Origin: Streptomyces sp. JB150
Lineage (GTDB): Bacteria > Actinomycetota > Actinomycetes > Streptomycetales > Streptomycetaceae
Direction: 5' to 3'
Assembly: GCF_011193355.1 (NCBI RefSeq)
Contig: NZ_CP049780.1
Location: 5,437,803-5,501,802 of the forward strand
DNA: 64,000 nucleotides
Positions 1 to 64,000 of this stretch are shown here, one piece after another. Under the pieces are notes generated by a model. It made no database searches. It saw only the letters and a program-made list of their open reading frames with translations, and was not told where the DNA came from. The translations under genes and the position numbers were made by a program. Within the stretch, counting starts at the first letter, position 1, and each line of letters starts with the position of its first letter.

Positions 1-1965
1 GCCCCCAGACGCCTCCCCGAACTCCAGGAGCTGTGCGCCGGCCGCGCCGCACGCCAGGGCGAACTCCAGTACCTGCTGGAACCCGACCTCAAGGAGGCCC
101 GCGGCGGCCTGCGGGACGCCACCGCGCTGCGCGCCGTCGCCGCCTCCTGGCTGGCCGACGCCCCCCGCGAAGGCCTCGACGACGCCCGCCGCCGCCTCCT
201 CGACGTCCGCGACGCCCTCCACCTGACCACCGGCCGCGCGACCGACCGCCTCGCCCTCCAGGAACAGGACCAGGTCGCCGCCGAACTGGGCCTGCTCGAC
301 GCCGACACCCTCCTGCGCCAGGTCTATGAGGCGGCGCGTGTCATCGCGTACGCCAGCGACGTCACCTGGCGCGAAGTGGGGCGCGTGCTGCGGTCGCGCG
401 CCGTGCGGCCCCGGCTGCGCGCCATGCTGGGCGGCGGGAAACCGACCGCCGAACGCTCCCCGCTGGCCGAAGGAGTGGTCGAGCAGGACGGCGAGGTGGT
501 GCTCGCCCGTGCCGCGCGCCCCGAACGCGATCCCGTGCTCCCCTTGCGCGCCGCGGCCGCCGCCGCGCAGGCCGGCCTCCCGCTCTCCCTGCACGCCGTG
601 CGGCGCCTGGCCGCCACCGTGCGCCCCCTGCCCACGCCCTGGCCCGCCGAGGCCCGCGAACAGCTGGTGACCCTGCTGGGATCCGGCCGGCCCACGGTCG
701 AGGTCTGGGAGGCCCTGGAGGCGGAAGGCCTGATCACCCGCCTGCTGCCCGACTGGGAACGGGTCCGCTGCCGCCCGCAGCGCAACGCCGTGCACCTGTG
801 GACCGTCGACCGCCACCTCATCGAGACCGCCGTCCGCGCCTCCGCCTTCACGCGCCGCGTCAGCCGCCCCGACCTCCTCCTCGTCGCCGCCCTCCTGCAC
901 GACATCGGGAAGGGCTGGCCCGGCGACCACTCGGTGGCGGGCGAGATCATCGCCGAGGACGTGGCCGCGCGGATCGGCTTCGACCGCGACGACGTGGCCG
1001 TGCTCGGCACGCTCGTACGCCACCACCTCCTCCTCGTCGAGACCGCGACCCGGCGCGACCTCGACGACCCCGCCACCGTCCGGGCCGTCGCCGAGGCGGT
1101 CGGCGCACCGGGCACGCTGGAACTGCTGCACGCCCTGACCGAGGCGGACGCCCTCGCCACCGGCCCGGCGGCCTGGTCTTCCTGGCGCGCCTCCCTGGTC
1201 GCCGACCTGGTGCAACGGGTCACGGCCGTGCTCGCCGGGGACCAGCCGGACGAGCCCGAGGCCGCCGCGCCCACCGCCGAACAGGAACGCCTCGCCCTCG
1301 AGGCGGCCGCCACCGGCAGCCCCGTCCTGACGCTGCGCGCCCAGACCCAGCCCGTCGCGGACGCCACCGAGTCGGTACCGTCCGGTGACCCGGAGCCGCT
1401 CGGCGTGGAACTGCTCATCGCCGTACCGGACCAGCCCGGCGTGCTGCCCGCCGTGGCCGGCGTCCTCGCCATGCACCGCCTGACCGTGCGCACCGCCGAG
1501 CTGCGCGCGCTGGACCTGCCGGACGGCGTCGACGGCTCCGTCCTGCTGCTGAACTGGCGGGTCGCCGCCGAGTACGGCTCCCTGCCGCAGGCCGCCCGCC
1601 TGCGCGCCGACCTGGTCCGGGCCCTCGACGGCTCGCTGGACATCGCGGGCCGCCTCGCCGAGCGCGACGCCGCCTACCCGCGCCGCCGGGGCCTGGTGGC
1701 GCCGCCGCCGAGGGTGTCCGTCCACCCGGCGGCGTCCCGCCTGGCCACGGTGATCGAGGTGCGCGCCCAGGACGCGCCGGGACTGCTGTTCCGGATCGGC
1801 CGGGCCCTGGAGGACGCGCGGGTGAGGGTGCGCAGCGCGCATGCGTCCACGTTGGGGTCCAACGCCGTGGATGCCTTCTACGTCACAACCGGCGGGGGCG
1901 GCCCGATGCCGGGTGAGGAGGCGGCGTCCGTGGCGCGGAAGCTCGAGGAGGCGTTGCGGGCGTGA
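1..1965 (+). CDS. glnD: GlnD, PII uridylyl/adenylyltransferase (5' truncated)
   Basis: This is the C-terminal 654 residues of the bifunctional enzyme that modifies the PII protein GlnK in response to nitrogen status. The reading frame is open from base 1, so the nucleotidyltransferase catalytic start lies before the window. The first residues carry the conserved stretch LLEPDLKEARGGLRD of the nucleotidyltransferase/linker region. An HD phosphohydrolase motif (LLHDIGKG) is near residues 298-305, and two ACT domains begin near residues 470 and 585 (VPDQPGVLPAV and AQDAPGLLFRI), which sense glutamine in this family. In Streptomyces glnD follows amtB-glnK and precedes ffh, as it does here. An internal ATG at 376 is not the real start, because homology continues upstream of it. 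Confidence 0.95.
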   Translation, partial: APRRLPELQELCAGRAARQGELQYLLEPDLKEARGGLRDATALRAVAASWLADAPREGLDDARRRLLDVRDALHLTTGRATDRLALQEQDQVAAELGLLDADTLLRQVYEAARVIAYASDVTWREVGRVLRSRAVRPRLRAMLGGGKPTAERSPLAEGVVEQDGEVVLARAARPERDPVLPLRAAAAAAQAGLPLSLHAVRRLAATVRPLPTPWPAEAREQLVTLLGSGRPTVEVWEALEAEGLITRLLPDWERVRCRPQRNAVHLWTVDRHLIETAVRASAFTRRVSRPDLLLVAALLHDIGKGWPGDHSVAGEIIAEDVAARIGFDRDDVAVLGTLVRHHLLLVETATRRDLDDPATVRAVAEAVGAPGTLELLHALTEADALATGPAAWSSWRASLVADLVQRVTAVLAGDQPDEPEAAAPTAEQERLALEAAATGSPVLTLRAQTQPVADATESVPSGDPEPLGVELLIAVPDQPGVLPAVAGVLAMHRLTVRTAELRALDLPDGVDGSVLLLNWRVAAEYGSLPQAARLRADLVRALDGSLDIAGRLAERDAAYPRRRGLVAPPPRVSVHPAASRLATVIEVRAQDAPGLLFRIGRALEDARVRVRSAHASTLGSNAVDAFYVTTGGGGPMPGEEAASVARKLEEALRA

Positions 1966-2067
1966 CCGTCCCGCCCGTTGCTCCGGCGGGCGGGGACGAT
2001 TGTCTCGCGAAGCCGGATACCCTGGAAGACGCTCAGACTGCCCCCGACCCCGAGGACCGACGCCGCC

Positions 2068-3618
2068 GTGTTCGATACTCTCTCCGATCGCCTTTCAGCG
2101 ACCTTCAAGAATCTGCGCGGCAAGGGGCGTCTGAGCGAGGCGGACATCGACGCCACCGCGCGCGAGATCCGCATCGCGCTGCTCGAAGCCGACGTGGCCC
2201 TGCCGGTCGTCCGGTCGTTCATCAAGAACGTCAAGGAGCGCGCGCTCGGCGCCGAGGTCTCCAAGGCGCTGAACCCGGCCCAGCAGGTCCTGAAGATCGT
2301 CAACGACGAGCTGGTCACCATCCTCGGCGGCGAGACCCGCCGGCTGCGGTTCGCCAAGCAGCCCCCGACCGTGATCATGCTGGCCGGTCTCCAGGGTGCC
2401 GGTAAGACCACCCTCGCGGGCAAGCTCGGCAAGTGGCTCAAGGAGCAGGGCCACTCGCCGCTGCTGGTCGCCTGTGACCTCCAGCGCCCCAACGCCGTGA
2501 ACCAGCTCAGCGTGGTCGCCGAGCGCGCCGGTGTCGCCGTCTACGCGCCCGAGCCGGGCAACGGGGTGGGCGACCCGGTCAAGGTCGCCAAGGACTCCAT
2601 CGACTTCGCCAAGTCGAAGGTCCACGACATCGTCATCGTCGACACCGCCGGCCGCCTGGGCATCGACCAGGAGATGATGCGGCAGGCGGCCGACATCCGG
2701 GACGCCGTCTCGCCGGACGAGATCCTGTTCGTCGTCGACGCGATGATCGGTCAGGACGCGGTCAACACCGCCGAGGCCTTCCGCGACGGCGTCGGCTTCG
2801 ACGGCGTGGTGCTGTCCAAGCTCGACGGTGACGCGCGCGGTGGTGCCGCCCTGTCGATCCGGCAGATCACCGGCAAGCCGATCATGTTCGCGTCGAACGG
2901 CGAGAAGCTCGAGGACTTCGACGCGTTCCACCCGGACCGGATGGCCTCCCGCATCCTCGACATGGGTGACCTGCTCACCCTGATCGAGCAGGCGGAGAAG
3001 ACCTTCAGCCAGGAAGAGGCCGCCAAGATGGCCTCCAAGCTGGCGTCCAAGAAGGGTCAGGACTTCACGCTCGACGACTTCCTGTCCCAGATGGAGCAGG
3101 TCCGCAAGATGGGCTCGATCTCCAAGCTGCTCGGCATGCTGCCGGGCATGGGGCAGATCAAGGACCAGATCAACAACCTGGACGAGCGGGACGTCGACCG
3201 CACCGCCGCGATCATCAAGTCGATGACCCCGGCCGAGCGCCAGGACCCGACGATCATCAACGGCTCGCGCCGCGCCCGTATCGCCAAGGGTTCCGGTGTC
3301 GAGGTCAGCGCGGTGAAGAACCTCGTCGAGCGGTTCTTCGAGGCCCGCAAGATGATGTCCCGCATGGCCCAGGGCGGCGGTATGCCGGGCATGCCGGGGA
3401 TCCCGGGCATGGGCGGCGGCCCCGGCCGCCCCAAGAAGCAGCAGAAGAAGGCCAAGGGCAAGCAGCGCTCCGGGAACCCGATGAAGCGCAAGCAGCAGGA
3501 GCAGGAGGAGGCCGCCCGCCGCGCGGCCGCCGCGCAGAACGGCGGCGCGTTCGGGCTGCCGGGCCAGGCCGGCCAGGACTTCGAGCTGCCGGACGAGTTC
3601 AAGAAGTTCATGGGCTGA
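2068..3618 (+). CDS. ffh: Signal recognition particle protein Ffh
   Basis: This is the SRP54-type GTPase that binds SRP RNA and signal sequences and delivers nascent chains to FtsY at the membrane. It has 516 residues: an N domain beginning VFDTLSDRLSATFKNL, a G domain with the P-loop GLQGAGKTT (about residues 107-115), DTAGR (about 191) and a SKLDG motif (about 249), then a methionine-rich M domain. The M-domain tail contains a Met-Pro-Gly run near residue 438 and a basic, glutamine-rich C-terminus. I chose the GTG at 2068 because the protein aligns with the family from there; the frame is open 30 codons further upstream. A perfect 11-bp hairpin follows the stop. Confidence 0.97.
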   Translation: MFDTLSDRLSATFKNLRGKGRLSEADIDATAREIRIALLEADVALPVVRSFIKNVKERALGAEVSKALNPAQQVLKIVNDELVTILGGETRRLRFAKQPPTVIMLAGLQGAGKTTLAGKLGKWLKEQGHSPLLVACDLQRPNAVNQLSVVAERAGVAVYAPEPGNGVGDPVKVAKDSIDFAKSKVHDIVIVDTAGRLGIDQEMMRQAADIRDAVSPDEILFVVDAMIGQDAVNTAEAFRDGVGFDGVVLSKLDGDARGGAALSIRQITGKPIMFASNGEKLEDFDAFHPDRMASRILDMGDLLTLIEQAEKTFSQEEAAKMASKLASKKGQDFTLDDFLSQMEQVRKMGSISKLLGMLPGMGQIKDQINNLDERDVDRTAAIIKSMTPAERQDPTIINGSRRARIAKGSGVEVSAVKNLVERFFEARKMMSRMAQGGGMPGMPGIPGMGGGPGRPKKQQKKAKGKQRSGNPMKRKQQEQEEAARRAAAAQNGGAFGLPGQAGQDFELPDEFKKFMG

Positions 3619-3639
3619 CGGCCGTCGGCCGTACGTCGC

Positions 3640-3673
3640 CCGGGGGCGCCTCTCGTCGGAGGGGCGCCCCCGG
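3640..3673 (+). terminator. Hairpin after ffh
   Basis: A perfect 11-bp stem (3640-3650 pairing with 3663-3673) with a 12-nt loop lies 21 bases after the ffh stop. It has no T tract, which is common for Streptomyces terminators. Confidence 0.7.
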
Positions 3674-3720
3674 TGTCGTATCGACGGGTGGCCGTACGGC
3701 GCCTCCTGTGCCGTACTGGC

Positions 3721-3770
3721 GGAGTGCGGAGTGCGGAGTGCGGAGTGCGGAGGGCGGAGGGCGGAGGCGG
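3721..3770. repeat. 7-bp tandem repeat upstream of ftsH-type gene
   Basis: Four exact tandem copies of ggagtgc (3721-3748) are followed by two copies of ggagggc (3749-3762) and a partial unit. The array lies in the ffh-ftsH intergenic space, about 60 bp before the next start codon. The unit is purine-rich on this strand and resembles repeated Shine-Dalgarno-like sequence, but it is too far from the start to serve as one. Confidence 0.85.
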
Positions 3771-3829
3771 GGCCTCCCCGCGCCGTACGTACACATGCCC
3801 GAGCCGCTTTCCTGTCGTAACGTCCCGAT

Positions 3830-5770
3830 ATGACCAACCCTGCGCCGCCGCGGAAGTCTCCCGACCAGCCCTGGCGTACCGAGGGCACCCCCGAGGAGCC
3901 GGCGAAGCCCTCCCCCGGCGGGCGGCGGTGGCGCGGCGGCTGGTGGAACCTGGTGGCCGCCGCGCTGATCGTGTTCGTGATCGCCAACCTGGCGCTGTCC
4001 TTCTTCGGCGACGGCGACGAGCCGACGATCTCCTACACCGAGTTCAGCAAGCAGGTCGACGACGGCAACGTCAGCACGATCTACTCCAAGGGCGACGCGA
4101 TCCAGGGGGAGCTGAAGCAGGCCCGGGACCGGCCGGGCGGCGACGGCACGTACACCAAGTTCAAGACCCAGCGGCCCGCCTTCGCGGACGACCGGCTGTG
4201 GGGGGACCTGACCCGCAACAACGTCACCGTCACCGCCGAACCGGTGGTCCAGCAGCGCAGCCTGCTCGCCAACCTGCTGCTCTCGCTGGCCCCGATGGCG
4301 CTCCTGGTCGTGCTGTGGATCGTCATCGCGCGGCGGGCGCGCGTGGGGATGGGCGGCGCCGGCGCCATGTTCGGGCGCAAGGCGCCGCCGAAACCGGTGG
4401 AGCTGGAGCCGGGACAGAAGCGCACCACCTTCGCGGACGTGGCGGGGATCGACGAGGTCGAGGGCGAGCTGAACGACGTCGTGGACTTCCTGAAGAACCC
4501 GGACGCCTACCGGCGGATGGGCGCCAAGATGCCGCGCGGTGTGCTGCTCGCCGGCCCGCCCGGCACCGGCAAGACACTGCTCGCGCGGGCGGTGGCCGGC
4601 GAGGCGGGGGTGCCGTTCTTCTCGGCGTCGGCCTCCGAGTTCATCGAGATGATCGTGGGCGTGGGCGCCTCCCGCGTGCGGGAGCTGTTCGCCGAGGCGC
4701 GGAAGGTGGCGCCGTCGATCATCTTCATCGACGAGATCGACACCATCGGCCGCGCGCGGGGCGGCGGCGCCGCGATGGGCGGCCACGACGAGCGCGAGCA
4801 GACGCTCAACCAGATCCTCACCGAGATGGACGGCTTCTCCGGCTCGGAGGGCGTGATCGTGATCGCGGCGACCAACCGCGCGGACATCCTCGACCCCGCG
4901 CTGACCCGCCCCGGCCGGTTCGACCGCGTGGTCAGCGTCGCGCCGCCGGACCGGGGCGGCCGGGAGGCCATCCTGCGCATCCACACCCGCGAGATCCCGC
5001 TCGCGCCGGACGTGGACCTGGCCCAGGTGGCCCGCACCACGCCCGGCATGACCGGCGCCGAACTGGCCAACCTCGCCAACGAGGCGGCCCTGCTCGCGGT
5101 GAAGCGGGGCCAGGACCGGGTGACGCGCTCCGACCTCTCGGACGCCCTGGAGAAGGTCCAGCTGGGCGCCGAGCGCGCCCTGGTGATGCCGCTGGAGGAG
5201 CGGCGGCGCACCGCGTACCACGAGAGCGGCCACGCGCTGCTGGGCATGCTCCAGCCGGGCGCCGACCCGGTCCGCAAGATCACCATCGTGCCGCGCGGAC
5301 GCGCGCTCGGCGTGACGCTGTCGACGCCGGACGCCGACAAGTACGCGTACACCGAGGAGTACCTGCGCGGCCGGATCATCGGCGCGCTCGGCGGGATGGC
5401 CGCCGAGCACGTCGTCTACGGCGGGATCACCACCGGCTCGGAGAGCGACCTGGAGCAGGTCACCAGGATCGCGCGCGGCATGGTGGCCCGCTGGGGCATG
5501 AGCGAGCGGGTCGGCCGCCTGTCCGCGCTGCCCGACGACGACCGGCAGACGTACGGCCTCGCCGCCGCGCCCGGGACCCTGGACGTGATCGACGGCGAGA
5601 TGCGCCGCATCGTCGACGACTGCTACGAGGAGGCCTGCCACAAGCTGCGCGAGCACCGCGCCCGGCTGGACGCGCTCGCGGCGGCCCTGCTGGAGCGCGA
5701 GACGCTGGAGGAGACCGACGCCTACCGCATCGCGGGCATCGCCCGGCCGGCCAAGGACGCCGAGGCGTGA
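3830..5770 (+). CDS. ftsH: FtsH-type membrane AAA+ zinc metalloprotease
   Basis: This is an ATP-dependent membrane protease of 646 residues that degrades misfolded or regulatory proteins. It has two N-terminal membrane segments (about residues 41-60 and 145-167) flanking an extracytoplasmic domain. The AAA module carries Walker A GPPGTGKT (about 242-249), Walker B IIFIDEID (about 297-304) and an SRH-type region (RPGRFDR). The zinc site HESGH is near residue 464. The ATG at 3830 gives the expected N-terminus. Streptomyces have more than one FtsH; this copy beside ffh is probably the secondary paralogue, since the main ftsH normally lies near folE/hpt. Its position beside SRP fits a membrane-protein quality-control role, which is inference. 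Confidence 0.93.
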
Positions 5771-5774
5771 GGTC

Positions 5775-6659
5775 TCACGGGACCCGCGCGATCAGGTAGC
5801 GGAAGACGTTCGGCATCCACACCGTGCGGTCCTGGCGGCGGTACGGATGCAGGGCCTCCTTCAGCTCCTTGTCGACCTGGGCCCGGTCGGTGGCGGTGAT
5901 CGCCGCGTCGAACAGCCCGGTGGAGAGCAGTCCGCGCACCGCGCTGTCCACGTCGGCGTACCCGAACGGGCAGGCGACCCGCCCCGAGCCGTCGGGGCGC
6001 AGGCCCGCGCGCTCGGCGACCTCCTCCAGGTCGTCGCGCAGGGCCGGGCGCCAGCGGCCCGCGCCGCGCGAGGGGTCGGCGAGCTTGTCGGCCACCCGCA
6101 GCACGGCCGTCGTGGCGCACCGCTCGGGCGGCCCCCAGCCGGCCAGCACCACCGCCGCCCCGCGCGTGGCCCGCGGGATCGCCGCGCCGAGCAGCCCGGC
6201 CAGCCCGTCGGAGTCGCCCGCGCGGCACCCGATCGGCTCGAAGGCGGTCACGAGGTCGTACGGCGCGCCCCGCGCGCCCGACGGGTCCGCGGGCCGGTCC
6301 GCCGCGTCGAGCGAGGCGCCGACCGAGGGCGCCGTTGCCGGTGCGCCGGCACGCGCGTGCGTGCCCGCCGCTCCCGGACGCAGCCGCTCCCGCGCGAGGG
6401 CCAGCCGTTCGGGGGAGGAAGGTTCCACACCGGTGACCGCGGCGCCTCTGCAGGCGGCCATCAGCAGCGCGAGGCCGCTGCCGCAGCCGAGACCGAGCAG
6501 CCGCGTGCCGGGTCCGACGTTAAGTCGCTCGTAGACGGCCTCGTAGAGCGGTACGAGCATCCGCTCCTGGATCTCCGACCAGTCACGCGCGCGGGCACTC
6601 AGGTCCACGCGGGGGATCTCCCCCGTGCGCGGGTGCTGACGCACGAGCGTAGGTGTCAT
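5775..6659 (-). CDS. Class I SAM-dependent methyltransferase, substrate unknown
   Basis: The predicted 294-residue protein has a Rossmann-type motif I (LLGLGCGSGLALL, about residues 54-66) typical of class I S-adenosylmethionine methyltransferases, followed by an acidic motif II region (GVEPSS). The substrate cannot be read from sequence. The ATG at 6659 was chosen because the upstream in-frame extension (to 6977) is low-complexity and Arg/Pro-rich. The gene converges on the ftsH-type gene with only four bases between the stops, and no clear terminator is visible between them. It is alone on its strand here, with a 520-bp gene-free region upstream that presumably holds its promoter. Confidence 0.8.
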   Translation of the reverse strand: MTPTLVRQHPRTGEIPRVDLSARARDWSEIQERMLVPLYEAVYERLNVGPGTRLLGLGCGSGLALLMAACRGAAVTGVEPSSPERLALARERLRPGAAGTHARAGAPATAPSVGASLDAADRPADPSGARGAPYDLVTAFEPIGCRAGDSDGLAGLLGAAIPRATRGAAVVLAGWGPPERCATTAVLRVADKLADPSRGAGRWRPALRDDLEEVAERAGLRPDGSGRVACPFGYADVDSAVRGLLSTGLFDAAITATDRAQVDKELKEALHPYRRQDRTVWMPNVFRYLIARVP

Positions 6660-7181
6660 ATGTAAGCGCCCCATTCCGCCGAGATGTGCCTCTGTCCCCG
6701 TTCTCCTGAAGCCCCCGTGACGTGCGCTCGCCCCCCGTATGCCAGGAAACTCCGGGCTCGCGACGGCGTCCAGTGGTAAGGGGCCGCGGCTTGGCCGACG
6801 GGGCGCGTCGTGGCGAGATTTCACGTTCCGGCAACCTGGGCGGTACGGCGTACGCGCGGGACGGGCGGGGCGGTGCCGGGCCGCGCGGCGGCACCCGGTA
6901 ACGTCACGTGGGCCGGGGGCGCTGTCCCGAGTGGGGCGGACCCGGCCGAAAACGCCTCTTGCGCACCGGAGGGTCACACAGATCCCGGTGCGCGCACCGG
7001 GGCGTACACGCGGGGGCGTACGTCAGGCTACGTACCACCTTGCGTGGAGCTGTGCGGCTTCTCCGCAGTTCAGCGCACCCGCCCTCGTCAGGTCGCATCA
7101 GCGGCAACTGACGGGTACGTGCAAATTATTTGGGATGCCCCGGAATAGGAACACAGCGGGACCCCGGCTCGTTGTCATTAC
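6660..7181. other. Intergenic region between divergent genes
   Basis: These 522 bases separate the leftward methyltransferase gene from the rightward SprT-like gene. No reading frame with convincing protein character was seen. An AT-rich patch near 7119-7133 (caaattatttggg) stands out from the surrounding GC-rich DNA and may belong to the promoter of the rightward gene. Confidence 0.5.
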
Positions 7182-7781
7182 GTGAGCACGACACCACCTG
7201 TTCTCGCCGCAGAGCTGGCGCAGGCGTGGGCCGACATTCAGCGGTACCACCCCGAGCTGCCGGATCTAGCCGCGCCCGAATCCCTGATCGGTGAGTCGTC
7301 GTCCGCCTGCGGACACGAACTCTCCTTCGAACGACTGCTCCACGAGGCAGTCCACGGCATCGCCGCCGCGCGCGGAATTCGCGACACCTCCCGCGCCGGC
7401 CGCTACCACAACCGCCGATTCCTCGCGATCGCCGAGGAGCTGGGCCTCGACCACCCCGAGGAGCCGCACCCGAGCAGCGGCTTCTCGCTGGTCACGCTCA
7501 ACCCCGAGGCGAAGCGGCGCTACCGCCCGACCATCGAACGCCTCCAGCGGGCCCTGAAGGCCCACTCGGCGGCGACCTCCGCCGACACCACCCGCACCTT
7601 CCGCGGCCCGGCCGCCCGGCACGGCTCGTCCGGTGGAGGGGTGCGCGTCAAGGCCGTCTGCGACTGCGGGCGCAACGTCCGCGTCGTCCCGTCGGTCCTG
7701 GCGCAGGCCCCGATCGTCTGCGGCGGCTGCGGAAAGCCGTTCCGGATCCCCGAAGTGGTGGGCGCGGGCGCGGCGAGCTGA
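7182..7781 (+). CDS. SprT-like zinc metalloprotein with C-terminal zinc ribbon
   Basis: The 199-residue protein has an HEAVH (HExxH) metal-binding motif at about residues 54-58. It is followed by an arrangement (DTSRAGRYHNRRF, AEELGL) that resembles SprT-like domains. The C-terminal part has a four-cysteine zinc ribbon (CDCG about 160, CGGCG about 178). SprT-like proteins are putative metalloproteases, and eukaryotic relatives cleave DNA-protein crosslinks, but the bacterial role is not established. The start is the GTG at 7182. A hairpin at 7784-7810 follows the stop, so the gene is probably monocistronic and separate from the rpsP operon. Confidence 0.7.
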   Translation: MSTTPPVLAAELAQAWADIQRYHPELPDLAAPESLIGESSSACGHELSFERLLHEAVHGIAAARGIRDTSRAGRYHNRRFLAIAEELGLDHPEEPHPSSGFSLVTLNPEAKRRYRPTIERLQRALKAHSAATSADTTRTFRGPAARHGSSGGGVRVKAVCDCGRNVRVVPSVLAQAPIVCGGCGKPFRIPEVVGAGAAS

Positions 7782-7783
7782 GC

Positions 7784-7810
7784 GCTCCGGCATCTCGTGG
7801 GTGCCGGAGC
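7784..7810 (+). terminator. Hairpin after SprT-like gene
   Basis: A 9-bp stem (7784-7792 with 7802-7810, gctccggca/tgccggagc) begins two bases after the stop codon. No T tract follows. Confidence 0.6.
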
Positions 7811-8146
7811 GGGCGGCTCGTGCCGCGCGGGTGCCGCTGCCGCCGGGCCGGCGGCACCGCGTCGTCACGGCTCGCACCCGACGTCGTTCACCTCTGCGCC
7901 GGGTGCGGCGCCGTCCTGCCCGCGCGGCCGTCCCGCTAGCGCGGCCGCGGCCGCACGGGCCCCGCGGCCGCGCACCCTCGGTCGGAAGCGTCCCGCGGGG
8001 TATGGCAGAATGGCCAGCTGTACTCGACAGCCGCACAGGACCCCTCTCTCCTCCGGCTGACGCGTCCATCGGGCACTCGGGTACCGCAACCCCACGCGGC
8101 ATGCTCGCCGTGCCCAACCACGTCAATTCCAGGAGAACCCACTCCC
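7811..8146. other. Leader/promoter region of the rpsP operon
   Basis: About 336 bases contain no convincing gene. The segment precedes a ribosomal-protein operon and presumably holds its promoter and 5' leader. I could not place a reliable -10/-35 pair by eye. A GGAG ribosome binding site lies just before the rpsP GTG. Confidence 0.5.
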
Positions 8147-8569
8147 GTGGCAGTCAAGATCAAGCTCAAGCGTCTCGGCAAGATCCGTTCGCCTCACTAC
8201 CGCATCGTCGTCGCCGACTCGCGTACCCGTCGTGACGGCCGTGCGATCGAGGAGATCGGCAAGTACCACCCGACGTACAACCCGTCGGTCATCGAGGTCG
8301 ACGCCGAGCGCGTGGCGTACTGGCTCTCCGTCGGCGCCCAGCCGACCGAGCCCGTGCTCGCCATCCTGAAGAAGACCGGTGACTGGCAGAAGTTCAAGGG
8401 CGAGCCCGCCCCGGCTCCGCTGCTCGTCGCCGAGCCGAAGAAGGAGCGCCCGTCGTTCGAGGCCCTGAGCGGCGAGGACGAGGGCAAGGGTGAGGCCATC
8501 ACCCAGAAGAAGAAGGCTGAGAAGAAGGACGAGGCCGCGGCCGAGTCCTCCGAGTCGACCGAGGCCTGA
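8147..8569 (+). CDS. rpsP: 30S ribosomal protein S16
   Basis: S16 is a small-subunit assembly protein. The N-terminal 80 residues match the family ([24 protein letters not shown], with conserved YHP near residue 44). The protein is 140 residues, longer than the usual 80-90, because of a charged Lys/Glu/Ala-rich C-terminal tail (about residues 90-140) that is typical of actinobacterial S16. The start is the GTG at 8147 with an upstream GGAG. It is the first gene of the rpsP-khpA-rimM-trmD-rplS cluster, and the next start is two bases beyond its stop. Confidence 0.97.
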
Positions 8570-8571
8570 GC

Positions 8572-8811
8572 ATGCTCGAGGAGGCTCTCGAGCACCTCGT
8601 GAAGGGCATCGTCGACAACCCTGACGATGTGCAGGTCGCCTCGCGCAACCTGCGCCGCGGGCGGGTGCTCGAGGTCCGGGTCCACCCGGACGACCTCGGC
8701 AAGGTGATCGGCCGCAACGGCCGCACCGCACGCGCTCTGCGGACCGTCGTGGGCGCCATCGGCGGCCGTGGCGTCCGAGTCGACCTCGTCGACGTGGACG
8801 ACGTCCGCTGA
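8572..8811 (+). CDS. khpA: KH-domain RNA-binding protein KhpA
   Basis: The 79-residue protein is a single type II KH domain with the GxxG loop ([13 protein letters not shown], about residues 45-57). KhpA proteins bind RNA, often with KhpB, and influence ribosome or mRNA function. The position between rpsP and rimM is conserved across Gram-positive bacteria. The ATG at 8572 lies two bases after the rpsP stop, so translational coupling is likely. Confidence 0.93.
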
Positions 8812-8941
8812 CGCAACACAGCACCGGCTCGGGCCGGGGAGGGCCACTGGGCCGTCCCCGGCCCGCAGTCGTGTCGAGCCGTCCGGTTCCGCACCGGGAG
8901 CCGTCCCGGCTCGCAGTCGTTCCGACAGGAGAGCAAGCACA

Positions 8942-9544
8942 GTGCAGCTGGTAGTCGCACGGATCGGCCGCGCCCACGGCGTCAAGGGCGAGGTCACCGT
9001 GGAGGTCCGCACCGACGAGCCGGAACTGCGGCTCGCCCCCGGCGCCGTACTCGCCACCGACCCCGCCTCCGCGGGGCCCCTGACCATCGCGGCCGGCCGT
9101 GTCCACAGCGGCCGTCTCCTCCTGCGCTTCGAGGGCGTCCACGACCGCAACGCCGCCGAGGCGCTGCGCAACACCCTCCTGATCGCCGACGTCGACCCCG
9201 ACGAGCTGCCCGAGGGCGAGGACGAGTACTACGACCACCAGCTCATCGACCTCGACGTGGTCACCGAGGACGGGGTGGAGGTCGGCCGGATCACCGAGAT
9301 CTCGCACCTGCCCACGCAGGACCTGTTCATCGTCGAGCGGCCCGACGGCACCGAGGTGATGATCCCGTTCGTCGAGGAGATCGTCACCGGCATCGACCTG
9401 GAGGAGCAGCGGGCCGTCATCGACCCGCCGCCCGGGCTGATCGACGACCGCGCGGTGATCGCCTCCAGCCGGGACGAGACCGGTGAGGCTGATGAGGCCC
9501 GCGAGTCCGGTGAGTCCCGGGCGTCCGGCGGGGGCGAGGCGTGA
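8942..9544 (+). CDS. rimM: Ribosome maturation factor RimM
   Basis: RimM assists 30S head assembly and binds S19. The 200-residue product starts with the conserved [14 protein letters not shown] and has a PRC-barrel-type C-terminal half ([12 protein letters not shown], then IPFVEEIV). It ends with an acidic/serine-rich tail of about 25 residues that is longer than in most bacteria. The GTG at 8942 is preceded by gaGGAGag at a suitable distance. It overlaps the trmD start region (TGA and ATG share a base), consistent with one operon. Confidence 0.95.
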
Positions 9545-10377
9545 TGCGGCTCGACGTCGTCACGATCTTCCCCGAGTACCTGGAACCGCTGAACGTCTCC
9601 CTCGTCGGCAAGGCCCGCGCGCGCGGACAGCTGAACGTGCACGTCCACGACCTGCGGACCTGGACCTACGACCGGCACAACACCGTGGACGACACGCCGT
9701 ACGGCGGCGGCCCGGGCATGGTCATGAAGACCGAGCCGTGGGGCGACGCCCTGGACACCGTCCTCGCCGACGGCTACGAGACCGGCGCCCACGGCCCCGC
9801 GCTGATCGTCCCCACCCCCAGCGGCCGGCCCTTCACCCAGGAACTGGCCGTGGAGCTGTCCGAGCGGCCCTGGCTGATCTTCACGCCGGCCCGCTACGAG
9901 GGCATCGACCGGCGGGTCGTGGACGAGTACGCCACCCGGATACCGGTCTACGAGGTCTCCATCGGCGACTACGTCCTGGCCGGCGGCGAAGCGGCCGTAC
10001 TCGTCGTCACGGAGGCCGTGGCCCGGCTGCTTCCCGGTGTCCTCGGCAACGCCGAGTCGCACCGCGACGACTCCTTCGCGCCCGGCGCCATGGCCAACCT
10101 CCTGGAGGGCCCCGTCTACACCAAGCCGCCCGAGTGGCGCGGCCGCGGGATCCCCGAGGTGCTGCTCAGCGGACACCACGGCAGGATCGCCCGCTGGCGC
10201 CGCGACGAGGCACTGCGGCGCACCACGCGCAACCGGCCGGACCTCATCGAGCGCTGCGACCCCAAGGCCTTCGACAAGAAGGACCGCGAGATGCTCTCCA
10301 TCCTGGGCTGGGCGCCCGACCCGGAGGGGGAGCCGTACGGCCGATTTTGGCGCAGGACCGAGGGCGTGGAAGAATAG
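9544..10377 (+). CDS. trmD: tRNA (guanine-37-N1)-methyltransferase TrmD
   Basis: TrmD makes m1G37 next to the anticodon and prevents +1 frameshifting. The 277-residue protein has SPOUT-knot motifs: GGGPGMVMK near residue 57, YEGIDRR near 118, and the SAM-binding SIGDYVLAGGE near 140. A GTG directly upstream (9541) could also initiate, but the ATG at 9544 gives the canonical [13 protein letters not shown]-terminus. Its start codon shares one base with the rimM stop. Confidence 0.96.
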   Translation: MRLDVVTIFPEYLEPLNVSLVGKARARGQLNVHVHDLRTWTYDRHNTVDDTPYGGGPGMVMKTEPWGDALDTVLADGYETGAHGPALIVPTPSGRPFTQELAVELSERPWLIFTPARYEGIDRRVVDEYATRIPVYEVSIGDYVLAGGEAAVLVVTEAVARLLPGVLGNAESHRDDSFAPGAMANLLEGPVYTKPPEWRGRGIPEVLLSGHHGRIARWRRDEALRRTTRNRPDLIERCDPKAFDKKDREMLSILGWAPDPEGEPYGRFWRRTEGVEE

Positions 10378-10511
10378 ACCGCTGTTGTGCGCCGTCCGGC
10401 GTGCGCCCCTGCCACAGGGGGACACGACGCCCGCCCCGACCCGCACAGCGCTCATCCAGAACCTCTAGTTGCCGTTGATGACCTGTGGCATCAGCGAAGA
10501 AAGCAGACGAA

Positions 10512-10862
10512 ATGTCTCACCTGCTCGACTCCGTCGACGCCGCGTCGCTGCGCAGCGACATCCCGGCCTTCCGCCCGGGTGACACCGTGAACGTCCACGT
10601 CCGCGTCATCGAGGGCAACCGCTCTCGTGTGCAGCAGTTCAAGGGCGTGGTCATCCGTCGCCAGGGCTCCGGCGTGCGCGAGACCTTCACGGTCCGCAAG
10701 GTCTCCTTCTCCGTCGGCGTCGAGCGCACCTTCCCGGTGCACACCCCGATCGTGGAGAAGATCGAGCTCGTCACCCGCGGTGACGTCCGCCGCGCCAAGC
10801 TGTACTACCTGCGCGAGCTGCGCGGCAAGGCGGCGAAGATCAAGGAGAAGCGCGAGAACTGA
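10512..10862 (+). CDS. rplS: 50S ribosomal protein L19
   Basis: L19 lies at the subunit interface. The 116-residue product contains the family signature [19 protein letters not shown] and [21 protein letters not shown]. The ATG at 10512 was chosen over an in-frame start at 10485 because the family N-terminus begins at MSHLLDSV. It closes the rpsP-trmD translation cluster, and the sip genes follow after 60 bases. Confidence 0.97.
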
Positions 10863-10922
10863 GCGCTTCCCGGGGCTCGCCCCGGCGGGGTCCACAGCGG
10901 AGCCGGATAGCATCTGGGCCCG

Positions 10923-11639
10923 ATGGACACCGAAGCACAGCCGACGGAGCGCGACCGCTCCTCCGGACCCCCGCAGCGGGGCACGGAGGGCCGGTCGCGT
11001 TTCGCGTTGGTGCAGCGGATCGCCGACTGGCTCCCGGGCGGGCGGGTCACCCTGACCGCTCTGGCCTGCCTGGTCTTCCTGCTGCTCCTCAACACCTTCG
11101 TGGCGCAGCCGTTCCAGATTCCCAGCGGTTCCATGGAGCCTGGATTGAGGATCGGCGACCGCGTTCTCGTAAACAAGGTGGCGTACCGTTTCGGAGCCGA
11201 GCCGCGGCGGGGCGACGTCGTCGTGTTCGACGGCACCGGATACTTCGGGGACGCCGACTACATCAAACGCGTCGTGGGCGTGGGGGGAGACCACGTGGTC
11301 TGCTGCGACAAGGAGGGGAGGCTCCGGGTGAACGGCCGGTCCGTCGACGAGACGGCGTTCCTGCACGCCGGCGACCGCGCGTCCTCCGTGCCCTTCGACG
11401 TCGTCGTGCCCGCCGGCAGGCTCTTCGTCCTCGGTGACCACCGCAGCGCCTCCAGCGACTCCCGCGACCACCTCGGCTCACCCGGCGGCGGCATGATCCC
11501 CGTCGAGGACGTGATCGGCCGCGCCGACTGGATCGTCTGGCCCGCGGGCCGTCTCACGCGACTGGAACGCCCCGAGACGTACGGGCGGGTGCCCGGTGCG
11601 TCGCAGGCCGCGGCGGGCGCGGGCGGTGGCCATGGGTAG
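10923..11639 (+). CDS. sipW: Type I signal peptidase SipW
   Basis: This membrane serine protease removes signal peptides from secreted proteins. The 238-residue product has one N-terminal membrane segment (LTALACLVFLLLLNTFV, about residues 42-58). The catalytic Ser is in IPSGSME (S70) and the general-base Lys is in YIKRVVGVGGD (K115). The GDHRSASSDSRD box is near residue 162. It lacks a C-terminal membrane anchor, which in the described S. lividans set distinguishes SipW. It is the first of four tandem sip paralogues, and the next gene starts within its last codons. Confidence 0.94.
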   Translation: MDTEAQPTERDRSSGPPQRGTEGRSRFALVQRIADWLPGGRVTLTALACLVFLLLLNTFVAQPFQIPSGSMEPGLRIGDRVLVNKVAYRFGAEPRRGDVVVFDGTGYFGDADYIKRVVGVGGDHVVCCDKEGRLRVNGRSVDETAFLHAGDRASSVPFDVVVPAGRLFVLGDHRSASSDSRDHLGSPGGGMIPVEDVIGRADWIVWPAGRLTRLERPETYGRVPGASQAAAGAGGGHG

Positions 11640-12771
11640 CCGGGGCAAACCGCGCGGGGCGCCGAGCAGTCCCGCCGAGGATCTGCTGCCCACCGGCACC
11701 CGGCGGGCCTCCGCGCCGTCCGGCGGACGCACCCGCGCGGAGCGGCGCAAGCTCCAGCGCAAGGTCAAGCGCCGGCGGCGCCGGTCGGCCGTCAAGGAGA
11801 TACCGCTCCTCATCGGGGTCGCCGTCCTCATAGCCCTGGTCCTGAAGACGTTCCTGGTCCAGGCGTTCGTCATCCCGTCGGGCTCCATGGAGCAGACGAT
11901 CCAGATCGGCGACCGGGTGCTGGTCGACAAGCTCACCCCGTGGTTCGGCGCCAGGCCGGAGCGCGGGGACGTCGTCGTGTTCAAGGACCCGGGAGGCTGG
12001 CTCAACGACGAGCAGCCCATCCAGAAGAAGGACGACCCCGTCGTCGTCAAGCAGGTGAAGGAAGGGCTCACCTTCATCGGCCTGCTGCCGTCCGACAACG
12101 AGAAAGACCTGATCAAGCGGGTCATCGGAGTCGGCGGCGACCGCGTCACGTGCTGCGACGCGCAAGGCCGGGTCACCGTGAACGGCGTGCCGCTCGACGA
12201 GGGCGACTACCTGTTCCCCGGCAACGCCCCCTCCCTCACCGAGTTCGACGTCACGGTGCCCGAGGGCCGGCTGTGGGTCATGGGCGACCACCGCGCGGAC
12301 TCCGCCGACTCCCGCTCCCACCAGGACACCGACTACGGCGGCACCGTCTCCGAGGACCAGGTGGTGGGGCGGGCCGTCGTCATCGCCTGGCCGTTCCACC
12401 ACTGGACCACGCTCGACGAACCGGAAACCTTCGCTTCCGTGGCCGACCCGGCGGCCGGGTCGGCCACAGCCGCCCACGTGTCGCATAGGGTTGCCTCCGA
12501 TGCTCCGGGCGTGCCGGCTCCGAGACCTCTGGATCCCGGCGCGTCGGAGCCGAACGCAATGACCCACCTCCCGAGCCCTGCGGAACTCCCGCTCGTTATG
12601 GGAGTGGTGGGCCTGCGCCGTCCCTGGGGCAGGCAGCGGCACAGAGTAAGGAGTTGGCGTGGGGGATGTGGCGGTTGGCGCACGGTCCGGACACGACGGC
12701 GAGGAGCACCGCGGACACCCCGTGGACCCGGCCGGACCGGCCGCGGACAGCGCCGTGACCTCCGGGAGTGA
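11632..12771 (+). CDS. sipX: Type I signal peptidase SipX
   Basis: This is the second tandem signal peptidase. It has a basic N-terminus, a membrane segment (IPLLIGVAVLIALVLKTFLV, about residues 58-77), the catalytic Ser in IPSGSMEQT and the Lys in LIKRVIGVGGDR. The MGDHRADSADSR box follows. The ATG at 11632 overlaps sipW by 8 bases. The open frame runs to 12771, which is 113 bases into sipY, giving 379 residues. The last 90 residues after the catalytic domain are low-complexity with one weakly hydrophobic stretch (ELPLVMGVVGL). Either SipX has a long overlapping tail here, or sipY begins at a later start. The catalytic domain itself is certain. Confidence 0.88.
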   Translation: MGSRGKPRGAPSSPAEDLLPTGTRRASAPSGGRTRAERRKLQRKVKRRRRRSAVKEIPLLIGVAVLIALVLKTFLVQAFVIPSGSMEQTIQIGDRVLVDKLTPWFGARPERGDVVVFKDPGGWLNDEQPIQKKDDPVVVKQVKEGLTFIGLLPSDNEKDLIKRVIGVGGDRVTCCDAQGRVTVNGVPLDEGDYLFPGNAPSLTEFDVTVPEGRLWVMGDHRADSADSRSHQDTDYGGTVSEDQVVGRAVVIAWPFHHWTTLDEPETFASVADPAAGSATAAHVSHRVASDAPGVPAPRPLDPGASEPNAMTHLPSPAELPLVMGVVGLRRPWGRQRHRVRSWRGGCGGWRTVRTRRRGAPRTPRGPGRTGRGQRRDLRE

Positions 12772-13651
12772 CACGACGACGGCCGAGGACGGCACGGTGA
12801 GCGACGAACAGCAGCAGACGGGTGCGCGGGACGCGGAGGGCTCCGGTTCCCCGCCCGCGAGGAAACAGCGCTCCTTCTGGAAGGAGCTGCCGATCCTGAT
12901 CGGCATCGCCCTCGTGCTCGCCCTGCTGATCAAGACGTTCCTGGTCCAGGCGTTCTCGATCCCCTCCGACTCCATGCAGGACACCCTGCAGCGGGGCGAC
13001 CGGGTGCTGGTCGACAAGCTCACCCCCTGGTTCGGCTCGGAGCCGGAGCGCGGCGAGGTGATCGTCTTCCACGACCCCGGCAACTGGCTGGCGGGCGAGA
13101 TCCCGCCGGAGCCCAACGCCTTCCAGACGTTCCTCTCGTGGATCGGCCTGATGCCGTCCGCCGAGGAGAAGGACCTGATCAAGCGGGTCATCGGCGTGGG
13201 CGGCGACACGGTCGAGTGCAAGGGCACCGGCCCGGTGAAGGTTAACGGCAAGGCGCTGAACGAGCCGTACATCTACCCGGGCAGCACGCCGTGCAGCGTG
13301 GACGACACGGGCGGCCAGTTCAAGGTGACGGTTCCCGAGGGCTACCTCTGGGTCATGGGCGACAACCGGCAGAACTCGCGCGACTCCCGCTACAACCGCG
13401 CGGAGAAGTACCGCGGCATGGTCCCGGTGGACGAGGTCGTCGGGCGGGCCATCGTCAAGGCCTGGCCGATCACCCGCTGGGGCACCCTGCCGGTCCCGGA
13501 CACCTTCGACCAGCCCGGTCTGAACGACAAGGCGTCGGCCGCGCCGGCCGAGTCCGCGCTGACGAACGCGCCGCACGTGCTCGCGCTGGCCGGTGTGGTG
13601 CCGGTGGCGCTGTGGCGCCGTAAGCGGTTCACCGTCTCCGGCATCCGCTGA
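12659..13651 (+). CDS. sipY: Type I signal peptidase SipY
   Basis: This is the third signal peptidase paralogue, 330 residues from the GTG at 12659. The N-terminal 75 residues are polar and acidic. A membrane segment follows (LPILIGIALVLALLIKTFLV), then the catalytic Ser in IPSDSMQDT and the Lys in LIKRVIGVGGDTV. The MGDNRQNSRDSR box is near residue 236. A second hydrophobic stretch near the C-terminus (APHVLALAGVVPVALW) followed by basic residues suggests a C-terminal anchor. SipY is the main housekeeping signal peptidase in S. lividans. Later in-frame starts are possible because the first 110 bases overlap sipX. Confidence 0.93.
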   Translation: MGDVAVGARSGHDGEEHRGHPVDPAGPAADSAVTSGSDTTTAEDGTVSDEQQQTGARDAEGSGSPPARKQRSFWKELPILIGIALVLALLIKTFLVQAFSIPSDSMQDTLQRGDRVLVDKLTPWFGSEPERGEVIVFHDPGNWLAGEIPPEPNAFQTFLSWIGLMPSAEEKDLIKRVIGVGGDTVECKGTGPVKVNGKALNEPYIYPGSTPCSVDDTGGQFKVTVPEGYLWVMGDNRQNSRDSRYNRAEKYRGMVPVDEVVGRAIVKAWPITRWGTLPVPDTFDQPGLNDKASAAPAESALTNAPHVLALAGVVPVALWRRKRFTVSGIR

Positions 13652-13784
13652 GGCGGGGCGGCCGCGCGTCTCCGGCACCCGCTGAGGCGGGCCGGCCGCC
13701 GCGGCCGGCGGCACCGGCGCCGGCCCGGTCCGCCCGGCGGCGAGAGGGCTGACGGGTCCGGTACCGCCGGGTAGGGTGCGGCCC

Positions 13785-14567
13785 ATGGCTGGTGAGAGCA
13801 CGACCCGTACGGCCCCGCGCGGCGGGGGCACAGACCACGGCCCGGCGGGCGGCCGGACCGGACAGCGACTGTCCGGCCTGGCTGTCGCGCTGGGCCTCGT
13901 GCTGTTCCTGGCCGCCTTCGGCTGGGGAGCGGTGGTCTACCGGCCGTACACCGTGCCGACCACCTCGATGGCCCCCACGATCGGCGCGGGCGACCGGGTG
14001 CTCGCCCAGCGCGTCGACGGCGCGGACGTACGCCGTGGCGACGTGGTCGTCTTCGAGGACGCCACCTGGGGCAACGCGCCCATGCTCAAGCGCGTGGTCG
14101 CCGTCGGCGGGGACACCGTCGCCTGCTGCCAGGACGGCCGGCTGACGGTCAACGGCAAGCGGATCGAGGAGCCGTACCTGTCCGACGGGCAGGCCGCGTC
14201 CGCGAACTTCCCGACGGTCACCGTGCCCGAGGGGCGGCTCTTCCTGCTCGGCGACGAGCGGCACGGCTCGCTGGATTCCACCGCCCACCTCACCGACGCC
14301 GCGAGCGGCACCGTGGCCCGCGACGCGGTCTCCGCGCGGGTCGACGCGGTCGTCTGGCCCATGGACGGCATGCTGCCGCGCCCGACCGGTTTCGAGGCGC
14401 TGGGCGGCACCCTGTCCGAGCCGGGGCCGCTGCGGGCGATCACGGTGCTGATCGTCGTGGGCGCGGTGCTGGTGCTCGGCGGCGCCGCGTACGGGCCGCT
14501 CGCCCGGCGCGCGGCCCGCGGCCGGGCGTTCGCGCAGGCCGGGACGGGGTCCGCCGGTGCCCGCTGA
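13785..14567 (+). CDS. sipZ: Type I signal peptidase SipZ
   Basis: This is the fourth signal peptidase paralogue, 260 residues. The N-terminal membrane segment (LAVALGLVLFLAAFGWGAVV) is followed by the catalytic Ser in VPTTSMAPT and the Lys in MLKRVVAVGGDT. The LGDERHGSLDS box takes the place of GDNRxxSxDSR, so it is the most divergent of the four. A C-terminal hydrophobic segment (ITVLIVVGAVLVLGGAAYG) provides a second anchor. The ATG at 13785 is 134 bases after sipY. The following Nudix gene overlaps its end by 11 bases. Confidence 0.93.
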   Translation: MAGESTTRTAPRGGGTDHGPAGGRTGQRLSGLAVALGLVLFLAAFGWGAVVYRPYTVPTTSMAPTIGAGDRVLAQRVDGADVRRGDVVVFEDATWGNAPMLKRVVAVGGDTVACCQDGRLTVNGKRIEEPYLSDGQAASANFPTVTVPEGRLFLLGDERHGSLDSTAHLTDAASGTVARDAVSARVDAVVWPMDGMLPRPTGFEALGGTLSEPGPLRAITVLIVVGAVLVLGGAAYGPLARRAARGRAFAQAGTGSAGAR

Positions 14568-15093
14568 GGCGAGGGGCGCGGGCGACGCCGGTGCGCACCC
14601 GGTCCTGGAGGGCGAGGTGCGCAAGGTGGCGCGCGTGGTGCTGCTGGACCCGCGGGACCGCATCCTGCTGCTGCACGGCCACGAACCGGGCGACCCGGCC
14701 GACGACTGGTGGTTCACGCCGGGCGGCGGCGTCGAGGGCGACGAGAGCCGTGAGCAGGCCGCCCTGCGGGAACTCGCGGAGGAGACGGGCATCACGGACG
14801 TCGAACTCGGCCCGGTGCTGTGGCGGCGGATGTGCTCCTTCCCGTTCGCCGGGCGCCGCTGGAACCAGGACGAGTGGTACTACCTGGCCCGTACGACCCG
14901 GACGGCGACGAAGGCCGTGGGGCTGACCGAACTGGAACGGCGCAGTGTCGTCGGAGCGCGCTGGTGGACGTGTCGGGAACTGAGCCGGGCACATGAGACG
15001 GTGTATCCGACCAGACTCGCCGGGCTGCTGCGCCGGCTGCTCGACGAAGGTCCCCCCGCCCGTCCGGAGATCCTCGACACCGAAATCGTCTAG
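14557..15093 (+). CDS. Nudix hydrolase
   Basis: The 178-residue protein contains a complete Nudix box, GGGVEGDESREQAALREL followed by AEETGI (about residues 55-78), which matches GX5EX7REUXEEXGU. Nudix enzymes cleave nucleoside diphosphates linked to another moiety; the substrate is unknown here. The GTG at 14557 overlaps the end of sipZ by 11 bases, so it is probably cotranscribed with the sip cluster. No functional link to protein export is evident. Confidence 0.88.
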   Translation: MPAEARGAGDAGAHPVLEGEVRKVARVVLLDPRDRILLLHGHEPGDPADDWWFTPGGGVEGDESREQAALRELAEETGITDVELGPVLWRRMCSFPFAGRRWNQDEWYYLARTTRTATKAVGLTELERRSVVGARWWTCRELSRAHETVYPTRLAGLLRRLLDEGPPARPEILDTEIV

Positions 15094-15149
15094 GGGCTCG
15101 CGGGACTGGCGCACAATGGTGGGATCGCACGGCTGAAGGGGAACATGCC

Positions 15150-15458
15150 ATGAGCGCCGAGGACCTCGAGAAGTACGAGACCGAGATGGAGCTCAAGCTC
15201 TATCGGGAGTACCGCGATGTCGTCGGTCTGTTCAAGTACGTGATCGAGACCGAGCGGCGTTTCTACCTGACCAACGACTACGAGATGCAGGTGCACTCGG
15301 TCCAGGGTGAGGTGTTCTTCGAGGTGTCGATGGCGGATGCCTGGGTCTGGGACATGTACCGGCCGGCTCGCTTCGTGAAGCAGGTCAGGGTGTTGACGTT
15401 CAAGGACGTGAACATCGAGGAGCTGAACAAGAGCGATCTGGAGCTGCCCGGCGGGTGA
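15150..15458 (+). CDS. DUF2469 small acidic protein
   Basis: This is a 102-residue conserved actinobacterial protein of unknown function. It begins MSAEDLEKYETEMELKLYRE, is rich in acidic and aromatic residues (VEFF/WVWDMYRPARF region), and has no membrane segment or signal peptide. The short conserved gene sits between the Nudix gene and the yraN-type gene, the same neighbourhood as in other Streptomyces. A GGGGAA ribosome-binding-like sequence precedes the ATG. I do not assign a function. Confidence 0.88.
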   Translation: MSAEDLEKYETEMELKLYREYRDVVGLFKYVIETERRFYLTNDYEMQVHSVQGEVFFEVSMADAWVWDMYRPARFVKQVRVLTFKDVNIEELNKSDLELPGG

Positions 15459-15565
15459 TCATCACCCGTGTGGGTGAGGAGGTTATCCACAACCGCCGAG
15501 CTGTGCACCAAGATCCACTTCGGGGCGGCTGATGCGTGACGGTGGGCGCCGGAGGTGGTGCCGAC

Positions 15566-15937
15566 ATGAACACCCGACTGGCACAGAGCGCACTCGGCAG
15601 GTACGGCGAGGAGCTGGCCGCGCGGCGGCTGGCCGAGGCCGGCATGACGGTCCTGGAACGCAACTGGCGCGGGGGCCGGACCGGTGAGATCGACATCGTG
15701 GCGCGCGACGGCGACGTCCTGGTCGTCTGCGAGGTCAAGACCCGCAGGGCGGGACGGTTCCAGCACCCGATGGCCGCGATCACCCCGGCCAAGGCGGGCC
15801 GGCTGCGACGCCTCGCGGAACGCTGGATGCAGGAACACGGCGGAGCACCGCCCGGCGGGGTCCGCATCGACCTCGTGGGCGTCGTCCTGCCCGACCGGGG
15901 CGCGCCCGTCGTCGAGCACGCGCAGGGGGTGGCCTGA
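15566..15937 (+). CDS. YraN/UPF0102-family endonuclease-like protein
   Basis: The 123-residue protein has the conserved core of the YraN family: [16 protein letters not shown], then [21 protein letters not shown]. The latter is a PD-(D/E)xK nuclease-like active site (E/D, EVK). Activity in vivo is not defined. The ATG at 15566 is preceded by a clear GGAGGTG. Its stop directly abuts the start of the yifB/comM-type gene and dprA follows, a conserved trio linked to DNA uptake and recombination. Confidence 0.9.
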
Positions 15938-17563
15938 ATGGCCTTCGCGCGCACCTGCTCCGTGGCCCTCGTCGGAGTCGAGGGCGTCGTCGTCGAGGTC
16001 CAGGCCGACCTGGAACCGGGCGTCGCGGCGTTCACCCTGGTGGGGCTGCCCGACAAGAGCCTGACCGAGAGCCGCGACCGGGTCCGGGCGGCGGTGGTGA
16101 ACTCCGGGGCCGAATGGCCGCAGAAGAAGCTCACGGTCGGGCTCAGCCCGGCCTCCGTGCCCAAGGCGGGCAGCGGATTCGACCTAGCTGTCGCCTGCGC
16201 GGTCCTCGGCGCCGGGGAGCGGATCGACCCGCGGGTCCTCGCGGACATCGTGATGATCGGCGAACTCGGGCTGGACGGCCGGGTGCGGCCCGTGCGCGGC
16301 ATCCTGCCCGCCGTCCTCGCCGCGGCCGGCGCCGGGTACGAACAGGTGGTCGTGCCCGAGTGCGCGGCCGCCGAGGCAGCCCTCGTCCCCGGCGTGTCCG
16401 TGCTCGGCGTGCGCAGCCTGCGCCAGCTGATCGCCGTCCTGGCGGACGAACCGGTGCCGGAGGAGGAGAGGGACGTCCTCGGCCGCCCGGACCCGCTGCT
16501 CGCCGGCCTGCGCGTCCCCGGCACCGGCGCCGCGACCGGCATGCGCGGCCTGGGCGCCGCGCAGCAGGACCACGGCTACGACCTCGCCGACGTCGTCGGC
16601 CAGACCTCGGCCCGTACGGCGGTGGAGGTCGCCGCCGCGGGCGGACACCACCTGTTCCTCGAGGGACCGCCCGGCGCGGGCAAGACCATGCTCGCCGAGC
16701 GGCTGCCGGGCATCCTGCCCCCGCTCACCCGCGAGGAGTCGCTGGAGGTGACGGCGGTGCACTCGGTGGCCGGCCTGCTGCCGCCGGACAAACCCCTGGT
16801 CGACGTCCCGCCGTACTGCGCCCCGCACCACTCGGCCACCATGCAGGCGCTCGTCGGCGGCGGCCCCCACATCGCGCGGCCGGGCGCCGTCTCGCTCTCT
16901 CATCGTGGAATCCTCTTTCTCGACGAGGCGCCCGAGTTCAGCGGCCAGGCCCTCGACGCGCTGCGCCAGCCCCTGGAGTCCGGGCACGTCGTGATCGCCC
17001 GCAGCGCGGGCGTGGTGCGGTTCCCGGCGAAGTTCCTGATGGTGCTCGCCGCCAACCCGTGCCCGTGCGGGCGGTTCTCGGTCACGGGCGATCTGTGCGA
17101 GTGCCCGCCGTCCGCGATCCGCCGCTACCAGGCGAGGCTCTCCGGGCCGCTGCTCGACCGGGTCGACCTGCGCGTGGAGGTGGACCGGGTCTCCCGGGCC
17201 GAGCTGACCGGACTCGCCGCCCGCGGCGAGTCCACCGCGACGGTCGCCGACCGGGTGCGCGCGGCGCGGGAACGGGCGGCGGCCCGCCTGGCCGGCACTC
17301 CGTGGCGCACCAACAGCGAGGTGCCCGGGCGGGAGCTGCGCAGCCGCTGGCACGCGGTGAGCGGCGCCATGGACGAGGCCGAACGCAGCCTCGAACGCGG
17401 GGCGCTGACGGCGCGCGGCATCGACCGGGTGCTGCGGGTCGCCTGGACCGTGGCCGACCTGGTCGGCCACGACCGGCCCGACGCCACCGACGTGGCGCTC
17501 GCCCTCCAGCTGCGCACGGGCGTCCCGCGCGGGGTGCCGATGGCCATCGGGGCGCTGACATGA
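15938..17563 (+). CDS. YifB/ComM-family Mg-chelatase-like AAA+ ATPase
   Basis: The 541-residue protein has an N-terminal Lon-protease-like domain (VEVQADLEPGVAAFTLVGLPD) and a central AAA+ module with Walker A GPPGAGKTM (about residue 240). It also has the sensor LFLDEAPEFS region and the cysteine motif NPCPCG...CEC typical of the family. ComM orthologues are branch-migration helicases in natural transformation. The ATG at 15938 follows the yraN-type stop with no gap, and the stop overlaps the dprA start (ATGA). Confidence 0.92.
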   Translation: MAFARTCSVALVGVEGVVVEVQADLEPGVAAFTLVGLPDKSLTESRDRVRAAVVNSGAEWPQKKLTVGLSPASVPKAGSGFDLAVACAVLGAGERIDPRVLADIVMIGELGLDGRVRPVRGILPAVLAAAGAGYEQVVVPECAAAEAALVPGVSVLGVRSLRQLIAVLADEPVPEEERDVLGRPDPLLAGLRVPGTGAATGMRGLGAAQQDHGYDLADVVGQTSARTAVEVAAAGGHHLFLEGPPGAGKTMLAERLPGILPPLTREESLEVTAVHSVAGLLPPDKPLVDVPPYCAPHHSATMQALVGGGPHIARPGAVSLSHRGILFLDEAPEFSGQALDALRQPLESGHVVIARSAGVVRFPAKFLMVLAANPCPCGRFSVTGDLCECPPSAIRRYQARLSGPLLDRVDLRVEVDRVSRAELTGLAARGESTATVADRVRAARERAAARLAGTPWRTNSEVPGRELRSRWHAVSGAMDEAERSLERGALTARGIDRVLRVAWTVADLVGHDRPDATDVALALQLRTGVPRGVPMAIGALT

Positions 17564-18711
17564 GCGGCGACGACTCCGGCCGCCTCGCCCGGGTCTTCCT
17601 CACCCGCGTCATCGAGCCGGGCGACGAGACCGCCGGGCGCTGGGTGCGGGAGCTGGGCGTGGTGGAGGTCGCGCGGCGGCTGAAGGGCGCGGGCGGGCCG
17701 CTGCCGGGGGTGAGCGGGCGGCGCTGGGAGGGCCTGCGGGCGCGGGCACGCGGGGCCGACCCCGAGCGGGACCTCGGCACCGCGCGGGCCGCCGGGGTCC
17801 GGTTCCTCGCACCGGGCGACGGCGAGTGGCCCCGGCAGCTCGACGACCTCGGCGACGCCCGGCCGCTCGGGCTGTGGGTGCGCGGACAGGCCAGCCTGCG
17901 GATGTGGGCGCTGCGGTCCGTGGCCGTCGTCGGCGCGCGGGCCTGCACCGAGTACGGCGCGCACATGGCCGCCGTCCTCGCCGCCGGGCTCGCCGAGCGC
18001 GGCTGGGTGGTGGTCTCCGGCGGTGCCTACGGCATCGACGGCGCCGCCCACCGGGGCGTCCTCGGCGCGGGCGGCGCCACCGTCGCCGTGCTGGCCTGCG
18101 GGGTCGACCGGCCCTACCCGCCCGGCCACGCCGGGCTGATCGGCAGGATCGCCGAACAAGGTCTCGTCGTCGGCGAGCTGCCGCCCGGCGATCACCCGAC
18201 CCCCAGCAGATTCGTGCAGCGCAACCGGGTCATCGCCGCCCTCACCCGCGGCACCGTGGTGGTCGAGGCAGCGCACCGCAGCGGCTCGCTCGTCACCGCG
18301 CGGGCCGCCCAGCGGCTGGGCCGGCACACCATGGGCGTGCCCGGACCGGCCACCAGCGCCCGGTCGGCGGGGGTGCACGAGCTGCTGCGCGGGGACGCCG
18401 TGCTGGTCACCGACGCGGCGGAGGTCGTGGAGCTGGTCGGCGACATGGGCGAGCTGGCCCCGGAGCGGCGCGGCCCGGTGCTCCCGGCGGATCTGCTCGC
18501 GCCGGGCGCCCGGCGGGTGCTGGCCGCGCTGCCCGGGCGGGGCACGGCCGGACCGGCCCTGATCGCGCGGGACGCGCAGACCACGCAGGACGACGCCGTC
18601 GCGAGGCTGTACGAGCTTCGAGCACTTGGTTACGTCGAACGACACGGCGACGGCTGGAAGTTGACACGCCAGGCGATGATCTCCGTTCGGCGTGCTCGCG
18701 GCCCGAGTTGA
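17560..18711 (+). CDS. dprA: DNA-processing protein DprA
   Basis: DprA binds single-stranded DNA and loads RecA. The 383-residue product has the Rossmann-type core with VAVVGARACTEYG, VVSGGAYGIDGAAHRGVLG and RFVQRNRVIAALT. It ends with a C-terminal winged-helix-like region (DAVARLYELRALGYVER). The start codon overlaps the preceding stop by four bases. Streptomyces are not generally naturally transformable, so the role may be in recombination of conjugated DNA, which is inference. In S. coelicolor an inserted island lies near here; in this window whiG follows after only 270 bases. Confidence 0.93.
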   Translation: MSGDDSGRLARVFLTRVIEPGDETAGRWVRELGVVEVARRLKGAGGPLPGVSGRRWEGLRARARGADPERDLGTARAAGVRFLAPGDGEWPRQLDDLGDARPLGLWVRGQASLRMWALRSVAVVGARACTEYGAHMAAVLAAGLAERGWVVVSGGAYGIDGAAHRGVLGAGGATVAVLACGVDRPYPPGHAGLIGRIAEQGLVVGELPPGDHPTPSRFVQRNRVIAALTRGTVVVEAAHRSGSLVTARAAQRLGRHTMGVPGPATSARSAGVHELLRGDAVLVTDAAEVVELVGDMGELAPERRGPVLPADLLAPGARRVLAALPGRGTAGPALIARDAQTTQDDAVARLYELRALGYVERHGDGWKLTRQAMISVRRARGPS

Positions 18712-18981
18712 CCGATCGTGTTCGGCCGTCCGGGGGAAGCCCGACAGCCTTGGGAAATCACCGAGTTGGTGGATTATTGCGATCACCCAGCGCGACGGCC
18801 GTGACCCGGTAGGGCGCGCTGCGGAACGTATCTGCGCCCCCTGTGTGCTCCCGCGTTCGCGCACCGCGACGCGTCAGTCACGCTACGCTCACGAGGATCC
18901 CGACACAGTCCGGCAACTCCACCCCAGAGCGACAGCTCACCCAGGTACCACCCTTCACGGCAGAACGGCACAAGGCGACGA

Positions 18982-19824
18982 ATGCCCCAGCACACCTCCG
19001 GGTCCGACCGGGCGGCTTTCTCCCCAGCCGCCCGCGACGGTGGCAGCGTGCGGCCGCCGGCTCCCTCGACGCTCGACGAGCTCTGGCGGTCGTACAAGGC
19101 GACGGGTGACGACCGGCTGCGCGAGCAGCTGATTCTGCACTACTCGCCGCTGGTCAAGTACGTTGCGGGACGGGTCAGCGTCGGACTGCCGCCCAACGTG
19201 GAGCAGGCCGACTTCGTCTCCTCCGGGGTCTTCGGGCTGATCGACGCGATCGAGAAGTTCGACATCGACCGGGAGATCAAGTTCGAGACGTACGCGATCA
19301 CCCGGATCCGCGGCGCGATGATCGACGAGCTGCGGGCGCTGGACTGGATCCCGCGCTCGGTACGGCAGAAGGCGCGCAACGTCGAGCGGGCCTACGCGAC
19401 GCTGGAGGCACGGCTGCGGCGCACGCCCAGCGAGGGCGAGGTCGCCGCCGAGCTGGGCATCGCGGTGGACGAACTGCACGCCGTCTTCAGCCAGTTGTCG
19501 CTGGCGAACGTGGTCGCCCTGGAGGAGCTGCTGCACGTCGGCAGCGAGGGCGGGGACGGGCTCAGCTTCATGGACACGCTGGAGGACACCGCCGCGGACA
19601 ATCCCGTGGAGGTGGCCGAGGACCGGGAGCTGCGGCGCTTCCTCGCCCGCGCGATCAACACGCTGCCGGAGCGGGAGAAGACCGTCGTCACGCTGTACTA
19701 CTACGAGGGCCTGACCCTGGCCGAGATCGGGAACGTGCTCGGGGTGACCGAGAGCCGGGTCAGCCAGATCCACACCAAGTCGGTGCTCCAGCTGCGGGCG
19801 AAGCTGGCGGCCTTCGGACGCTGA
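18982..19824 (+). CDS. whiG: Sporulation sigma factor WhiG
   Basis: WhiG is the FliA-type sigma factor that starts aerial hyphae on the path to sporulation. In Streptomyces it is held by the anti-sigma factor RsiG in the presence of c-di-GMP. The 280-residue product has region 2 ([19 protein letters not shown], about residues 75-93), region 3 and region 4.2, a helix-turn-helix ([19 protein letters not shown]). The ATG at 18982 is the family start. No anti-sigma gene is in the window. A c-di-GMP synthase-like gene is carried by the element 11 kb away, discussed separately. Confidence 0.96.
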
Positions 19825-19879
19825 GACGGGTGTGCCGGGTCACTCCCGCCGCGGGTGACCGGTCCGTAAAGTGAGGGAC

Positions 19880-20458
19880 GTGCCAAGGATTCGAGCGGCC
19901 TCCGTGGCCGAGCACCGGTCGATGCAGCGAGCCGCCCTGCTGGACGCGGCTCGGTCCCTGTTGTCCGAGGGCGGGACGGAGGCGCTGACCTTCCCGGCTC
20001 TCGCCGAGCGGACGGGGCTGGCGCGGTCGTCCGTGTACGAGTACTTCCGCTCGCGGGCCGCGGTGGTCGAGGAGCTGTGCGAGGCCGACTTCCCCGTGTG
20101 GGCGGCGGAGGTCGAGGCGGCGATGGACGCCGCCGAGGGGCCGGAGGCCAAGGCCGAGGCGTATGTGCGCCGGCAGCTGGAGCTGGTCGGCGACCGGCGG
20201 CACCGGGCCGTGGTCGCCATCTCCGCGAGCGAGCTGGACGCGGGGGCCCGGGAGAAGATCCGCGCCGCGCACGGGGCGCTGGTCGGCATGATCGTGGACG
20301 TCCTGCGCGAGATGGGGCACGCGCAGCCCCGGCTGGCCGCGATGATGCTCCAGGGCGTCGTCGACGCGGCCGTCCGGCGGATCGAGCTCGGCGCGGAGGA
20401 ACCGGCCGTCGTCGCGGACGCGGCCGTACGGATGGCCCTGCGGGGCGTCCAGGGCTGA
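19880..20458 (+). CDS. TetR-family transcriptional regulator
   Basis: The 192-residue protein has a TetR N-terminal helix-turn-helix (ALLDAARSLLSEGGTEALTF, then ARSSVYEYFRSRAAVV, about residues 15-55) and an all-helical ligand-binding C-terminal domain. The effector and targets are unknown. Two GTG starts are possible (19871 and 19880); the second is preferred because conserved sequence begins at VPRIRAAS. It follows whiG by 55 bases in the same direction and could be cotranscribed with it. Confidence 0.87.
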   Translation: MPRIRAASVAEHRSMQRAALLDAARSLLSEGGTEALTFPALAERTGLARSSVYEYFRSRAAVVEELCEADFPVWAAEVEAAMDAAEGPEAKAEAYVRRQLELVGDRRHRAVVAISASELDAGAREKIRAAHGALVGMIVDVLREMGHAQPRLAAMMLQGVVDAAVRRIELGAEEPAVVADAAVRMALRGVQG

Positions 20459-20716
20459 GCGCCCGCCTCCCGTCCCGGCGCCACGGCCCGGCCGGGACCA
20501 CGCCCCGGCGAAACGCGCCGTACTGCCCACACCCGGGTGGGCCTGGGTTTCCTGTGCCCCGTGTCGCGGGTGGGCGCGGTTCCCCGTGCCCGCTGTCGCG
20601 CTGCGGGGACAGGACCGCACCCCGTCGGAATGTCGGAACGGGCTGCCGTACGCGCCCGTCGGTGCCGCCCGGGGCGGCACGTGTGCCGCGCCTTCGATGA
20701 GGTCGCGGGACCGCGG

Positions 20717-21328
20717 CTAGGCCGGCGGCGGCAGGGGGACGCCCAGGACCGGCAGGAGTACCGGAGAGCCCGGGTGCAGGAGCCAGGGTGGGAGGAGGGT
20801 CAGGGGGTCCAGGTACGTCCTGCCCCGGCGCAGGCCCCAGTGCAGGCAGGTGGTGGGGCAGTGTGAGACGGTCGGCTCCAGGGTGCCCAGAGGCCGGCCC
20901 GCCGTGACCTCGTCGCCCTCGCGGACCGAGGCGCGGACCGGCTCGTAGGTCGTCCGCAGGGGCGGGACGCCCGTGCCCGACAGGTCGACCGAGACCACGC
21001 CCCTGCCCGCCACGCGGCCCGCGAAGGAGACGCGGCCGGAGGCCACGGCCAGGACGGGGGAGTGGGGCGGGGCCGCCAGGTCGACGCCCCGGTGCCCGCG
21101 GGCGTGCGGCGTCGGCGGGGGAGCCCAGGGGCGCAGGACGGCCGGGCGCCCCGGAAGGGGCCAGGAGCGGTCCCGGCCCGCCGGGAACCGCTCGTCTGCC
21201 GCGGGGGAGGAAAACCGGTCCCGCCCCGCGGGGAACGGCTCGTCCGCCGCGGGAGCCGGACGCGCCGGACCCAGCAGGAACAGCGGCAGCACCGCCGTCA
21301 CCACGTACACACATCGCTTCGCTCGCAT
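20717..21328 (-). CDS. Secreted M23/LytM-like peptidase
   Basis: The 203-residue protein has a signal peptide (MRAKRCVYVVTAVLPLFLLG, then an Ala-rich cleavage region) and a C-terminal LytM/M23 domain. The first zinc motif is intact (HRGVDLAA, HxxxD). At the second site, where active enzymes usually have HxH, it has CLHWGL, so one histidine is replaced by cysteine. Cysteine could still ligate zinc, or the enzyme may be degenerate. The leader contains two near-identical copies of AGRDRxxxPAADE-type sequence, an internal duplication. The ATG at 21328 is the start of the signal peptide. Confidence 0.82.
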   Translation of the reverse strand: MRAKRCVYVVTAVLPLFLLGPARPAPAADEPFPAGRDRFSSPAADERFPAGRDRSWPLPGRPAVLRPWAPPPTPHARGHRGVDLAAPPHSPVLAVASGRVSFAGRVAGRGVVSVDLSGTGVPPLRTTYEPVRASVREGDEVTAGRPLGTLEPTVSHCPTTCLHWGLRRGRTYLDPLTLLPPWLLHPGSPVLLPVLGVPLPPPA

Positions 21329-21610
21329 GCCGTCACCGTCGCGCAACCGCCGCGATCACGGCCGGAGCCTGTGGACTACCGCCCGGTTGTGGACAGCGGC
21401 GTCACCCGGCGCTCCGCCGGTCCCGTACACTTCTGATGGCGATCCGGGTCACCGGGTCGACTTCGCACGCCCCGACACCGGGAGCCGGCACCGTCCGGGA
21501 TCTCGGAGTCAGCGCCCCTCGGTCCTTGTGGCAACGGCGCGCTGCGGGCGTCAGGCGCGGAAGCCGTCCGGCATCCGCGGCACAACCGAGAAACCAAGGA
21601 GAACACGGCC

Positions 21611-22489
21611 ATGGCCGTCGTCACGATGCGGGAGCTGCTGGAGAGCGGCGTCCACTTCGGTCACCAGACCCGTCGTTGGAACCCGAAGATGAAGCGCTTC
21701 ATCTTCACGGAGCGCAACGGCATCTACATCATCGACCTGCTCCAGTCGCTGTCGTACATCGACCGCGCCTACGAGTTCGTCAAGGAGACCGTCGCCCACG
21801 GCGGCACGGTCATGTTCGTCGGCACGAAGAAGCAGGCGCAGGAGGCCATCGCCGAGCAGGCCACCCGCGTCGGCATGCCCTACGTCAACCAGCGCTGGCT
21901 GGGCGGCATGCTCACCAACTTCTCGACCGTCTACAAGCGTCTGCAGCGCCTCAAGGAGCTCGAGCAGATCGACTTCGAGGACGTCGCCGCGTCCGGTCTG
22001 ACCAAGAAGGAGCTTCTCGTGCTCTCGCGCGAGAAGGCCAAGCTGGAGAAGACCCTCGGTGGTATCCGCGAGATGCAGAAGGTGCCCAGCGCCGTCTGGA
22101 TCGTGGACACCAAGAAGGAGCACATCGCCGTTGGTGAGGCCCGGAAGCTGAACATTCCGGTCGTGGCGATCCTCGACACCAACTGCGACCCCGACGAGGT
22201 CGACTACAAGATCCCGGGCAACGACGACGCGATCCGCTCCGTCACCCTGCTCACCCGCGTCATCGCCGACGCCGTCGCCGAGGGCCTGATGGCCCGCTCC
22301 GGCGTGGCCGAGGCCGGCAAGGGCGACAAGGCCGCCGGCGAGCCGCTGGCCGAGTGGGAGCGCGACCTGCTCGAGGGCGAGAAGAAGGCGGAGACCGAGG
22401 ACGCCGCCCCGGCCGCCGCCGAGGCGCCGGCCGCGGAGGCCGCCGAGGCTCCGGCCGAGGCTCCGGCCGCCGAGGGCGAGCAGGCCTGA
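21611..22489 (+). CDS. rpsB: 30S ribosomal protein S2
   Basis: This is the small-subunit protein S2, 292 residues. The core ([46 protein letters not shown]) is canonical. An Ala/Glu/Pro-rich tail of about 50 residues makes it longer than E. coli S2. The ATG at 21611 has AAGGAG upstream. The 280-bp region before it holds the divergent promoter space with the M23-like gene. A strong hairpin separates it from tsf. Confidence 0.97.
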
Positions 22490-22508
22490 CCGTCAGCGTC
22501 AGCCGTTG

Positions 22509-22545
22509 ACGGCGGGAGCGGTGACACCAGGACCGCTCCCGCCGT
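22509..22545 (+). terminator. Hairpin between rpsB and tsf
   Basis: A perfect 14-bp stem (22509-22522 with 22532-22545) and 9-nt loop lie 20 bases after rpsB. With no T tract it may act as an attenuator that lowers tsf expression relative to rpsB. Confidence 0.75.
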
Positions 22546-22642
22546 TCACCCGTAGGTCAGCGCAGCGTCCCCGATCCACACCCTGCGTCGCGGACCGTGC
22601 AGACCTCCGATCTTCCAGACTTCGAGAGAGATTCACTGAATC

Positions 22643-23479
22643 ATGGCGAACTACACCGCCGCCGACGTCAAGAAGCTCCGTGAGCTCACCGGCGCCGGCA
22701 TGATGGACTGCAAGAAGGCGCTGGACGAGGCCGAGGGCAACGTCGAGAAGGCCGTCGAGGCGCTGCGCATCAAGGGCCAGAAGGGCGTCGCCAAGCGCGA
22801 GGGCCGCTCCGCCGAGAACGGCGCCGTGGTCTCGATCATCGCCGACGACAACTCCTCCGGTGTCCTCGTCGAGCTGAAGTGCGAGACGGACTTCGTCGCC
22901 AAGGGCGAGAAGTTCCAGGCCGTCGCCAACAAGATCGCCGAGCACGTCGCCGCGACCTCCCCGGCCGACCTGGAGGCCCTGCTCGCCTCCGAGATCGAGC
23001 CCGGCAAGACCGTCCAGGCGTTCGTGGACGAGGCCAACGCCACTCTGGGCGAGAAGATCGTCCTGGACCGCTTCGCGCAGTACGCGGACGGCTTCGTGAC
23101 GGCGTACATGCACCGCACCAACCCCGACCTGCCCCCGCAGATCGGTGTCCTCGTCGAGTTCGACAAGCCGAACGCCGAGGTCGCCAAGGGCGTCGCCCAG
23201 CACATCGCCGCCTTCGCGCCGAAGTACCTCTCCAAGGAGGACGTCCCGGCCGACGTCGTCGAGTCCGAGCGCCGTATCGCCGAGGAGACCACCCGCGCCG
23301 AGGGCAAGCCCGAGGCCGCGATCGCCAAGATCGTCGAGGGACGTCTGAACGGCTTCTTCAAGGACGCGACGCTGCTCGGCCAGCCGTACGCGCTCGACAA
23401 CAAGAAGTCCGTCCAGAAGGTTCTGGACGAGGCCGGTGTCACCCTGAAGCGCTTCACGCGTATCAAGGTCGGCATCTGA
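22643..23479 (+). CDS. tsf: Elongation factor Ts
   Basis: EF-Ts is the nucleotide-exchange factor for EF-Tu. The 278-residue product has the N-terminal UBA-like domain with the signature LRELTGAGMMDCKKAL and the second signature ELKCETDFVAK. The ATG at 22643 is the canonical start. It follows rpsB in the universally conserved rpsB-tsf-pyrH-frr order. Confidence 0.97.
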   Translation: MANYTAADVKKLRELTGAGMMDCKKALDEAEGNVEKAVEALRIKGQKGVAKREGRSAENGAVVSIIADDNSSGVLVELKCETDFVAKGEKFQAVANKIAEHVAATSPADLEALLASEIEPGKTVQAFVDEANATLGEKIVLDRFAQYADGFVTAYMHRTNPDLPPQIGVLVEFDKPNAEVAKGVAQHIAAFAPKYLSKEDVPADVVESERRIAEETTRAEGKPEAAIAKIVEGRLNGFFKDATLLGQPYALDNKKSVQKVLDEAGVTLKRFTRIKVGI

Positions 23480-23671
23480 GTCCGTACCGCGACGGGTACT
23501 CGGTCCCGACAGGGTCGGGTGCGGTCGTTTGCGTACGCCGCCACGCACACGCGCGTGGCGGGCGACAGCAGATCTGACGAGGAGGCCATTGCCGCGCACG
23601 GGTTGCGAACGACACCCCACCGGCAGTGGCCTTCTTCGTATGTGCAACACGTGAAAGAGGCGGGATCCCCC

Positions 23672-24430
23672 ATGACCACCAAGGCCCAGAAGAGCGACGA
23701 CGGCAAAGTACGCGGCCGGTTTCTGCTGAAGCTGTCCGGAGAGGCCTTCTCCGGTGGCGGGGGCCTGGGCGTCGACCCCGACGTGGTGCACAAGATCGCC
23801 CGCGAGATCGCGGCCGTCGTGCGCGACGGAGCGCAGATCGCGGTCGTCATCGGCGGCGGCAACTTCTTCCGCGGCGCCGAACTGCAGCAGCGCGGCATGG
23901 ACCGCGCCCGCTCGGACTACATGGGCATGCTCGGCACCGTGATGAACTGCCTCGCCCTCCAGGACTTCCTGGAGAAGGAAGGCATCGACAGCCGGGTCCA
24001 GACCGCCATCACCATGGGCCAGGTCGCCGAGCCGTACATCCCGCTGCGCGCCGTGCGCCACCTGGAGAAGGGGCGCGTGGTCATCTTCGGCGCCGGTATG
24101 GGCATGCCGTACTTCTCCACCGACACCACCGCCGCCCAGCGCGCCCTGGAGATCGACGCCGAGGCGCTGCTCATGGGCAAGAACGGAGTCGACGGGGTCT
24201 ACGACTCCGACCCGAAGACCAACCCGGACGCCGTGAAGTTCGACGCCCTCGGCTACGGCGAGGTCATCACGCGCGATCTGAAGGTCGCCGACGCCACGGC
24301 CATCACGCTGTGCCGTGACAACAAGCTGCCGATCCTCGTCTTCGAGCTTCTGGCCGAGGGCAATATCGCCCGGGCCGTCAAGGGTGAGAAGATCGGCACG
24401 CTGGTGGGTGACCAGGGCAGCCGGAACTGA
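23672..24430 (+). CDS. pyrH: Uridylate kinase (UMP kinase)
   Basis: PyrH phosphorylates UMP to UDP. The 252-residue hexameric-type kinase has [11 protein letters not shown], the [10 protein letters not shown] glycine loop, the TDTTAAQRA region and [10 protein letters not shown]. The ATG at 23672 was chosen over an in-frame upstream start at 23519 because the conserved protein begins at MTTKAQ. A GAAAGAGG ribosome binding site precedes it. Confidence 0.96.
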
Positions 24431-24574
24431 CCGGTTGACCCACGGACCCCGGCCGGGGGATGGACAATGTCCTGCCGGTCGGGAACCGTGCAGGAAGAAG
24501 ACGCGACGCAGCCGGCCGCCGACCACAACACGTCAACCGCAGCCGGGCCTACTCAAGACACGCAGGAGCAAGTG

Positions 24575-25132
24575 GTGATCGAAGAGACCCTCCTCGAGGC
24601 CGAGGAGAAGATGGAGAAGGCCGTCGTGGTCGCCAAGGAGGACTTCGCCGCGATCCGCACCGGCCGTGCGCACCCGGCGATGTTCAACAAGATCGTGGCC
24701 GACTACTACGGCGCACCGACGCCGATCAACCAGCTGGCCTCGTTCTCCGTGCCGGAGCCGCGCATGGCCGTGGTGACCCCGTTCGACAAGAGCGCGCTGC
24801 GCAACATCGAGCAGGCGATCCGCGACTCCGACCTGGGCGTCAACCCGAGCAACGACGGCAACATCATCCGAGTGGTGTTCCCGGAGCTGACCGAGGAGCG
24901 CCGCCGCGAGTACATCAAGGTCGCCAAGGGCAAGGGCGAGGACGCGAAGATCTCGATCCGCTCCGTGCGCCGCAAGGCCAAGGACGCCATCGACAAGCTG
25001 ATCAAGGACGGCGAGATCGGCGAGGACGAGGGCCGCCGCGCGGAGAAGGAGCTCGACGACACCACCGCCAAGTACGTCGCCCAGGTGGACGAGCTCCTGA
25101 AGCACAAGGAAGCCGAACTGCTCGAGGTCTGA
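24575..25132 (+). CDS. frr: Ribosome recycling factor
   Basis: RRF splits post-termination ribosomes with EF-G. The 185-residue protein matches the family throughout: [23 protein letters not shown] at the N-terminus and the basic segment [15 protein letters not shown]. The GTG at 24575 is the family start; an in-frame extension to 24467 has no homology character. Its stop overlaps the cdsA start by one base. Confidence 0.96.
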
Positions 25133-26274
25133 TGAACGACTCTTCCTGGGGGGCGCCGCAGACCGGGTACTGGGGCCCGCCCGATCAAGGGCCTGCCCAG
25201 GGGCATGTCCGGGGACCCGTGCAGGGCGCCGTCCCGGCGGGTCCCGCGTACGATGCGCGTGACGCGCAGCAGACCCGGCCCATGCCCGTCGTGTCCGACG
25301 TGTCCGCGGACGGCGGAAACCAGGATGACGGCCGGGGGGCCGCTCGGCTGAGCGGTCCGCTGTTCCCAGACGAGAGCACGTCGGCGCCCGCCTTCGGCGC
25401 GCCGAGGAATCCGGAGCCCATGCACGACGCCCCGCAGCCGGCCCCCGCCCCGCAGAAGAAGAGCGCGGGCCGGGACCTCGGCGCCGCGATAGGGGTCGGC
25501 GTCGGACTGGGCGCGGTGATCATCGCGTCGCTGTTCGTCTACAAGGCCGTGTTCGTCGGGGTGATCGCGGTCGCGGTGGTCGTCGGACTGTGGGAGCTGG
25601 CCAAGCGGCTCGACGAGCGCAAGGGCATCCGCGCGCCGCTGGTGCCACTCGCGATCGGCGGGGCGGCCATGGTGGTCGCCGGGTACGCCCGGGGCGTCGA
25701 GGGCGCGTGGGTGGCGATGGCGCTCACCGCGCTCGCGGTGCTGGTCTGGCGGATGACGGAACCCCCGGAGGGCTACCTCAAGGACGTCACGGCCGGCGTC
25801 TTCGCCGCGTTCTACGTCCCGTTCCTGGCGACGTTCGTCGCGATGATGCTGACGGCCGAGGACGGGCCGTGGCGGGTGCTGACGTTCCTGCTGCTGACCG
25901 TGGTCAGCGACACCGGGGCGTACGCCGTCGGCTGGCGGTTCGGCAGGCACAAGCTCGCCCCGCGGATCAGCCCCGGCAAGACCCGCGAGGGCCTGCTGGG
26001 CGCGGTGACGTTCGCGATGGCCGTGGGCGCGCTGTGCATGCAGTTCCTGGTGGACGGCGGCTCCTGGTGGCAGGGCCTGCTGCTCGGCCTCGCCGTCGCG
26101 GCCAGCGCCACCCTGGGCGACCTCGGCGAGTCCATGATCAAGCGGGACCTGGGCATCAAGGACATGGGCACCCTGCTCCCCGGGCACGGCGGCATCATGG
26201 ACCGCCTCGACTCCCTCCTGCCCACCGCTCCGGTGGTGTGGCTGCTCCTCGTGGCCTTCGTCGGAAACGGCTGA
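25132..26274 (+). CDS. cdsA: Phosphatidate cytidylyltransferase CdsA
   Basis: CdsA makes CDP-diacylglycerol, the precursor of anionic membrane phospholipids. The 380-residue product has a polar Pro/Gly-rich cytoplasmic extension of about 110 residues and then eight or so membrane segments. The C-terminal CDS signature is complete (SMIKRDLGIKDMG, LPGHGGIMDRLDS). The extension is longer than in most bacteria but common in Streptomyces. The gene is coupled to frr and ends the operon, with a strong terminator just downstream. It is the last host gene before the integrated element. Confidence 0.95.
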   Translation: MNDSSWGAPQTGYWGPPDQGPAQGHVRGPVQGAVPAGPAYDARDAQQTRPMPVVSDVSADGGNQDDGRGAARLSGPLFPDESTSAPAFGAPRNPEPMHDAPQPAPAPQKKSAGRDLGAAIGVGVGLGAVIIASLFVYKAVFVGVIAVAVVVGLWELAKRLDERKGIRAPLVPLAIGGAAMVVAGYARGVEGAWVAMALTALAVLVWRMTEPPEGYLKDVTAGVFAAFYVPFLATFVAMMLTAEDGPWRVLTFLLLTVVSDTGAYAVGWRFGRHKLAPRISPGKTREGLLGAVTFAMAVGALCMQFLVDGGSWWQGLLLGLAVAASATLGDLGESMIKRDLGIKDMGTLLPGHGGIMDRLDSLLPTAPVVWLLLVAFVGNG

Positions 26275-26297
26275 CCGGCCGCCCTCCGGCAGCGCCG

Positions 26298-26325
26298 GCC
26301 CCCGCCCCCCCGGGGCGGGGGCTTT
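26298..26325 (+). terminator. Intrinsic terminator after cdsA
   Basis: An 11-bp perfect GC stem (26298-26308 with 26312-26322), a 3-nt loop and a short T run make this the clearest intrinsic terminator in the window. Confidence 0.85.
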
Positions 26326-26403
26326 CGCACACCCGCGGGTCCGTGACCCGCGGCTCCGCGCGGCGCAAGGGGGCGCCGAGCCGGGCGGCCCGGGTCACCC
26401 GAT

Positions 26404-26447
26404 TGGATCTGCGACACTGGTAGGACCATGCCCAAGCCCGGAGAACT
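26404..26447 (+). repeat. attL: left copy of the integration repeat
   Basis: This copy matches 38661-38704 except at 26423-26424 (gg instead of cc). It includes the ATG and first codons of rlmN. At this end the start codon (26428) runs into element sequence and encodes only MPKPGELAVARQ before a TAA at 26464. A further 8-base match (ggtcaccc, 26393-26400 and 38650-38657) lies just outside at the same offset. Confidence 0.92.
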
Positions 26448-26518
26448 GGCAGTGGCCCGGCAGTAACAGGCTCCCTAGCTGGGCAAATGGCAAGAGATGG
26501 CTGTAATGACTGGTTCTG

Positions 26519-26536
26519 GGGCCGTCCCTGGGCCGT
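26519..26536 (+). repeat. Left copy of an 18-bp arm-type repeat
   Basis: gggccgtccctgggccgt occurs here and at 38568-38585 in the same orientation. It lies 71 bases inside attL and 75 bases inside attR respectively, with further partial similarity (gccgctc) beyond. In the excised circle the two copies would flank the core, as arm-type integrase or Xis sites do. Confidence 0.75.
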
Positions 26537-26736
26537 GTGCCGCTCGACAGGTCGCCACGGTCCCGGGTGCCTGCCACCGTCCGACGGGCTCCCGCAACCA
26601 TCAGCGAAACGAAACTCCGCTGACCAATCGCTGAGGGGGGTGCAGATCTTGCAGCAAAGTTTGGTGGTGGTACTACTTTGGAAAAGTGTCCGCCGACCAA
26701 ATCTCGGAACATTGCGGAGACACGAGATTCGCGAAC

Positions 26737-26796
26737 CACCTACGAGTTTTCGTAGGTGCGGCTAGGGTGGTACCACCAACGCATCCGGAGATGCGT
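26737..26796. repeat. Three consecutive dyads near the left end
   Basis: cacctacga/tcgtaggtg (26737-26745 and 26750-26758, 4-nt loop), the perfect palindrome ggtggtaccacc (26766-26777) and acgcatc/gatgcgt (26779-26785 and 26790-26796) lie within 60 bases. The first could terminate leftward transcripts from int; the others could be protein-binding sites of the attP arm. Confidence 0.7.
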
Positions 26797-26908
26797 GACG
26801 GTGGGGTCAAAGTTGCCTCCTGGGCGCCGTGTAAGTTGCCTTCCGGGTAGCGACCTCGAACGTGAGCGGGGCCCCCTCCGCCAGCCAAGCCTCGGGGACC
26901 CCGGTGGA

Positions 26909-27097
26909 CTACCGGCCGTGTAGAAGCCCGGTCAGGTGTGCCGTGATGGTGGTTGCAGCCACAGCCACGAGCACTTCCCAGGCCAACCGCTTCGCACGGC
27001 CGTAGTTCTTGCTGGCACGTGCGCGCGCGAGCCATACTCTGGCCCATTTGGCAACCGTTGACCACAGCGCCGCAGCGCGGCCCCATGGGCTGGTCAT
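26909..27097 (-). CDS. Small membrane protein downstream of int
   Basis: This is a 62-residue predicted protein not obvious from long-ORF searches because the in-frame extension is non-coding. It starts at the ATG 27097 with a perfect GGAGGGA seven bases upstream. It has a basic, aromatic N-terminal half (MTSPWGRAAALWSTVAKW) and one hydrophobic segment near the C-terminus (WEVLVAVAATTITAHLTGLL). It lies 181 bases downstream of int on the same strand. I do not recognise the family. Small membrane proteins in AICEs are often tied to spread or maintenance functions, but that is inference. Confidence 0.6.
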   Translation of the reverse strand: MTSPWGRAAALWSTVAKWARVWLARARASKNYGRAKRLAWEVLVAVAATTITAHLTGLLHGR

Positions 27098-27278
27098 CTC
27101 GCTCTCCCTCCGCACAACGAGCCTGGACCGACCACCCGAGCGGTGTCGGTGCGGGCACGGCTCTATCACCCGCAGAACGGAGGGAGTTCCGGGAATCAGC
27201 GTCCGCACTGAGTAAATCGGATCAGCGGGTCCTACGTGGGCGGAATGTGGAAATCCGTTGCACCGTGAGGGAAGCAAA

Positions 27279-28517
27279 CTAACTATCGGGGCCGGCGCGT
27301 AGGGCGCTGTCGATGGCTTTTCGGGTCCGCTCCTGGCTCGATGGCATGAGGTGCGCGTACACCCGCAGCGTCAACCCAGGGTCGGAGTGCCCCAGGTACT
27401 CACTCACGGCCTTGATGCTTTCGCCGGCGTCCAGCAGCACCGAGGCGTAGAAGTGCCGCAGCGCGTGCATGCCGTGCTCCCGGGCGGACTGGTACTTGCC
27501 GTTCTCTCCGGCTTCCGTGATCAGACCGGCAGACGCGAGGGCGGGCTTCCACACCTGGATGTTGAAATTGCTGCGCCAGACGAGGCCGCTCGCGGTGTTC
27601 GTGAACAAGAGGCGGGCCGACACCTTCGGGCCGTCCGGCTTACGCCACGGCAAGGTGATCTCGACCGGTTTGAAGGCGTCCATGTGGGCCCGCAGGGCCT
27701 CAGCCACCGTGGGTGGCAACGGTACATCCCGCTCCTTGTTGCACTTCGGCGGGGCGAACACGGCTTTGCCCCGAATCAGCTTCACCTGCCGGACCACCCG
27801 AACGATGCCGCCGTCGAAGTCGAGCGCATCCTCAGCCAGTCCCACGATCTCGCCTTGACGGAGCCCGCACCCGGCGCCCACGTCCACCATGGGGCGGTAT
27901 CGCTGGGGGAGTGCTGCGCGAACCGCCTGAACCTGCGAGGGCAGCCACGGCACAACACGGCGCTGCTCGGCGGCTGGCGGACGGACAGACTTCGCGGCAC
28001 ATGGGTTGCGGGGCAACAGCCCGTCGTCGACCGCCGCACTCAGCACGGCCCGGACGTCGCCGTAGATGTTCCGCGCATAGCCACCGCTCACGGCCGGGTC
28101 GTTCTCCAGCGCGCTCACCAGGCCGCGGATGTGCTCGGGGCGGAAGGAGTCCAGTGGGCGAGAGCCGATCAGTCGGAAGGCGTGCAGACGCAACCGCTGC
28201 TCGACCACTACCTGACTGGCCGGGTCGATGTGGTGGGTCGCAAGCCACTTCTCGGCGTAGCTCTTGAAGGTGATTCGAGCTGCGCGCGGATCGATGTACT
28301 GACCGCGCGACATGTCCGAAGCGATGTCGGTGAGCCACTTCTCAGCGAGTCGCTTCTGTCGGTCCGGGAAGCTCTTGGACTTCTCGGTGCCGTCGGGGCC
28401 GACGTAGCGCGCCCGGTACCGCATGCCCGTGCCATATCGCTCAGTCTTGACCCTGACAGGCTTCCCGTCCGAGCCGGTCTCGGTCTTGTACCAGCGGTCT
28501 TGGATGTGGCCGGCCAT
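27279..28517 (-). CDS. int: AICE tyrosine recombinase (integrase)
   Basis: The 412-residue integrase catalyses integration and excision of the element. It has an AP2-like/N-terminal arm-binding region, a SAM-like core-binding domain (about residues 70-160) and the catalytic domain. Catalytic residues are visible: Arg in GLRQGEI, Lys in PPKCNKERDVPLP, HxxR in HALRHFYAS, His in LGHSD and Tyr in RVYAHLM. The ATG at 28517 shares one base with the xis stop (TGATG), so int is coupled to xis. Its frame is intact, suggesting the element can still integrate and excise. Confidence 0.94.
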   Translation of the reverse strand: MAGHIQDRWYKTETGSDGKPVRVKTERYGTGMRYRARYVGPDGTEKSKSFPDRQKRLAEKWLTDIASDMSRGQYIDPRAARITFKSYAEKWLATHHIDPASQVVVEQRLRLHAFRLIGSRPLDSFRPEHIRGLVSALENDPAVSGGYARNIYGDVRAVLSAAVDDGLLPRNPCAAKSVRPPAAEQRRVVPWLPSQVQAVRAALPQRYRPMVDVGAGCGLRQGEIVGLAEDALDFDGGIVRVVRQVKLIRGKAVFAPPKCNKERDVPLPPTVAEALRAHMDAFKPVEITLPWRKPDGPKVSARLLFTNTASGLVWRSNFNIQVWKPALASAGLITEAGENGKYQSAREHGMHALRHFYASVLLDAGESIKAVSEYLGHSDPGLTLRVYAHLMPSSQERTRKAIDSALRAGPDS

Positions 28518-28714
28518 CAGGCAGCTTCCCCCAGCTGGGAGTCCACCCAAGCCCGAACGTCGCGCGGGTCGAAACGCAAGTGCCGACCCACGCGGAAGCC
28601 GGGGGGACCGGTGCGCTTGCGGCGCCACTGGTAGACCGTCTCGACGCTGGGCAGCTCGAACATCTCGACCAGGTCCTCAGGCGTCAGGAAGCGGTTCGGC
28701 AGTTCTGAGGCCAT
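28517..28714 (-). CDS. xis: Excisionase (Xis), helix-turn-helix protein
   Basis: The 65-residue protein is a MerR-like/HTH_17 DNA-binding domain (FLTPEDLVEMFELPSVETVY, then GRHLRFDPRDVRAWV), typical of AICE Xis proteins that direct Int toward excision. The ATG at 28714 has GGGAGT upstream. It lies between rep (two bases apart) and int (one-base overlap), the same rep-xis-int order as in pSAM2. Confidence 0.9.
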   Translation of the reverse strand: MASELPNRFLTPEDLVEMFELPSVETVYQWRRKRTGPPGFRVGRHLRFDPRDVRAWVDSQLGEAA

Positions 28715-28716
28715 GG

Positions 28717-30105
28717 TCAGCGACTCCCTTCGTCGGCGAGCAGGGCCGGCAGTTCCTCGCGCGCGATCTCGCGGTTGAGTTCGATCTCGCGACGGATGTT
28801 GGCCGCGAGCCAGGACTCGCCGGGGGTGTGGCCGTGGCCGGCGTAGGTCCAGTGGGCGAGGGTCAGGGTGGTTGCGTCCTCGTCGCTGGGGTCGGGCAGG
28901 CCGAGAGCGGCGCGTTGCTGGGCGGCGCGGTAGTCGGCGCGGGTCTGACGGAGGGCGCCGAGGGTGGTGGAGTAGCGGCGGGACTTGGTGGAGAAGTGGC
29001 CGCGGAAGCCGAGCATGTGGGCCCAGTCGCGCAGCTTGCGGTCCGGGTACAGGGGGTGCATGTCGAGGCAGGCCTCGATGAGCCGCCGGGGGTGGTCGGG
29101 TACGCCGAGCAGGACCAGGGCTTCCTTGTTGCCGATGCGGCGGTCGACGGTGCCGGTGGTCTCGGCGGCCTTAGTGGCGTACTTGGCGACGTAGGAGGCG
29201 ACGGCCTGTTCGGTGATCTGTTCGCCGTCGCCGAAGGCGCGGATCGGGCGTACGTCGAGCTGGGTGCCCCACCGCAGGGTTCGGGCGGGTTGGTCACCGG
29301 TCGGGGGCACGTCGACGGCGACGCGGGCGGCGGCGGCGCGGATGGCGTCGGTGAGGAGGTCGAGGGTGGCCCAGGTGGGGGGTGGGGTGTCGGGTCCCTC
29401 GGGGCCGTCGAAGCGGATGACGGCGTGGAAGTGGACGGCACCCCGTTTCTGGTATTCGGCGACCTTGCCGAAGGAGACGCGGGACTGCTCGCGGGCGTCC
29501 TTCTGGGTGAGACCGGCCCGGCGGGCGATCTCCCGGCGTAGGTAGATCGTGAAGTAGCGCCACAGGTCGGAGGCGTGGTTGTTCCACAGCACGGCGCCTG
29601 CGTAGTCGTACGTGTCCGGGTCGAGCGGGGTGCCCAGTTCCGGCGCGTCTTCGGGGTGGTGGGTGCCGCAGGCGCAAGGCCGGTTTCCGGGGCGGTTGTG
29701 GACCGGGCCGAACGACGGCGCGGTGAGGGTCGCGAACACGCGTGGGTGGTCGCGGATGGTGTCGGGGGTGCCCTTGTCGGGGTCGCCGATGAGGCCGGCG
29801 CGGATGAGGTGGTAGGTGTCGCCGGCGTAGGTCCAGGCGCAGGCCGGGCAGCGGGAGGCGCGGCGGTTGCCGCAGGCGACACGCAGGACTCCGCCCGGTT
29901 CGGTGTCGGTGGAGTAGGAGTGCAGGACGTGCCCGGTGGCGCGGTCGCGGGTGACGGTCGAGCCTTGCAAGCGGATGGGGTCGGCGCAGCCGCCGGTGCG
30001 GCGGATCTGGTCCTGGATGCGGTCGAAGCCGGTGGACCCGGCCAGCCTCAGCACGTCGGCGAGGGTGGCCGGGTCCAGGCCCGCCATGGTGGCGGTGTCG
30101 GTCAA
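28717..30105 (-). CDS. RepSA-like rolling-circle replication initiator
   Basis: The 462-residue protein closely resembles RepSA of pSAM2 (MTDTATMAGLDPATL start, QIRRTGGCADPI, GNRRASRCPACAWTYAGDTYHL). The CPAC pair and a later CACGTHH motif suggest zinc binding. The HUH-type metal motif is visible as VHFHAVIRF (about residue 230) and a catalytic-tyrosine motif as VASYVAKYATKAAE (about 300). It would nick a double-strand origin after excision and start rolling-circle replication. The start is a TTG at 30105 with GGAGGTGA five bases upstream, and no better ATG fits the family N-terminus. Confidence 0.92.
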   Translation of the reverse strand: MTDTATMAGLDPATLADVLRLAGSTGFDRIQDQIRRTGGCADPIRLQGSTVTRDRATGHVLHSYSTDTEPGGVLRVACGNRRASRCPACAWTYAGDTYHLIRAGLIGDPDKGTPDTIRDHPRVFATLTAPSFGPVHNRPGNRPCACGTHHPEDAPELGTPLDPDTYDYAGAVLWNNHASDLWRYFTIYLRREIARRAGLTQKDAREQSRVSFGKVAEYQKRGAVHFHAVIRFDGPEGPDTPPPTWATLDLLTDAIRAAAARVAVDVPPTGDQPARTLRWGTQLDVRPIRAFGDGEQITEQAVASYVAKYATKAAETTGTVDRRIGNKEALVLLGVPDHPRRLIEACLDMHPLYPDRKLRDWAHMLGFRGHFSTKSRRYSTTLGALRQTRADYRAAQQRAALGLPDPSDEDATTLTLAHWTYAGHGHTPGESWLAANIRREIELNREIAREELPALLADEGSR

Positions 30106-30109
30106 CGGG

Positions 30110-30292
30110 TCACCTCCCGGCGCGGGCGAACGTGGCGGCGGGGAGCTGGTGGCCGGTGCCCTTACAGCTGGGGCAGGTGACGGGGACAGTCACGCGGGAG
30201 CCGTCGCTGTGGCGGGTGCCGGTGGTGATGGCGGCGGTGGCGAAGCCGTCACATTCGCGGCAGAGCCGCAGGCGCGGGGTGTGCTGGGGCAT
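30110..30292 (-). CDS. Small zinc-finger-like AICE protein
   Basis: The 60-residue protein has two CxxC pairs (CREC near residue 11 and CPSCKGTGH near 41), a DnaJ-like zinc-finger arrangement. Small proteins of this kind commonly precede rep in AICEs; function is unknown. The ATG at 30292 is preceded by GGGAGA. Its stop lies five bases before the rep TTG and overlaps the rep ribosome binding site region, so rep translation is probably coupled to it. Confidence 0.75.
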   Translation of the reverse strand: MPQHTPRLRLCRECDGFATAAITTGTRHSDGSRVTVPVTCPSCKGTGHQLPAATFARAGR

Positions 30293-30387
30293 GATGGGTC
30301 TCCCTTTTCGGGTCCGTTGGATCTGGAAGGTGGGAAGGCGCCCGGAGCGGCGAAAGGTTGGTAGCCAGGGACCGCTCCGGGGGCCGT

Positions 30388-30624
30388 TCAACGTCGGCCG
30401 TTGCGGCGCCGCGAGTAGGCGGGCGGGATGTCGTGGTAGTCCTTGCGGCCCCGCTCGAAGGAGCTGAGGTCGGCGTCGCTGCGGTCGGCGGAGCCGAGTT
30501 CACGAGTGATGCGGCGCATGGCCTTCCGGTCGCGGTGGCGTTCGGCGATCGCGTACTCGCGGCCCAGTTCGGCCATTTGCGGGTCGGACGGGGCGTCGTT
30601 GCTCTTGCGGCTGAACAGGCCCAT
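30388..30624 (-). CDS. Small charged AICE protein
   Basis: The 78-residue protein is strongly charged and hydrophilic (MGLFSRKSND at the start, ERHRDRKAMRRITRELG centrally, SRRRNGRR at the end). It has no membrane segment. I do not recognise a characterised family. The ATG at 30624 follows an AAGGAA ribosome binding site. It lies between the GGDEF gene and the zinc-finger gene in one leftward operon. Confidence 0.7.
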   Translation of the reverse strand: MGLFSRKSNDAPSDPQMAELGREYAIAERHRDRKAMRRITRELGSADRSDADLSSFERGRKDYHDIPPAYSRRRNGRR

Positions 30625-30644
30625 CAGGGGTTCCTTTCTGGTGA

Positions 30645-31202
30645 TCAGGGGTGGGCGTTGCGCCTGCCGTGGCCCTTGGCCGCGTACATCGCGGCGTCGG
30701 CGGCGGACAGGGCGTCGGTGAGGGTCGGCACCGGCAGGTGGGCGCGGTGGCAGTGACCGACCGAGGCCGCCACCGGCAGGACACGGCCGTCGTGCTCGAC
30801 GGGCCGATCGAGAGCGTTCTGGAGAGCGCGAAGGCCGGGGGTGTGGGCGGGGTCGGTGACGATGGCAGCGAATTCGTCTCCGCCGAGGCGGGCGGTGACG
30901 CCGTGGCGTCCACACCAGTCGGCGAGGCGGCCGGCCGTCGCGGTCAGGGCGGCGTCTCCGGCAGCGTGGCCGTAGGTGTCGTTGATGGCCTTGAAGTCGT
31001 CGAGGTCGACCAGGACTACGAGGGCGTTCGGGCGCCTGGCCAGGAGGTGTTCCGCGCGGGCGGTCCATCCGGCGCGGGTATGCAGGCCGGTCAGCGGGTC
31101 ACGCCGGGCGGTCGAGAGGCGCCGCCAGAGCATGCCGCCGTGGACAGCCCAGCCCAGGGCCGGTAACCCGGCCGCGATCACGTGCGTGTCCATCCCGGTC
31201 AC
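30645..31202 (-). CDS. GGDEF-domain protein, probable diguanylate cyclase
   Basis: The 185-residue protein is a nearly free-standing GGDEF domain after a short N-terminal hydrophobic stretch ([19 protein letters not shown]). The catalytic signature is intact ([12 protein letters not shown]), as are the substrate and metal positions [20 protein letters not shown] upstream. It should therefore be able to make cyclic di-GMP. In Streptomyces c-di-GMP arms BldD and RsiG to block development. A start at GTG 31202 overlaps the previous stop (GTGA); an ATG at 31193 is an alternative. An enzyme of this kind inside a transfer operon is unusual. Confidence 0.85.
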
Positions 31203-31495
31203 CGCCCCTTCTGGAGGTCCTTGACGAGGAGGCGCAGCACGACCGCGACCACGGCGACGGACACGCCGGTGATGGCGACCGCGAGCAGCATCGAGACCAG
31301 GACCGCGCCGACGACCAGGACGACGGCACCGCCGCCGGCGGCGAGGGCGAGCGCGCTGCCGGGGGTGAGCTGCACGACGGGGCGGGCTCCAGCCGGGGCC
31401 ACCGGAGCCGGGGTGGCGGGCACGGGGGTGCTGGTCTGCGGCGTCGGGTCGGCCGGGGGCAGGGTGTCCTGGGGCGGGTACTCCGGGGTGAGCAC
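31199..31495 (-). CDS. Small Pro-rich membrane protein (Spd-like)
   Basis: The 98-residue protein has a Pro/Thr-rich N-terminal half and two adjacent hydrophobic segments ([20 protein letters not shown] and [18 protein letters not shown]), ending in basic residues. Proteins of this layout sit beside tra genes in AICEs and Streptomyces plasmids and contribute to intramycelial spread (Spd proteins). The start is the GTG at 31495 with AAGGGAGA six bases upstream. It overlaps the GGDEF gene by four bases. Confidence 0.75.
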
Positions 31496-31512
31496 GGTGG
31501 ATCTCCCTTCGG

Positions 31513-31671
31513 TCACTTGTCGAGGGCGGTGCCGATGACGGGGCTGAGGAAGCTGTCGGCGACGAGGTAGCCGCCGAGGAGGAGCACGATCACGAGCCAC
31601 CAGGGCGGGCGGACGAGCTTGACGCCGAGGTAGCCGACGGTGAGGAGGGCGAGCCAGAGCGGGACCTGCAT
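31513..31671 (-). CDS. 52-residue membrane protein (Spd-like)
   Basis: This very short gene starts at the ATG 31671 with AGGAGA seven bases upstream. The product is almost entirely hydrophobic: [20 protein letters not shown], then [19 protein letters not shown]. It is likely a small integral membrane protein that works with the neighbouring spread proteins. Its tight packing (11 and 17 bases to its neighbours) and good ribosome binding site support it. Confidence 0.72.
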
Positions 31672-31682
31672 GGCGGTGTCTC

Positions 31683-31871
31683 CTATGCCTTGCAGCGGTG
31701 GGTGCGGGCGGCGAGTTCGGCGGCGGAGCGGTCGGGGTAGTCGGCGGAGAAGCCGCAGCCGGGGGCGGTGCAGGCGGCGGTGTGCTTGTTGCGTCCCCGG
31801 CCGTCGTAGTAGGTGGCGACCTGAACGGGGCCGATGCGGATGCGGTCGCGGAAGTTGCGGTACACGGCCAC
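31683..31871 (-). CDS. Mobile element transfer protein (small zinc-ribbon-like)
   Basis: The 62-residue protein matches the conserved AICE 'mobile element transfer protein' type: RFRDRI/IGPVQVATYYDGRGRNKHTA, then CTAPGCGFSADYP and a final THRC. The Cys/His pattern suggests a single zinc finger. The GTG at 31871 has AAGGGAG seven bases upstream. It is located between the DUF2637 gene and small membrane genes, consistent with a Spd-type spread role. Confidence 0.8.
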   Translation of the reverse strand: MAVYRNFRDRIRIGPVQVATYYDGRGRNKHTAACTAPGCGFSADYPDRSAAELAARTHRCKA

Positions 31872-31890
31872 GAGCGGACTCCCTTCGGAG

Positions 31891-32574
31891 CTAGGCGAGT
31901 TGGAGCTGGGCAACGATGGCGTCCGTCATTGGCGCGGGCAGGCCGAGCCGGGCCGAGAGCATGTCGGCGGGCATCGGGGCGCCGGTGGACGCCTGATGGG
32001 CGTCGGCGATCTTGCGGGCGTGGTCCAGCAGCGCGGCCGGGACCGGCGGAGCCGCGGGCGCAGGAGTGGATGGCGCAGCCGGGGCCGGGTCCAGCTCAGG
32101 CACGTCGGGCGCCGGAGCAGGAGCGGAGGCCGGTTCCGGAGCGTCGGTGCGGTGCATCTCGACTTCCGGGGCGACCGGGGCGTCGTCCACAGCCGGTGCG
32201 GGTTCGTCCGTCGTGGCGGGGGTGTGGACGAGGAGGGTTCCCCCGAGGAAGGCCAGGGCGGGCCATCCGGCGACGAGGATGCGCAGCCAGGCGGGAACAT
32301 GGTCCAGGTCGAGGAGGCCGGCGGTGGCGACGTTCGCGCCGAGTGAGGCCGCCAAGGCGATGACGAACCACGTCCAGGCGGAGCGGTCGCGGCGGGCCGT
32401 GCGCAGTCGTCGCCACGCGGCCACCAGCAGCAGGTCGACCGAGACCGGGTAGGCCCAGGCTTTCCAGCCGGACTGTCCGGCGGCTGCGGCCAGGTCGTGC
32501 AGGTGAGCGAAGGACAGGGCACCGGCGATGACCGCCTGAATCAGTACGGCGTCAGGGCGGATGGAGCGGGGCAT
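31891..32574 (-). CDS. DUF2637-family membrane protein (SpdB-like)
   Basis: The 227-residue protein begins with DUF2637-type sequence (AVIAGALSFAHLHDLAAAAGQ, YPVSVDLLLVAAWRR) and has four predicted membrane segments in its first 110 residues. A Pro/Ala/Glu-rich linker follows, then a small helical C-terminal domain (LDHARKIADAHQ). The family is common in actinobacterial conjugative elements, next to TraB, and is thought to support plasmid spread. The ATG at 32574 has GGGAGG upstream. Confidence 0.83.
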   Translation of the reverse strand: MPRSIRPDAVLIQAVIAGALSFAHLHDLAAAAGQSGWKAWAYPVSVDLLLVAAWRRLRTARRDRSAWTWFVIALAASLGANVATAGLLDLDHVPAWLRILVAGWPALAFLGGTLLVHTPATTDEPAPAVDDAPVAPEVEMHRTDAPEPASAPAPAPDVPELDPAPAAPSTPAPAAPPVPAALLDHARKIADAHQASTGAPMPADMLSARLGLPAPMTDAIVAQLQLA

Positions 32575-32652
32575 GGGGTACCTCCCTTCGAAGGGAAGTC
32601 GGGTTGGAAGGGGCGGCGAGAGGGGCCGTGCCGCCCCGTGCTCCAGCGGGCG

Positions 32653-33993
32653 TCAGTCGGTGACTGGGCGGGGCTTGACCAGCGACGGGTCGGGCGCCGG
32701 CGCCTCGGTGGGCACGAAGGGGCGGAAGGGCTCCAGGGCCGGGAAGTCCGGGACCAGGTGGGCGAACTCCCGGCAGACGGCAACCACGTCATCCCGTGTG
32801 GTGTGCGGGGTGCGGATCTTCGACCAGCCACCCGTGGAGTCCGCCGCAACGGCGGTGCCGGGGCGGTCCATCGGGATCAGGCTGGCGGCCGGGACCGCAT
32901 CCGGGGCGACGTCGGCGAGGCCCATCTCGGCGGTCTGCTTGTCGTTGACCCGGTGCACCACACGGCCGGTGAGCTGGGCGCGGAGCATGGTGGCGCCCTT
33001 GCCCAGTTCCGAACCGAAGCGCTGAGCGCAGATCTCCAGGTAGATGCCGACCGCGCGGGCCATCTGCGCCAGCCGGATCAACGCGGTCACGATCCGCTCC
33101 CGCCGTTCCTCGTCCTTGCGCGAGGAGATCAGGAACAGCTCCGCCACCTCGTCGACCAGGACCACGACGGGCACCGGCCGCGCCGACTCGGGCAGTTCCC
33201 AGATGTCGGAGGCACCGTGCAGGCTCAGCAGGTCGAAGCGGTCTTCCATCTCCGCCACCAGCACATCCAGCAGCGCAGCGGCGTCATCCGGGGTGGTGAC
33301 CAGGGCGGAGAGGCGGGGCGCGAAGGCGGACTGTTCCACCCCGCGCTTGCAGTCGATCCCCACCAGCGCGACCGGGAGCTGAGCGAGACCCTTGATCAGG
33401 TTGCGTTGGTACATCGACTTGCCGGAGTGGTTGGCGCCGAGAGTGAGCGCCATGGGTGCCTTGCGGTAGTCCCGCTCGAACGCGGTCCCGTCTTCCCGCA
33501 GCGCTACCGGCACCGCCATGTCGTGCGGCCGGGCCTTACGGGGCATCCTCACCCGGCGGAGCACGTCATAGCCGGTCATGCGCAGCTGGACGTATCCAGG
33601 CCGGGTCTCCACGACGGTCACCGAGTGCACGCCCCAGGCGTGACGCAGCCGCTCCGAGGAGGCCATCACGTCCGCCGGTTCCAGACCGGCAGGCAGCCGC
33701 AGCGTGACCCGCAGCCCCGTGGAGGTGGCACGGATGCGACGGATCTTCGGCGGGACCGGCTGCACCTCACGGCGGGCGACATTGCGGGTGACGAACGCCC
33801 GCAGGCCGGATGGCTGAACCGTCAGCCCGCACACGTCCATCGTCGAGCGGTACGAGAGAACGAACCGGCCCCAGGTGACCGGCGCCCCGACCAGCGACCA
33901 GTAGACGCGCGGGGCGCGGACCTTCGCGTAGCCGACACCACCGGCCCCGGCTAACGCGCCGGCGGTTTCCAACCACGTCGTCACGTCGGTCAT
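32653..33993 (-). CDS. FtsK/SpoIIIE-type DNA translocase (TraB-like)
   Basis: The 446-residue protein is the likely conjugative pump that moves double-stranded DNA between mycelia, the hallmark of Streptomyces transfer. It has an N-terminal hydrophobic region, Walker A GANHSGKSM (about residue 190) and Walker B VVVLVDEVAELFL (about 273). The sensor-like arginine region MARAVGIYLEICAQRFG follows. The ATG at 33993 lies one base from the stop of the upstream regulator gene, so the two are translated together. Confidence 0.9.
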   Translation of the reverse strand: MTDVTTWLETAGALAGAGGVGYAKVRAPRVYWSLVGAPVTWGRFVLSYRSTMDVCGLTVQPSGLRAFVTRNVARREVQPVPPKIRRIRATSTGLRVTLRLPAGLEPADVMASSERLRHAWGVHSVTVVETRPGYVQLRMTGYDVLRRVRMPRKARPHDMAVPVALREDGTAFERDYRKAPMALTLGANHSGKSMYQRNLIKGLAQLPVALVGIDCKRGVEQSAFAPRLSALVTTPDDAAALLDVLVAEMEDRFDLLSLHGASDIWELPESARPVPVVVLVDEVAELFLISSRKDEERRERIVTALIRLAQMARAVGIYLEICAQRFGSELGKGATMLRAQLTGRVVHRVNDKQTAEMGLADVAPDAVPAASLIPMDRPGTAVAADSTGGWSKIRTPHTTRDDVVAVCREFAHLVPDFPALEPFRPFVPTEAPAPDPSLVKPRPVTD

Positions 33994-33994
33994 G

Positions 33995-34324
33995 TCAGGC
34001 CGCCGGGGTGATCGCGACCGCGCGGAACGAGATCCCGTGCCGCTTCTGCCCGTTGAACTCGTTCTCCCAGTCCCGGGCCTTGAGGCCGACGACCCGCACC
34101 GGCATACCCGGCACCAGGCCCTCCTCGTACCCCGTCTCCGGGATGGTCACCTGGTACAGGTTCCCCTCCCCCTCGTCCGAGACCAGCAGGCCAACCGTCG
34201 ACAGCGGCGCACCGGTCTCCCGGTCCATGGCCCGCTCCCCGGTCTTCGCGTTCGCCAGCTTCGGAACCGGAGCCGTCGCCACGAACACCACAGCGGTCGA
34301 AAGGTCGATCTTGAAGGACGGCAT
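33995..34324 (-). CDS. SCO3933-family AICE regulatory protein
   Basis: The 109-residue protein (MPSFKIDLSTAVVFVATAPV, then DRETGAPL and VRVVGLKARDWENEFNGQKRHGISFRA) matches the small conserved protein found immediately upstream of traB in many AICEs, annotated as SCO3933-family regulator. Its structure looks OB-fold-like and its mechanism is unknown. It opens the leftward transfer operon and its promoter lies in the operator-rich gap with the divergent GntR gene. Confidence 0.82.
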   Translation of the reverse strand: MPSFKIDLSTAVVFVATAPVPKLANAKTGERAMDRETGAPLSTVGLLVSDEGEGNLYQVTIPETGYEEGLVPGMPVRVVGLKARDWENEFNGQKRHGISFRAVAITPAA

Positions 34325-34377
34325 GAAGACTCCCTGCGTCGTCGCATATGAGCAGCCCAAAGAAGGCCATCGGACCC

Positions 34378-34451
34378 GCAGTCCTAGGACTGCGGTCGAG
34401 CTGAGACGACTGTGGCACGCAGTCCCAGGACTGTCAACAGTCCTGGGACTG
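34378..34451. promoter_or_regulatory. Three palindromic operators between divergent AICE operons
   Basis: A perfect palindrome gcagtcctaggactgc (34378-34393) and two close variants, cagtcccaggactg (34420-34433) and cagtcctgggactg (34438-34451), share the consensus AGTCCYRGGACT. The last two are reverse complements of each other and their centres are 18 bases apart. They lie between the divergent GntR regulator and transfer operon, so the KorSA-type repressor is the natural ligand. Confidence 0.85.
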
Positions 34452-34483
34452 TGCTTGACTTGTCCTGTCGAAAGGAGTCGCGC

Positions 34484-35275
34484 ATGGCGCCCAAGTGGCG
34501 GGAGCTGGCAGACAAGCTGGCTGAACAGATCAGGCGGGGTGTTTACGAGCCTGGCAAGCCGCTTCCGCAGATCAGGGAGCTAGTTGCGAAGGGGGAGGGC
34601 TCCAAGTCCACCGTTCACCAGGCCTACAAGGCCCTCGAAGCTGAGGGCCTGGTGACGTCATCGCGCGGACACGGCACCATCGTGCGGAAGCGAGCCCCAC
34701 TGAAACGGCTTGGGATCGCCCGGTACGACAAGGCCAAGTGGCGGGATGGCGACGAAGTGGCGTTCATCGCGGACCGCGTGGCCTCTGGGCGGAGTTACCG
34801 GCGGAACGAGCAGACACAAACGGTGAGCCTTGTGAAGGCCCCACCGCTGGTCGCAGCCGCCCACGGTTTGCCTGAGGGGGCGGACGTCTACGCGAGGGCA
34901 CGGCTGGTGAAGGAAGGTGACCAGCCGACCCACACCCTGACCAGCTACTACCGGCCCGAGCACGTCGAGGGCACGCGACTGGTGGACCCGACCCCGGGAC
35001 CGGCCGGCCGCGGTGGTGGCTTCCGGGTGCTGTACGACGCTGGTTACGAGATCGACCACATGAAGGAGGAGCTTTTCGCCAGGGCTCCCACGGCCGACGA
35101 GGCGAAGCTCCTTCAGCTCCCGCCAGGCGAACCGGTCGTCGAGTTGCATCGGACGACCTATACGGCCTCTGGCACAGTGGTCGAGTTCGCCATCGGTGTA
35201 CACGCGGCTTCACGCTTCGCTTGGGAATACGAGTTCAAGGTTCCGGACTCCGCGAAGGACCAGAAGGGGCAGTGA
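34484..35275 (+). CDS. GntR/HutC-family repressor (KorSA-like)
   Basis: The 263-residue protein has an N-terminal GntR winged helix (WRELADKLAEQIRRGVYEPG, KSTVHQAYKALEAEGLV, about residues 5-70) and a UTRA/HutC ligand-binding C-terminal domain. In pSAM2, KorSA of this family represses the activator pra and thereby replication and transfer. The ATG at 34484 has AAAGGAG six bases upstream. Three palindromes just upstream are its probable operators, implying autoregulation and control of the divergent tra operon. Its stop overlaps the next start. Confidence 0.88.
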   Translation: MAPKWRELADKLAEQIRRGVYEPGKPLPQIRELVAKGEGSKSTVHQAYKALEAEGLVTSSRGHGTIVRKRAPLKRLGIARYDKAKWRDGDEVAFIADRVASGRSYRRNEQTQTVSLVKAPPLVAAAHGLPEGADVYARARLVKEGDQPTHTLTSYYRPEHVEGTRLVDPTPGPAGRGGGFRVLYDAGYEIDHMKEELFARAPTADEAKLLQLPPGEPVVELHRTTYTASGTVVEFAIGVHAASRFAWEYEFKVPDSAKDQKGQ

Positions 35276-35940
35276 TGATCTCGACGCAGGCATGGGCCGA
35301 TACGCGGCGCCTGTGGGATTACCACCAGATGGGCCACACCCTGCGGCCGTGCTCGGTCGCGATCGGCCTGGGCAGCCATGACCTGGGTGTGGCCGATACT
35401 GCGGTAGACCTGTACAAGCGCGGAATGGCTCCTCTGCTTGTGTTCACGGGAGCCACGAGCCCTACGACGCGGGAACGCATGCCTAGGGGGGAAGCCGTCC
35501 ACTACCGCGAGCGCGCCCTCGAACTGGGCGTGCCTGACTCGGCGATCCTGGTCGAGCCCCAGGCCCGCAATACGGGCGAGAACATTCGCTTTTCCAGGGC
35601 TGTGCTCGAAGAGGCCGGCGTCGACGTGTCCTCCGTGCTGCTGATCAGTAAGCCCTACGAGGAGCGCCGCGCTTACGCAACGGCCCGCAAGCAGTGGCCC
35701 GAGGTCGAGATTGTCAGTGCCTCGACGCCGATGACGCTCGACGACTACGTGGACTCCATCGGAGACCCCCGGTTGGTTATCGACATGCTTGTCGGTGCGC
35801 TGCAGCGGCTGCTGATCTACCCGGAGCAGGGTTTCATGATCAGTCAGCCTGTGCCGGACGACGTTCTAGAGGCCTACGAACGGCTGTGCCGTGCTGGCTT
35901 CATCAGCCGACTGCTGGCCACTGACCGGCCCTCTGCCTGA
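35275..35940 (+). CDS. YdcF/DUF218-family protein
   Basis: The 221-residue protein resembles the YdcF/SanA-like (DUF218) family: AIGLGSHDLGVADTAVDLYKRG, LLVFTGATSPT, EPQARNTGENIRFSRAVLEEAG and LISKPYEERRAYATAR. Members bind nucleotide-like ligands, and the biochemical role is uncertain. It has no membrane segment here. The ATG at 35275 shares a base with the GntR stop. Related genes occur beside korSA in some AICEs, so it may belong to the element's regulatory or immunity block. Confidence 0.8.
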   Translation: MISTQAWADTRRLWDYHQMGHTLRPCSVAIGLGSHDLGVADTAVDLYKRGMAPLLVFTGATSPTTRERMPRGEAVHYRERALELGVPDSAILVEPQARNTGENIRFSRAVLEEAGVDVSSVLLISKPYEERRAYATARKQWPEVEIVSASTPMTLDDYVDSIGDPRLVIDMLVGALQRLLIYPEQGFMISQPVPDDVLEAYERLCRAGFISRLLATDRPSA

Positions 35941-35965
35941 AATCGGCCCGGTGTCAGGACAGAGG

Positions 35966-36360
35966 ATGTCTCTGCACTCGGTCTCCGTGGCGGGGATGGT
36001 CGTGCGCGAAGACGGGCGAGTGCTGGTGATCCGCCGTGCCGACAATGGCACATGGGAGCCGCCCGGCGGGGTGCTTGAGCGGACGGAGGCCATTGAGGAT
36101 GGGGTTCACCGGGAGATCTACGAAGAAACTGGGATCAAGGTCCGCGTGGAGCGCCTGACCGGTGTCTAGGGTGCCGTCCCGAAGGCGGCCACGAACAGCT
36201 CTCGGACGAGTCGACCGCGGTCGCCTGGCTCACCCCGGACGAGGCCGTTGCCGCGATGAGCGAGGTCTACGCAATCCGCATCACGGACGCCCTGTGCGAC
36301 GAGGCGCCGCGCATCCGCACGCACGATGGCCGCAAGCTCACCCCGCTGACAGGCAACTGA
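35966..36360 (+). pseudogene. Broken Nudix hydrolase gene (Pif-like immunity factor remnant)
   Basis: The first fragment (35966-36169, 67 codons) contains an intact Nudix box (GGVLERTEAIEDGVHREI, then YEETGI) and stops at TAG 36167. Immediately after, from about 36171, a different frame continues the family C-terminus (CRPEGGHEQLSDESTAVAWL, VYAIRITDAL) to a TGA at 36360. The residues that normally link the two (the strand after LTGV) are missing, so a non-triplet internal deletion is the simplest explanation. The pSAM2 conjugal immunity factor Pif is a Nudix protein encoded in the same position class. Confidence 0.82.
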
Positions 36361-36833
36361 TCTCCGACCGGCGAAGCCAGAGCTGTTACAGGTTTCTCTA
36401 CCTCATCAAGCCCCGGCTGCGCTCCGCTCCGCCGGGCGCGCTTCCCGGCTCCGCTGCGCGCTGCGCTCCTGCCTTCGGCCCGCTCCGCGCACGCTGCGCC
36501 GACGCGCGCCCACATGTGGATAGGGCCGGTGGCCATGAGTCGATCACCGCATTGCGCGGCGCCGGTCAGAACAATGCCTCCGGCGGGGGATCGGCCGGCA
36601 CCGGGATGGAGGGGGCGCCGTCGCCGACTGCGGCTCCGTGGGTGGCGTGCGCGGGGAGCTCCCATCCCGTCCACCGTCGACCCAGGCAAAGCCGAGCAGA
36701 CGCGGCCCATGGCGTCCAGGTCGTTCGTACAGTGGCGCGCTCCACCTGGACGCCATGAACCACGCCCGCTCCACGGTGTGTGGGTCGACGGCGGACGGGA
36801 TGGGAGCTGGGAAGGGTGGTGGTGACGAGCAAA
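36361..36833. other. Gene-free segment with a long hairpin
   Basis: No gene was recognised in these 473 bases. The first half is simple GC-rich sequence (repeats of gctccgc-like motifs near 36418-36500). The second half contains the 152-nt imperfect inverted repeat listed separately. The segment separates converging transcription units. Confidence 0.6.
36657..36808. repeat. 152-nt imperfect inverted repeat (long hairpin)
   Basis: The outer arms 36657-36684 and 36781-36808 pair over 28 bases with one mismatch. An inner pair 36708-36721 and 36744-36757 (catggcgtccaggt and its complement) is perfect over 14 bases, leaving a 22-nt apical loop. Internal loops of about 23 nt lie between the stems. 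Candidates are a single-strand origin, an unusual bidirectional terminator or a structured RNA. Confidence 0.85.
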
Positions 36834-37841
36834 TTACCGGCGACGGGCCTTCTTGGCCCCTGATCGTGCCTCTGAAATTTCGATGGACCTTTTGGTGAGG
36901 TAGCGCTGGAACTTGTCCTGCTCCAGAAGATCGGCGTACCTTGCGTCTGCTTGAAATTTGTAAGTGAGAAGCATGCGAATGTCAGTCGGGTCGCTGAGAT
37001 CTTTCCTCTGAGACAAGACGCCGCCGACTTTTGCCGTTATCGATTGTGCCGTAGATGGAATATCTGCCGCGTGCGGGTAGCTACTCAGTGCGGTGATTAG
37101 AATGTCGAAACTTCGACGCTCGTCCGTGATTGCAGAACTGGGTGCGCTGGTCTCGAAGAATTCGAACCACTCCACGTGCTGTTCCTGGTGTGTGACGGAC
37201 CCTGAGCGCGCGGAGTGCTCCAGTAGCGACTCTCGAAGGTCATGCAGAGATCCGTTCAGTGAAAATGGAACCTCAGTTCCTGGGCTTCTGATCATCCGGG
37301 TCATGCCGCGGACTAGGAACGCATAGCCGGCTGGCAGGTGGCTCGCGAGCGCCATCGCACCAGCAGCCGCTGAGACGTTGGCGCGCTCTAGCCTCTCCAG
37401 TGCGTCGGGCGACGAAACATATCCAGGAGCTATGGTCGACAGGAATGATCGTGGAACGAGGAGGTGGGAGGCGAACGTGTTAGCTTGGTGTTCTTGGCCA
37501 ACGCCGATTGCATTGGTCTTTTCTGGTATGTCTACGTCTGATTCGCCACTCTTCTGCGTGGTGTCACAGTGGATTGTCTCGACATGCCAGGGAAGCAAAA
37601 CGTGAGCGAGCTCATGAGCGAGCGTGAAGCGCATGCGACGCCGGTTTTGTATCTTCTTCAGGAAGATCTTAGGGCGATCGGAGTTCAAGTTAAGGGCAAC
37701 GCCGTCACAGCTGGAAGGCCAATCACACTCTTCGACAGATGCGTATAGTTCGGCGACGCTGAATATGTCGACTGGCGGACTCAGGTTAAGGCGATCGATG
37801 AGAGTAGCGGCTAGCCGCTTCTCGGGTGCGTCAGCTTTCAA
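36834..37841 (-). CDS. ImmA/IrrE-family (COG2856) metallopeptidase
   Basis: The 335-residue protein has the COG2856 zinc-peptidase core: MRFTLAHELAHVLLPWH with HELAH near residue 75, then EHQANTFASHLLVPR supplying the third ligand region. A C-terminal part of about 200 residues is unassigned. Family members cleave helix-turn-helix repressors (ImmA/ImmR of ICEBs1) or are parts of toxin-antitoxin modules. The start is a TTG at 37841, overlapping the previous gene by 11 bases. The GC content is well below the surroundings, indicating acquired cargo. It is the third gene of the toxin-like operon. Confidence 0.85.
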   Translation of the reverse strand: MKADAPEKRLAATLIDRLNLSPPVDIFSVAELYASVEECDWPSSCDGVALNLNSDRPKIFLKKIQNRRRMRFTLAHELAHVLLPWHVETIHCDTTQKSGESDVDIPEKTNAIGVGQEHQANTFASHLLVPRSFLSTIAPGYVSSPDALERLERANVSAAAGAMALASHLPAGYAFLVRGMTRMIRSPGTEVPFSLNGSLHDLRESLLEHSARSGSVTHQEQHVEWFEFFETSAPSSAITDERRSFDILITALSSYPHAADIPSTAQSITAKVGGVLSQRKDLSDPTDIRMLLTYKFQADARYADLLEQDKFQRYLTKRSIEISEARSGAKKARRR

Positions 37842-38160
37842 TTCGTCCGGTCTTAATCAGCCATTGCAGGACACTGGAGGCCTCTGCGTCATCCTTTGCT
37901 CTGGCCGCGAGGGCGACGGTCGATAGGTCGCCTGCCCTCTTCGGGGTGACTCCAGCGCGACGGCCGGCGAAGATGAAGCGCAGTGCGCTCGGCTGCTCCA
38001 CCCACAGCGAGTACTCTTCATCGGTCAGCCCCAGGTAGGCCGGGAGCGGTCCGAGGTCTTCGGTCGATTCATGCCAGGTTTGGACGTAATCGTCAATGTC
38101 GGACAGCAAGGCACTGCCGGACATCACCTGATCCGCATAGGTCGGCTGCCTGCTAGACAT
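37831..38160 (-). CDS. Small partner protein of the toxin-like operon (putative antitoxin)
   Basis: The 109-residue protein is acidic in its first half (SDIDDYVQTWHESTEDLG) and contains the pattern LGLTDEEYSLWVEQPSALRFI. I recall this pattern from small partner proteins beside toxin and ImmA/IrrE genes, but I cannot name a family. It has no obvious DNA-binding domain or membrane segment. The ATG at 38160 overlaps the toxin-like gene by 8 bases, and its stop overlaps the ImmA/IrrE start by 11, so the three genes are translationally coupled. By position it is the best antitoxin candidate; it does not resemble the colicin immunity protein Im3. Confidence 0.72.
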   Translation of the reverse strand: MSSRQPTYADQVMSGSALLSDIDDYVQTWHESTEDLGPLPAYLGLTDEEYSLWVEQPSALRFIFAGRRAGVTPKRAGDLSTVALAARAKDDAEASSVLQWLIKTGRIES

Positions 38161-38386
38161 CGATGCGCCTATCCTTCCTGGGATCTTTGATACGAACGCC
38201 GGACTGAGCATCTAGAGCGCCGAGATGGTATCCGCGGCTGTTGAAGACTTCGATCTCGCCATGCCGTCTGTCCCAAGTGTAGTAGCGCTGCTTGTCCTTG
38301 GACCGCCACCGCATCTCTCCGTTGAACGCGCCTAGGTACTCCTGATCGTCAAGGAAGCAAGGCTTTGGGCGCGGTATGTAGGACAA
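38153..38386 (-). CDS. Free-standing colicin E3-type ribonuclease domain (toxin candidate)
   Basis: The 77-residue product aligns along its length with the cytotoxic domain of colicin E3, which cuts 16S rRNA at the decoding site. The core YYTWDRRHGEIEVF matches YEWDSQHGELEGY of E3. The E3 catalytic residues D510, H513, E517 and R545 correspond here to D39, H42, E46 and R73, and YHLG...D and the I near the end also match. A TTG at 38386 has AGGAGG ten bases upstream and is preferred. The frame is open to another TTG at 38488 (111 residues), and that extension contains a TTA codon. No signal peptide or delivery domain is present, so it should act in the producing cell. Confidence 0.82.
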   Translation of the reverse strand: MSYIPRPKPCFLDDQEYLGAFNGEMRWRSKDKQRYYTWDRRHGEIEVFNSRGYHLGALDAQSGVRIKDPRKDRRIDV

Positions 38387-38567
38387 GCCCCGACCACCTC
38401 CTATGGCTCGTAGTAGCCGAGCTGATGTTAACGGTGATGGACCCTGGAGGGACAGGCTTTTGGCCAGCTGCACGTAGCCAACAGGCAACGCTCTGTTGAG
38501 GTGCGTCGCGGGTGTGAGCAGCTGAGGCGTGTCACGAGCGCGTGGACCGTGCGAGGGTGATCACCTT

Positions 38568-38585
38568 GGGCCGTCCCTGGGCCGT
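38568..38585 (+). repeat. Right copy of the 18-bp arm-type repeat
   Basis: This copy is identical to 26519-26536 and in the same orientation, 75 bases before attR. It lies upstream of the divergent rlmN and toxin operon starts, so binding here could also affect their transcription. Confidence 0.75.
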
Positions 38586-38660
38586 CCGAGGCCGCTCAAC
38601 GGCGCCCGCCGATAACCACTGCCGACAGTGGTGACGGACGACAGCCGCAGGTCACCCATG

Positions 38661-38704
38661 TGGATCTGCGACACTGGTACCACCATGCCCAAGCCCGGAG
38701 AACT
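38661..38704 (+). repeat. attR: right copy of the integration repeat
   Basis: This copy covers the region immediately upstream of rlmN, its ATG (38685) and its first seven codons. It differs from attL only at 38680-38681 (cc instead of gg). The change removes an AGGA sequence just before the start codon that is present in the attL copy. Confidence 0.92.
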
Positions 38705-39791
38705 CACTTTCGTCGCCCCGCGCGGAGCCAAGAAGCCGCCGCGGCACCTTGCCGATCTCTCGCCCGCGGAGCGGAAGGACGCGGTCGCCGAGATCGGTGA
38801 GAAGCCGTTCCGTGCCAAGCAGCTCTCGCAGCACTACTTCGCGCGGTACGCGCACGACCCGGAGCAGTGGACCGACATCCCGGCCGCCTCCCGCGAGAAG
38901 CTGCGCGAGGCGCTGTTCCCCGAGCTGATGACCGTCGTACGGCATCTGTCGACGGACGAGGGAACGACCCGCAAGACGCTGTGGCGGCTGTTCGACGGCA
39001 CGCTCGTGGAGTCGGTGCTGATGCGCTACCCGGACCGGGTGACCATGTGCATCAGCTCGCAGGCCGGGTGCGGCATGAACTGCCCCTTCTGCGCCACCGG
39101 CCAGGCGGGGCTCGACCGGAACCTGTCGACCGCCGAGATCGTGCACCAGATCGTGGACGGTATGCGGGCGCTGCGCGACGGCGAGGTGCCCGGGGGGCCC
39201 GCGCGGCTGTCGAACATCGTCTTCATGGGGATGGGCGAGCCGCTCGCCAACTACAAGCGGGTCGTCGGCGCCATCCGTGCCCTGACCGATCCCGCCCCCG
39301 ACGGGCTGGGGCTGTCGCAGCGCGGGATCACCGTGTCGACCGTCGGGCTCGTCCCGGCCATCCACCGGTTCGCCGACGAGGGCTTCAAGTGCCGGCTGGC
39401 GATCTCGCTGCACGCGCCCGACGACGAGCTGCGCGACACCCTGGTCCCGGTGAACACCCGGTGGAAGGTGCGCGAGGTGCTGGACGCGGGGTTCGAGTAC
39501 GCCGAGAAGTCCGGGCGCCGGCTGTCCATCGAGTACGCGCTGATCCGGGACATCAACGACCAGGCCTGGCGGGGCGACCGGCTGGGCCGGCTGCTCAAGG
39601 GCCGACCGGTGCACGTCAACCTCATCCCGCTGAACCCGACGCCCGGGTCGAAGTGGACCGCCTCGCGGCCCGAGGACGAGAAGGCGTTCGTCGAGGCCAT
39701 CGCCGCGCACGGGGTGCCGGTGACGATCCGGGACACCCGTGGTCAGGAGATCGACGGGGCGTGTGGTCAGCTCGCCGCCACCGAACGGTAG
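38685..39791 (+). CDS. rlmN: RlmN, 23S rRNA A2503 / tRNA A37 C2-methyltransferase
   Basis: RlmN is a radical-SAM enzyme that methylates adenosine 2503 in 23S rRNA and A37 in some tRNAs. The 368-residue product has the iron-sulfur motif CGMNCPFC (about residues 134-141), preceded by the conserved CISSQAGC, and the methylated-cysteine tail GACGQLA. The ATG at 38685 is the family start (MPKPGELTF). The 5' end is supplied by the integrated element's attR, so coding sequence is intact but the upstream promoter and leader are element-derived. Confidence 0.95.
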
Positions 39792-39820
39792 TCTGACGGG
39801 CGTAAGTACATCTGCATATT

Positions 39821-39910
39821 CCGACAGGGGAGCGCCACAGCGCTGAGAGTGCGGCACCCGGCCGCAGACCCTCCGAACCTGGCCCAGGTCATTCTGGGTA
39901 GGGAGATCGG
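39821..39910 (+). promoter_or_regulatory. TPP riboswitch (THI element)
   Basis: The aptamer shows all conserved THI parts: a closing P1 helix (ccga 39821-39824 with tcgg 39907-39910), gggGAGcgcc, CTGAGA at 39843-39848, gaccct near 39867 and GAACCTG near 39875, followed by the P4/P5 closing tagggag. It lies upstream of the thiamine transporter genes, the expected target. Confidence 0.95.
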
Positions 39911-39929
39911 TCATCACTCGAGCTGTTGC

Positions 39930-39975
39930 GCCCCGCCCGGGAGCCCCGGATTCCCCCGAGGCTCCCGGGCGGGGC
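39930..39975 (+). terminator. 16-bp hairpin in the riboswitch expression platform
   Basis: A perfect 16-bp GC stem (39930-39945 with 39960-39975) with a 14-nt loop separates the aptamer from the thiB ribosome binding site (aggagg, about 39998-40003). Since the binding site is outside the hairpin, control by transcription termination is more likely than occlusion of translation. Confidence 0.75.
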
Positions 39976-40010
39976 CGCGTCTCTTCCTGGTCCCTCCAGG
40001 AGGAATTCCA

Positions 40011-41099
40011 GTGAGCATCACCAAGAAGGCCACGATCCTGGCCGTCGGACTCGGTCTGGTCACGCTGTCCGCCTGCGGGTCGTCCGACGGCGACCAGGCG
40101 TCCGGCGGCGGCTCCGGATCCCGGACCGTCACGCTCGTCAGCCACAACTCGTGGGCCGTCTCGAAGGACGTCCTCGCCGCCTTCGAGAAGAAGTCCGGCT
40201 ACAAGGTCAGGGTGCTGGAGGACGGCGACGCCGGGCAGGCCGTCAACAAGGCGATCCTGACCAAGGACAACCCGCAGGGCGACGTCTTCTTCGGCGTCGA
40301 CAACACCCTGCTCTCCCGCGCCCTCGACAACGGCCTCTTCCAGCCGTACGAGGCGAAGGGCTCCGACCTGATCCGGTCCGAGTACCGCGCCGACGAGGCG
40401 GAGCACCGGGTCACGCCCGTCGACACCGGCGACATCTGCGTCAACTACGACAAGGCGTACTTCAGCGAGAAGAAGCTGACCCCGCCGGACTCCTTCGACG
40501 ACCTGATCAAGCCGGAGTACAAGAACCTGCTGGTCACCGAGAACCCGTCCACCTCCTCGCCGGGCCTCGGCTTCCTGCTCGGCACCGCCGCGCGGTACGG
40601 CGACGACGGCTGGCGGGACTACTGGAAGAAGCTCAAGGCCAACGGCGTGAAGGTCGTCGACGGCTGGGAGCAGGCGTACAACGAGGAGTTCTCCGGTTCC
40701 GCCGGCGGGAAGAAGGCCGACGCCGACCGGCCGCTCGTCGTGTCGTACGCCTCCTCGCCGCCGGCCGAGGTGATCTACGCCGACCCGAAGCCGAAGACCG
40801 CACCGACCGGCGTCGCCGAGGACACCTGCTTCCGCCAGGTCGAGTACGCCGGGCTGCTGAGCAACGCGGAGAACCCCGAGGGCGGCAAGGCGCTCCTGGA
40901 CTTCCTGATCGGCAAGGAGTTCCAGGAGGACATGCCGCTGAACATGTTCGTCTACCCGGTGCGGGAGGGCGCGAAGGTGCCCGAGGAGTTCACGACGTAC
41001 GGCCCGCAGGCCGAGGACCCCGAGACCATGGACCCGGCGAAGATCGCCGACAACCGTGACGACTGGGTCAAGTCGTGGACCTCGCTCGTACTGAAGTAA
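40011..41099 (+). CDS. thiB: Thiamine ABC transporter substrate-binding lipoprotein
   Basis: The 362-residue protein is a secreted, lipid-anchored binding protein. It has an N-terminal signal sequence with lipobox LSAC (LVTLSACGSS). The mature part resembles ThiB: VTLVSHNSWAVSKDVLAAFE, LEDGDAGQAVNKAILTKDN and DVFFGVDNTLLSRALDNGLF. The start is a GTG at 40011 with AGGAGG upstream. It is under a TPP riboswitch, which strongly supports thiamine or a thiamine phosphate as ligand. The permease gene overlaps its end. Confidence 0.92.
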   Translation: MSITKKATILAVGLGLVTLSACGSSDGDQASGGGSGSRTVTLVSHNSWAVSKDVLAAFEKKSGYKVRVLEDGDAGQAVNKAILTKDNPQGDVFFGVDNTLLSRALDNGLFQPYEAKGSDLIRSEYRADEAEHRVTPVDTGDICVNYDKAYFSEKKLTPPDSFDDLIKPEYKNLLVTENPSTSSPGLGFLLGTAARYGDDGWRDYWKKLKANGVKVVDGWEQAYNEEFSGSAGGKKADADRPLVVSYASSPPAEVIYADPKPKTAPTGVAEDTCFRQVEYAGLLSNAENPEGGKALLDFLIGKEFQEDMPLNMFVYPVREGAKVPEEFTTYGPQAEDPETMDPAKIADNRDDWVKSWTSLVLK

Positions 41100-42748
41100 C
41101 CCCCCGCCGGGGCGGCGCGAAGAGCGCGGCGGCGCGGCTCGGGCTCATGGCCCTGCCCGTCGCGTTCTTCGCCGTCTTCTTCGCCTGGCCCGTCGCCGCG
41201 ATCGTCGCCCGCGGCCTGAACGCCGACGGGTCCTGGCAGCTCGGGCGGCTCGTCGACGTGCCCGCCGACCCCGCCGTCCGGCACGTGCTGTGGTTCACCA
41301 CTTGGCAGGCGCTCGCCTCCACCGCGCTCACCCTGCTGCTCGCGCTGCCCGCCGCGTACGTCTTCGCCCGCCTCGACTTCCCCGGCAAGCAGCTGCTGCG
41401 GGCGGTGGTGACCGTGCCGTTCGTGCTGCCCACGGTCGTGGCCGGTACGGCCTTCCTGGCGCTGCTCGGGCGCGGCGGACTGCTGGACGAGTTGTGGGGC
41501 GTACGGCTGGACACCACCGTGTGGGCGATCCTGCTCGCGCACGTGTTCTTCAACTACGCGGTCGTCGTCCGCACCGTCGGCGGGCTGTGGGCGCAGCTCG
41601 ACCCGCGGCAGGAGGAGGCCGCGCGGATGCTCGGCGCGTCCCGGTGGGCGGCCTGGCGGCAGATCACCCTGCCCGCGCTCGCGCCCGCCGTGGCCGCCGC
41701 CGCGCTGATGGTGTTCCTGTTCACCTTCACCTCCTTCGGCGTGGTGCAGATCCTCGGCGGGCCCGCGTTCTCCACCCTGGAGGTCGAGATCTACCGGCAG
41801 ACGTCGGAGATCTTCGACCTGTCCACGGCCGCGGTGCTCACCCTCGTGCAGTTCGCGGCGGTCGGCGCGATCCTCGCCGTGCACGCCCGGACGGTACGGC
41901 GGCGGGAGAGCGCGCTGCGGCTGGTGGACGCGGCGGTCACCGCGCGCCGGCCGCGCGGGGCCGGGCAGTGGGCGCTGCTGGCCGGGGTCCTCGTCACCAT
42001 CGCCCTGCTGCTGGTGCTGCCGCTGGCGGTGCTGGTGCAGCGCTCCCTCGACGCGCCCGGCTTCCTGTACTACGAGGCGCTGACCCGCGCGGACGGCGGC
42101 ACCTTCCTGGTCCCGCCGATCGAGGCGATCGGCAACTCGCTGCGGTACGCCCTCGCCGCGACCGCCATCGCCGTCGTGATCGGCGGACTCGCCGCGGCGG
42201 CGCTGACCCGGCGCGACGCCGGGCGGTTCGTGCGCGGGTTCGACGCGCTGCTGATGCTGCCGCTCGGCGTGTCCGCCGTCACCGTCGGCTTCGGCTTCCT
42301 CATCGCGCTCGACGAGCCGCCGCTGGACCTGCGCGCCTCGTGGATCCTGGTGCCGCTCGCGCAGGCGCTGGTCGGGGTGCCGTTCGTGGTGCGCACGATG
42401 CTGCCCGTGCTGCGCGCGGTGGACGTCCGGCTGCGGGAGGCGGCGGCGGTGCTCGGCGCCTCGCCGTGGCGGGTGTGGCGCGAGGTCGACCTGCCGATGG
42501 TGCGGCGGGCGCTGCTGGTCGCGGCCGGGTTCGCGTTCGCCGTGTCGCTCGGGGAGTTCGGGGCGACCGTGTTCATCGCGCGCCCCGACAACCCCACGCT
42601 GCCGGTCGCCGTGGCGCGGCTGCTGGGACGGCCCGGCGACCTCAACTACGGGCAGGCGATGGCCCTGTCGACGATTCTGATGGTGGTGTGCGCGGTGGCG
42701 CTGCTGGTGCTGGAGCGGCTGCGGACCGACCGGACGGGGGAGTTCTGA
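41075..42748 (+). CDS. thiP: Thiamine ABC transporter permease
   Basis: The 557-residue protein is a fused double-domain permease with about twelve membrane segments. Two EAA loops that contact the ATPase are visible: EEAARMLGASRWAAWRQI (about residue 185) and REAAAVLGASPWRVWREV (about 455). This two-in-one layout is typical of ThiP. The GTG at 41075 overlaps thiB by 25 bases; an internal ATG at 41147 is the alternative and would shorten the cytoplasmic lead before the first membrane segment. The stop overlaps the ATPase start. Confidence 0.9.
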   Translation: MDLARTEVTPRRGGAKSAAARLGLMALPVAFFAVFFAWPVAAIVARGLNADGSWQLGRLVDVPADPAVRHVLWFTTWQALASTALTLLLALPAAYVFARLDFPGKQLLRAVVTVPFVLPTVVAGTAFLALLGRGGLLDELWGVRLDTTVWAILLAHVFFNYAVVVRTVGGLWAQLDPRQEEAARMLGASRWAAWRQITLPALAPAVAAAALMVFLFTFTSFGVVQILGGPAFSTLEVEIYRQTSEIFDLSTAAVLTLVQFAAVGAILAVHARTVRRRESALRLVDAAVTARRPRGAGQWALLAGVLVTIALLLVLPLAVLVQRSLDAPGFLYYEALTRADGGTFLVPPIEAIGNSLRYALAATAIAVVIGGLAAAALTRRDAGRFVRGFDALLMLPLGVSAVTVGFGFLIALDEPPLDLRASWILVPLAQALVGVPFVVRTMLPVLRAVDVRLREAAAVLGASPWRVWREVDLPMVRRALLVAAGFAFAVSLGEFGATVFIARPDNPTLPVAVARLLGRPGDLNYGQAMALSTILMVVCAVALLVLERLRTDRTGEF

Positions 42749-43767
42749 TGCTGCTGCGGGTCGAGGGCGCGACGGTGCGGTTCGGCGGGCGGGCCGTGCT
42801 CGACGCGGTCGATCTCGCCGTCGCCGAGCACGAGGTGGTGTGCGTGCTCGGGCCCAGCGGCAGCGGCAAGTCCACGCTGCTGCGGGCGGTGGCCGGGCTG
42901 CAGGGCCTGGACGCCGGGCGGGTGGTGCTGGACGGGCGCGACCAGACGGGGGTGCCCGCGCACCGGCGCGAACTCGGGCTGATGTTCCAGGACCATCAGC
43001 TGTTCCCGCAGCGGGACGTGGGCGGCAACGTGGCCTTCGGGCTGCGGATGCACGGCGTTCCCCGGCGGCAGCAGGAGGAGCGCGTACGGGAGTTGCTGGA
43101 CCTCGTCGGGCTGCCGGGCGCCGGCCGGCGGGCCGTGGCCGCGCTCTCCGGCGGCGAGCAGCAGCGGGTCGCGCTGGCCCGCGCGCTCGCGCCCCGGCCA
43201 CGGCTGCTGATGCTGGACGAACCGCTGGGCCAGCTCGACCGGTCGCTGCGGGAACGGCTGGTGGTGGAACTCCGGGAGCTGTTCGGCCGGCTCGGCACCA
43301 CCGTGCTCGCGGTCACCCACGACCAGGGCGAGGCGTTCGCGCTCGCCGACCGGGTCGTGGTGATGCGGGACGGGCGGATCGCCCAGTCCGGGACGCCCCT
43401 TCAGGTGTGGCAGCGGCCGGCGGACGCGTTCGTGGCCCGCTTCCTCGGCTTCGAGAACGTGGTCGACGCCACCGTCGCCGGACAGGCCGCCGCCACCCCC
43501 TGGGGCAAGGTGCCGGTTCCCGAGGGCGCCGCCCAGGGGGCGCGCACCCTGCTCGTCCGGCCCGCCGGGGTGCGCCTGGTGGCCCCCGACGCCGGGCTGC
43601 GGTGCGCGGTCGCCGCCCGCACCTTCAAGGGCACCCATGTCGCCGTGCACCTCCAGCCGGAGGACGCCCCGCGCCTGGAGGCGGCGTGCGCGCTGCGGTC
43701 GGCGCCGGAGGTCGGGGACGTGGTCGGCGTGGAGTTCGACGTGGCCGAAATCGTGGTGCTCGACTGA
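42748..43767 (+). CDS. thiQ: Thiamine ABC transporter ATPase
   Basis: The 339-residue ATPase powers the permease. It has Walker A GPSGSGKST (about residues 35-43), Q-loop FQDHQLF, signature LSGGEQQR, Walker B LLMLDEP and the H-loop (AVTHDQ). Residues after about 240 form an extra regulatory/TOBE-like domain, making it longer than E. coli ThiQ (about 230). A reading frame open far upstream (to 41290) is only an antiparallel-frame artefact within the permease gene; the ATG at 42748 overlaps the permease stop by one base. Confidence 0.92.
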   Translation: MLLRVEGATVRFGGRAVLDAVDLAVAEHEVVCVLGPSGSGKSTLLRAVAGLQGLDAGRVVLDGRDQTGVPAHRRELGLMFQDHQLFPQRDVGGNVAFGLRMHGVPRRQQEERVRELLDLVGLPGAGRRAVAALSGGEQQRVALARALAPRPRLLMLDEPLGQLDRSLRERLVVELRELFGRLGTTVLAVTHDQGEAFALADRVVVMRDGRIAQSGTPLQVWQRPADAFVARFLGFENVVDATVAGQAAATPWGKVPVPEGAAQGARTLLVRPAGVRLVAPDAGLRCAVAARTFKGTHVAVHLQPEDAPRLEAACALRSAPEVGDVVGVEFDVAEIVVLD

Positions 43768-43792
43768 GCGAGCCGATCATAGGGTGCGGGTC

Positions 43793-44593
43793 ATGAGCCG
43801 ACTCGCACACGACCGCTACTGCGACGAAATAGCCCACCAGCTCGGCCGGTTGAGGTCCGTGGTGACGTCCGGCGCCGATCTCTCGGCGACCGTGCCGACC
43901 TGCCCGGACTGGTCGCTGGAAGAGCTGGTGCGGCACACCGGCGGGGCGCTGCGCTGGGTGGAGCTGCTGGTGCGCACCCGGGCCGAGAAGGAGATCGGCC
44001 TGAGCGAGGTGCCGGGCGGCACCGGACCCGAGGCGACCGGGGACGCGGCGGCGCTCGACGCCTGGCTGGCGGAGAGCGGCGAGGCGGTCGTCGCCGCGCT
44101 GCGGGAGGCCGGTCCGGACGCCGTGGTGTGGTCCTGGTCCGGGATCAACACCGCCGGGTTCTGGGCGCGCCGGATGACCCACGAGATCACCGTGCACCGC
44201 GCCGACGCCACGCTCGCCGCCGGACTGCCCTACGAGGTGGCGCCCGAGGTGGCGGCGGACGCCGTGGACGAGTGGCTGGACATCGTGCGGTTCGTCCAGC
44301 GGGCCCTGCCGGACGACTCGGCGAGCGAACTGCGCGGCACGGACCGCCGCAGTCTTCACCTCCACGCCACCGACACCGTCCCCGAGCTGAACGCCGAGTG
44401 GGTGATCGAGTTGACCGAGGACGGGGTCGTCTGGCGGCGCGGCCACGAGAAGGCGACGGTCGCCCTGCGTGGCCCGCTCACCTCGGTGCTGCTCGCCTTC
44501 TACCGCCGGCTGCCTCTGGACGCGCCCGGCCTGGAGGTGCGGGGGGAGCGGGAGTTGCTGGAGTTCTGGCTGGAGCGGGCGACGTTCGGCTGA
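43793..44593 (+). CDS. Maleylpyruvate isomerase-family (DinB-like) protein
   Basis: The 266-residue protein belongs to the actinobacterial mycothiol-dependent maleylpyruvate isomerase N-terminal superfamily: TVPTCPDWSLEELVRHTGGALRW, then the RMTHEITVHRADA metal-binding histidine region. The C-terminal third resembles the MDMPI_C domain. Members use mycothiol or bind metal, and the substrate here is unknown. The ATG at 43793 is 25 bases after the thiamine ATPase gene, so cotranscription is possible but no thiamine link is apparent. Confidence 0.8.
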   Translation: MSRLAHDRYCDEIAHQLGRLRSVVTSGADLSATVPTCPDWSLEELVRHTGGALRWVELLVRTRAEKEIGLSEVPGGTGPEATGDAAALDAWLAESGEAVVAALREAGPDAVVWSWSGINTAGFWARRMTHEITVHRADATLAAGLPYEVAPEVAADAVDEWLDIVRFVQRALPDDSASELRGTDRRSLHLHATDTVPELNAEWVIELTEDGVVWRRGHEKATVALRGPLTSVLLAFYRRLPLDAPGLEVRGERELLEFWLERATFG

Positions 44594-44680
44594 CTGGTGC
44601 CGATGCTGTCGCTGTCGCTTTCGCTGTCGCCGTCGTGATGCCCGGGTCGTTGCCGGTGCCGGGGGCTCCGGCACGCCGAC

Positions 44681-44712
44681 GGCCCGCCCCCGAGTCGTAC
44701 CGAGGGCGGGCC
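44681..44712. terminator. Bidirectional terminator between convergent genes
   Basis: A 9-bp stem ggcccgccc/gggcgggcc (44681-44689 with 44704-44712) lies between the converging isomerase-like and LAETG genes, 19 bases from the latter's stop. Confidence 0.7.
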
Positions 44713-44730
44713 GGTGTGGGCGCGGTGCGA

Positions 44731-45453
44731 TCAGTGGTTGCTGTTCGCGCCGCGGCGGCGGAGGCCGAAGAAGACCGCGCCACCGCCGATGGCGACCAGG
44801 GCGGCCGCGATGCCGACGATCAGACCGGTGTTGGAGCTGGCGCCGGTCTCAGCGAGGTTGGACTCCCCGGCCGCGGGGGACGGCGCGTTGCTCGCGGTGT
44901 CCGCCGGGGCGCTGCTGCCGCTCTCGGGGGCGGACGGGACGGGCGTGGCGGAGTCCTCCGGCGCCGACGGGGACGCGGAGGCCGACGGGGTGTCGGAGGG
45001 GGTCTCCGACGGCGTCGGGGTCGGCGTCGGGGTCGGCGTCGGGCTGTCGTCCGGCTTGCACGGCGTGGACGGCGTGGTCAGGTTCGGCTTGATGTCCTCG
45101 TCGACCTGGTTCCCGGCCTTGACGTGAATCCGGTAGGTGGCGTTCGGCCTCCAGTCCTCTTCGAAGGTGATCGTGACGCCTTCGCGGGAGCCCCGGACCT
45201 CCTGGGTGCCGACCAGACGCTCGTCGGCGCCGTTGCTCTCCAGGTAGACCGAGACGGTCGCCGGGACACCCGAGGGGTCCTTGTCGGTGACCCTGATGAC
45301 ACCCTTGGTGCCCTCGCACTCGGCGACGGCGGAGAACTCACTGATGTCACAGGCGAGGGCGGTGCCCGCGACGCCGAGCGTCAGGGCGGCCGCGGCGGAG
45401 GCGACACCGATCATGCGCACGGAACGTGCAACGTTACGGCGGGTTATGGACAC
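44731..45453 (-). CDS. Sortase substrate: LAETG cell-wall-anchored protein
   Basis: The 240-residue secreted protein has a signal peptide ([20 protein letters not shown], cleavage near ALA-CDIS). A beta-rich domain of about 100 residues follows, then a Pro/Ser/Thr-rich linker with many [12 protein letters not shown] repeats. The C-terminal sorting signal LAETG is followed by a hydrophobic stretch and RRR. LAxTG is the class E sortase motif common in Streptomyces, where related surface proteins include chaplins. The start is the GTG at 45453 with AAAGGA upstream. No sortase gene lies in the window. Confidence 0.88.
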
Positions 45454-45798
45454 GTTTGTCCTTTACGAGATTCGCACATGCGGGGGGTTGACGAGGGTAG
45501 CGAGGTGACACCGGCTCACGGCGCCGGCCCCGGCACCCCCGGGAGTCTCACAGGTTTATAAGCGCTCCATAAGAAGTGTCAATGCATATGCCCCCCGCAG
45601 GGGTTGGCTTTGCCCGCTTATTAACCGACGAGACGTTTCAACGCCTCCCGAGCGTCTCGATCCGGTCGGCCGGCGAGGCGGCGCGGGGATGTCCGCGGTG
45701 AGGAGGGCGTCCGTACGGTCCGTCAGCTCGCCGGACCGGGGCGGGTGTCGGACGCGCCCGCACCCGCCCGTGCCGGGCAGCCTCGTCCTGCCGGACCG
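45454..45798. other. Intergenic region upstream of the LAETG gene
   Basis: No gene was recognised in these 345 bases. AT-rich patches near 45552-45590 (gtttataagcgctcc and aatgcatatg) and 45617-45625 (cttattaac) contrast with the GC-rich background and probably hold promoters for the leftward LAETG gene. Confidence 0.5.
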
Positions 45799-46206
45799 TC
45801 AGCCCTCGATCGCCGCCGGGTCCATCCAGACGACCTCCCAGGTGTGGCCGTCGAGGTCGTCGAAGGAGCGGCCGTACATGAAGCCGAGGTCCTGCGTCTC
45901 ACCGGAGGCCGTGCCGCCCGCCGCGATCGCCTTGTCGACCAGCTCGTCGACCTTCTCCCGGCTCTCCGCGCTCAGCGCGATCAGCACCTCGCTGGTCCGG
46001 GTGGCGTCGGCGATCTCCTTCTTGGTGAACTGCGCGTACTTCTCCTTGGTGAGCAGCATCGCGACGATCGTGTCGCTGATGACGACGCTGGCCGCGGTCT
46101 CGTCGCTGAACTGCGGGTTGATCGAGTAGCCCAGCTCGGTGAAGAACTTCTTCGCGGCGTCCAGGTCGGCGACGGGCAGGTTGACGAAGATCATCTGCTG
46201 GTACAT
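45799..46206 (-). CDS. VOC/glyoxalase-superfamily protein
   Basis: The 135-residue protein is a single VOC-fold unit (MIFVNLPVADLDAAKKFFTE at the start, DLDGHTWEVVWMDPAAI at the end). Proteins of this PhnB-like type bind metal and act as dioxygenases, isomerases or drug-binding proteins; the substrate is unknown. The ATG at 46206 has GGAGAGA upstream. It is the last gene downstream of a leftward ABC transporter pair, with 128 bases between, so it may have its own promoter. Confidence 0.85.
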   Translation of the reverse strand: MYQQMIFVNLPVADLDAAKKFFTELGYSINPQFSDETAASVVISDTIVAMLLTKEKYAQFTKKEIADATRTSEVLIALSAESREKVDELVDKAIAAGGTASGETQDLGFMYGRSFDDLDGHTWEVVWMDPAAIEG

Positions 46207-46333
46207 CAGGGTCTCTCCCTCGGTTGTCGTCGTTCTCGATGGGGTAGACCGGCGTGCCGCCGCGAACTCATCGGTGCGCGGCGACTTTTTCCGTACGACG
46301 TTCCGTACGCCCCCGCGGGGACGCCCTGGGCGT

Positions 46334-47743
46334 TCAGCTCGCCAGCGGCTGCGCCGCCAGCGCCGCGACGATCAGGGTCAGCGGGCCGAACACCGCCAGC
46401 AACGCGCCCGCGCGCAGGGCCGCGGCGCCGCGCAGCACCGTGCCGGGCGCGCCGAGGCGGACCAGGGCGGCGGTGGTGTCCGCGCGGGACTGCCGTGTCT
46501 CGACGGCCGCGGTGAGCAGCGTCGCCGTGGCGCAGCCCCCGACCAGGAGCGCGCCGAGGGTGGTGAGCGGGCCGAGGGTGACCGGGTCCTGGAGGGTGGC
46601 CAGGGCGTACGCCGCGGAGGTGACCGCGCAGACGACACCGAGCGGGCGGCCGATGCGGGTGGCCTCCGCCATCAGGGTGCGGCCCGCGAGGAGCCGCAGC
46701 GCGCCGGGGCGGGCGCACTGCAGGAGGCGGCCGCACAGGTGGGTGAGGCCCGGCCCGGCCAGGGCGAGTCCCACGGCGGTCATCACCCAGCCGGCGAGAA
46801 CGCCCAGGGGGCCGGCGCCGAGGCCGCCGGGGGTGGTGAGGTCGGCGGCGGTGGTGGCGCCGGTCGCGTAGGCCTCGACGGCGAGGCCCGCGGCGAGGGT
46901 GGCGGTGCCCCACGGGAGGCTCGGCGGGGCGGCGGTGGGCAGGCCCGCGGGGGCCTGGGCGGGCGGTGTCGCGCCCCGGGAGTCGGCCGTGGCGGCGGTC
47001 GCCGGCGTACGCGCGGTGCCGTCCCGCTGCGCGACCGGAGCCGTGACGGTGACGCGCGGCCGGCTCCGCGCGGGCCGCGCCGGACCCGTCCCCGGGGTGC
47101 GGCCGGTGCCTGTCCGGCGCTGCGCGCCGAACCTGCCGTACGCGCCGAAGGTGTCCCGCTCCTTCGGTCCCTGCCGGAACGCCCCGAACCGGCCGAAGCG
47201 GCGGCGGGGTGCCTGCGGGACCGGTGCGGGGTCGCGGGGGCGCAGGACCAGGGCCACGGACAGGGACGCGATCGCCGGGACGACCGCCAGCAGCGTCAGG
47301 GTGGCGGGCAGGGGGAGGGGCCGGTCGGCGGCGAGGAAGTCCGCGGCGGCGCCGTCGAAGGGCATGCCGGTGAGGTCGCCGCGCAGGTGGAGGAAGACGA
47401 ACAGGGCGAGGAGGGAGCCCAGGGTGGTGGCCAGCGCCGTGGTGGTCGCCGAGACGGCCATCAGCCGGGCCGGGCCCAGGCCGACCGCCGACAGTCCGGG
47501 GCGCGGGGCGGTGCCGGGGTCGGTGCGGGCGACGGCGACGGCGAGCTGGACGGTCGCGGCCAGCGGCACCGCGCACCAGGCCAGGCGGAGCAGCAGGGAG
47601 CCGGCCGGGTCGCCGGGGTGGCCGAGCGCGTAACCCAGGGCGGACAGCAGGAGGAAGCCCGTGCCGGCGGAGGCCGCCGCGACCATCAGGCGGCGCAGCT
47701 GGACGGCCGGGTGGGCGCTGCGGGTCAGGCGGAGAGCGAGCAC
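46334..47743 (-). CDS. ABC transporter permease-like membrane protein
   Basis: The 469-residue protein has about eight to ten predicted membrane segments split by a polar central linker rich in Arg/Pro/Ala (about residues 190-270). It resembles FtsX/MacB-type permeases only loosely. The GTG at 47743 overlaps the ATPase gene by 19 bases, which pairs the two as a transporter. A much longer open frame upstream (to 48475) is a shadow of the ATPase gene. The transported substrate is not evident. Confidence 0.75.
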   Translation of the reverse strand: MLALRLTRSAHPAVQLRRLMVAAASAGTGFLLLSALGYALGHPGDPAGSLLLRLAWCAVPLAATVQLAVAVARTDPGTAPRPGLSAVGLGPARLMAVSATTTALATTLGSLLALFVFLHLRGDLTGMPFDGAAADFLAADRPLPLPATLTLLAVVPAIASLSVALVLRPRDPAPVPQAPRRRFGRFGAFRQGPKERDTFGAYGRFGAQRRTGTGRTPGTGPARPARSRPRVTVTAPVAQRDGTARTPATAATADSRGATPPAQAPAGLPTAAPPSLPWGTATLAAGLAVEAYATGATTAADLTTPGGLGAGPLGVLAGWVMTAVGLALAGPGLTHLCGRLLQCARPGALRLLAGRTLMAEATRIGRPLGVVCAVTSAAYALATLQDPVTLGPLTTLGALLVGGCATATLLTAAVETRQSRADTTAALVRLGAPGTVLRGAAALRAGALLAVFGPLTLIVAALAAQPLAS

Positions 47744-48465
47744 GCGGCCCGGCCTTCCGTCTCGGGGGCCGGGGGCAGGTGCACGGTGGTCACGCGCCGT
47801 CCGTCCAGGAGGGAGACCGTGCGGTCCGCGAGGGCCGCGGTGTCCGGGTCGTGGGTGGCGAGGACGACGGTGATGCCGTGCGAGCGGGCCGCCGTGGTGA
47901 GGGTGCGCAGGACGTGGCCGCGGTCCGCGCGGTGCAGCGGCGCGGTCGGCTCGTCGGCGAAGAGGACCGTCGGGGCGGGGGCGAGCGCGCGGGCGATGCA
48001 GACGCGCTGCCGCTCGGACTGGACGAGCTCGGCGGGGTGTTTGCGGGCCTTGTCGCCGACGTCGAGGCGTTCCAGCCACTCCTGGGCGGCGGCCTTGGCG
48101 CGGCGCCGGGTGGTGCCGCGCAGCATCAGCGGCAGGGCGGTGTTCTCCCAGACGTTCAGCTCGGGGACGAGCGCGGGGGCCGGGTCGATCCAGCCGAACC
48201 GGTCGCGGCGCAGCCGTTCCCGGGCGAGAGGGCCCATGGTGTGCACGGGAGCGCTGTTGAACCACACCTCGCCGCGCTGGGCGCGCGCCAGGCCGGCCAG
48301 ACAACCGAGCAGGGTGGATTTGCCGCTGCCGCGCGGGCCGGTGACGGCGAGGATCTCGCCTTCGCGGACGCCGAGCGAGACGCCGCTCAGCGCGGGGGAG
48401 CCGTCCTGGTGCGTGAAGTGCAGTGACCGTGCCCAGAGCACGTCGTTGTCCGGCTGGGCCTCCAT
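47725..48465 (-). CDS. ABC transporter ATPase with degenerate signature motif
   Basis: The 246-residue ATPase has a normal Walker A (TGPRGSGKST, about residues 42-51), Walker B (VLFADEP) and H-loop (LATHDPD). The signature C-loop, LSGGQ in typical ATPases, is replaced by LVQSERQR (about residue 148), and the D-loop reads TAPLHR. Layout and context suggest the LolD/MacB-type class. The altered C-loop suggests asymmetric or impaired ATP hydrolysis. The ATG at 48465 is the start. It is coupled to the permease gene. Confidence 0.82.
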   Translation of the reverse strand: MEAQPDNDVLWARSLHFTHQDGSPALSGVSLGVREGEILAVTGPRGSGKSTLLGCLAGLARAQRGEVWFNSAPVHTMGPLARERLRRDRFGWIDPAPALVPELNVWENTALPLMLRGTTRRRAKAAAQEWLERLDVGDKARKHPAELVQSERQRVCIARALAPAPTVLFADEPTAPLHRADRGHVLRTLTTAARSHGITVVLATHDPDTAALADRTVSLLDGRRVTTVHLPPAPETEGRAACSLSA

Positions 48466-48654
48466 GGGCGTACACCTCGGTTCAGATCTGTGGTTCCGTG
48501 CCTGTTCCCCCGTGCGGGTGAACGAAGGCGGGGCCGATCGGTCACTGGCACGCTAGGCAGCTCGCCGCGGGAGGCCGGACAGCACGTGGCCCCGGGCGCC
48601 CGTTTCTCACTCGAACGGGCGGCACCGGGGCCTGTTGATCATCCGTGCGGAAGA

Positions 48655-50019
48655 TCAGAGCTTCGTCCACGCCTCCGTGAGGGTGGCGCGCAGTATCTGC
48701 TCGATCTCGTCGAAGGTCTCCTGGGTGGAGATCAGCGGCGGGGCGAGCTGGACGACCGGGTCGCCGCGGTCGTCGGCACGGCAGTACAGGCCGTTGTCGA
48801 ACAGGGCCTTGGAGAGGAAGCCGTACAGGACGCGCTCGGTCTCCTCGTCGTTGAAGGACTCCTTGGTGTTCTTGTCCTTCACCAGCTCGATGCCGTAGAA
48901 GTAGCCGTTGCCGCGGACGTCGCCGACGATCGGCAGGTCGTGCAGCTTCTGCAGCGTGGAGAGGAAGGCGCCCTCGTTGTCGAGGACGTGCTGGGTGAGG
49001 TTCTCGCGCTCGAACAGGTCGAGGTTGGCGAGGCCCACCGCGGCCGACACGGGGTGGCCGCCGAAGGTGTAGCCGTGCAGGAAGGTGTTGTCGCCCTTGT
49101 AGAACGGCTCGGCGACGCGGTCGGAGACGATGCACGCGCCGATCGGGGAGTAACCCGAGGTCATGCCCTTGGCGCAGGTGATCATGTCCGGGACGTAGCC
49201 GAACTTGTCGCAGGCGAAGATCGTGCCGAGGCGGCCGAAGGCGCAGATGACCTCGTCCGACACCAGCAGGACGTCGTACTGGTCGCAGATCTCGCGGACC
49301 CGCTGGAAGTACCCGGGCGGCGGCGGGAAGCAGCCGCCGGCGTTCTGCACCGGCTCCAGGAAGACCGCGGCGACCGTGTCCGGGCCCTCGAAGAGGATCT
49401 GCTGCTCGATCTGGTCGGCGGCCCAGCGGCCGAAGGCCTCGGGGTCGTCGCCGTGGATCGGGGCGCGGTAGATGTTGGTGTTCGGCACCTTGTGCGCGCC
49501 CGGCACGAGCGGCTCGAAGGGGGCCTTCAGGGCGGGCAGGCCGGTGATGGACAGGGCGCCCTGCGGGGTGCCGTGGTAGGCGACCGCGCGGGAGATGACC
49601 TTGTACTTGGTCGGCTTGCCCTGGAGCTTGAAGTACTGCTTGGCGAGCTTCCAGGCGGTCTCGACCGCCTCGCCGCCGCCGGTGGTGAAGAAGACCTTGT
49701 TGAGGTCGCCCGGCGCGTGGTGGGCCAGCCGCTCGGCCAGTTCGACCGCCTTCGGGTGGGCGTAGGACCAGACGGGGAAGAACGCCAGTTCCTGGGCCTG
49801 CTTGGCGGCGGTCTCGGCGAGTTCGGTGCGGCCGTGGCCGGCCTGGACCACGAAGAGACCCGCGAGACCGTCGAGGTACCGCTTGCCCTTGTCGTCGTAG
49901 ATGTAGGTGCCCTCACCGCGGACGATGGTCGGGACGGGAGAGTTCTCGTACGACGACATGCGGGTGAAGTGCATCCACAGGTGGTCGTACGCGCTCTTGC
50001 TGAGGTCCTTGGTGCTCAC
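48655..50019 (-). CDS. Class III PLP aminotransferase, probable putrescine/GABA-type
   Basis: The 454-residue protein is a class III omega-aminotransferase: FTTGGGEAVETAWKLAKQY, the aspartate motif LVSDEVICAFGR and the PLP lysine in CAKGMTSGY (about residue 280). Beside a gamma-aminobutyraldehyde dehydrogenase-like gene, it probably converts putrescine (or a related diamine) with pyruvate or 2-oxoglutarate. The GTG at 50019 has GAGGAC nine bases upstream and is preferred over an ATG at 50055 inside the regulator gene. The Lrp-type gene lies immediately upstream on the same strand. Confidence 0.88.
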   Translation of the reverse strand: MSTKDLSKSAYDHLWMHFTRMSSYENSPVPTIVRGEGTYIYDDKGKRYLDGLAGLFVVQAGHGRTELAETAAKQAQELAFFPVWSYAHPKAVELAERLAHHAPGDLNKVFFTTGGGEAVETAWKLAKQYFKLQGKPTKYKVISRAVAYHGTPQGALSITGLPALKAPFEPLVPGAHKVPNTNIYRAPIHGDDPEAFGRWAADQIEQQILFEGPDTVAAVFLEPVQNAGGCFPPPPGYFQRVREICDQYDVLLVSDEVICAFGRLGTIFACDKFGYVPDMITCAKGMTSGYSPIGACIVSDRVAEPFYKGDNTFLHGYTFGGHPVSAAVGLANLDLFERENLTQHVLDNEGAFLSTLQKLHDLPIVGDVRGNGYFYGIELVKDKNTKESFNDEETERVLYGFLSKALFDNGLYCRADDRGDPVVQLAPPLISTQETFDEIEQILRATLTEAWTKL

Positions 50020-50039
50020 GGTTATCGGGTCCTCACGGG

Positions 50040-50576
50040 TTATCGGGTTCCCCACATGTAGGTCTGCTTCTTGAGCTTCAGGTAGACGAAGCTCTCGGTG
50101 GAGCGCACGCCGGGCAGGGCGCGGATGCGCTTGTTGATGACGCCCAGCAGGTGGTCGTCGTCCTCGCAGACGATCTCCGCGAGGACGTCGAACGAGCCCG
50201 CGGTCATCACCACGTACTCCACTTCCGGCATGTCGGTCAGCGCGTCGGCGACGGACTCCGCGTCGCCCTCGACGTTGATCCCGACCATCGCCTGCCGGCG
50301 GAAGCCCACGGTGAGCGGGTCCGTGACGGCGACGATCTGCATCACGCCCTGGTCGAGCAGTTTCTGCACGCGCTGGCGCACGGCGGCCTCGGACAGGCCC
50401 ACGGCCTTGCCGATGGCGGCGTACGGCCGGCGGCCGTCCTCCTGGAGCTGCTCGATGATGGCGAGGGAGACGGCATCCAGCTGGGGGGTGCCGTTCCTGG
50501 ACTCGCGGGAGTCCCTCTGGTCTGCGCTTCGACTGGCCACGACCTCACTCTGCACGAGGACTCGACAGTTTCGCAA
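50040..50576 (-). CDS. Lrp/AsnC-family transcriptional regulator
   Basis: The 178-residue protein has an N-terminal AsnC-type helix-turn-helix (QLDAVSLAIIEQLQEDGRRPY, SEAAVRQRVQKLLDQGVM) and a RAM ligand-binding domain (VINKRIRALPGVRSTESFVYL). It likely controls the flanking aminotransferase and the divergent dehydrogenase in response to an amino acid or amine. The GTG/ATG choice at the start is uncertain by a few codons. The 140 bases to the divergent dehydrogenase start should contain the operator. Confidence 0.88.
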   Translation of the reverse strand: MRNCRVLVQSEVVASRSADQRDSRESRNGTPQLDAVSLAIIEQLQEDGRRPYAAIGKAVGLSEAAVRQRVQKLLDQGVMQIVAVTDPLTVGFRRQAMVGINVEGDAESVADALTDMPEVEYVVMTAGSFDVLAEIVCEDDDHLLGVINKRIRALPGVRSTESFVYLKLKKQTYMWGTR

Positions 50577-50717
50577 GGTCGGATCGATGAAATCCGTTGT
50601 TTACGTGATCCAGCCTTGCGGATTTCGCAGATTCCGCCCGGTGGGGGGTGTTGAAACGGTGGGGCGAGCGACTAGGGTGGGCATCTCAAGGAATGGACAT
50701 CGACAGGAGGGCCGGCA

Positions 50718-52157
50718 GTGACCACCGAACTGCGTCGCCTGCGCAACTACATCGACGGAGAGTTCCGGGACGCCGCCGACGGACGGACCACCGATGTGGT
50801 GAACCCCGCCACCGGCGAGGCGTACGCCACCGCACCGCTGTCCGGGCAGGCCGACGTCGACGCCGCCATGGCGGCCGCCGAGGCCGCGTTCCCGGCGTGG
50901 CGCGACACCACGCCGGCCGAGCGGCAGAAGGCCCTCCTGAAGATCGCTGACGCGTTCGAGGAGCGCGCCGAGGAACTCATCGCGGCCGAGGTGGAGAACA
51001 CGGGCAAGCCCATCGGGCTGACCCGCTCCGAGGAGATCCCGCCGATGGTGGACCAGATCCGCTTCTTCGCGGGCGCCGCGCGGATGCTGGAGGGCCGCTC
51101 CGCCGGCGAGTACATGGACGGGATGACCTCGATCATCCGCCGCGAGCCGGTCGGCGTCTGCGCCCAGGTCGCGCCGTGGAACTACCCGATGATGATGGCC
51201 GTGTGGAAGTTCGCCCCGGCCATCGCCGCGGGCAACACGGTCGTCCTGAAGCCGTCGGACACCACCCCCGCGTCCACCGTGCTGATCGCCGAGATCGTCG
51301 GCTCGATCCTGCCCAAGGGCGTCTTCAACGTCATCTGCGGCGACCGCGAGACCGGCCGCATGATGGTCGAGCACCCCGTCCCGGCGATGGCCTCCATCAC
51401 CGGCTCCGTGCGCGCCGGCATGTCCGTCGCCGAGTCCGCCTCCAAGGACCTCAAGCGGGTCCACCTGGAGCTGGGCGGCAAGGCGCCGGTCGTCGTCTTC
51501 GAGGACACCGACATCGCCAAGGCCGTCGAGGACATCTCGGTGGCGGGCTTCTTCAACGCCGGCCAGGACTGTACGGCCGCCACCCGCGTCCTCGTCCAGG
51601 AGTCCATCCACGACGAGTTCGTCGCCGCGCTCGCCAAGGCCGCGGCCGAGACGAAGACCGGGCAGCCGGACGACGAGGACGTGCTCTTCGGCCCGCTGAA
51701 CAACCCCAACCAGCTCAAGCAGGTCGCCGGCTTCATCGAGCGGCTGCCCGCCCACGCCAAGGTCGAGGCCGGCGGCCACCAGGTCGGCGAGCGGGGCTAC
51801 TTCTACGCCCCCACCGTCGTCTCCGGCCTGAAGCAGGACGACGAGATCATCCAGAACGAGGTCTTCGGCCCCGTCATCACCGTGCAGTCCTTCACCGACG
51901 AGGACCAGGCGGTCCAGTACGCCAACGGCGTCGAGTACGCCCTGGCGTCCTCGGTGTGGACCAAGGACCACGGCCGCGCCATGCGGATGTCCAAGAAGCT
52001 CGACTTCGGCTGCGTGTGGATCAACACCCACATCCCGCTGGTCGCCGAGATGCCGCACGGCGGCTTCAAGAAGTCCGGCTACGGCAAGGACCTCTCCGGC
52101 TACGGCTTCGAGGACTACACCCGCATCAAGCACGTCATGACGTCGCTGGACGCGTGA
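50718..52157 (+). CDS. Gamma-aminobutyraldehyde/betaine-type aldehyde dehydrogenase
   Basis: The 479-residue NAD-dependent dehydrogenase contains the complete ALDH catalytic set: Asn in APWNYPMMM, Glu in LELGGKAP (about residue 253) and Cys in GQDCTAATR (about 288). The sequence resembles gamma-aminobutyraldehyde dehydrogenase (PatD/Prr type), fitting putrescine catabolism to GABA together with the divergent aminotransferase. The GTG at 50718 has AGGAGG upstream. A strong terminator follows. Confidence 0.9.
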   Translation: MTTELRRLRNYIDGEFRDAADGRTTDVVNPATGEAYATAPLSGQADVDAAMAAAEAAFPAWRDTTPAERQKALLKIADAFEERAEELIAAEVENTGKPIGLTRSEEIPPMVDQIRFFAGAARMLEGRSAGEYMDGMTSIIRREPVGVCAQVAPWNYPMMMAVWKFAPAIAAGNTVVLKPSDTTPASTVLIAEIVGSILPKGVFNVICGDRETGRMMVEHPVPAMASITGSVRAGMSVAESASKDLKRVHLELGGKAPVVVFEDTDIAKAVEDISVAGFFNAGQDCTAATRVLVQESIHDEFVAALAKAAAETKTGQPDDEDVLFGPLNNPNQLKQVAGFIERLPAHAKVEAGGHQVGERGYFYAPTVVSGLKQDDEIIQNEVFGPVITVQSFTDEDQAVQYANGVEYALASSVWTKDHGRAMRMSKKLDFGCVWINTHIPLVAEMPHGGFKKSGYGKDLSGYGFEDYTRIKHVMTSLDA

Positions 52158-52186
52158 CACACCGCTGAACGGGCGCAGTCGAGCCC

Positions 52187-52222
52187 GCGGCCCCGGACGG
52201 AGGACGGACCGTCCGGGGCCGC
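52187..52222 (+). terminator. Terminator after the aldehyde dehydrogenase gene
   Basis: A perfect 14-bp stem (52187-52200 with 52209-52222) with an 8-nt loop lies 29 bases after the stop. The rest of the gap to 52460 contains no recognised gene. Confidence 0.8.
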
Positions 52223-52459
52223 GTCATGTCCGGCGGGATGCCGGAGACCGTCCGGGGCCCACGCTGCCGTACGGATGGCGTGCCGGGGGCCGGTTGACAG
52301 GGCCGGATGCTACGGCCCGCGCTCGACGCGACATCGTTTGTCCGCGCCCGCCCCACGGCCGGGTACCTGATCGTCATCACCGAGTCGAGGTGCGCCCGGT
52401 TCGTCCGACGGGGTACGGCCGGCTACGTCCATGCAGTGGGCCTTTCCGGGCGCTCCGCG

Positions 52460-53386
52460 TCACTGCTCGCCGGGCGGTTCCGATCGGTAGGCGGCTCGTG
52501 CGAGCTCGAGGGCCGCGGCCAAGCGGGCGGGATCGGCGAGCGGAGCGTTCCGGACGCGGTACTGCGTGAGCACGTTGGTCGTCGTCTCGATGACGAGAGT
52601 GCGCGGGACGCGGTAGGGCCAGGGACGGCCGTACAAACCGTCGTCGCTGATGACCCATTCGTCACCGGCCAGCTCGACGACGGCACCGAGATCACGCCCG
52701 TCTCCGGTGTGCGACGCGACCGCGAGCCGGACCAGCGCCACGAGTTCCTCGACAGGAAGGTGCGGCATTCCCGGGCCTGCCACCCCCATGTCGCGGGCCT
52801 CGGCATTGAGACGCCGGCACAGACGGCGCGCGTTCTCGCCCGGCCTCCACGACTGCCAGCTCGAGGCCGTCGGTTGGCCGCCGGACTCGGTCTCGATGCG
52901 CACGGTGACCGCGGCTCGTGCCGCACGAAAGCGCAAGCGGGCGTCGACGAGACCCTCCGGCCGCACACGCACTCCGCCGGCGGAGATCGCTCCCATCTCC
53001 TGGGCCTGCTGCAGAACCTGCCGGACGGACGGTTGGTCCCCGCGGTTCTCGGCCGTGTTCAGTGCGGCCTCACGATCGCCGTAACCCTCCTCCACGGACA
53101 TCCGCCCGAGCCGTTCTATCTCCTCGGCCGCCCGGTGTATTCGCTGGTCGACCCGGCGCAGCCCCTCGTTGAGTTCCTGGGTCTGCTGCTCGGTCCGGTG
53201 CAACCGCCGTTCGAGCACGGCGAGGGGAACCAGCAGGATCAAGGTCGCGCCGATCTCCAGCAGAAAGCCGGGCACGTAGCCCATGCCGTCCATCACCCAG
53301 CCGCCGACGACCATGGCGGCGCCCAGCCCTGTGGCCAGCCAGATCGCCCAGTGCAGACGGCGCATGGTCCCCCGCCGCTCCCCCAT
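52460..53386 (-). CDS. Membrane-anchored coiled-coil protein, unknown function
   Basis: The 308-residue protein has two N-terminal membrane segments (WAIWLATGLGAAMVVGGWVM and VPGFLLEIGATLILLVPLAV) and then a predicted coiled coil (ERRLHRTEQQTQELNEGLRR, VDQRIHRAAEEIERLG). A C-terminal globular region of about 180 residues follows. I do not recognise that region. A second ATG at 53365 has a better-placed GGGGGA and may be the true start. It diverges from the STAND-like NTPase gene over a 71-bp gap, which suggests a functional pair. Confidence 0.72.
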   Translation of the reverse strand: MGERRGTMRRLHWAIWLATGLGAAMVVGGWVMDGMGYVPGFLLEIGATLILLVPLAVLERRLHRTEQQTQELNEGLRRVDQRIHRAAEEIERLGRMSVEEGYGDREAALNTAENRGDQPSVRQVLQQAQEMGAISAGGVRVRPEGLVDARLRFRAARAAVTVRIETESGGQPTASSWQSWRPGENARRLCRRLNAEARDMGVAGPGMPHLPVEELVALVRLAVASHTGDGRDLGAVVELAGDEWVISDDGLYGRPWPYRVPRTLVIETTTNVLTQYRVRNAPLADPARLAAALELARAAYRSEPPGEQ

Positions 53387-53457
53387 CCTCCGATTCGTCT
53401 CTATCCTGACACGCGGGGGTGGGGCGAAGAAGTCCCACTGTCCGCGGGGGAGACGGG

Positions 53458-55704
53458 ATGCCGCGACCTGACGACTCCGGCCGACGCAGGACGGCCCGCA
53501 TGCTCAACGAGCGCCCGGCGTTCGGAATCCATTCGTTCAAGAACCGGACGGACGAACTGCACAGCATCCGGGTACTGTTCGAGGATCCCTCCGTGCGGAT
53601 CACCAGCCTGCTGGGACGCCGCGGCATAGGCAAGAGTCTGCTGGCGGTGCGAGCCGCGCGCAGCGTCGCCGAGGGCGTCTGGCCGGACGGCGCGAGGACC
53701 GAACCAGTGGACGCGGTCGTGTTCTTCGGCGAGCGCACCACCGGCATCACGTTCGAACAGATCTTCTTCGACTGCCTGCGACTGCTCGATGCGCATGAGT
53801 CCGACCGGCTCCACCGCATCTGGGGGAGCAGGCGGCGGGCCGCCGACAAGGCAACGGAGTTGTTCGACGCGCTGGCTCCCCTGAACGTCCTGATCCTCCT
53901 GGACAACCTGGAGGAACTGCTGGACGAGGAGGACGTGTTCCGGGAGCCGGAGCTGATGGAGGCGGTGAAGGCTCTCCTCACGCACGAGAGTGCGCCTCGC
54001 CTGCTCATCACCAGTCAGGTGCCCTTGGCGCTCCCGGCCCAGTTCGCTCGGGCCGAGCGCCGCATCCTCATGGAAGAGGGGCTGCCACGCCAGGACTCGA
54101 TCGCCCTGTTACGCGAGCTGGACGCCGACGGCCTCGGCGGCATCCGGGACGCCGACGACGCACTGCTGGCGGAGACAGCGGGGCGAGTGTACGGCGTGCC
54201 CAGGGGCCTCGAACTCATCGCCGGAGCGCTTCAGGACGACGTCAGCATGCGGTCGTTACGTGAGTGGCTGAGGGACACGGCCGCGCTGACCAGCCTGGTG
54301 GATGAACTGGCGCAGCGCCGCTATCGCGACCTGGACGAGCACCATCGGCTGGTCATGGATGTGCTGGCGGTCTTCGGCACCCCCGTCCCGCCGGACGCCG
54401 TGGCCTGGGTGCTCGGCCCGCTGGCGCCCGGCCTCAGCGTGGACGCCGTGCTGCGGCGGCTGACGCGGGGCTTCCTCGCCCGGGCGAACCGCGAGAACCG
54501 CACCTACTCGCTGCTTCCCATGGACACCGACATCGCCCGTGCCGACCTCGCCCGGCGTGCTCCCCTCCTGGCCCGTCGCCTGCACCGGCGCGCCGCGGAC
54601 TGGTACGCCCGGACCGCCATACCGCGGGAGGAGTGGCGCACTCCGCAGGACGTGGCCCCGCAGCGGCGGGAGTTGGCGCATCGCGTGCAGGCCGGTGACT
54701 ACGACGAGGCAGCCCTGCTCCTTGACCGGTTCGCGGACTTCCTGGTCTGGCAGGGCTCCGCCGGCACCGTCATGTCCATGTGCACGGACCTGGCGGGGCG
54801 GCTGACGGGGCGGCAGGCCCGCCTGGCCTACCTGGTCGCCCGCGGACACGCCCAGTTCGCGATCGGGCCCATGAACACGTCGATCGAGCTGCTTCAGGAG
54901 GCCGAGTCGCTGGCGCAGGTTCCGCAGGACGCGGCGTGCCTGCAACGCATTCTCTTCCTTCTCGGGGACATGGACCGCTTCGAGGGCCGTCACTCCGATG
55001 CCGTCCCCCGGCTCCGGCGCTCCGCCGATATTGCCTCCAGGCTCGGGATGGTGGAGGAGTACGCCCACGCGCTGCTCTGCCTGAGCCTGGCCCACAGCTA
55101 TGCCGACCGGCCCGACCTTGGCCTGGAGGTGGCGGCCGAACTGTCCGAACTGGCCCGGGGGTCGAGCCTGCCCATCGTCCGTGCCCGGGAGGCCAACGCC
55201 CTCGCCTGTGCCTACGCGGCGATGCGGGAATGGCCGCGCGTCACTCACGTCGTCGAGGCTTCGATCATCGCCTATGACGAGTCCGGCATTCCGGAGGCCT
55301 TGGGGTTCTCCTGGAACACCCTGGGTCTCGCCCGTGTCGGTACCGGTGACCTCACGTCGGCACTCAGCGCGTTCGACATGGGTGTCGAACGAAGCGCGGA
55401 CGTCGGCTGGCTGCTCCCCGAAGCGGTGTGCCGGTTCAACCAGACCTGGGCCCTGTGGCGGCTGGGCCGGGCGGCCGACGCGGAAAGCTCCGGCCGCCGG
55501 GCGCTCATCGCCTATCAGCGTTGCGGCTCCAAGGACGAAGCCGCCGCGGCTGCCCTGTATGACGCCGTCGCGGCTGACCGGAGCGGCGATCCGGTGAGTG
55601 CCGCGCGTCATCTGCAGCGCTGCGCCGCGCTGGTCGTGGGAAACCCCGACCTGTGTCCCGCGGAGTGGTTCACGGCCGCGGCGGACCGGCTGCGCGTCCG
55701 GTGA
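53458..55704 (+). CDS. STAND-like P-loop NTPase with C-terminal TPR-like repeats
   Basis: The 748-residue protein has an N-terminal NTPase with Walker A GRRGIGKSL (about residues 53-61), Walker B LNVLILLDNLEE (about 141-152) and a sensor-like LLITSQVPLAL. A winged-helix-like spacer follows. The second half (about residues 400-748) is all-helical with repeated TPR-like units (e.g. ARLAYLVARGHAQFA, AHALLCLSLAHSYADRPDLG). This is the layout of STAND sensors, including several antiphage and regulatory proteins, but no effector domain is recognised. The ATG at 53458 has GGGGAGA upstream. Confidence 0.82.
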   Translation: MPRPDDSGRRRTARMLNERPAFGIHSFKNRTDELHSIRVLFEDPSVRITSLLGRRGIGKSLLAVRAARSVAEGVWPDGARTEPVDAVVFFGERTTGITFEQIFFDCLRLLDAHESDRLHRIWGSRRRAADKATELFDALAPLNVLILLDNLEELLDEEDVFREPELMEAVKALLTHESAPRLLITSQVPLALPAQFARAERRILMEEGLPRQDSIALLRELDADGLGGIRDADDALLAETAGRVYGVPRGLELIAGALQDDVSMRSLREWLRDTAALTSLVDELAQRRYRDLDEHHRLVMDVLAVFGTPVPPDAVAWVLGPLAPGLSVDAVLRRLTRGFLARANRENRTYSLLPMDTDIARADLARRAPLLARRLHRRAADWYARTAIPREEWRTPQDVAPQRRELAHRVQAGDYDEAALLLDRFADFLVWQGSAGTVMSMCTDLAGRLTGRQARLAYLVARGHAQFAIGPMNTSIELLQEAESLAQVPQDAACLQRILFLLGDMDRFEGRHSDAVPRLRRSADIASRLGMVEEYAHALLCLSLAHSYADRPDLGLEVAAELSELARGSSLPIVRAREANALACAYAAMREWPRVTHVVEASIIAYDESGIPEALGFSWNTLGLARVGTGDLTSALSAFDMGVERSADVGWLLPEAVCRFNQTWALWRLGRAADAESSGRRALIAYQRCGSKDEAAAAALYDAVAADRSGDPVSAARHLQRCAALVVGNPDLCPAEWFTAAADRLRVR

Positions 55705-55708
55705 CCTG

Positions 55709-56662
55709 TCAGTGGCCGTGCGGGGCCTGTTCGTCGTGGGACTTGTCCGGCCGCTGTTCGGCCGTGGGCGCGGGCTGTTCGTCCGCCCGGACCGTGAAGG
55801 CCGCCGTGTGGACCTCGCCGCCCGTCCTGAAGTCGAGGAAGAGGCGGTAGGTGCCCCGGCTGGGGGCGGTCGCGGAGAAGGCGACCTTCGGGCCGGAGGC
55901 GGCGGTGCCGTGGGCCTCCTCGTGCGGGTGGACGTGCAGGTAGGCGAGGTCGCCGGAGCGCAGGGCGACCAGGTGGCCGTAGGCGCCGAGGTACGGCTGG
56001 AGGGCGGCCGGCTCGCCGTCGCGGCGGACGGTGAAGGTCAGGTCGCTCGCGCCGCCCGCCTTGAGGGTGCCGTCGAGGGTGACCTCGTAGCCGTCCACGG
56101 TGGTTGTGGTGGCGGGGGCGGGCAGGGTGTCCGGGGTGTAGGTGCCGGAGACCGCCAGGTCGGCGCCCAGCGTCAGGCCCTCGCGCTCGGCGGCCGGGGT
56201 GAAGTCGGCGAGGACGCGGTAGCCGCCGGGGTCGGGGAGGGTGGTCCTGGTCGTCCAGGTGCCGTCGGCCGTGCGGGTGGGGTGCAGGTGGCGGTAGGTG
56301 GTGAGGTCGCGTGAGGCGACGATCAGGTGCAGGTCCTTCTCGTGCTCGCGCCGGTAGTCGGTCACCGGGCGGCCGTCCGCGTCGCGGATGACGAAGCGCA
56401 GGGCGGCCGGTTCACCGGCCGGTACGCGCGGGGTCCTCAGGTCCAGGGTGTAGCCGTTCTGGGAGATCTGGAGGCCGCCGGGTGTGGTGTTCCCGGGTGC
56501 GGTGTCCCCGGGAGCGGGGGAGGAGTGGGCGGCCGGTTCGTGGCCGCCGGCCCCGCCGGTGTCCGGGGAGAGCGGGGAGACCGCGTCGCCGATGCCGTAC
56601 GCGGCGGCGAAGGACGCGGCCAGCGCGGCGCCGAAGGCACCGATCTTGTACAGGGGGCGCAT
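55709..56662 (-). CDS. Secreted, His-rich copper-associated protein
   Basis: The 317-residue protein has a signal peptide-like N-terminus (MRPLYKIGAFGAALAASFAA) and two beta-sandwich-like modules. Histidines occur near YRHLHP and YLHVHPHEEAHG, and the C-terminus is His-rich (DEQAPHGH). Metal binding is likely. It is divergent from a copper ATPase across a CsoR-like palindrome, so a periplasmic copper buffer role is the best inference. An open frame extending to 58351 is a shadow of the ATPase gene. It ends five bases from the STAND gene stop. Confidence 0.78.
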   Translation of the reverse strand: MRPLYKIGAFGAALAASFAAAYGIGDAVSPLSPDTGGAGGHEPAAHSSPAPGDTAPGNTTPGGLQISQNGYTLDLRTPRVPAGEPAALRFVIRDADGRPVTDYRREHEKDLHLIVASRDLTTYRHLHPTRTADGTWTTRTTLPDPGGYRVLADFTPAAEREGLTLGADLAVSGTYTPDTLPAPATTTTVDGYEVTLDGTLKAGGASDLTFTVRRDGEPAALQPYLGAYGHLVALRSGDLAYLHVHPHEEAHGTAASGPKVAFSATAPSRGTYRLFLDFRTGGEVHTAAFTVRADEQPAPTAEQRPDKSHDEQAPHGH

Positions 56663-56697
56663 CTCTGACTCCTGACTGCTCTTGATCTGGGTACCCG

Positions 56698-56739
56698 GTG
56701 GGGGTATATATGTGAGCAGCTTATACCCCCTGGGGGTAT
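56698..56739. promoter_or_regulatory. CsoR-like operator between divergent copper genes
   Basis: The 17-bp palindrome ataccccctgggggtat (56723-56739) and a half-site gtgggggtata at 56698-56708 match the G-tract/TAT pattern of CsoR operators. They lie between the divergent secreted protein and copA starts. No csoR gene is in the window. Confidence 0.8.
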
Positions 56740-56785
56740 CAAGTGAAGAGTGATCCGAGAGTCGGCGAGCAGTCCAGGAGGAGCG

Positions 56786-59044
56786 ATGATCACCACGGCC
56801 CCCGGTGCCACCACCGAGGTCGAACTCGCCATCGGCGGAATGACCTGCGCCTCCTGCGCGGCGCGCATCGAGAAGAAGCTCAACCGCATGGACGGCGTCA
56901 CCGCCACCGTCAACTACGCGACGGAGAAGGCGAAGGTGACGTACGCCGGGAACGTGACCGTCCCCGACCTGATCGCCACCGTCGAGGCCACCGGATACAC
57001 CGCGCGGGAACCCGAGCCACCGCGGACCGGACCGGACCAGGCGCCCCCCGACGAACGCGGCGCCGCCGACGAGCTGACGCCGCTGCGGCAGCGGCTGGTC
57101 ACCGCCGTCGTGCTCGCCGTCCCGGTGATCGCCCTGGCGATGGTCCCGGCGCTCCAGTTCACGTACTGGCAGTGGCTGTCCCTGACCCTCGCCGCCCCCG
57201 TCGTCACCTACGCCGCCTGGCCGTTCCACCGCGCCGCGTGGACCAACGCCCGGCACGGCGCCGCCACCATGGACACGCTGATCTCGGTCGGCACCTCGGC
57301 CGCGTTCCTGTGGTCGCTGTGGGCGCTCTTCTTCGGCACGGCGGGCACACCCGGCATGACCCATCCGTTCGAGCTGACCATCGCCCGCGGCGACGGCTCC
57401 GGGAACATCTATCTGGAGGCCGCCGCCGGAGTCACCGCGTTCATCCTGGCCGGCCGCTACTTCGAGGCCCGCTCCAAGCGCACGGCGGGCGCCGCGCTGC
57501 GGGCGCTGATGGAACTCGGCGCCAAGGACGTCACCGTGCTGCGCGACGGCACCGAAGTGCGCGTGCCGGTCGGCGAGTTGCGGGCGGGCGACCGGTTCGT
57601 CGTGCGGCCCGGCGAGAAGATCGCCACCGACGGCGTCGTCGTCGAGGGCGGCTCCGCCGTGGACGCCTCCCTGCTCACCGGCGAGTCCGTGCCCGTCGAG
57701 GTCGGCGTCGGCGACCCCGTCGCCGGTGCCACCGTCAACGCGGGCGGCCGGCTCGTCGTCGAGGCCACCCGGGTCGGCGCCGACACCCAGCTCGCCCGGA
57801 TGGCCAGGCTGGTCGAGGACGCGCAGAACGGCAAGGCCGCCGCCCAGCGGCTCGCCGACCGGATCTCCGGCGTCTTCGTCCCGGTCGTCATCGCGCTCGC
57901 CCTCGGCACCCTCGGCTTCTGGCTCGGCAACGGCGCCGGGCTCACCGCCGCGTTCACCGCCGCCGTCGCCGTGCTGGTCATCGCCTGCCCGTGCGCGCTG
58001 GGCCTGGCCACGCCGACCGCGCTGCTCGTCGGCACCGGGCGCGGCGCCCAGCTCGGCATCCTCATCAAGGGACCCGAGGTCCTGGAGTCCACCCGCCGCG
58101 TCGACACCGTCGTCCTCGACAAGACCGGCACCGTCACCACCGGCCGGATGACCCTGCTCGCCGTGCACACCGCCGGCGCCACCGGCACCGACGAGGTGCT
58201 GCGGCTCGCGGGCGCCCTGGAGCACGCCTCCGAGCACCCCGTCGCCCGCGCCGTCGCCGCCGCGGCCGCCGAGCGGACCGGCAGCCTGCCGGTCCCGGAG
58301 GACTTCGCCAACGTGCCGGGGCTCGGTGTGCAGGGCATCGTCGAGGGACACGCCGTGCTCGTCGGCCGGGAGAAGCTGCTGGCGGAGTGGGCGATCGAGC
58401 TTCCCGCCGAACTCGCGGCGGCCAGGGCGCGGGCCGAGCGGAACGGCCGTACGGCCATCGCCGTCGCCTGGGACGGCGAGGCCCGTGCGGTGCTGGAGGT
58501 CGCCGACGCCGTGAAGGACACGAGCGCCGAGGCCGTCCGCCGGCTCCGCTCACTGGGGCTGCGGCCGGTGCTGCTCACCGGCGACAACCAGGCCGTCGCC
58601 GAGGCGGTGGCCCGCGAGGTCGGCATCGGTGAGGTGATCGCCGAGGTGCTGCCCGAGGACAAGGTGGCGGTCGTCGAGCGGCTGCAGGCCGAGGGCCGTA
58701 CGGTCGCGATGGTCGGCGACGGCGTCAACGACGCGGCCGCGCTCGCCCAGGCGGACCTCGGGCTCGCCCTGGGCACCGGCACGGACGCGGCGATCGAGGC
58801 CGGCGACCTGACCCTGGTCCGCGGCGACCTGCGGGTCGCGGCGGACGCCATCCGCCTCTCCCGCCGCACCCTCGCCACCATCAAGGGCAACCTGTTCTGG
58901 GCCTTCGCCTACAACGTCGCCGCCCTGCCGCTGGCCGCGGCCGGCCTGCTCAACCCGATGATCGCGGGCGCGGCGATGGCCTTCTCCTCGGTCTTCGTGG
59001 TCGGCAACTCGCTGCGGCTGCGCGGATTCAAGGCCGTCAGCTGA
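56786..59044 (+). CDS. copA: Copper-exporting P1B-type ATPase CopA
   Basis: The 752-residue ATPase pumps Cu(I) out of the cytoplasm. It has one N-terminal heavy-metal-binding domain ([14 protein letters not shown], about residues 18-31) and eight membrane segments. The CPC motif is in [13 protein letters not shown] (about 403), the phosphorylation site is DKTGT (about 446) and the hinge is [10 protein letters not shown] (about 643). The ATG at 56786 has AGGAGG upstream. A CsoR-like palindrome precedes it. The C-terminal YN and MxxSS membrane motifs ([23 protein letters not shown]) are present, so the enzyme looks intact. Confidence 0.95.
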
Positions 59045-59126
59045 TGCGACGTCAGATGCAGTCAGGGGCGGCTCTCCCGCGTGAGGGCCGCCCTTGCCGA
59101 TCCCGGCCACCCCTGGCGGTCCCCTC

Positions 59127-60281
59127 CTACTTCAGGGCCGCCCCCACGATGCCCTGCACCACCGGATTGCCCGACTCGTCCTTGGCGTCGGTGTCGTTGA
59201 CCGAGTAGACGACCGTACGGCTCAGATCGCGGGTCGCGGCGACCGCCGTGCTGTACCCGTACCGCGCGCCGGACTTGAACCAGTAGACCCGGCCGCCGGA
59301 CTCGTACCGCTGGAGCCCGGCGCTGTGGGTGGCGCCCTCGATGTGCTCGGGGACCCGGAACATCTCCCGCAGCTGCGGCTTCGGCACGACCCGCCCCCGG
59401 AACAGCGCGGTGACCAGCCGCTCCAGGTCGGCGGTCGTGGAGATCATGTCGCCCGCCGCCCAGCGGTCCGCCTGGTTCCACTCGGTGACGTCGACCAGCC
59501 GGGCCGTGCCGTGGGGTCCCGTCATCGTCTGGTAGCCCCGGTTGTGCGGGCCGAGGATGCGCGGATCCGTGCCGGGGAAGTACGTGTCCCGCATCCCGGC
59601 CGGCCTCAGCACGCGCCGCGTCGCCTCCGCGGCGTACGGGCGACCGGTGACCTTCTCGATCAGCAGGCCGAGGATCGTGTAGTTGACGTTCAGGTAGTGC
59701 TGCCGCTTCCCGGGCGGGAACTCCGGCCCCTTGGCCACCGCCGACGCCACGACCCGCTCCGGCGGAAGGGCGTCAAAGCGGTGCGCGTACGCCTCCTCGA
59801 CGGTGTCCCCGAGACCGTCACCGGGCTGGATGCCGCTGGTGTGGTTCAGCAACTGCCGTACGGAGACCGGCCGGAACCGGGGGCCGAGCAGGCCGGGGAG
59901 GTAGTGCTGCACCGGCCGGTTCAGGTCGATTTGGCCGTCCGCCGCGAGGTCCAGCACCACGGCGGCGGTCACCACCTTGGTCGTGGACCCGGCGCGGAAG
60001 CGGGCGTCCGGGTCCGCCGCGCGCCCGCTCACCAGATCCCGCACGCCCGCGCTGCCCCGCCAGACGCCGTCCGTGCCGCCGACCCGCACGAGGGCGGCGG
60101 TGGCGTGCTCGCCGGGCAGCCCGGCCAGCGCGGCGCTCAGCGCGGCGGCGTCCGGCGCCTTCCCGTGCGCCGGGGCGGTCACCCCGGGCGCGGCGAGGGC
60201 CGGGGCTGCGGCGAGCGGGCCGCCCGCCCCGAGGGCGAGCGCGAGGGCGGCGGCGACGGTCGTACGGCGGCTGAGGCGCAT
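59127..60281 (-). CDS. Secreted serine hydrolase (beta-lactamase/DD-peptidase family)
   Basis: The 384-residue protein has a signal peptide (MRLSRRTTVAAALALALGAG) and class C beta-lactamase/D-alanyl-D-alanine carboxypeptidase motifs: SxxK as GSTTK (about residue 95) and YxN as YLNVNY (about 196). A KTG-equivalent (FKSG) lies near the end. Such proteins are exported peptidases, esterases or lactamases, and the substrate cannot be assigned. The ATG at 60281 begins the signal peptide. No partner gene is adjacent. Confidence 0.85.
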   Translation of the reverse strand: MRLSRRTTVAAALALALGAGGPLAAAPALAAPGVTAPAHGKAPDAAALSAALAGLPGEHATAALVRVGGTDGVWRGSAGVRDLVSGRAADPDARFRAGSTTKVVTAAVVLDLAADGQIDLNRPVQHYLPGLLGPRFRPVSVRQLLNHTSGIQPGDGLGDTVEEAYAHRFDALPPERVVASAVAKGPEFPPGKRQHYLNVNYTILGLLIEKVTGRPYAAEATRRVLRPAGMRDTYFPGTDPRILGPHNRGYQTMTGPHGTARLVDVTEWNQADRWAAGDMISTTADLERLVTALFRGRVVPKPQLREMFRVPEHIEGATHSAGLQRYESGGRVYWFKSGARYGYSTAVAATRDLSRTVVYSVNDTDAKDESGNPVVQGIVGAALK

Positions 60282-60485
60282 GGCGCATCCGTTCCTGAGC
60301 GAGTGACAGGGAGGGTCACGGGTGACGGTGATCATCCTCGGGCGGTACGGCGTCGCCCGGATCGTCGCTCAGGAGGGCACCGACCCTGGCCGGACCCGGA
60401 GCGACGCGCCCGGACGTTCAGGGGGTTGTCCGGGGGTGTCCCCTAGGGGGCCGGGCCGCCCAGGACACGCCGGCCCGGCCGAGGC

Positions 60486-60875
60486 TCAGCGCTCCCCGCC
60501 GTGCCGCTCCCCGCCGTGCCGCTCCCCGCCGTGCCGCTCCTGCGCCGCCATCACCTCGTCGCCGTACTCGAACGCCCACGCGCCGAACGAGCCGATCGGC
60601 GCGAGCAACGTCCGCCCCAGCGCGGTCAGTTCGTACTCCACGCGCGGCGGGGCGCCGCCGTACGCGCGCCGGGTCACGAGCCCGTTGAACTCCAGGCGGC
60701 GCAACGTCTCCGTCAGCACCTTCTGGCTGATGCCGCCGATGCGCTCCCGCAGTTCCCCCGGGCGGTACGGGCCGTCCCGCAGCGCCCACAGCACCACCGC
60801 GTTCCAGGTGTGCGCGAGCAGGTCGAAGGCGAGCCGGGCACGGCAGTCGGCGAGGAAGCCCTGGTCAGTGGTCAC
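60486..60875 (-). CDS. HxlR-family transcriptional regulator with a repeated C-terminal tail
   Basis: The 129-residue protein is a winged-helix HxlR regulator (NAVVLWALRDGPYRPGELRE, ISQKVLTETLRRLEFNGLVTR). It diverges from the NAD(P)-binding gene at 60916 over 40 bases, so it probably controls that gene, as HxlR proteins often do for oxidoreductases. The tail ends with three tandem RHGGE units encoded by a 15-bp tandem repeat, which is unusual. The GTG at 60875 is the likely start. Confidence 0.85.
   Translation of the reverse strand: MTTDQGFLADCRARLAFDLLAHTWNAVVLWALRDGPYRPGELRERIGGISQKVLTETLRRLEFNGLVTRRAYGGAPPRVEYELTALGRTLLAPIGSFGAWAFEYGDEVMAAQERHGGERHGGERHGGER
60490..60534. repeat. 15-bp tandem repeat, three copies
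   Basis: The unit cgctccccgccgtgc occurs three times in tandem at 60490-60504, 60505-60519 and 60520-60534. It encodes the RHGGE repeats at the end of the HxlR regulator. Confidence 0.9.
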
Positions 60876-60915
60876 GCACCGAATGGTGCCCGAGCGGCTT
60901 CCTACCGTGTCGGCC

Positions 60916-61518
60916 ATGCGTATAGGAATCCTCGGAAGCGGAAACATGGCGGACGCCCTCGGCACCCGGTGGCGGCGTGCCGGACACGACGTGCGGACCG
61001 GCGGCCGCCGGGACGGCGGACTGCGGGCGGCGGCGGAACACGGCACCGACGCGGTGCTCCTGGCGGTGCCCCACGAGGCGGCCGTCGACGTGGCCGCCGG
61101 ACTGGCGGACGTGCTGCGCGGGCGCACGCTCATCGACTGCACCAACCCGGTCGGCCCCGGCTTCACCCTGCGCACGGGCGGCGGCCCCTCGGCGGCCGAG
61201 CGCGTCGCCGCGGCCGCGCCCGGCGCGCACGTCGTCAAGGCGTTCAACCTCTGCCACGCCGACGTCTGGCGGCTGACCCCGCCCGTCTTCGACGGCCGCC
61301 CGCTCGCGGTGCCGCTGTGCGGCGACGACGAGGCGGCGCTCGCCGCCGTACGTCGACTCGTCCGCGACCTCGGCTGTGTGCCGCTGTCCGCGGGCGGGCT
61401 GGAACGGGCCGGGCTGGTGGAGGCGACGGCGGCACTGCTGATCGGCCTGTGGGTGGGGGAGGGGGCGGACGCCCAGGCCATCGCGCCGCCGCTGGAGTAC
61501 GCCGGACCGCGCGGCTAA
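60916..61518 (+). CDS. NAD(P)-binding F420-reductase-like protein
   Basis: The 200-residue protein has an N-terminal Rossmann motif (MRIGILGSGNMADALGTRW), matching the NADPH-dependent F420 reductase/NADP oxidoreductase coenzyme family (pyrroline-5-carboxylate reductase-like). VVKAFNLCHAD and a C-terminal helical region follow. It lies divergent from the HxlR gene. Streptomyces use F420, so an F420-linked role is plausible, but the substrate is unknown. It converges on the next gene with a 4-base overlap of the stops. Confidence 0.82.
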   Translation: MRIGILGSGNMADALGTRWRRAGHDVRTGGRRDGGLRAAAEHGTDAVLLAVPHEAAVDVAAGLADVLRGRTLIDCTNPVGPGFTLRTGGGPSAAERVAAAAPGAHVVKAFNLCHADVWRLTPPVFDGRPLAVPLCGDDEAALAAVRRLVRDLGCVPLSAGGLERAGLVEATAALLIGLWVGEGADAQAIAPPLEYAGPRG

Positions 61519-62201
61519 CCGCGGCGGCGCAGCGCGCACAGGGCGTCCACGCGGTTGGTGGTGATGGAGTCGACGCCCAGGTCGAGCAGGCGGCGCATGG
61601 CGCGGACCGTGTCCGGGGTCCACACGGACAGCAGGTAGCCGTCGCGGTGGACGCGGGCGGCGAGGTCGCGGTCGACCAACCCGAAGCGGTAGTTGAGCCA
61701 GCGCGGGCGCACCGCGTCCAGCAGCGCGGGGCGCGGCGGTGCCAGCGTCGTCCAGGTCAGGGCGATCTCGGCGGCCGGGTCGGCGGTGCGCACCGCGAGC
61801 ATCGCGGCGGCCCCCGCGCAGTAGTACACCCGGTCCTCGGCGCGGCAGTCGCGGACCACGTCCACCACCCGGCGGGCCACCCGCACGTCCGGGCTGCCGG
61901 GCAGGTCCAGCATCACCCGGCTGCCCTCCGTCGCCGCCAGCGCCGCGGCCAGCGTCGGCACCCGCTGCCCCGTCGCCTCCGCCAACTCCGCGGCCGTCAG
62001 CGCCCGTACCGGCTTGTCCAGCTCCCAGAGCCGTTCCAGCGTCTCGTCGTGCAGCAGCACCGGGACGCCGTCCCGCGTCAGCCGTACGTCGATCTCGACG
62101 GCGTCCGCGCCCAGTTCGCGTGCGATACGCAGCGAACGCAGGGTGTTCTCGCGGGCGTGGTAGGGGGCGCCGCGGTGGGCGACGGCGGTCACGTTGCGCA
62201 T
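61515..62201 (-). CDS. Glycerophosphodiester phosphodiesterase
   Basis: The 228-residue protein is a GDPD: HRGAPYHARENTLRSLRIA (His and metal ligands, about residues 9-27), GADAVEIDVRLTRDGVPVLLHDE, and a C-terminal SVWTPDTVRAM with the terminal substrate loop. GDPDs release glycerol 3-phosphate from deacylated phospholipids. The ATG at 62201 is the start, after an in-frame extension lacking homology. There is no signal peptide, so it is cytoplasmic. Confidence 0.88.
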   Translation of the reverse strand: MRNVTAVAHRGAPYHARENTLRSLRIARELGADAVEIDVRLTRDGVPVLLHDETLERLWELDKPVRALTAAELAEATGQRVPTLAAALAATEGSRVMLDLPGSPDVRVARRVVDVVRDCRAEDRVYYCAGAAAMLAVRTADPAAEIALTWTTLAPPRPALLDAVRPRWLNYRFGLVDRDLAARVHRDGYLLSVWTPDTVRAMRRLLDLGVDSITTNRVDALCALRRRG

Positions 62202-62325
62202 GGGCCCATTGTGTCGGGCCGGGCCCATGCGCGGGTGCGGGGCGGTTACGGGGGTGGGTGTGGCTTCGCGTGCGGGCTCGGGCTCGGGCGCGGGTGCGGG
62301 GGCCGGGTGGGAAGGTCGGGTGCGG

Positions 62326-63399
62326 TCAGGGGGTGGGCCGGCCCGCGGTGTACGTGTCGGTGTACGCGTCGATCTCGGCGGCCAGGCGGGCCTTGCCGGC
62401 CGGGTCGAGGAAGGACGCCTCGACGGCGTTCTTCGCCAGGTCGGCGATGCCTCGCTCGTCCAGGTCCAGCAGGCGCGCGGCGACCGCGTACTCGGTGTTC
62501 AGGTCGGTGCCGAACATCGGCGGGTCGTCCGAGTTGATGGTGACGAGGACGCCGGCGCTGACGAACTCCCGGACCGGGTGCTCCTCCAGGGTGCGGACCG
62601 CGCGGGTGGCGATGTTCGAGGTGGGGCAGACCTCCAGCGCGATGCGGTGCTCGGCGAGGTGCGCCAGCAGCTTCGGGTCCCGCGCCGAGCTGGTGCCGTG
62701 GCCGATGCGCTCGGCGCGCAGATGGGTGAGGGCGTCCCAGACCGTCTCCGGGCCGGTGGTCTCGCCCGCGTGCGGCACGGACCGCAGGCCGGCGGCGATG
62801 GCGCGGTCGAAGTACGGCTTGAACTGCGGGCGGGGTACGCCGATCTCCGGGCCGCCGAGTCCGAACGAGACCAGGCCCTCCGGGCGGACGCGGTCGTCGG
62901 TCGCGAGCCGGGTCGTCTCCTCGGCGGCCTCCAGGCCCGCCTCGCCGGGGATGTCGAAGCACCAGCGCAGGACGGTCCCGAACTCGGCCTCGGCCGCCTT
63001 GCGGGCGTCCTCGATGGCGTCCATGAACGCCTTCTCGTCGATGCCGCGGCGGGTGGAGGAGAAGGGGGTGATCGTCAGCTCGGCGTAGCGGACCTGCTGG
63101 CGGGCGAGGTCGCGGGCGACCTCGTAGGTCAGGAGGCGGACGTCCTCCGGGGTGCGGATGAGGTCGACGACGGACAGGTAGACCTCGATGAAGTGCGCGA
63201 AGTCCGTGAAGGTGAAGTAGTCGACCAGGGCCTCGGGGTCCGTGGGGACCTTGGAGTCGGGGTGGCGGGCGGCGAGTTCGGCGACGATGCGGGGGGAGGC
63301 GGAGCCGACGTGGTGGACGTGGAGTTCGGCTTTCGGGAGGCCGGCGATGAAGTCGCCTGCGGCGGCTCGGGGGGTGGTGGTGAGGTGGCTGTCGGGCAC
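62326..63399 (-). CDS. add: Adenosine deaminase
   Basis: The 357-residue zinc enzyme converts adenosine to inosine. Metal and catalytic motifs are present: AELHVHHVGS (about residues 25-34; HxH), PHAGET (His and Glu, about 214-219), RIGHGTS (about 236) and the SDDPPMF aspartates (about 292). The second His of HVH is followed by H rather than L, which is unusual for the family HLDGS pattern, suggesting an ADA-like or aminodeoxyfutalosine-type deaminase as an alternative. The GTG at 63399 has GGAGGAA upstream. Confidence 0.85.
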   Translation of the reverse strand: MPDSHLTTTPRAAAGDFIAGLPKAELHVHHVGSASPRIVAELAARHPDSKVPTDPEALVDYFTFTDFAHFIEVYLSVVDLIRTPEDVRLLTYEVARDLARQQVRYAELTITPFSSTRRGIDEKAFMDAIEDARKAAEAEFGTVLRWCFDIPGEAGLEAAEETTRLATDDRVRPEGLVSFGLGGPEIGVPRPQFKPYFDRAIAAGLRSVPHAGETTGPETVWDALTHLRAERIGHGTSSARDPKLLAHLAEHRIALEVCPTSNIATRAVRTLEEHPVREFVSAGVLVTINSDDPPMFGTDLNTEYAVAARLLDLDERGIADLAKNAVEASFLDPAGKARLAAEIDAYTDTYTAGRPTP

Positions 63400-63741
63400 G
63401 GGTTCCTCCCCGGGAAGGCGGCCGCCCTCCGGGAGTGGGGGAGGGTGGGCGCGGTGATCGGCTGATCGGTGGGTCGGGGTCATCGTAGGACGGGAGGTGG
63501 GGGGTGTGGGGTGTGGGTGGGTGCGGGTTGTGGGTTTCCTGCGGGTCGGTGGGGGCTGGTCGCGCACTTCCCCGCGCCCCTGGGGGAGGTGGGGCGTGAG
63601 GTCGTGGGGTCGTGCGGGTCGGTGGGGGTTGAGCGCGCAGTTCCCCGCGCCCCTTCGGCGAAGTCGCGGGCCCCTGGATGGGAAGGGGGCGGCGGAGGGG
63701 TCGTAGCATGTCGGGACGTACGACCAGAGGGGGATCCGCGC
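63400..63741. other. Intergenic region with dispersed Streptomyces repeat
   Basis: No gene was recognised in these 342 bases, which contain two copies of the dispersed repeat listed separately. The promoters of the leftward deaminase and rightward Pro-rich gene should lie here. Confidence 0.6.
63546..63655. repeat. Two copies of a dispersed repeat (cgcgcagttccccgcgcccc type)
   Basis: Copies at about 63546-63581 and 63620-63655 share cggtggggg and, after a short variable part, gcgcActtccccgcgcccct-like sequence. I recognise this motif as a frequent intergenic repeat in Streptomyces. The inverted gcgcg and ccgcgc parts could form a small hairpin. Confidence 0.75.
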
Positions 63742-64000
63742 ATGTCCGACGACAGGCAGCCGCCTGCGGCGCCGGAGCAGGGCTCCGCGGCGTCGCACGG
63801 TGAGGCCGTGCGGGATCCCTGGGCGCCGCCGGAGGAGCCGAAGGTGGGGCTGCGGAAGGACGTGGCGCCGCCGCCGGTGAGCGGGGCGGGGGACACGGTC
63901 GCCTCCGGGACCCCGGTGGCGCCGTCCGTGCACGAGCAGCAGACGATGACCTCGCTGCCCGCCGAGGGGTGGGCCGCGCCGACGGTGCCGCCGAGTCCCG
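63742..64000 (+). CDS. Pro-rich protein, 3' end outside the window
   Basis: An open frame from the ATG at 63742 runs to the window end (86 codons visible). The visible part is hydrophilic, rich in Pro, Ala, Glu and Val (MSDDRQPPAAPEQGSAASHG, then PWAPPEEPKVGL). This is typical of the cytoplasmic leader of small Streptomyces membrane proteins such as DUF4190-type proteins. A GGGG sequence lies a few bases upstream. Function cannot be assigned because the conserved part is missing. Confidence 0.6.
   Translation, partial: MSDDRQPPAAPEQGSAASHGEAVRDPWAPPEEPKVGLRKDVAPPPVSGAGDTVASGTPVAPSVHEQQTMTSLPAEGWAAPTVPPSP

Follow-up and report, generated by a model that had tools for sequence, protein, structure and literature searches.

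A predicted three-gene cassette of an E3-type RNase, an acidic partner and a CapP-like peptidase on a pSAM2-like element of Streptomyces

E3-type RNases are known as secreted weapons. Colicin E3, which is paired with the immunity protein Im3, belongs to the same RNase domain family (PF09000) as the 77-residue toxin described here, and according to PMC3482391 both bacteriocins and polymorphic toxins carry RNases of this type as toxin domains. A protease of the ImmA/M78 type is found in RosmerTA (RmrT/RmrA), an anti-phage toxin–antitoxin system that, like the present locus, is a small toxin operon with an ImmA/M78 domain; according to PMC10440598, the antitoxin there is the very protein that bears the protease domain, often together with an HTH, and it is paired directly with the toxin. 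Other close parallels are CapH/CapP, which controls CBASS and other immune operons, and IrrE–DdrO and ImmA–ImmR; CapP is described as cleaving the repressor CapH on ssDNA. In another system a VapC toxin is set in action by CapK/CapS-like sensors when DNA is damaged (EMBO J 2026, PMC13373217), a likeness that lies in the co-option of a DNA-damage sensor to release an RNase toxin. Finally, Makarova 2009 (PMC2701414) predicts three-component COG2856–Xre systems with RelE or PIN toxins, in which the COG2856 protease cuts the antitoxin; the word ‘colicin’ has no occurrence in the main text of that paper. Further sources were PMC3710099, PMC10233336, PMC10904395 and PMC9223846.

The cassette of Streptomyces sp. 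JB150 differs from each of these systems. Compared with colicin E3/Im3, its toxin is encoded by a separate gene comprising the 77-residue toxin domain alone, lacking translocation and receptor-binding domains, a peptidase is added, and the partner is predicted to be helical and matches no cloacin immunity family in Pfam. In contrast to RosmerTA, the predicted antitoxin has no assigned family and comes from a small gene of its own, placed after the toxin gene and before that of the peptidase; the toxin belongs to the E3 RNases. The proposed resemblance to CapH/CapP, IrrE–DdrO and ImmA–ImmR is cleavage in the C-terminal region of a neighbouring protein, although here no DNA-binding domain is recognised in the putative substrate, a predicted antitoxin, and an E3 RNase pair takes the place of the immune operon controlled by CapH/CapP. 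Where the CapK/CapS–VapC system has a kinase/STAS sensor and a PIN nuclease, the cassette has a protease and an E3 RNase, and it contains neither the Xre antitoxin nor the RelE/PIN toxin of the system predicted in the 2009 paper. The parts and logic of the cassette have precedents; for the three-gene set, no description was recognised in searches of the PMC open-licence literature, outside which lie preprints and most subscription journals.

The cassette and its integrative element

The cassette consists of three minus-strand genes that follow one another without gaps, in the order toxin, antitoxin, peptidase, with all frames open in the ORF list of the window (the whole 64,000-nucleotide stretch analysed here). 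The toxin gene (38153..38386, minus strand) overlaps the antitoxin gene (37831..38160, minus) by an 8-base stop/start sequence, ATGTCTAG (38153..38160, minus), while the antitoxin and peptidase genes share 11 bases (37831..37841, minus), so that both overlaps noticed in an earlier sequence-only reading of this DNA are borne out by the ORF coordinates. The toxin is basic (pI 9.46) and its partner acidic (pI 4.59), close to the medians of 9.44 for 53 toxins and 4.60 for 46 partners; the highest value among the 46 partners is an outlier of 11.5.

That reading had also placed the genes in low-GC cargo at the right end of an AICE. A 55-bp direct repeat, its copies 91% identical, lies at 26393..26447 (left, plus strand) and 38650..38704 (right, plus strand). 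No further cargo is recognised between the right copy and the cassette, whose G+C content is 57.2% against 67.7% for the element and 71.6% for the window. The repeats bracket a tyrosine integrase (27279..28628, minus; PF00589, E 1.1e-14), a pSAM2-type replication initiator, RepSA (28717..30105, minus; PF20199, E 1e-157), and an FtsK/SpoIIIE-type (TraB-like) transfer ATPase (32653..33993, minus; PF01580, E 3e-29), together with a DUF2637 protein, a GntR regulator, a DUF218 protein and a NUDIX protein. The right repeat covers the 5′ end of rlmN, assigned by PF04055 and PF21016, and the pSAM2-like element therefore appears to use this end of the gene as its insertion site, which makes the AICE assignment more precise; ARAGORN detected no tRNA genes in the 64-kb window. 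Among named homologues, the nearest belong to Streptomyces.

The toxin is an E3-type RNase by sequence and predicted fold. It matches PF09000 (E 4.3e-12; score 46.6 bits, curated cut-off 22) and, by phmmer, colicin E3 (1e44_B; E 2.6e-7), and its predicted structure has the E3 fold that the sequence-only reading had led one to expect; aligned by structure, the toxin and colicin E3 are 30–32% identical. The four catalytic residues named in that reading are retained: D39, H42, E46 and R73, encoded within 38168..38272 (minus strand), align with D510, H513, E517 and R545 of colicin E3 (1e44_B chain number plus 455), and are invariant in 42 of 42 rows of alignment A3, which contains the window's toxin and 41 of 45 relatives (P0017, P0021, P0054 and P0057 were left out) and is independent of the active-site pattern used in the genome scan below. 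As the relatives align from the TTG at 38386, the toxin gene is assigned to 38153–38386, with a TTG start and 77 codons for amino acids. A start giving 111 residues (ORF 38153–38488) was rejected, as most relatives have 75–79 residues and align from that TTG; the range to 38488 given previously includes this longer ORF. The description of the toxin as free-standing extends to its family, with 44 of 45 relatives being 63–82 residues long (in a search admitting only about 61–194 residues), and the open frame reaches no further than 26 codons upstream of the toxin match at 41 of 47 genome loci (up to 176 at the others). The free-standing toxins share a conserved N-terminus of their own, with the consensus PxPKPCFLD, and this part falls outside the toxin stretch matched to colicin E3 by phmmer.

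The predicted antitoxin has 109 residues and comprises a helical N-terminal domain, modelled with pLDDT values of 75–92 in blocks over residues 1–70, and a weakly predicted C-terminal tail, residues 70–109 (37834..37953, minus strand), the model beyond residue 70 scoring 51–62. The tail carries an AAR motif at residues 85–87 (37900..37908, minus), the candidate recognition or cleavage site of the peptidase. The protein matched no family in Pfam, NCBIfam or PADLOC; in PHROGs it hit four families without a functional assignment (E 7e-7 to 3e-5). None of the 46 partners matched a cloacin immunity family in Pfam at E up to 0.1, and fold comparison of the model gave no convincing match, although an Im3/cloacin-type fold may still escape such comparison. 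Of 979 candidates from a search with the antitoxin alignment, 187 proteins had an E value of 0.001 or lower; among the 120 matches listed, none has a Pfam domain and the legible names are only ‘hypothetical’ or ‘uncharacterized’ protein.

The third protein, encoded at 36834..37841 (minus strand), is a CapP/ImmA/IrrE-like zinc peptidase of 335 residues with the HELAH motif and a distal glutamate, E117, in agreement with the COG2856-type metallopeptidase recognised from sequence earlier. PF06114 (Peptidase_M78; E 9.1e-10) is its sole Pfam match and capP its best PADLOC profile (E 1.8e-23), while the PADLOC RmrA models also match it (best E 1e-9). All 35 peptidases in the alignment retain H76, E77, H80, H86 and E117, the HExxH residues and the distal glutamate among them (the window's, 27 from genome loci, and those of L062–L066, L096 and L098; L068 was left out).

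Recurrence and variants of the cassette

A scan of species genomes with alignment A1, from which 17 of the 45 toxin relatives had been left out, yielded 47 loci (L002–L048). The scan used one short pattern around the toxin active site, so that diverged or inactive toxins will have been missed and conservation at that site is partly a matter of construction. The same alignment applied to viral contigs gave two loci, repeats of L010 and L031. A homologue of the partner was found by motif and alignment directly downstream of the toxin in 45 of the 47 genome loci; L047 and L048, both partial toxin matches, have no partner homologue, and L046 has a broken toxin frame. These loci display the arrangement of a type II toxin–antitoxin operon, with two typically overlapping genes for a small basic toxin and an acidic partner. 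The 8-base toxin/antitoxin spacing recurs, its letters varying, at 35 of 45 junctions (the window and L002–L045, with L046–L050 left out; the script tried the start giving an 8-base overlap first).

The peptidase is the third gene, in unchanged order, in 27 of the 45 genome loci (phmmer), its stop-to-stop frame in these starting between −100 and +10 relative to the end of the antitoxin. The frames in L019 and L042, scored as peptidase-positive, span only 185 and 190 residues and may be broken. A peptidase frame is absent from the other 18 loci, two of which retain a remnant, and a two-gene form without peptidase therefore exists. The tripartite architecture put forward in the sequence-only reading thus holds in that the partner genes co-occur with toxin homologues and the same order recurs, but the near-constant unit is toxin plus partner. 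Because this gene order recurs in distant genomes, chance is excluded and the cassette, judged on its gene order, is real.

The hosts are distributed patchily over about ten phyla according to their record titles, and several are metagenome bins; one cyanobacterial bin (L017) may be misbinned, since its toxin is close to that of L011. The prevalence of the E3 domain in sampled genomes is low. It was found in 10 of 394 genomes of the window's class, the window's own included and five of them in frames of at least 814 residues, in 5 of 396 genomes of a phylum sample (three shared with the class sample), and in 4 of 369 genomes of the class of L014, one being L014's own and two having the domain in frames of 928 and 2,420 residues; all of these counts are lower bounds, as the first-look candidates were scored only in part. 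PrfH has been linked to protection against damage of the E3 type; it exceeded its cut-off in only one of the 40 cassette genomes examined, a point against the preferred reading given below.

The antitoxin was also found in 19 viral loci. Six of these have an E3 toxin (L069 and L070 repeating L010 and L031), L068 has antitoxin and peptidase without an E3 toxin, nine are antitoxin orphans with neither toxin nor peptidase alongside, and three were left unparsed. The orphans are without an AAR tail, except for an AAR string in the unrelated C-terminus of L076/L077, likewise without peptidase. Two loci encoding HicA–E3 fusions (L061 and L097) depart from the tail–peptidase association described below: they have no AAR tail, yet a small metalloprotease-like gene lies nearby, which in L061 scores 21.1 bits with PF06114, short of its cut-off of 22, and in L097 was recognised by motif only. 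Recurrence in very different bacteria and phages suggests that the genes encode an undescribed three-part self-poisoning switch.

Co-variation of the antitoxin tail and the peptidase

The main new finding is that, across the sequences compared, the presence of the peptidase goes together with that of an AAR-type motif in the tail at the antitoxin's C-terminus. An AAR-type tail was defined as [AV]AR located beyond residue 70, with a distance of 18 or more residues to the end of the antitoxin, and was scored in the window and 45 loci (46 antitoxins; L047 and L048, which have no partner, and the duplicates L049 and L050 were left out here and from alignment A2). The peptidase is present in 28 of 31 loci with such a tail and in none of the 15 without it (table 28/3/0/15; Fisher p 1.6e-9, kinship ignored). 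This makes the role of ‘regulatory protease’ assigned in the sequence-only reading more specific, in that the gene's presence follows one motif of the antitoxin. Among the three exceptions, L004 and L017 retain fragments of the peptidase gene (tblastn) and keep the toxin and antitoxin frames open; in the examined flank of L005, tblastn found no trace of a peptidase. The 18-residue limit just includes L044 (18 residues, with peptidase) and just excludes L016 (17 residues, without), and with a limit of 17 the table becomes 28/4/0/14.

The tail rule was derived from the dataset of its first test. In loci fetched after it had been noted, all eight with the tail have an adjoining peptidase frame (L062–L066, L068, L096 and L098); the frame in L068 is only 128 residues long. 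Among the 120 listed matches of the antitoxin search, 107 have an AAR-type tail by script, as does the start-truncated P0005, but these matches come without gene context and therefore provide no test of the rule. In six of the 15 tail-less antitoxins (L012, L021–L024 and L026), all from loci without peptidase, the C-terminal segment aligns by eye with the last helix while AAR is replaced; the other nine lack the tail or, as in L016, its last part. A VAR string is found at the very end of the antitoxins of L021 and L024. In the toxin tree, an unstarred branch joins L012 and L023 with L030, in which both AAR and the peptidase are present.

Kinship tempers the statistical weight of this association. 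The toxin tree (53 rows; L068, having no toxin, was left out) implies 11 changes in the peptidase and 8 in the tail, and provides four independent pairs on well-supported branches, or 8 when all branches are used. In the four well-supported pairs the peptidase follows the tail in 3.9 on average and never goes in the opposite direction, with a median p of 0.125. With only four such pairs, the association is consistent but not significant under strict kinship correction.

Proposed mechanism and alternatives

In the preferred reading, to which we assign a probability of about 0.55, the cassette encodes a toxin–antitoxin module that works inside the cell and is triggered by a protease of its own, the antitoxin tail being the target of the peptidase. 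The 77-residue RNase would cut 16S rRNA in the decoding centre and so stop translation. The acidic 109-residue protein would bind and neutralise the toxin, and is probably translationally coupled to it as it is made from an overlapping start. The activating signal would most likely be ssDNA, produced when a phage infects, when DNA is damaged or when the element itself replicates; the activated CapP/ImmA-like peptidase would act on the antitoxin tail at or beside AAR, and weakening or removal of the antitoxin would set the RNase free. The sensor-protease account is supported by analogy with CapP–CapH, PprI/IrrE–DdrO and CapK/CapS–VapC. The location of the cassette on an integrative element, and of others in predicted prophages, suggests that it may stabilise its carrier, exclude competing phages and elements, or both.

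The antitoxins of two-gene forms, 68–93 residues long and without the full tail, apparently suffice on their own. As such short antitoxins seem to work without the tail, a second step leading to loss of the antitoxin must be assumed after cleavage; alternatively, the tail may be needed for neutralisation in the three-gene forms. A fuller version of the proposal, which we hold only tentatively and consider doubtful as a whole, is that the E3 RNase is held by a two-part antitoxin with a cleavable AAR tail, that a CapP-like, ssDNA-sensing protease frees the toxin on phage infection or DNA damage, and that phages respond with orphan, tail-less N-domains of the antitoxin, which would resist inactivation.

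The strongest rival is a RosmerTA-like model: here the peptidase belongs to the antitoxin, docks on the AAR tail and helps to keep the toxin inactive, proteolysis being incidental or serving turnover only. Docking alone would also produce the co-occurrence of tail and peptidase, tail-less antitoxins seem to work alone in two-gene forms, and in RosmerTA the ImmA-domain protein RmrA acts as antitoxin (PMC10440598). Mere docking, however, would not require the zinc-site residues that all 35 peptidases keep, and L004 and L017, with their open toxin and antitoxin frames beside peptidase fragments, look as if immunity persists without the peptidase. We consider this rival unlikely. The preferred reading, a protease-triggered module, also presumes the ribosomal target of colicin E3, and an E3-fold RNase could instead act on tRNA, mRNA or phage RNA. 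The modest structural-alignment identity to colicin E3 (30–32%) and the conserved N-terminal part beyond the phmmer-aligned stretch would both accommodate another target, but each of the four catalytic positions is retained, as is the predicted fold, and we regard a target other than the 16S decoding centre as improbable.

Also improbable is a plain two-gene toxin–antitoxin pair in which the peptidase only regulates transcription, by cutting an autorepressing antitoxin after the logic of CapH or ImmR, and does not free the toxin directly. Cutting of HTH repressors is described for peptidases like CapP and ImmA, and the antitoxin domain is predicted to be helical, but no convincing HTH family was found among the 46 antitoxins (HTH_3 in one, at a weak E of 0.043; none for the window's partner in Pfam), and the region upstream of the toxin has a single inverted repeat (11 nt, 82%, 38625–38661) that overlaps the attachment repeat and lies about 240 bases from the toxin start. 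That the genes form a stand-alone toxin/immunity cassette serving as a reservoir for secreted polymorphic toxins, with an ordinary immunity protein as partner, is very unlikely: PMC3482391 reports both Tox-ColE3 in polymorphic toxins and toxin cassettes that stand alone, and three other genomes of the window's class have C-terminal E3 domains in frames of more than 2,000 residues, but frames of at least 900 residues occur in the examined flanks of only 5 of 47 loci, none polymorphic-toxin-like by eye, and the gene overlap, the frequent fixed third gene and the toxin's own conserved N-terminus do not fit.

The interest of the cassette lies in an intracellular E3 RNase toxin, an antitoxin family of its own without an assigned profile, and a testable link between AAR and the peptidase, in proteins small enough for work in purified form. 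The co-variation turns the COG2856 antitoxin-cutting idea of 2009 into a testable claim about one motif, one protease and one toxin. If the preferred reading is true, a free-standing intracellular E3 RNase would add a cutter of the decoding centre to the toxin–antitoxin repertoire.

Fusions of the E3 domain and free-standing antitoxin relatives

The E3 toxin domain of the cassette also occurs in a fused form, at positions 2153-3506 of locus L061 (Gordonia phage Phabuloso) and 3906-5247 of locus L097, where a HicA-like/E3 fusion is paired with an extended antitoxin. At both loci the E3 domain forms the C-terminus of a toxin annotated as HicA-like, and that of L061 matches PF09000 with an E-value of 4.8e-13. 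The fusion toxin gene in L061 overlaps by 8 bases the gene of an antitoxin from the cassette family, to which the fusion-locus antitoxin adds ∼200 residues. The L061 pair lies in the immunity–integration region of a temperate phage. Genome G129 shows an arrangement resembling this one.

Viral contigs (L067, L071, L072, L073, L079 and L081) and a Pseudomonas phage (L083, where the gene adjoins the integrase) encode orphan antitoxin-like proteins, ∼65-90 aa long when counted from the likely inner start. These proteins stop short of the AAR tail, and no E3 toxin or peptidase adjoins their genes on the viral contigs; they are possibly phage-borne antitoxins. A shorter match, of 39-40 aa, is present in many mycobacteriophages.

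E3 domains and antitoxin–peptidase pairs apart

In genomes of the window's class, an E3 domain forms the C-terminal end of three frames of ∼2,100-2,300 aa (L055, L056 and L058), which are likely polymorphic toxins. L068 (3315-4718) carries an AAR-tailed antitoxin and a 128-aa peptidase frame but lacks an E3 gene; the overlapping upstream gene gave a marginal CxxCxxCC match (23.2 bits vs 23).

PrfH and the rlmN insertion site

PrfH exceeded the family cut-off in only one of the 40 cassette genomes examined (G445, containing L017), in which the peptidase gene is reduced to a remnant.

The 5′ end of rlmN carries an attachment repeat whose two copies lie at window positions 26393-26447 and 38650-38704. 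In two further genomes of the same genus (G400 and G398), short additional copies of this stretch lie at distances of ∼4 and ∼13 kb from the gene, which suggests recurrent insertion at rlmN.
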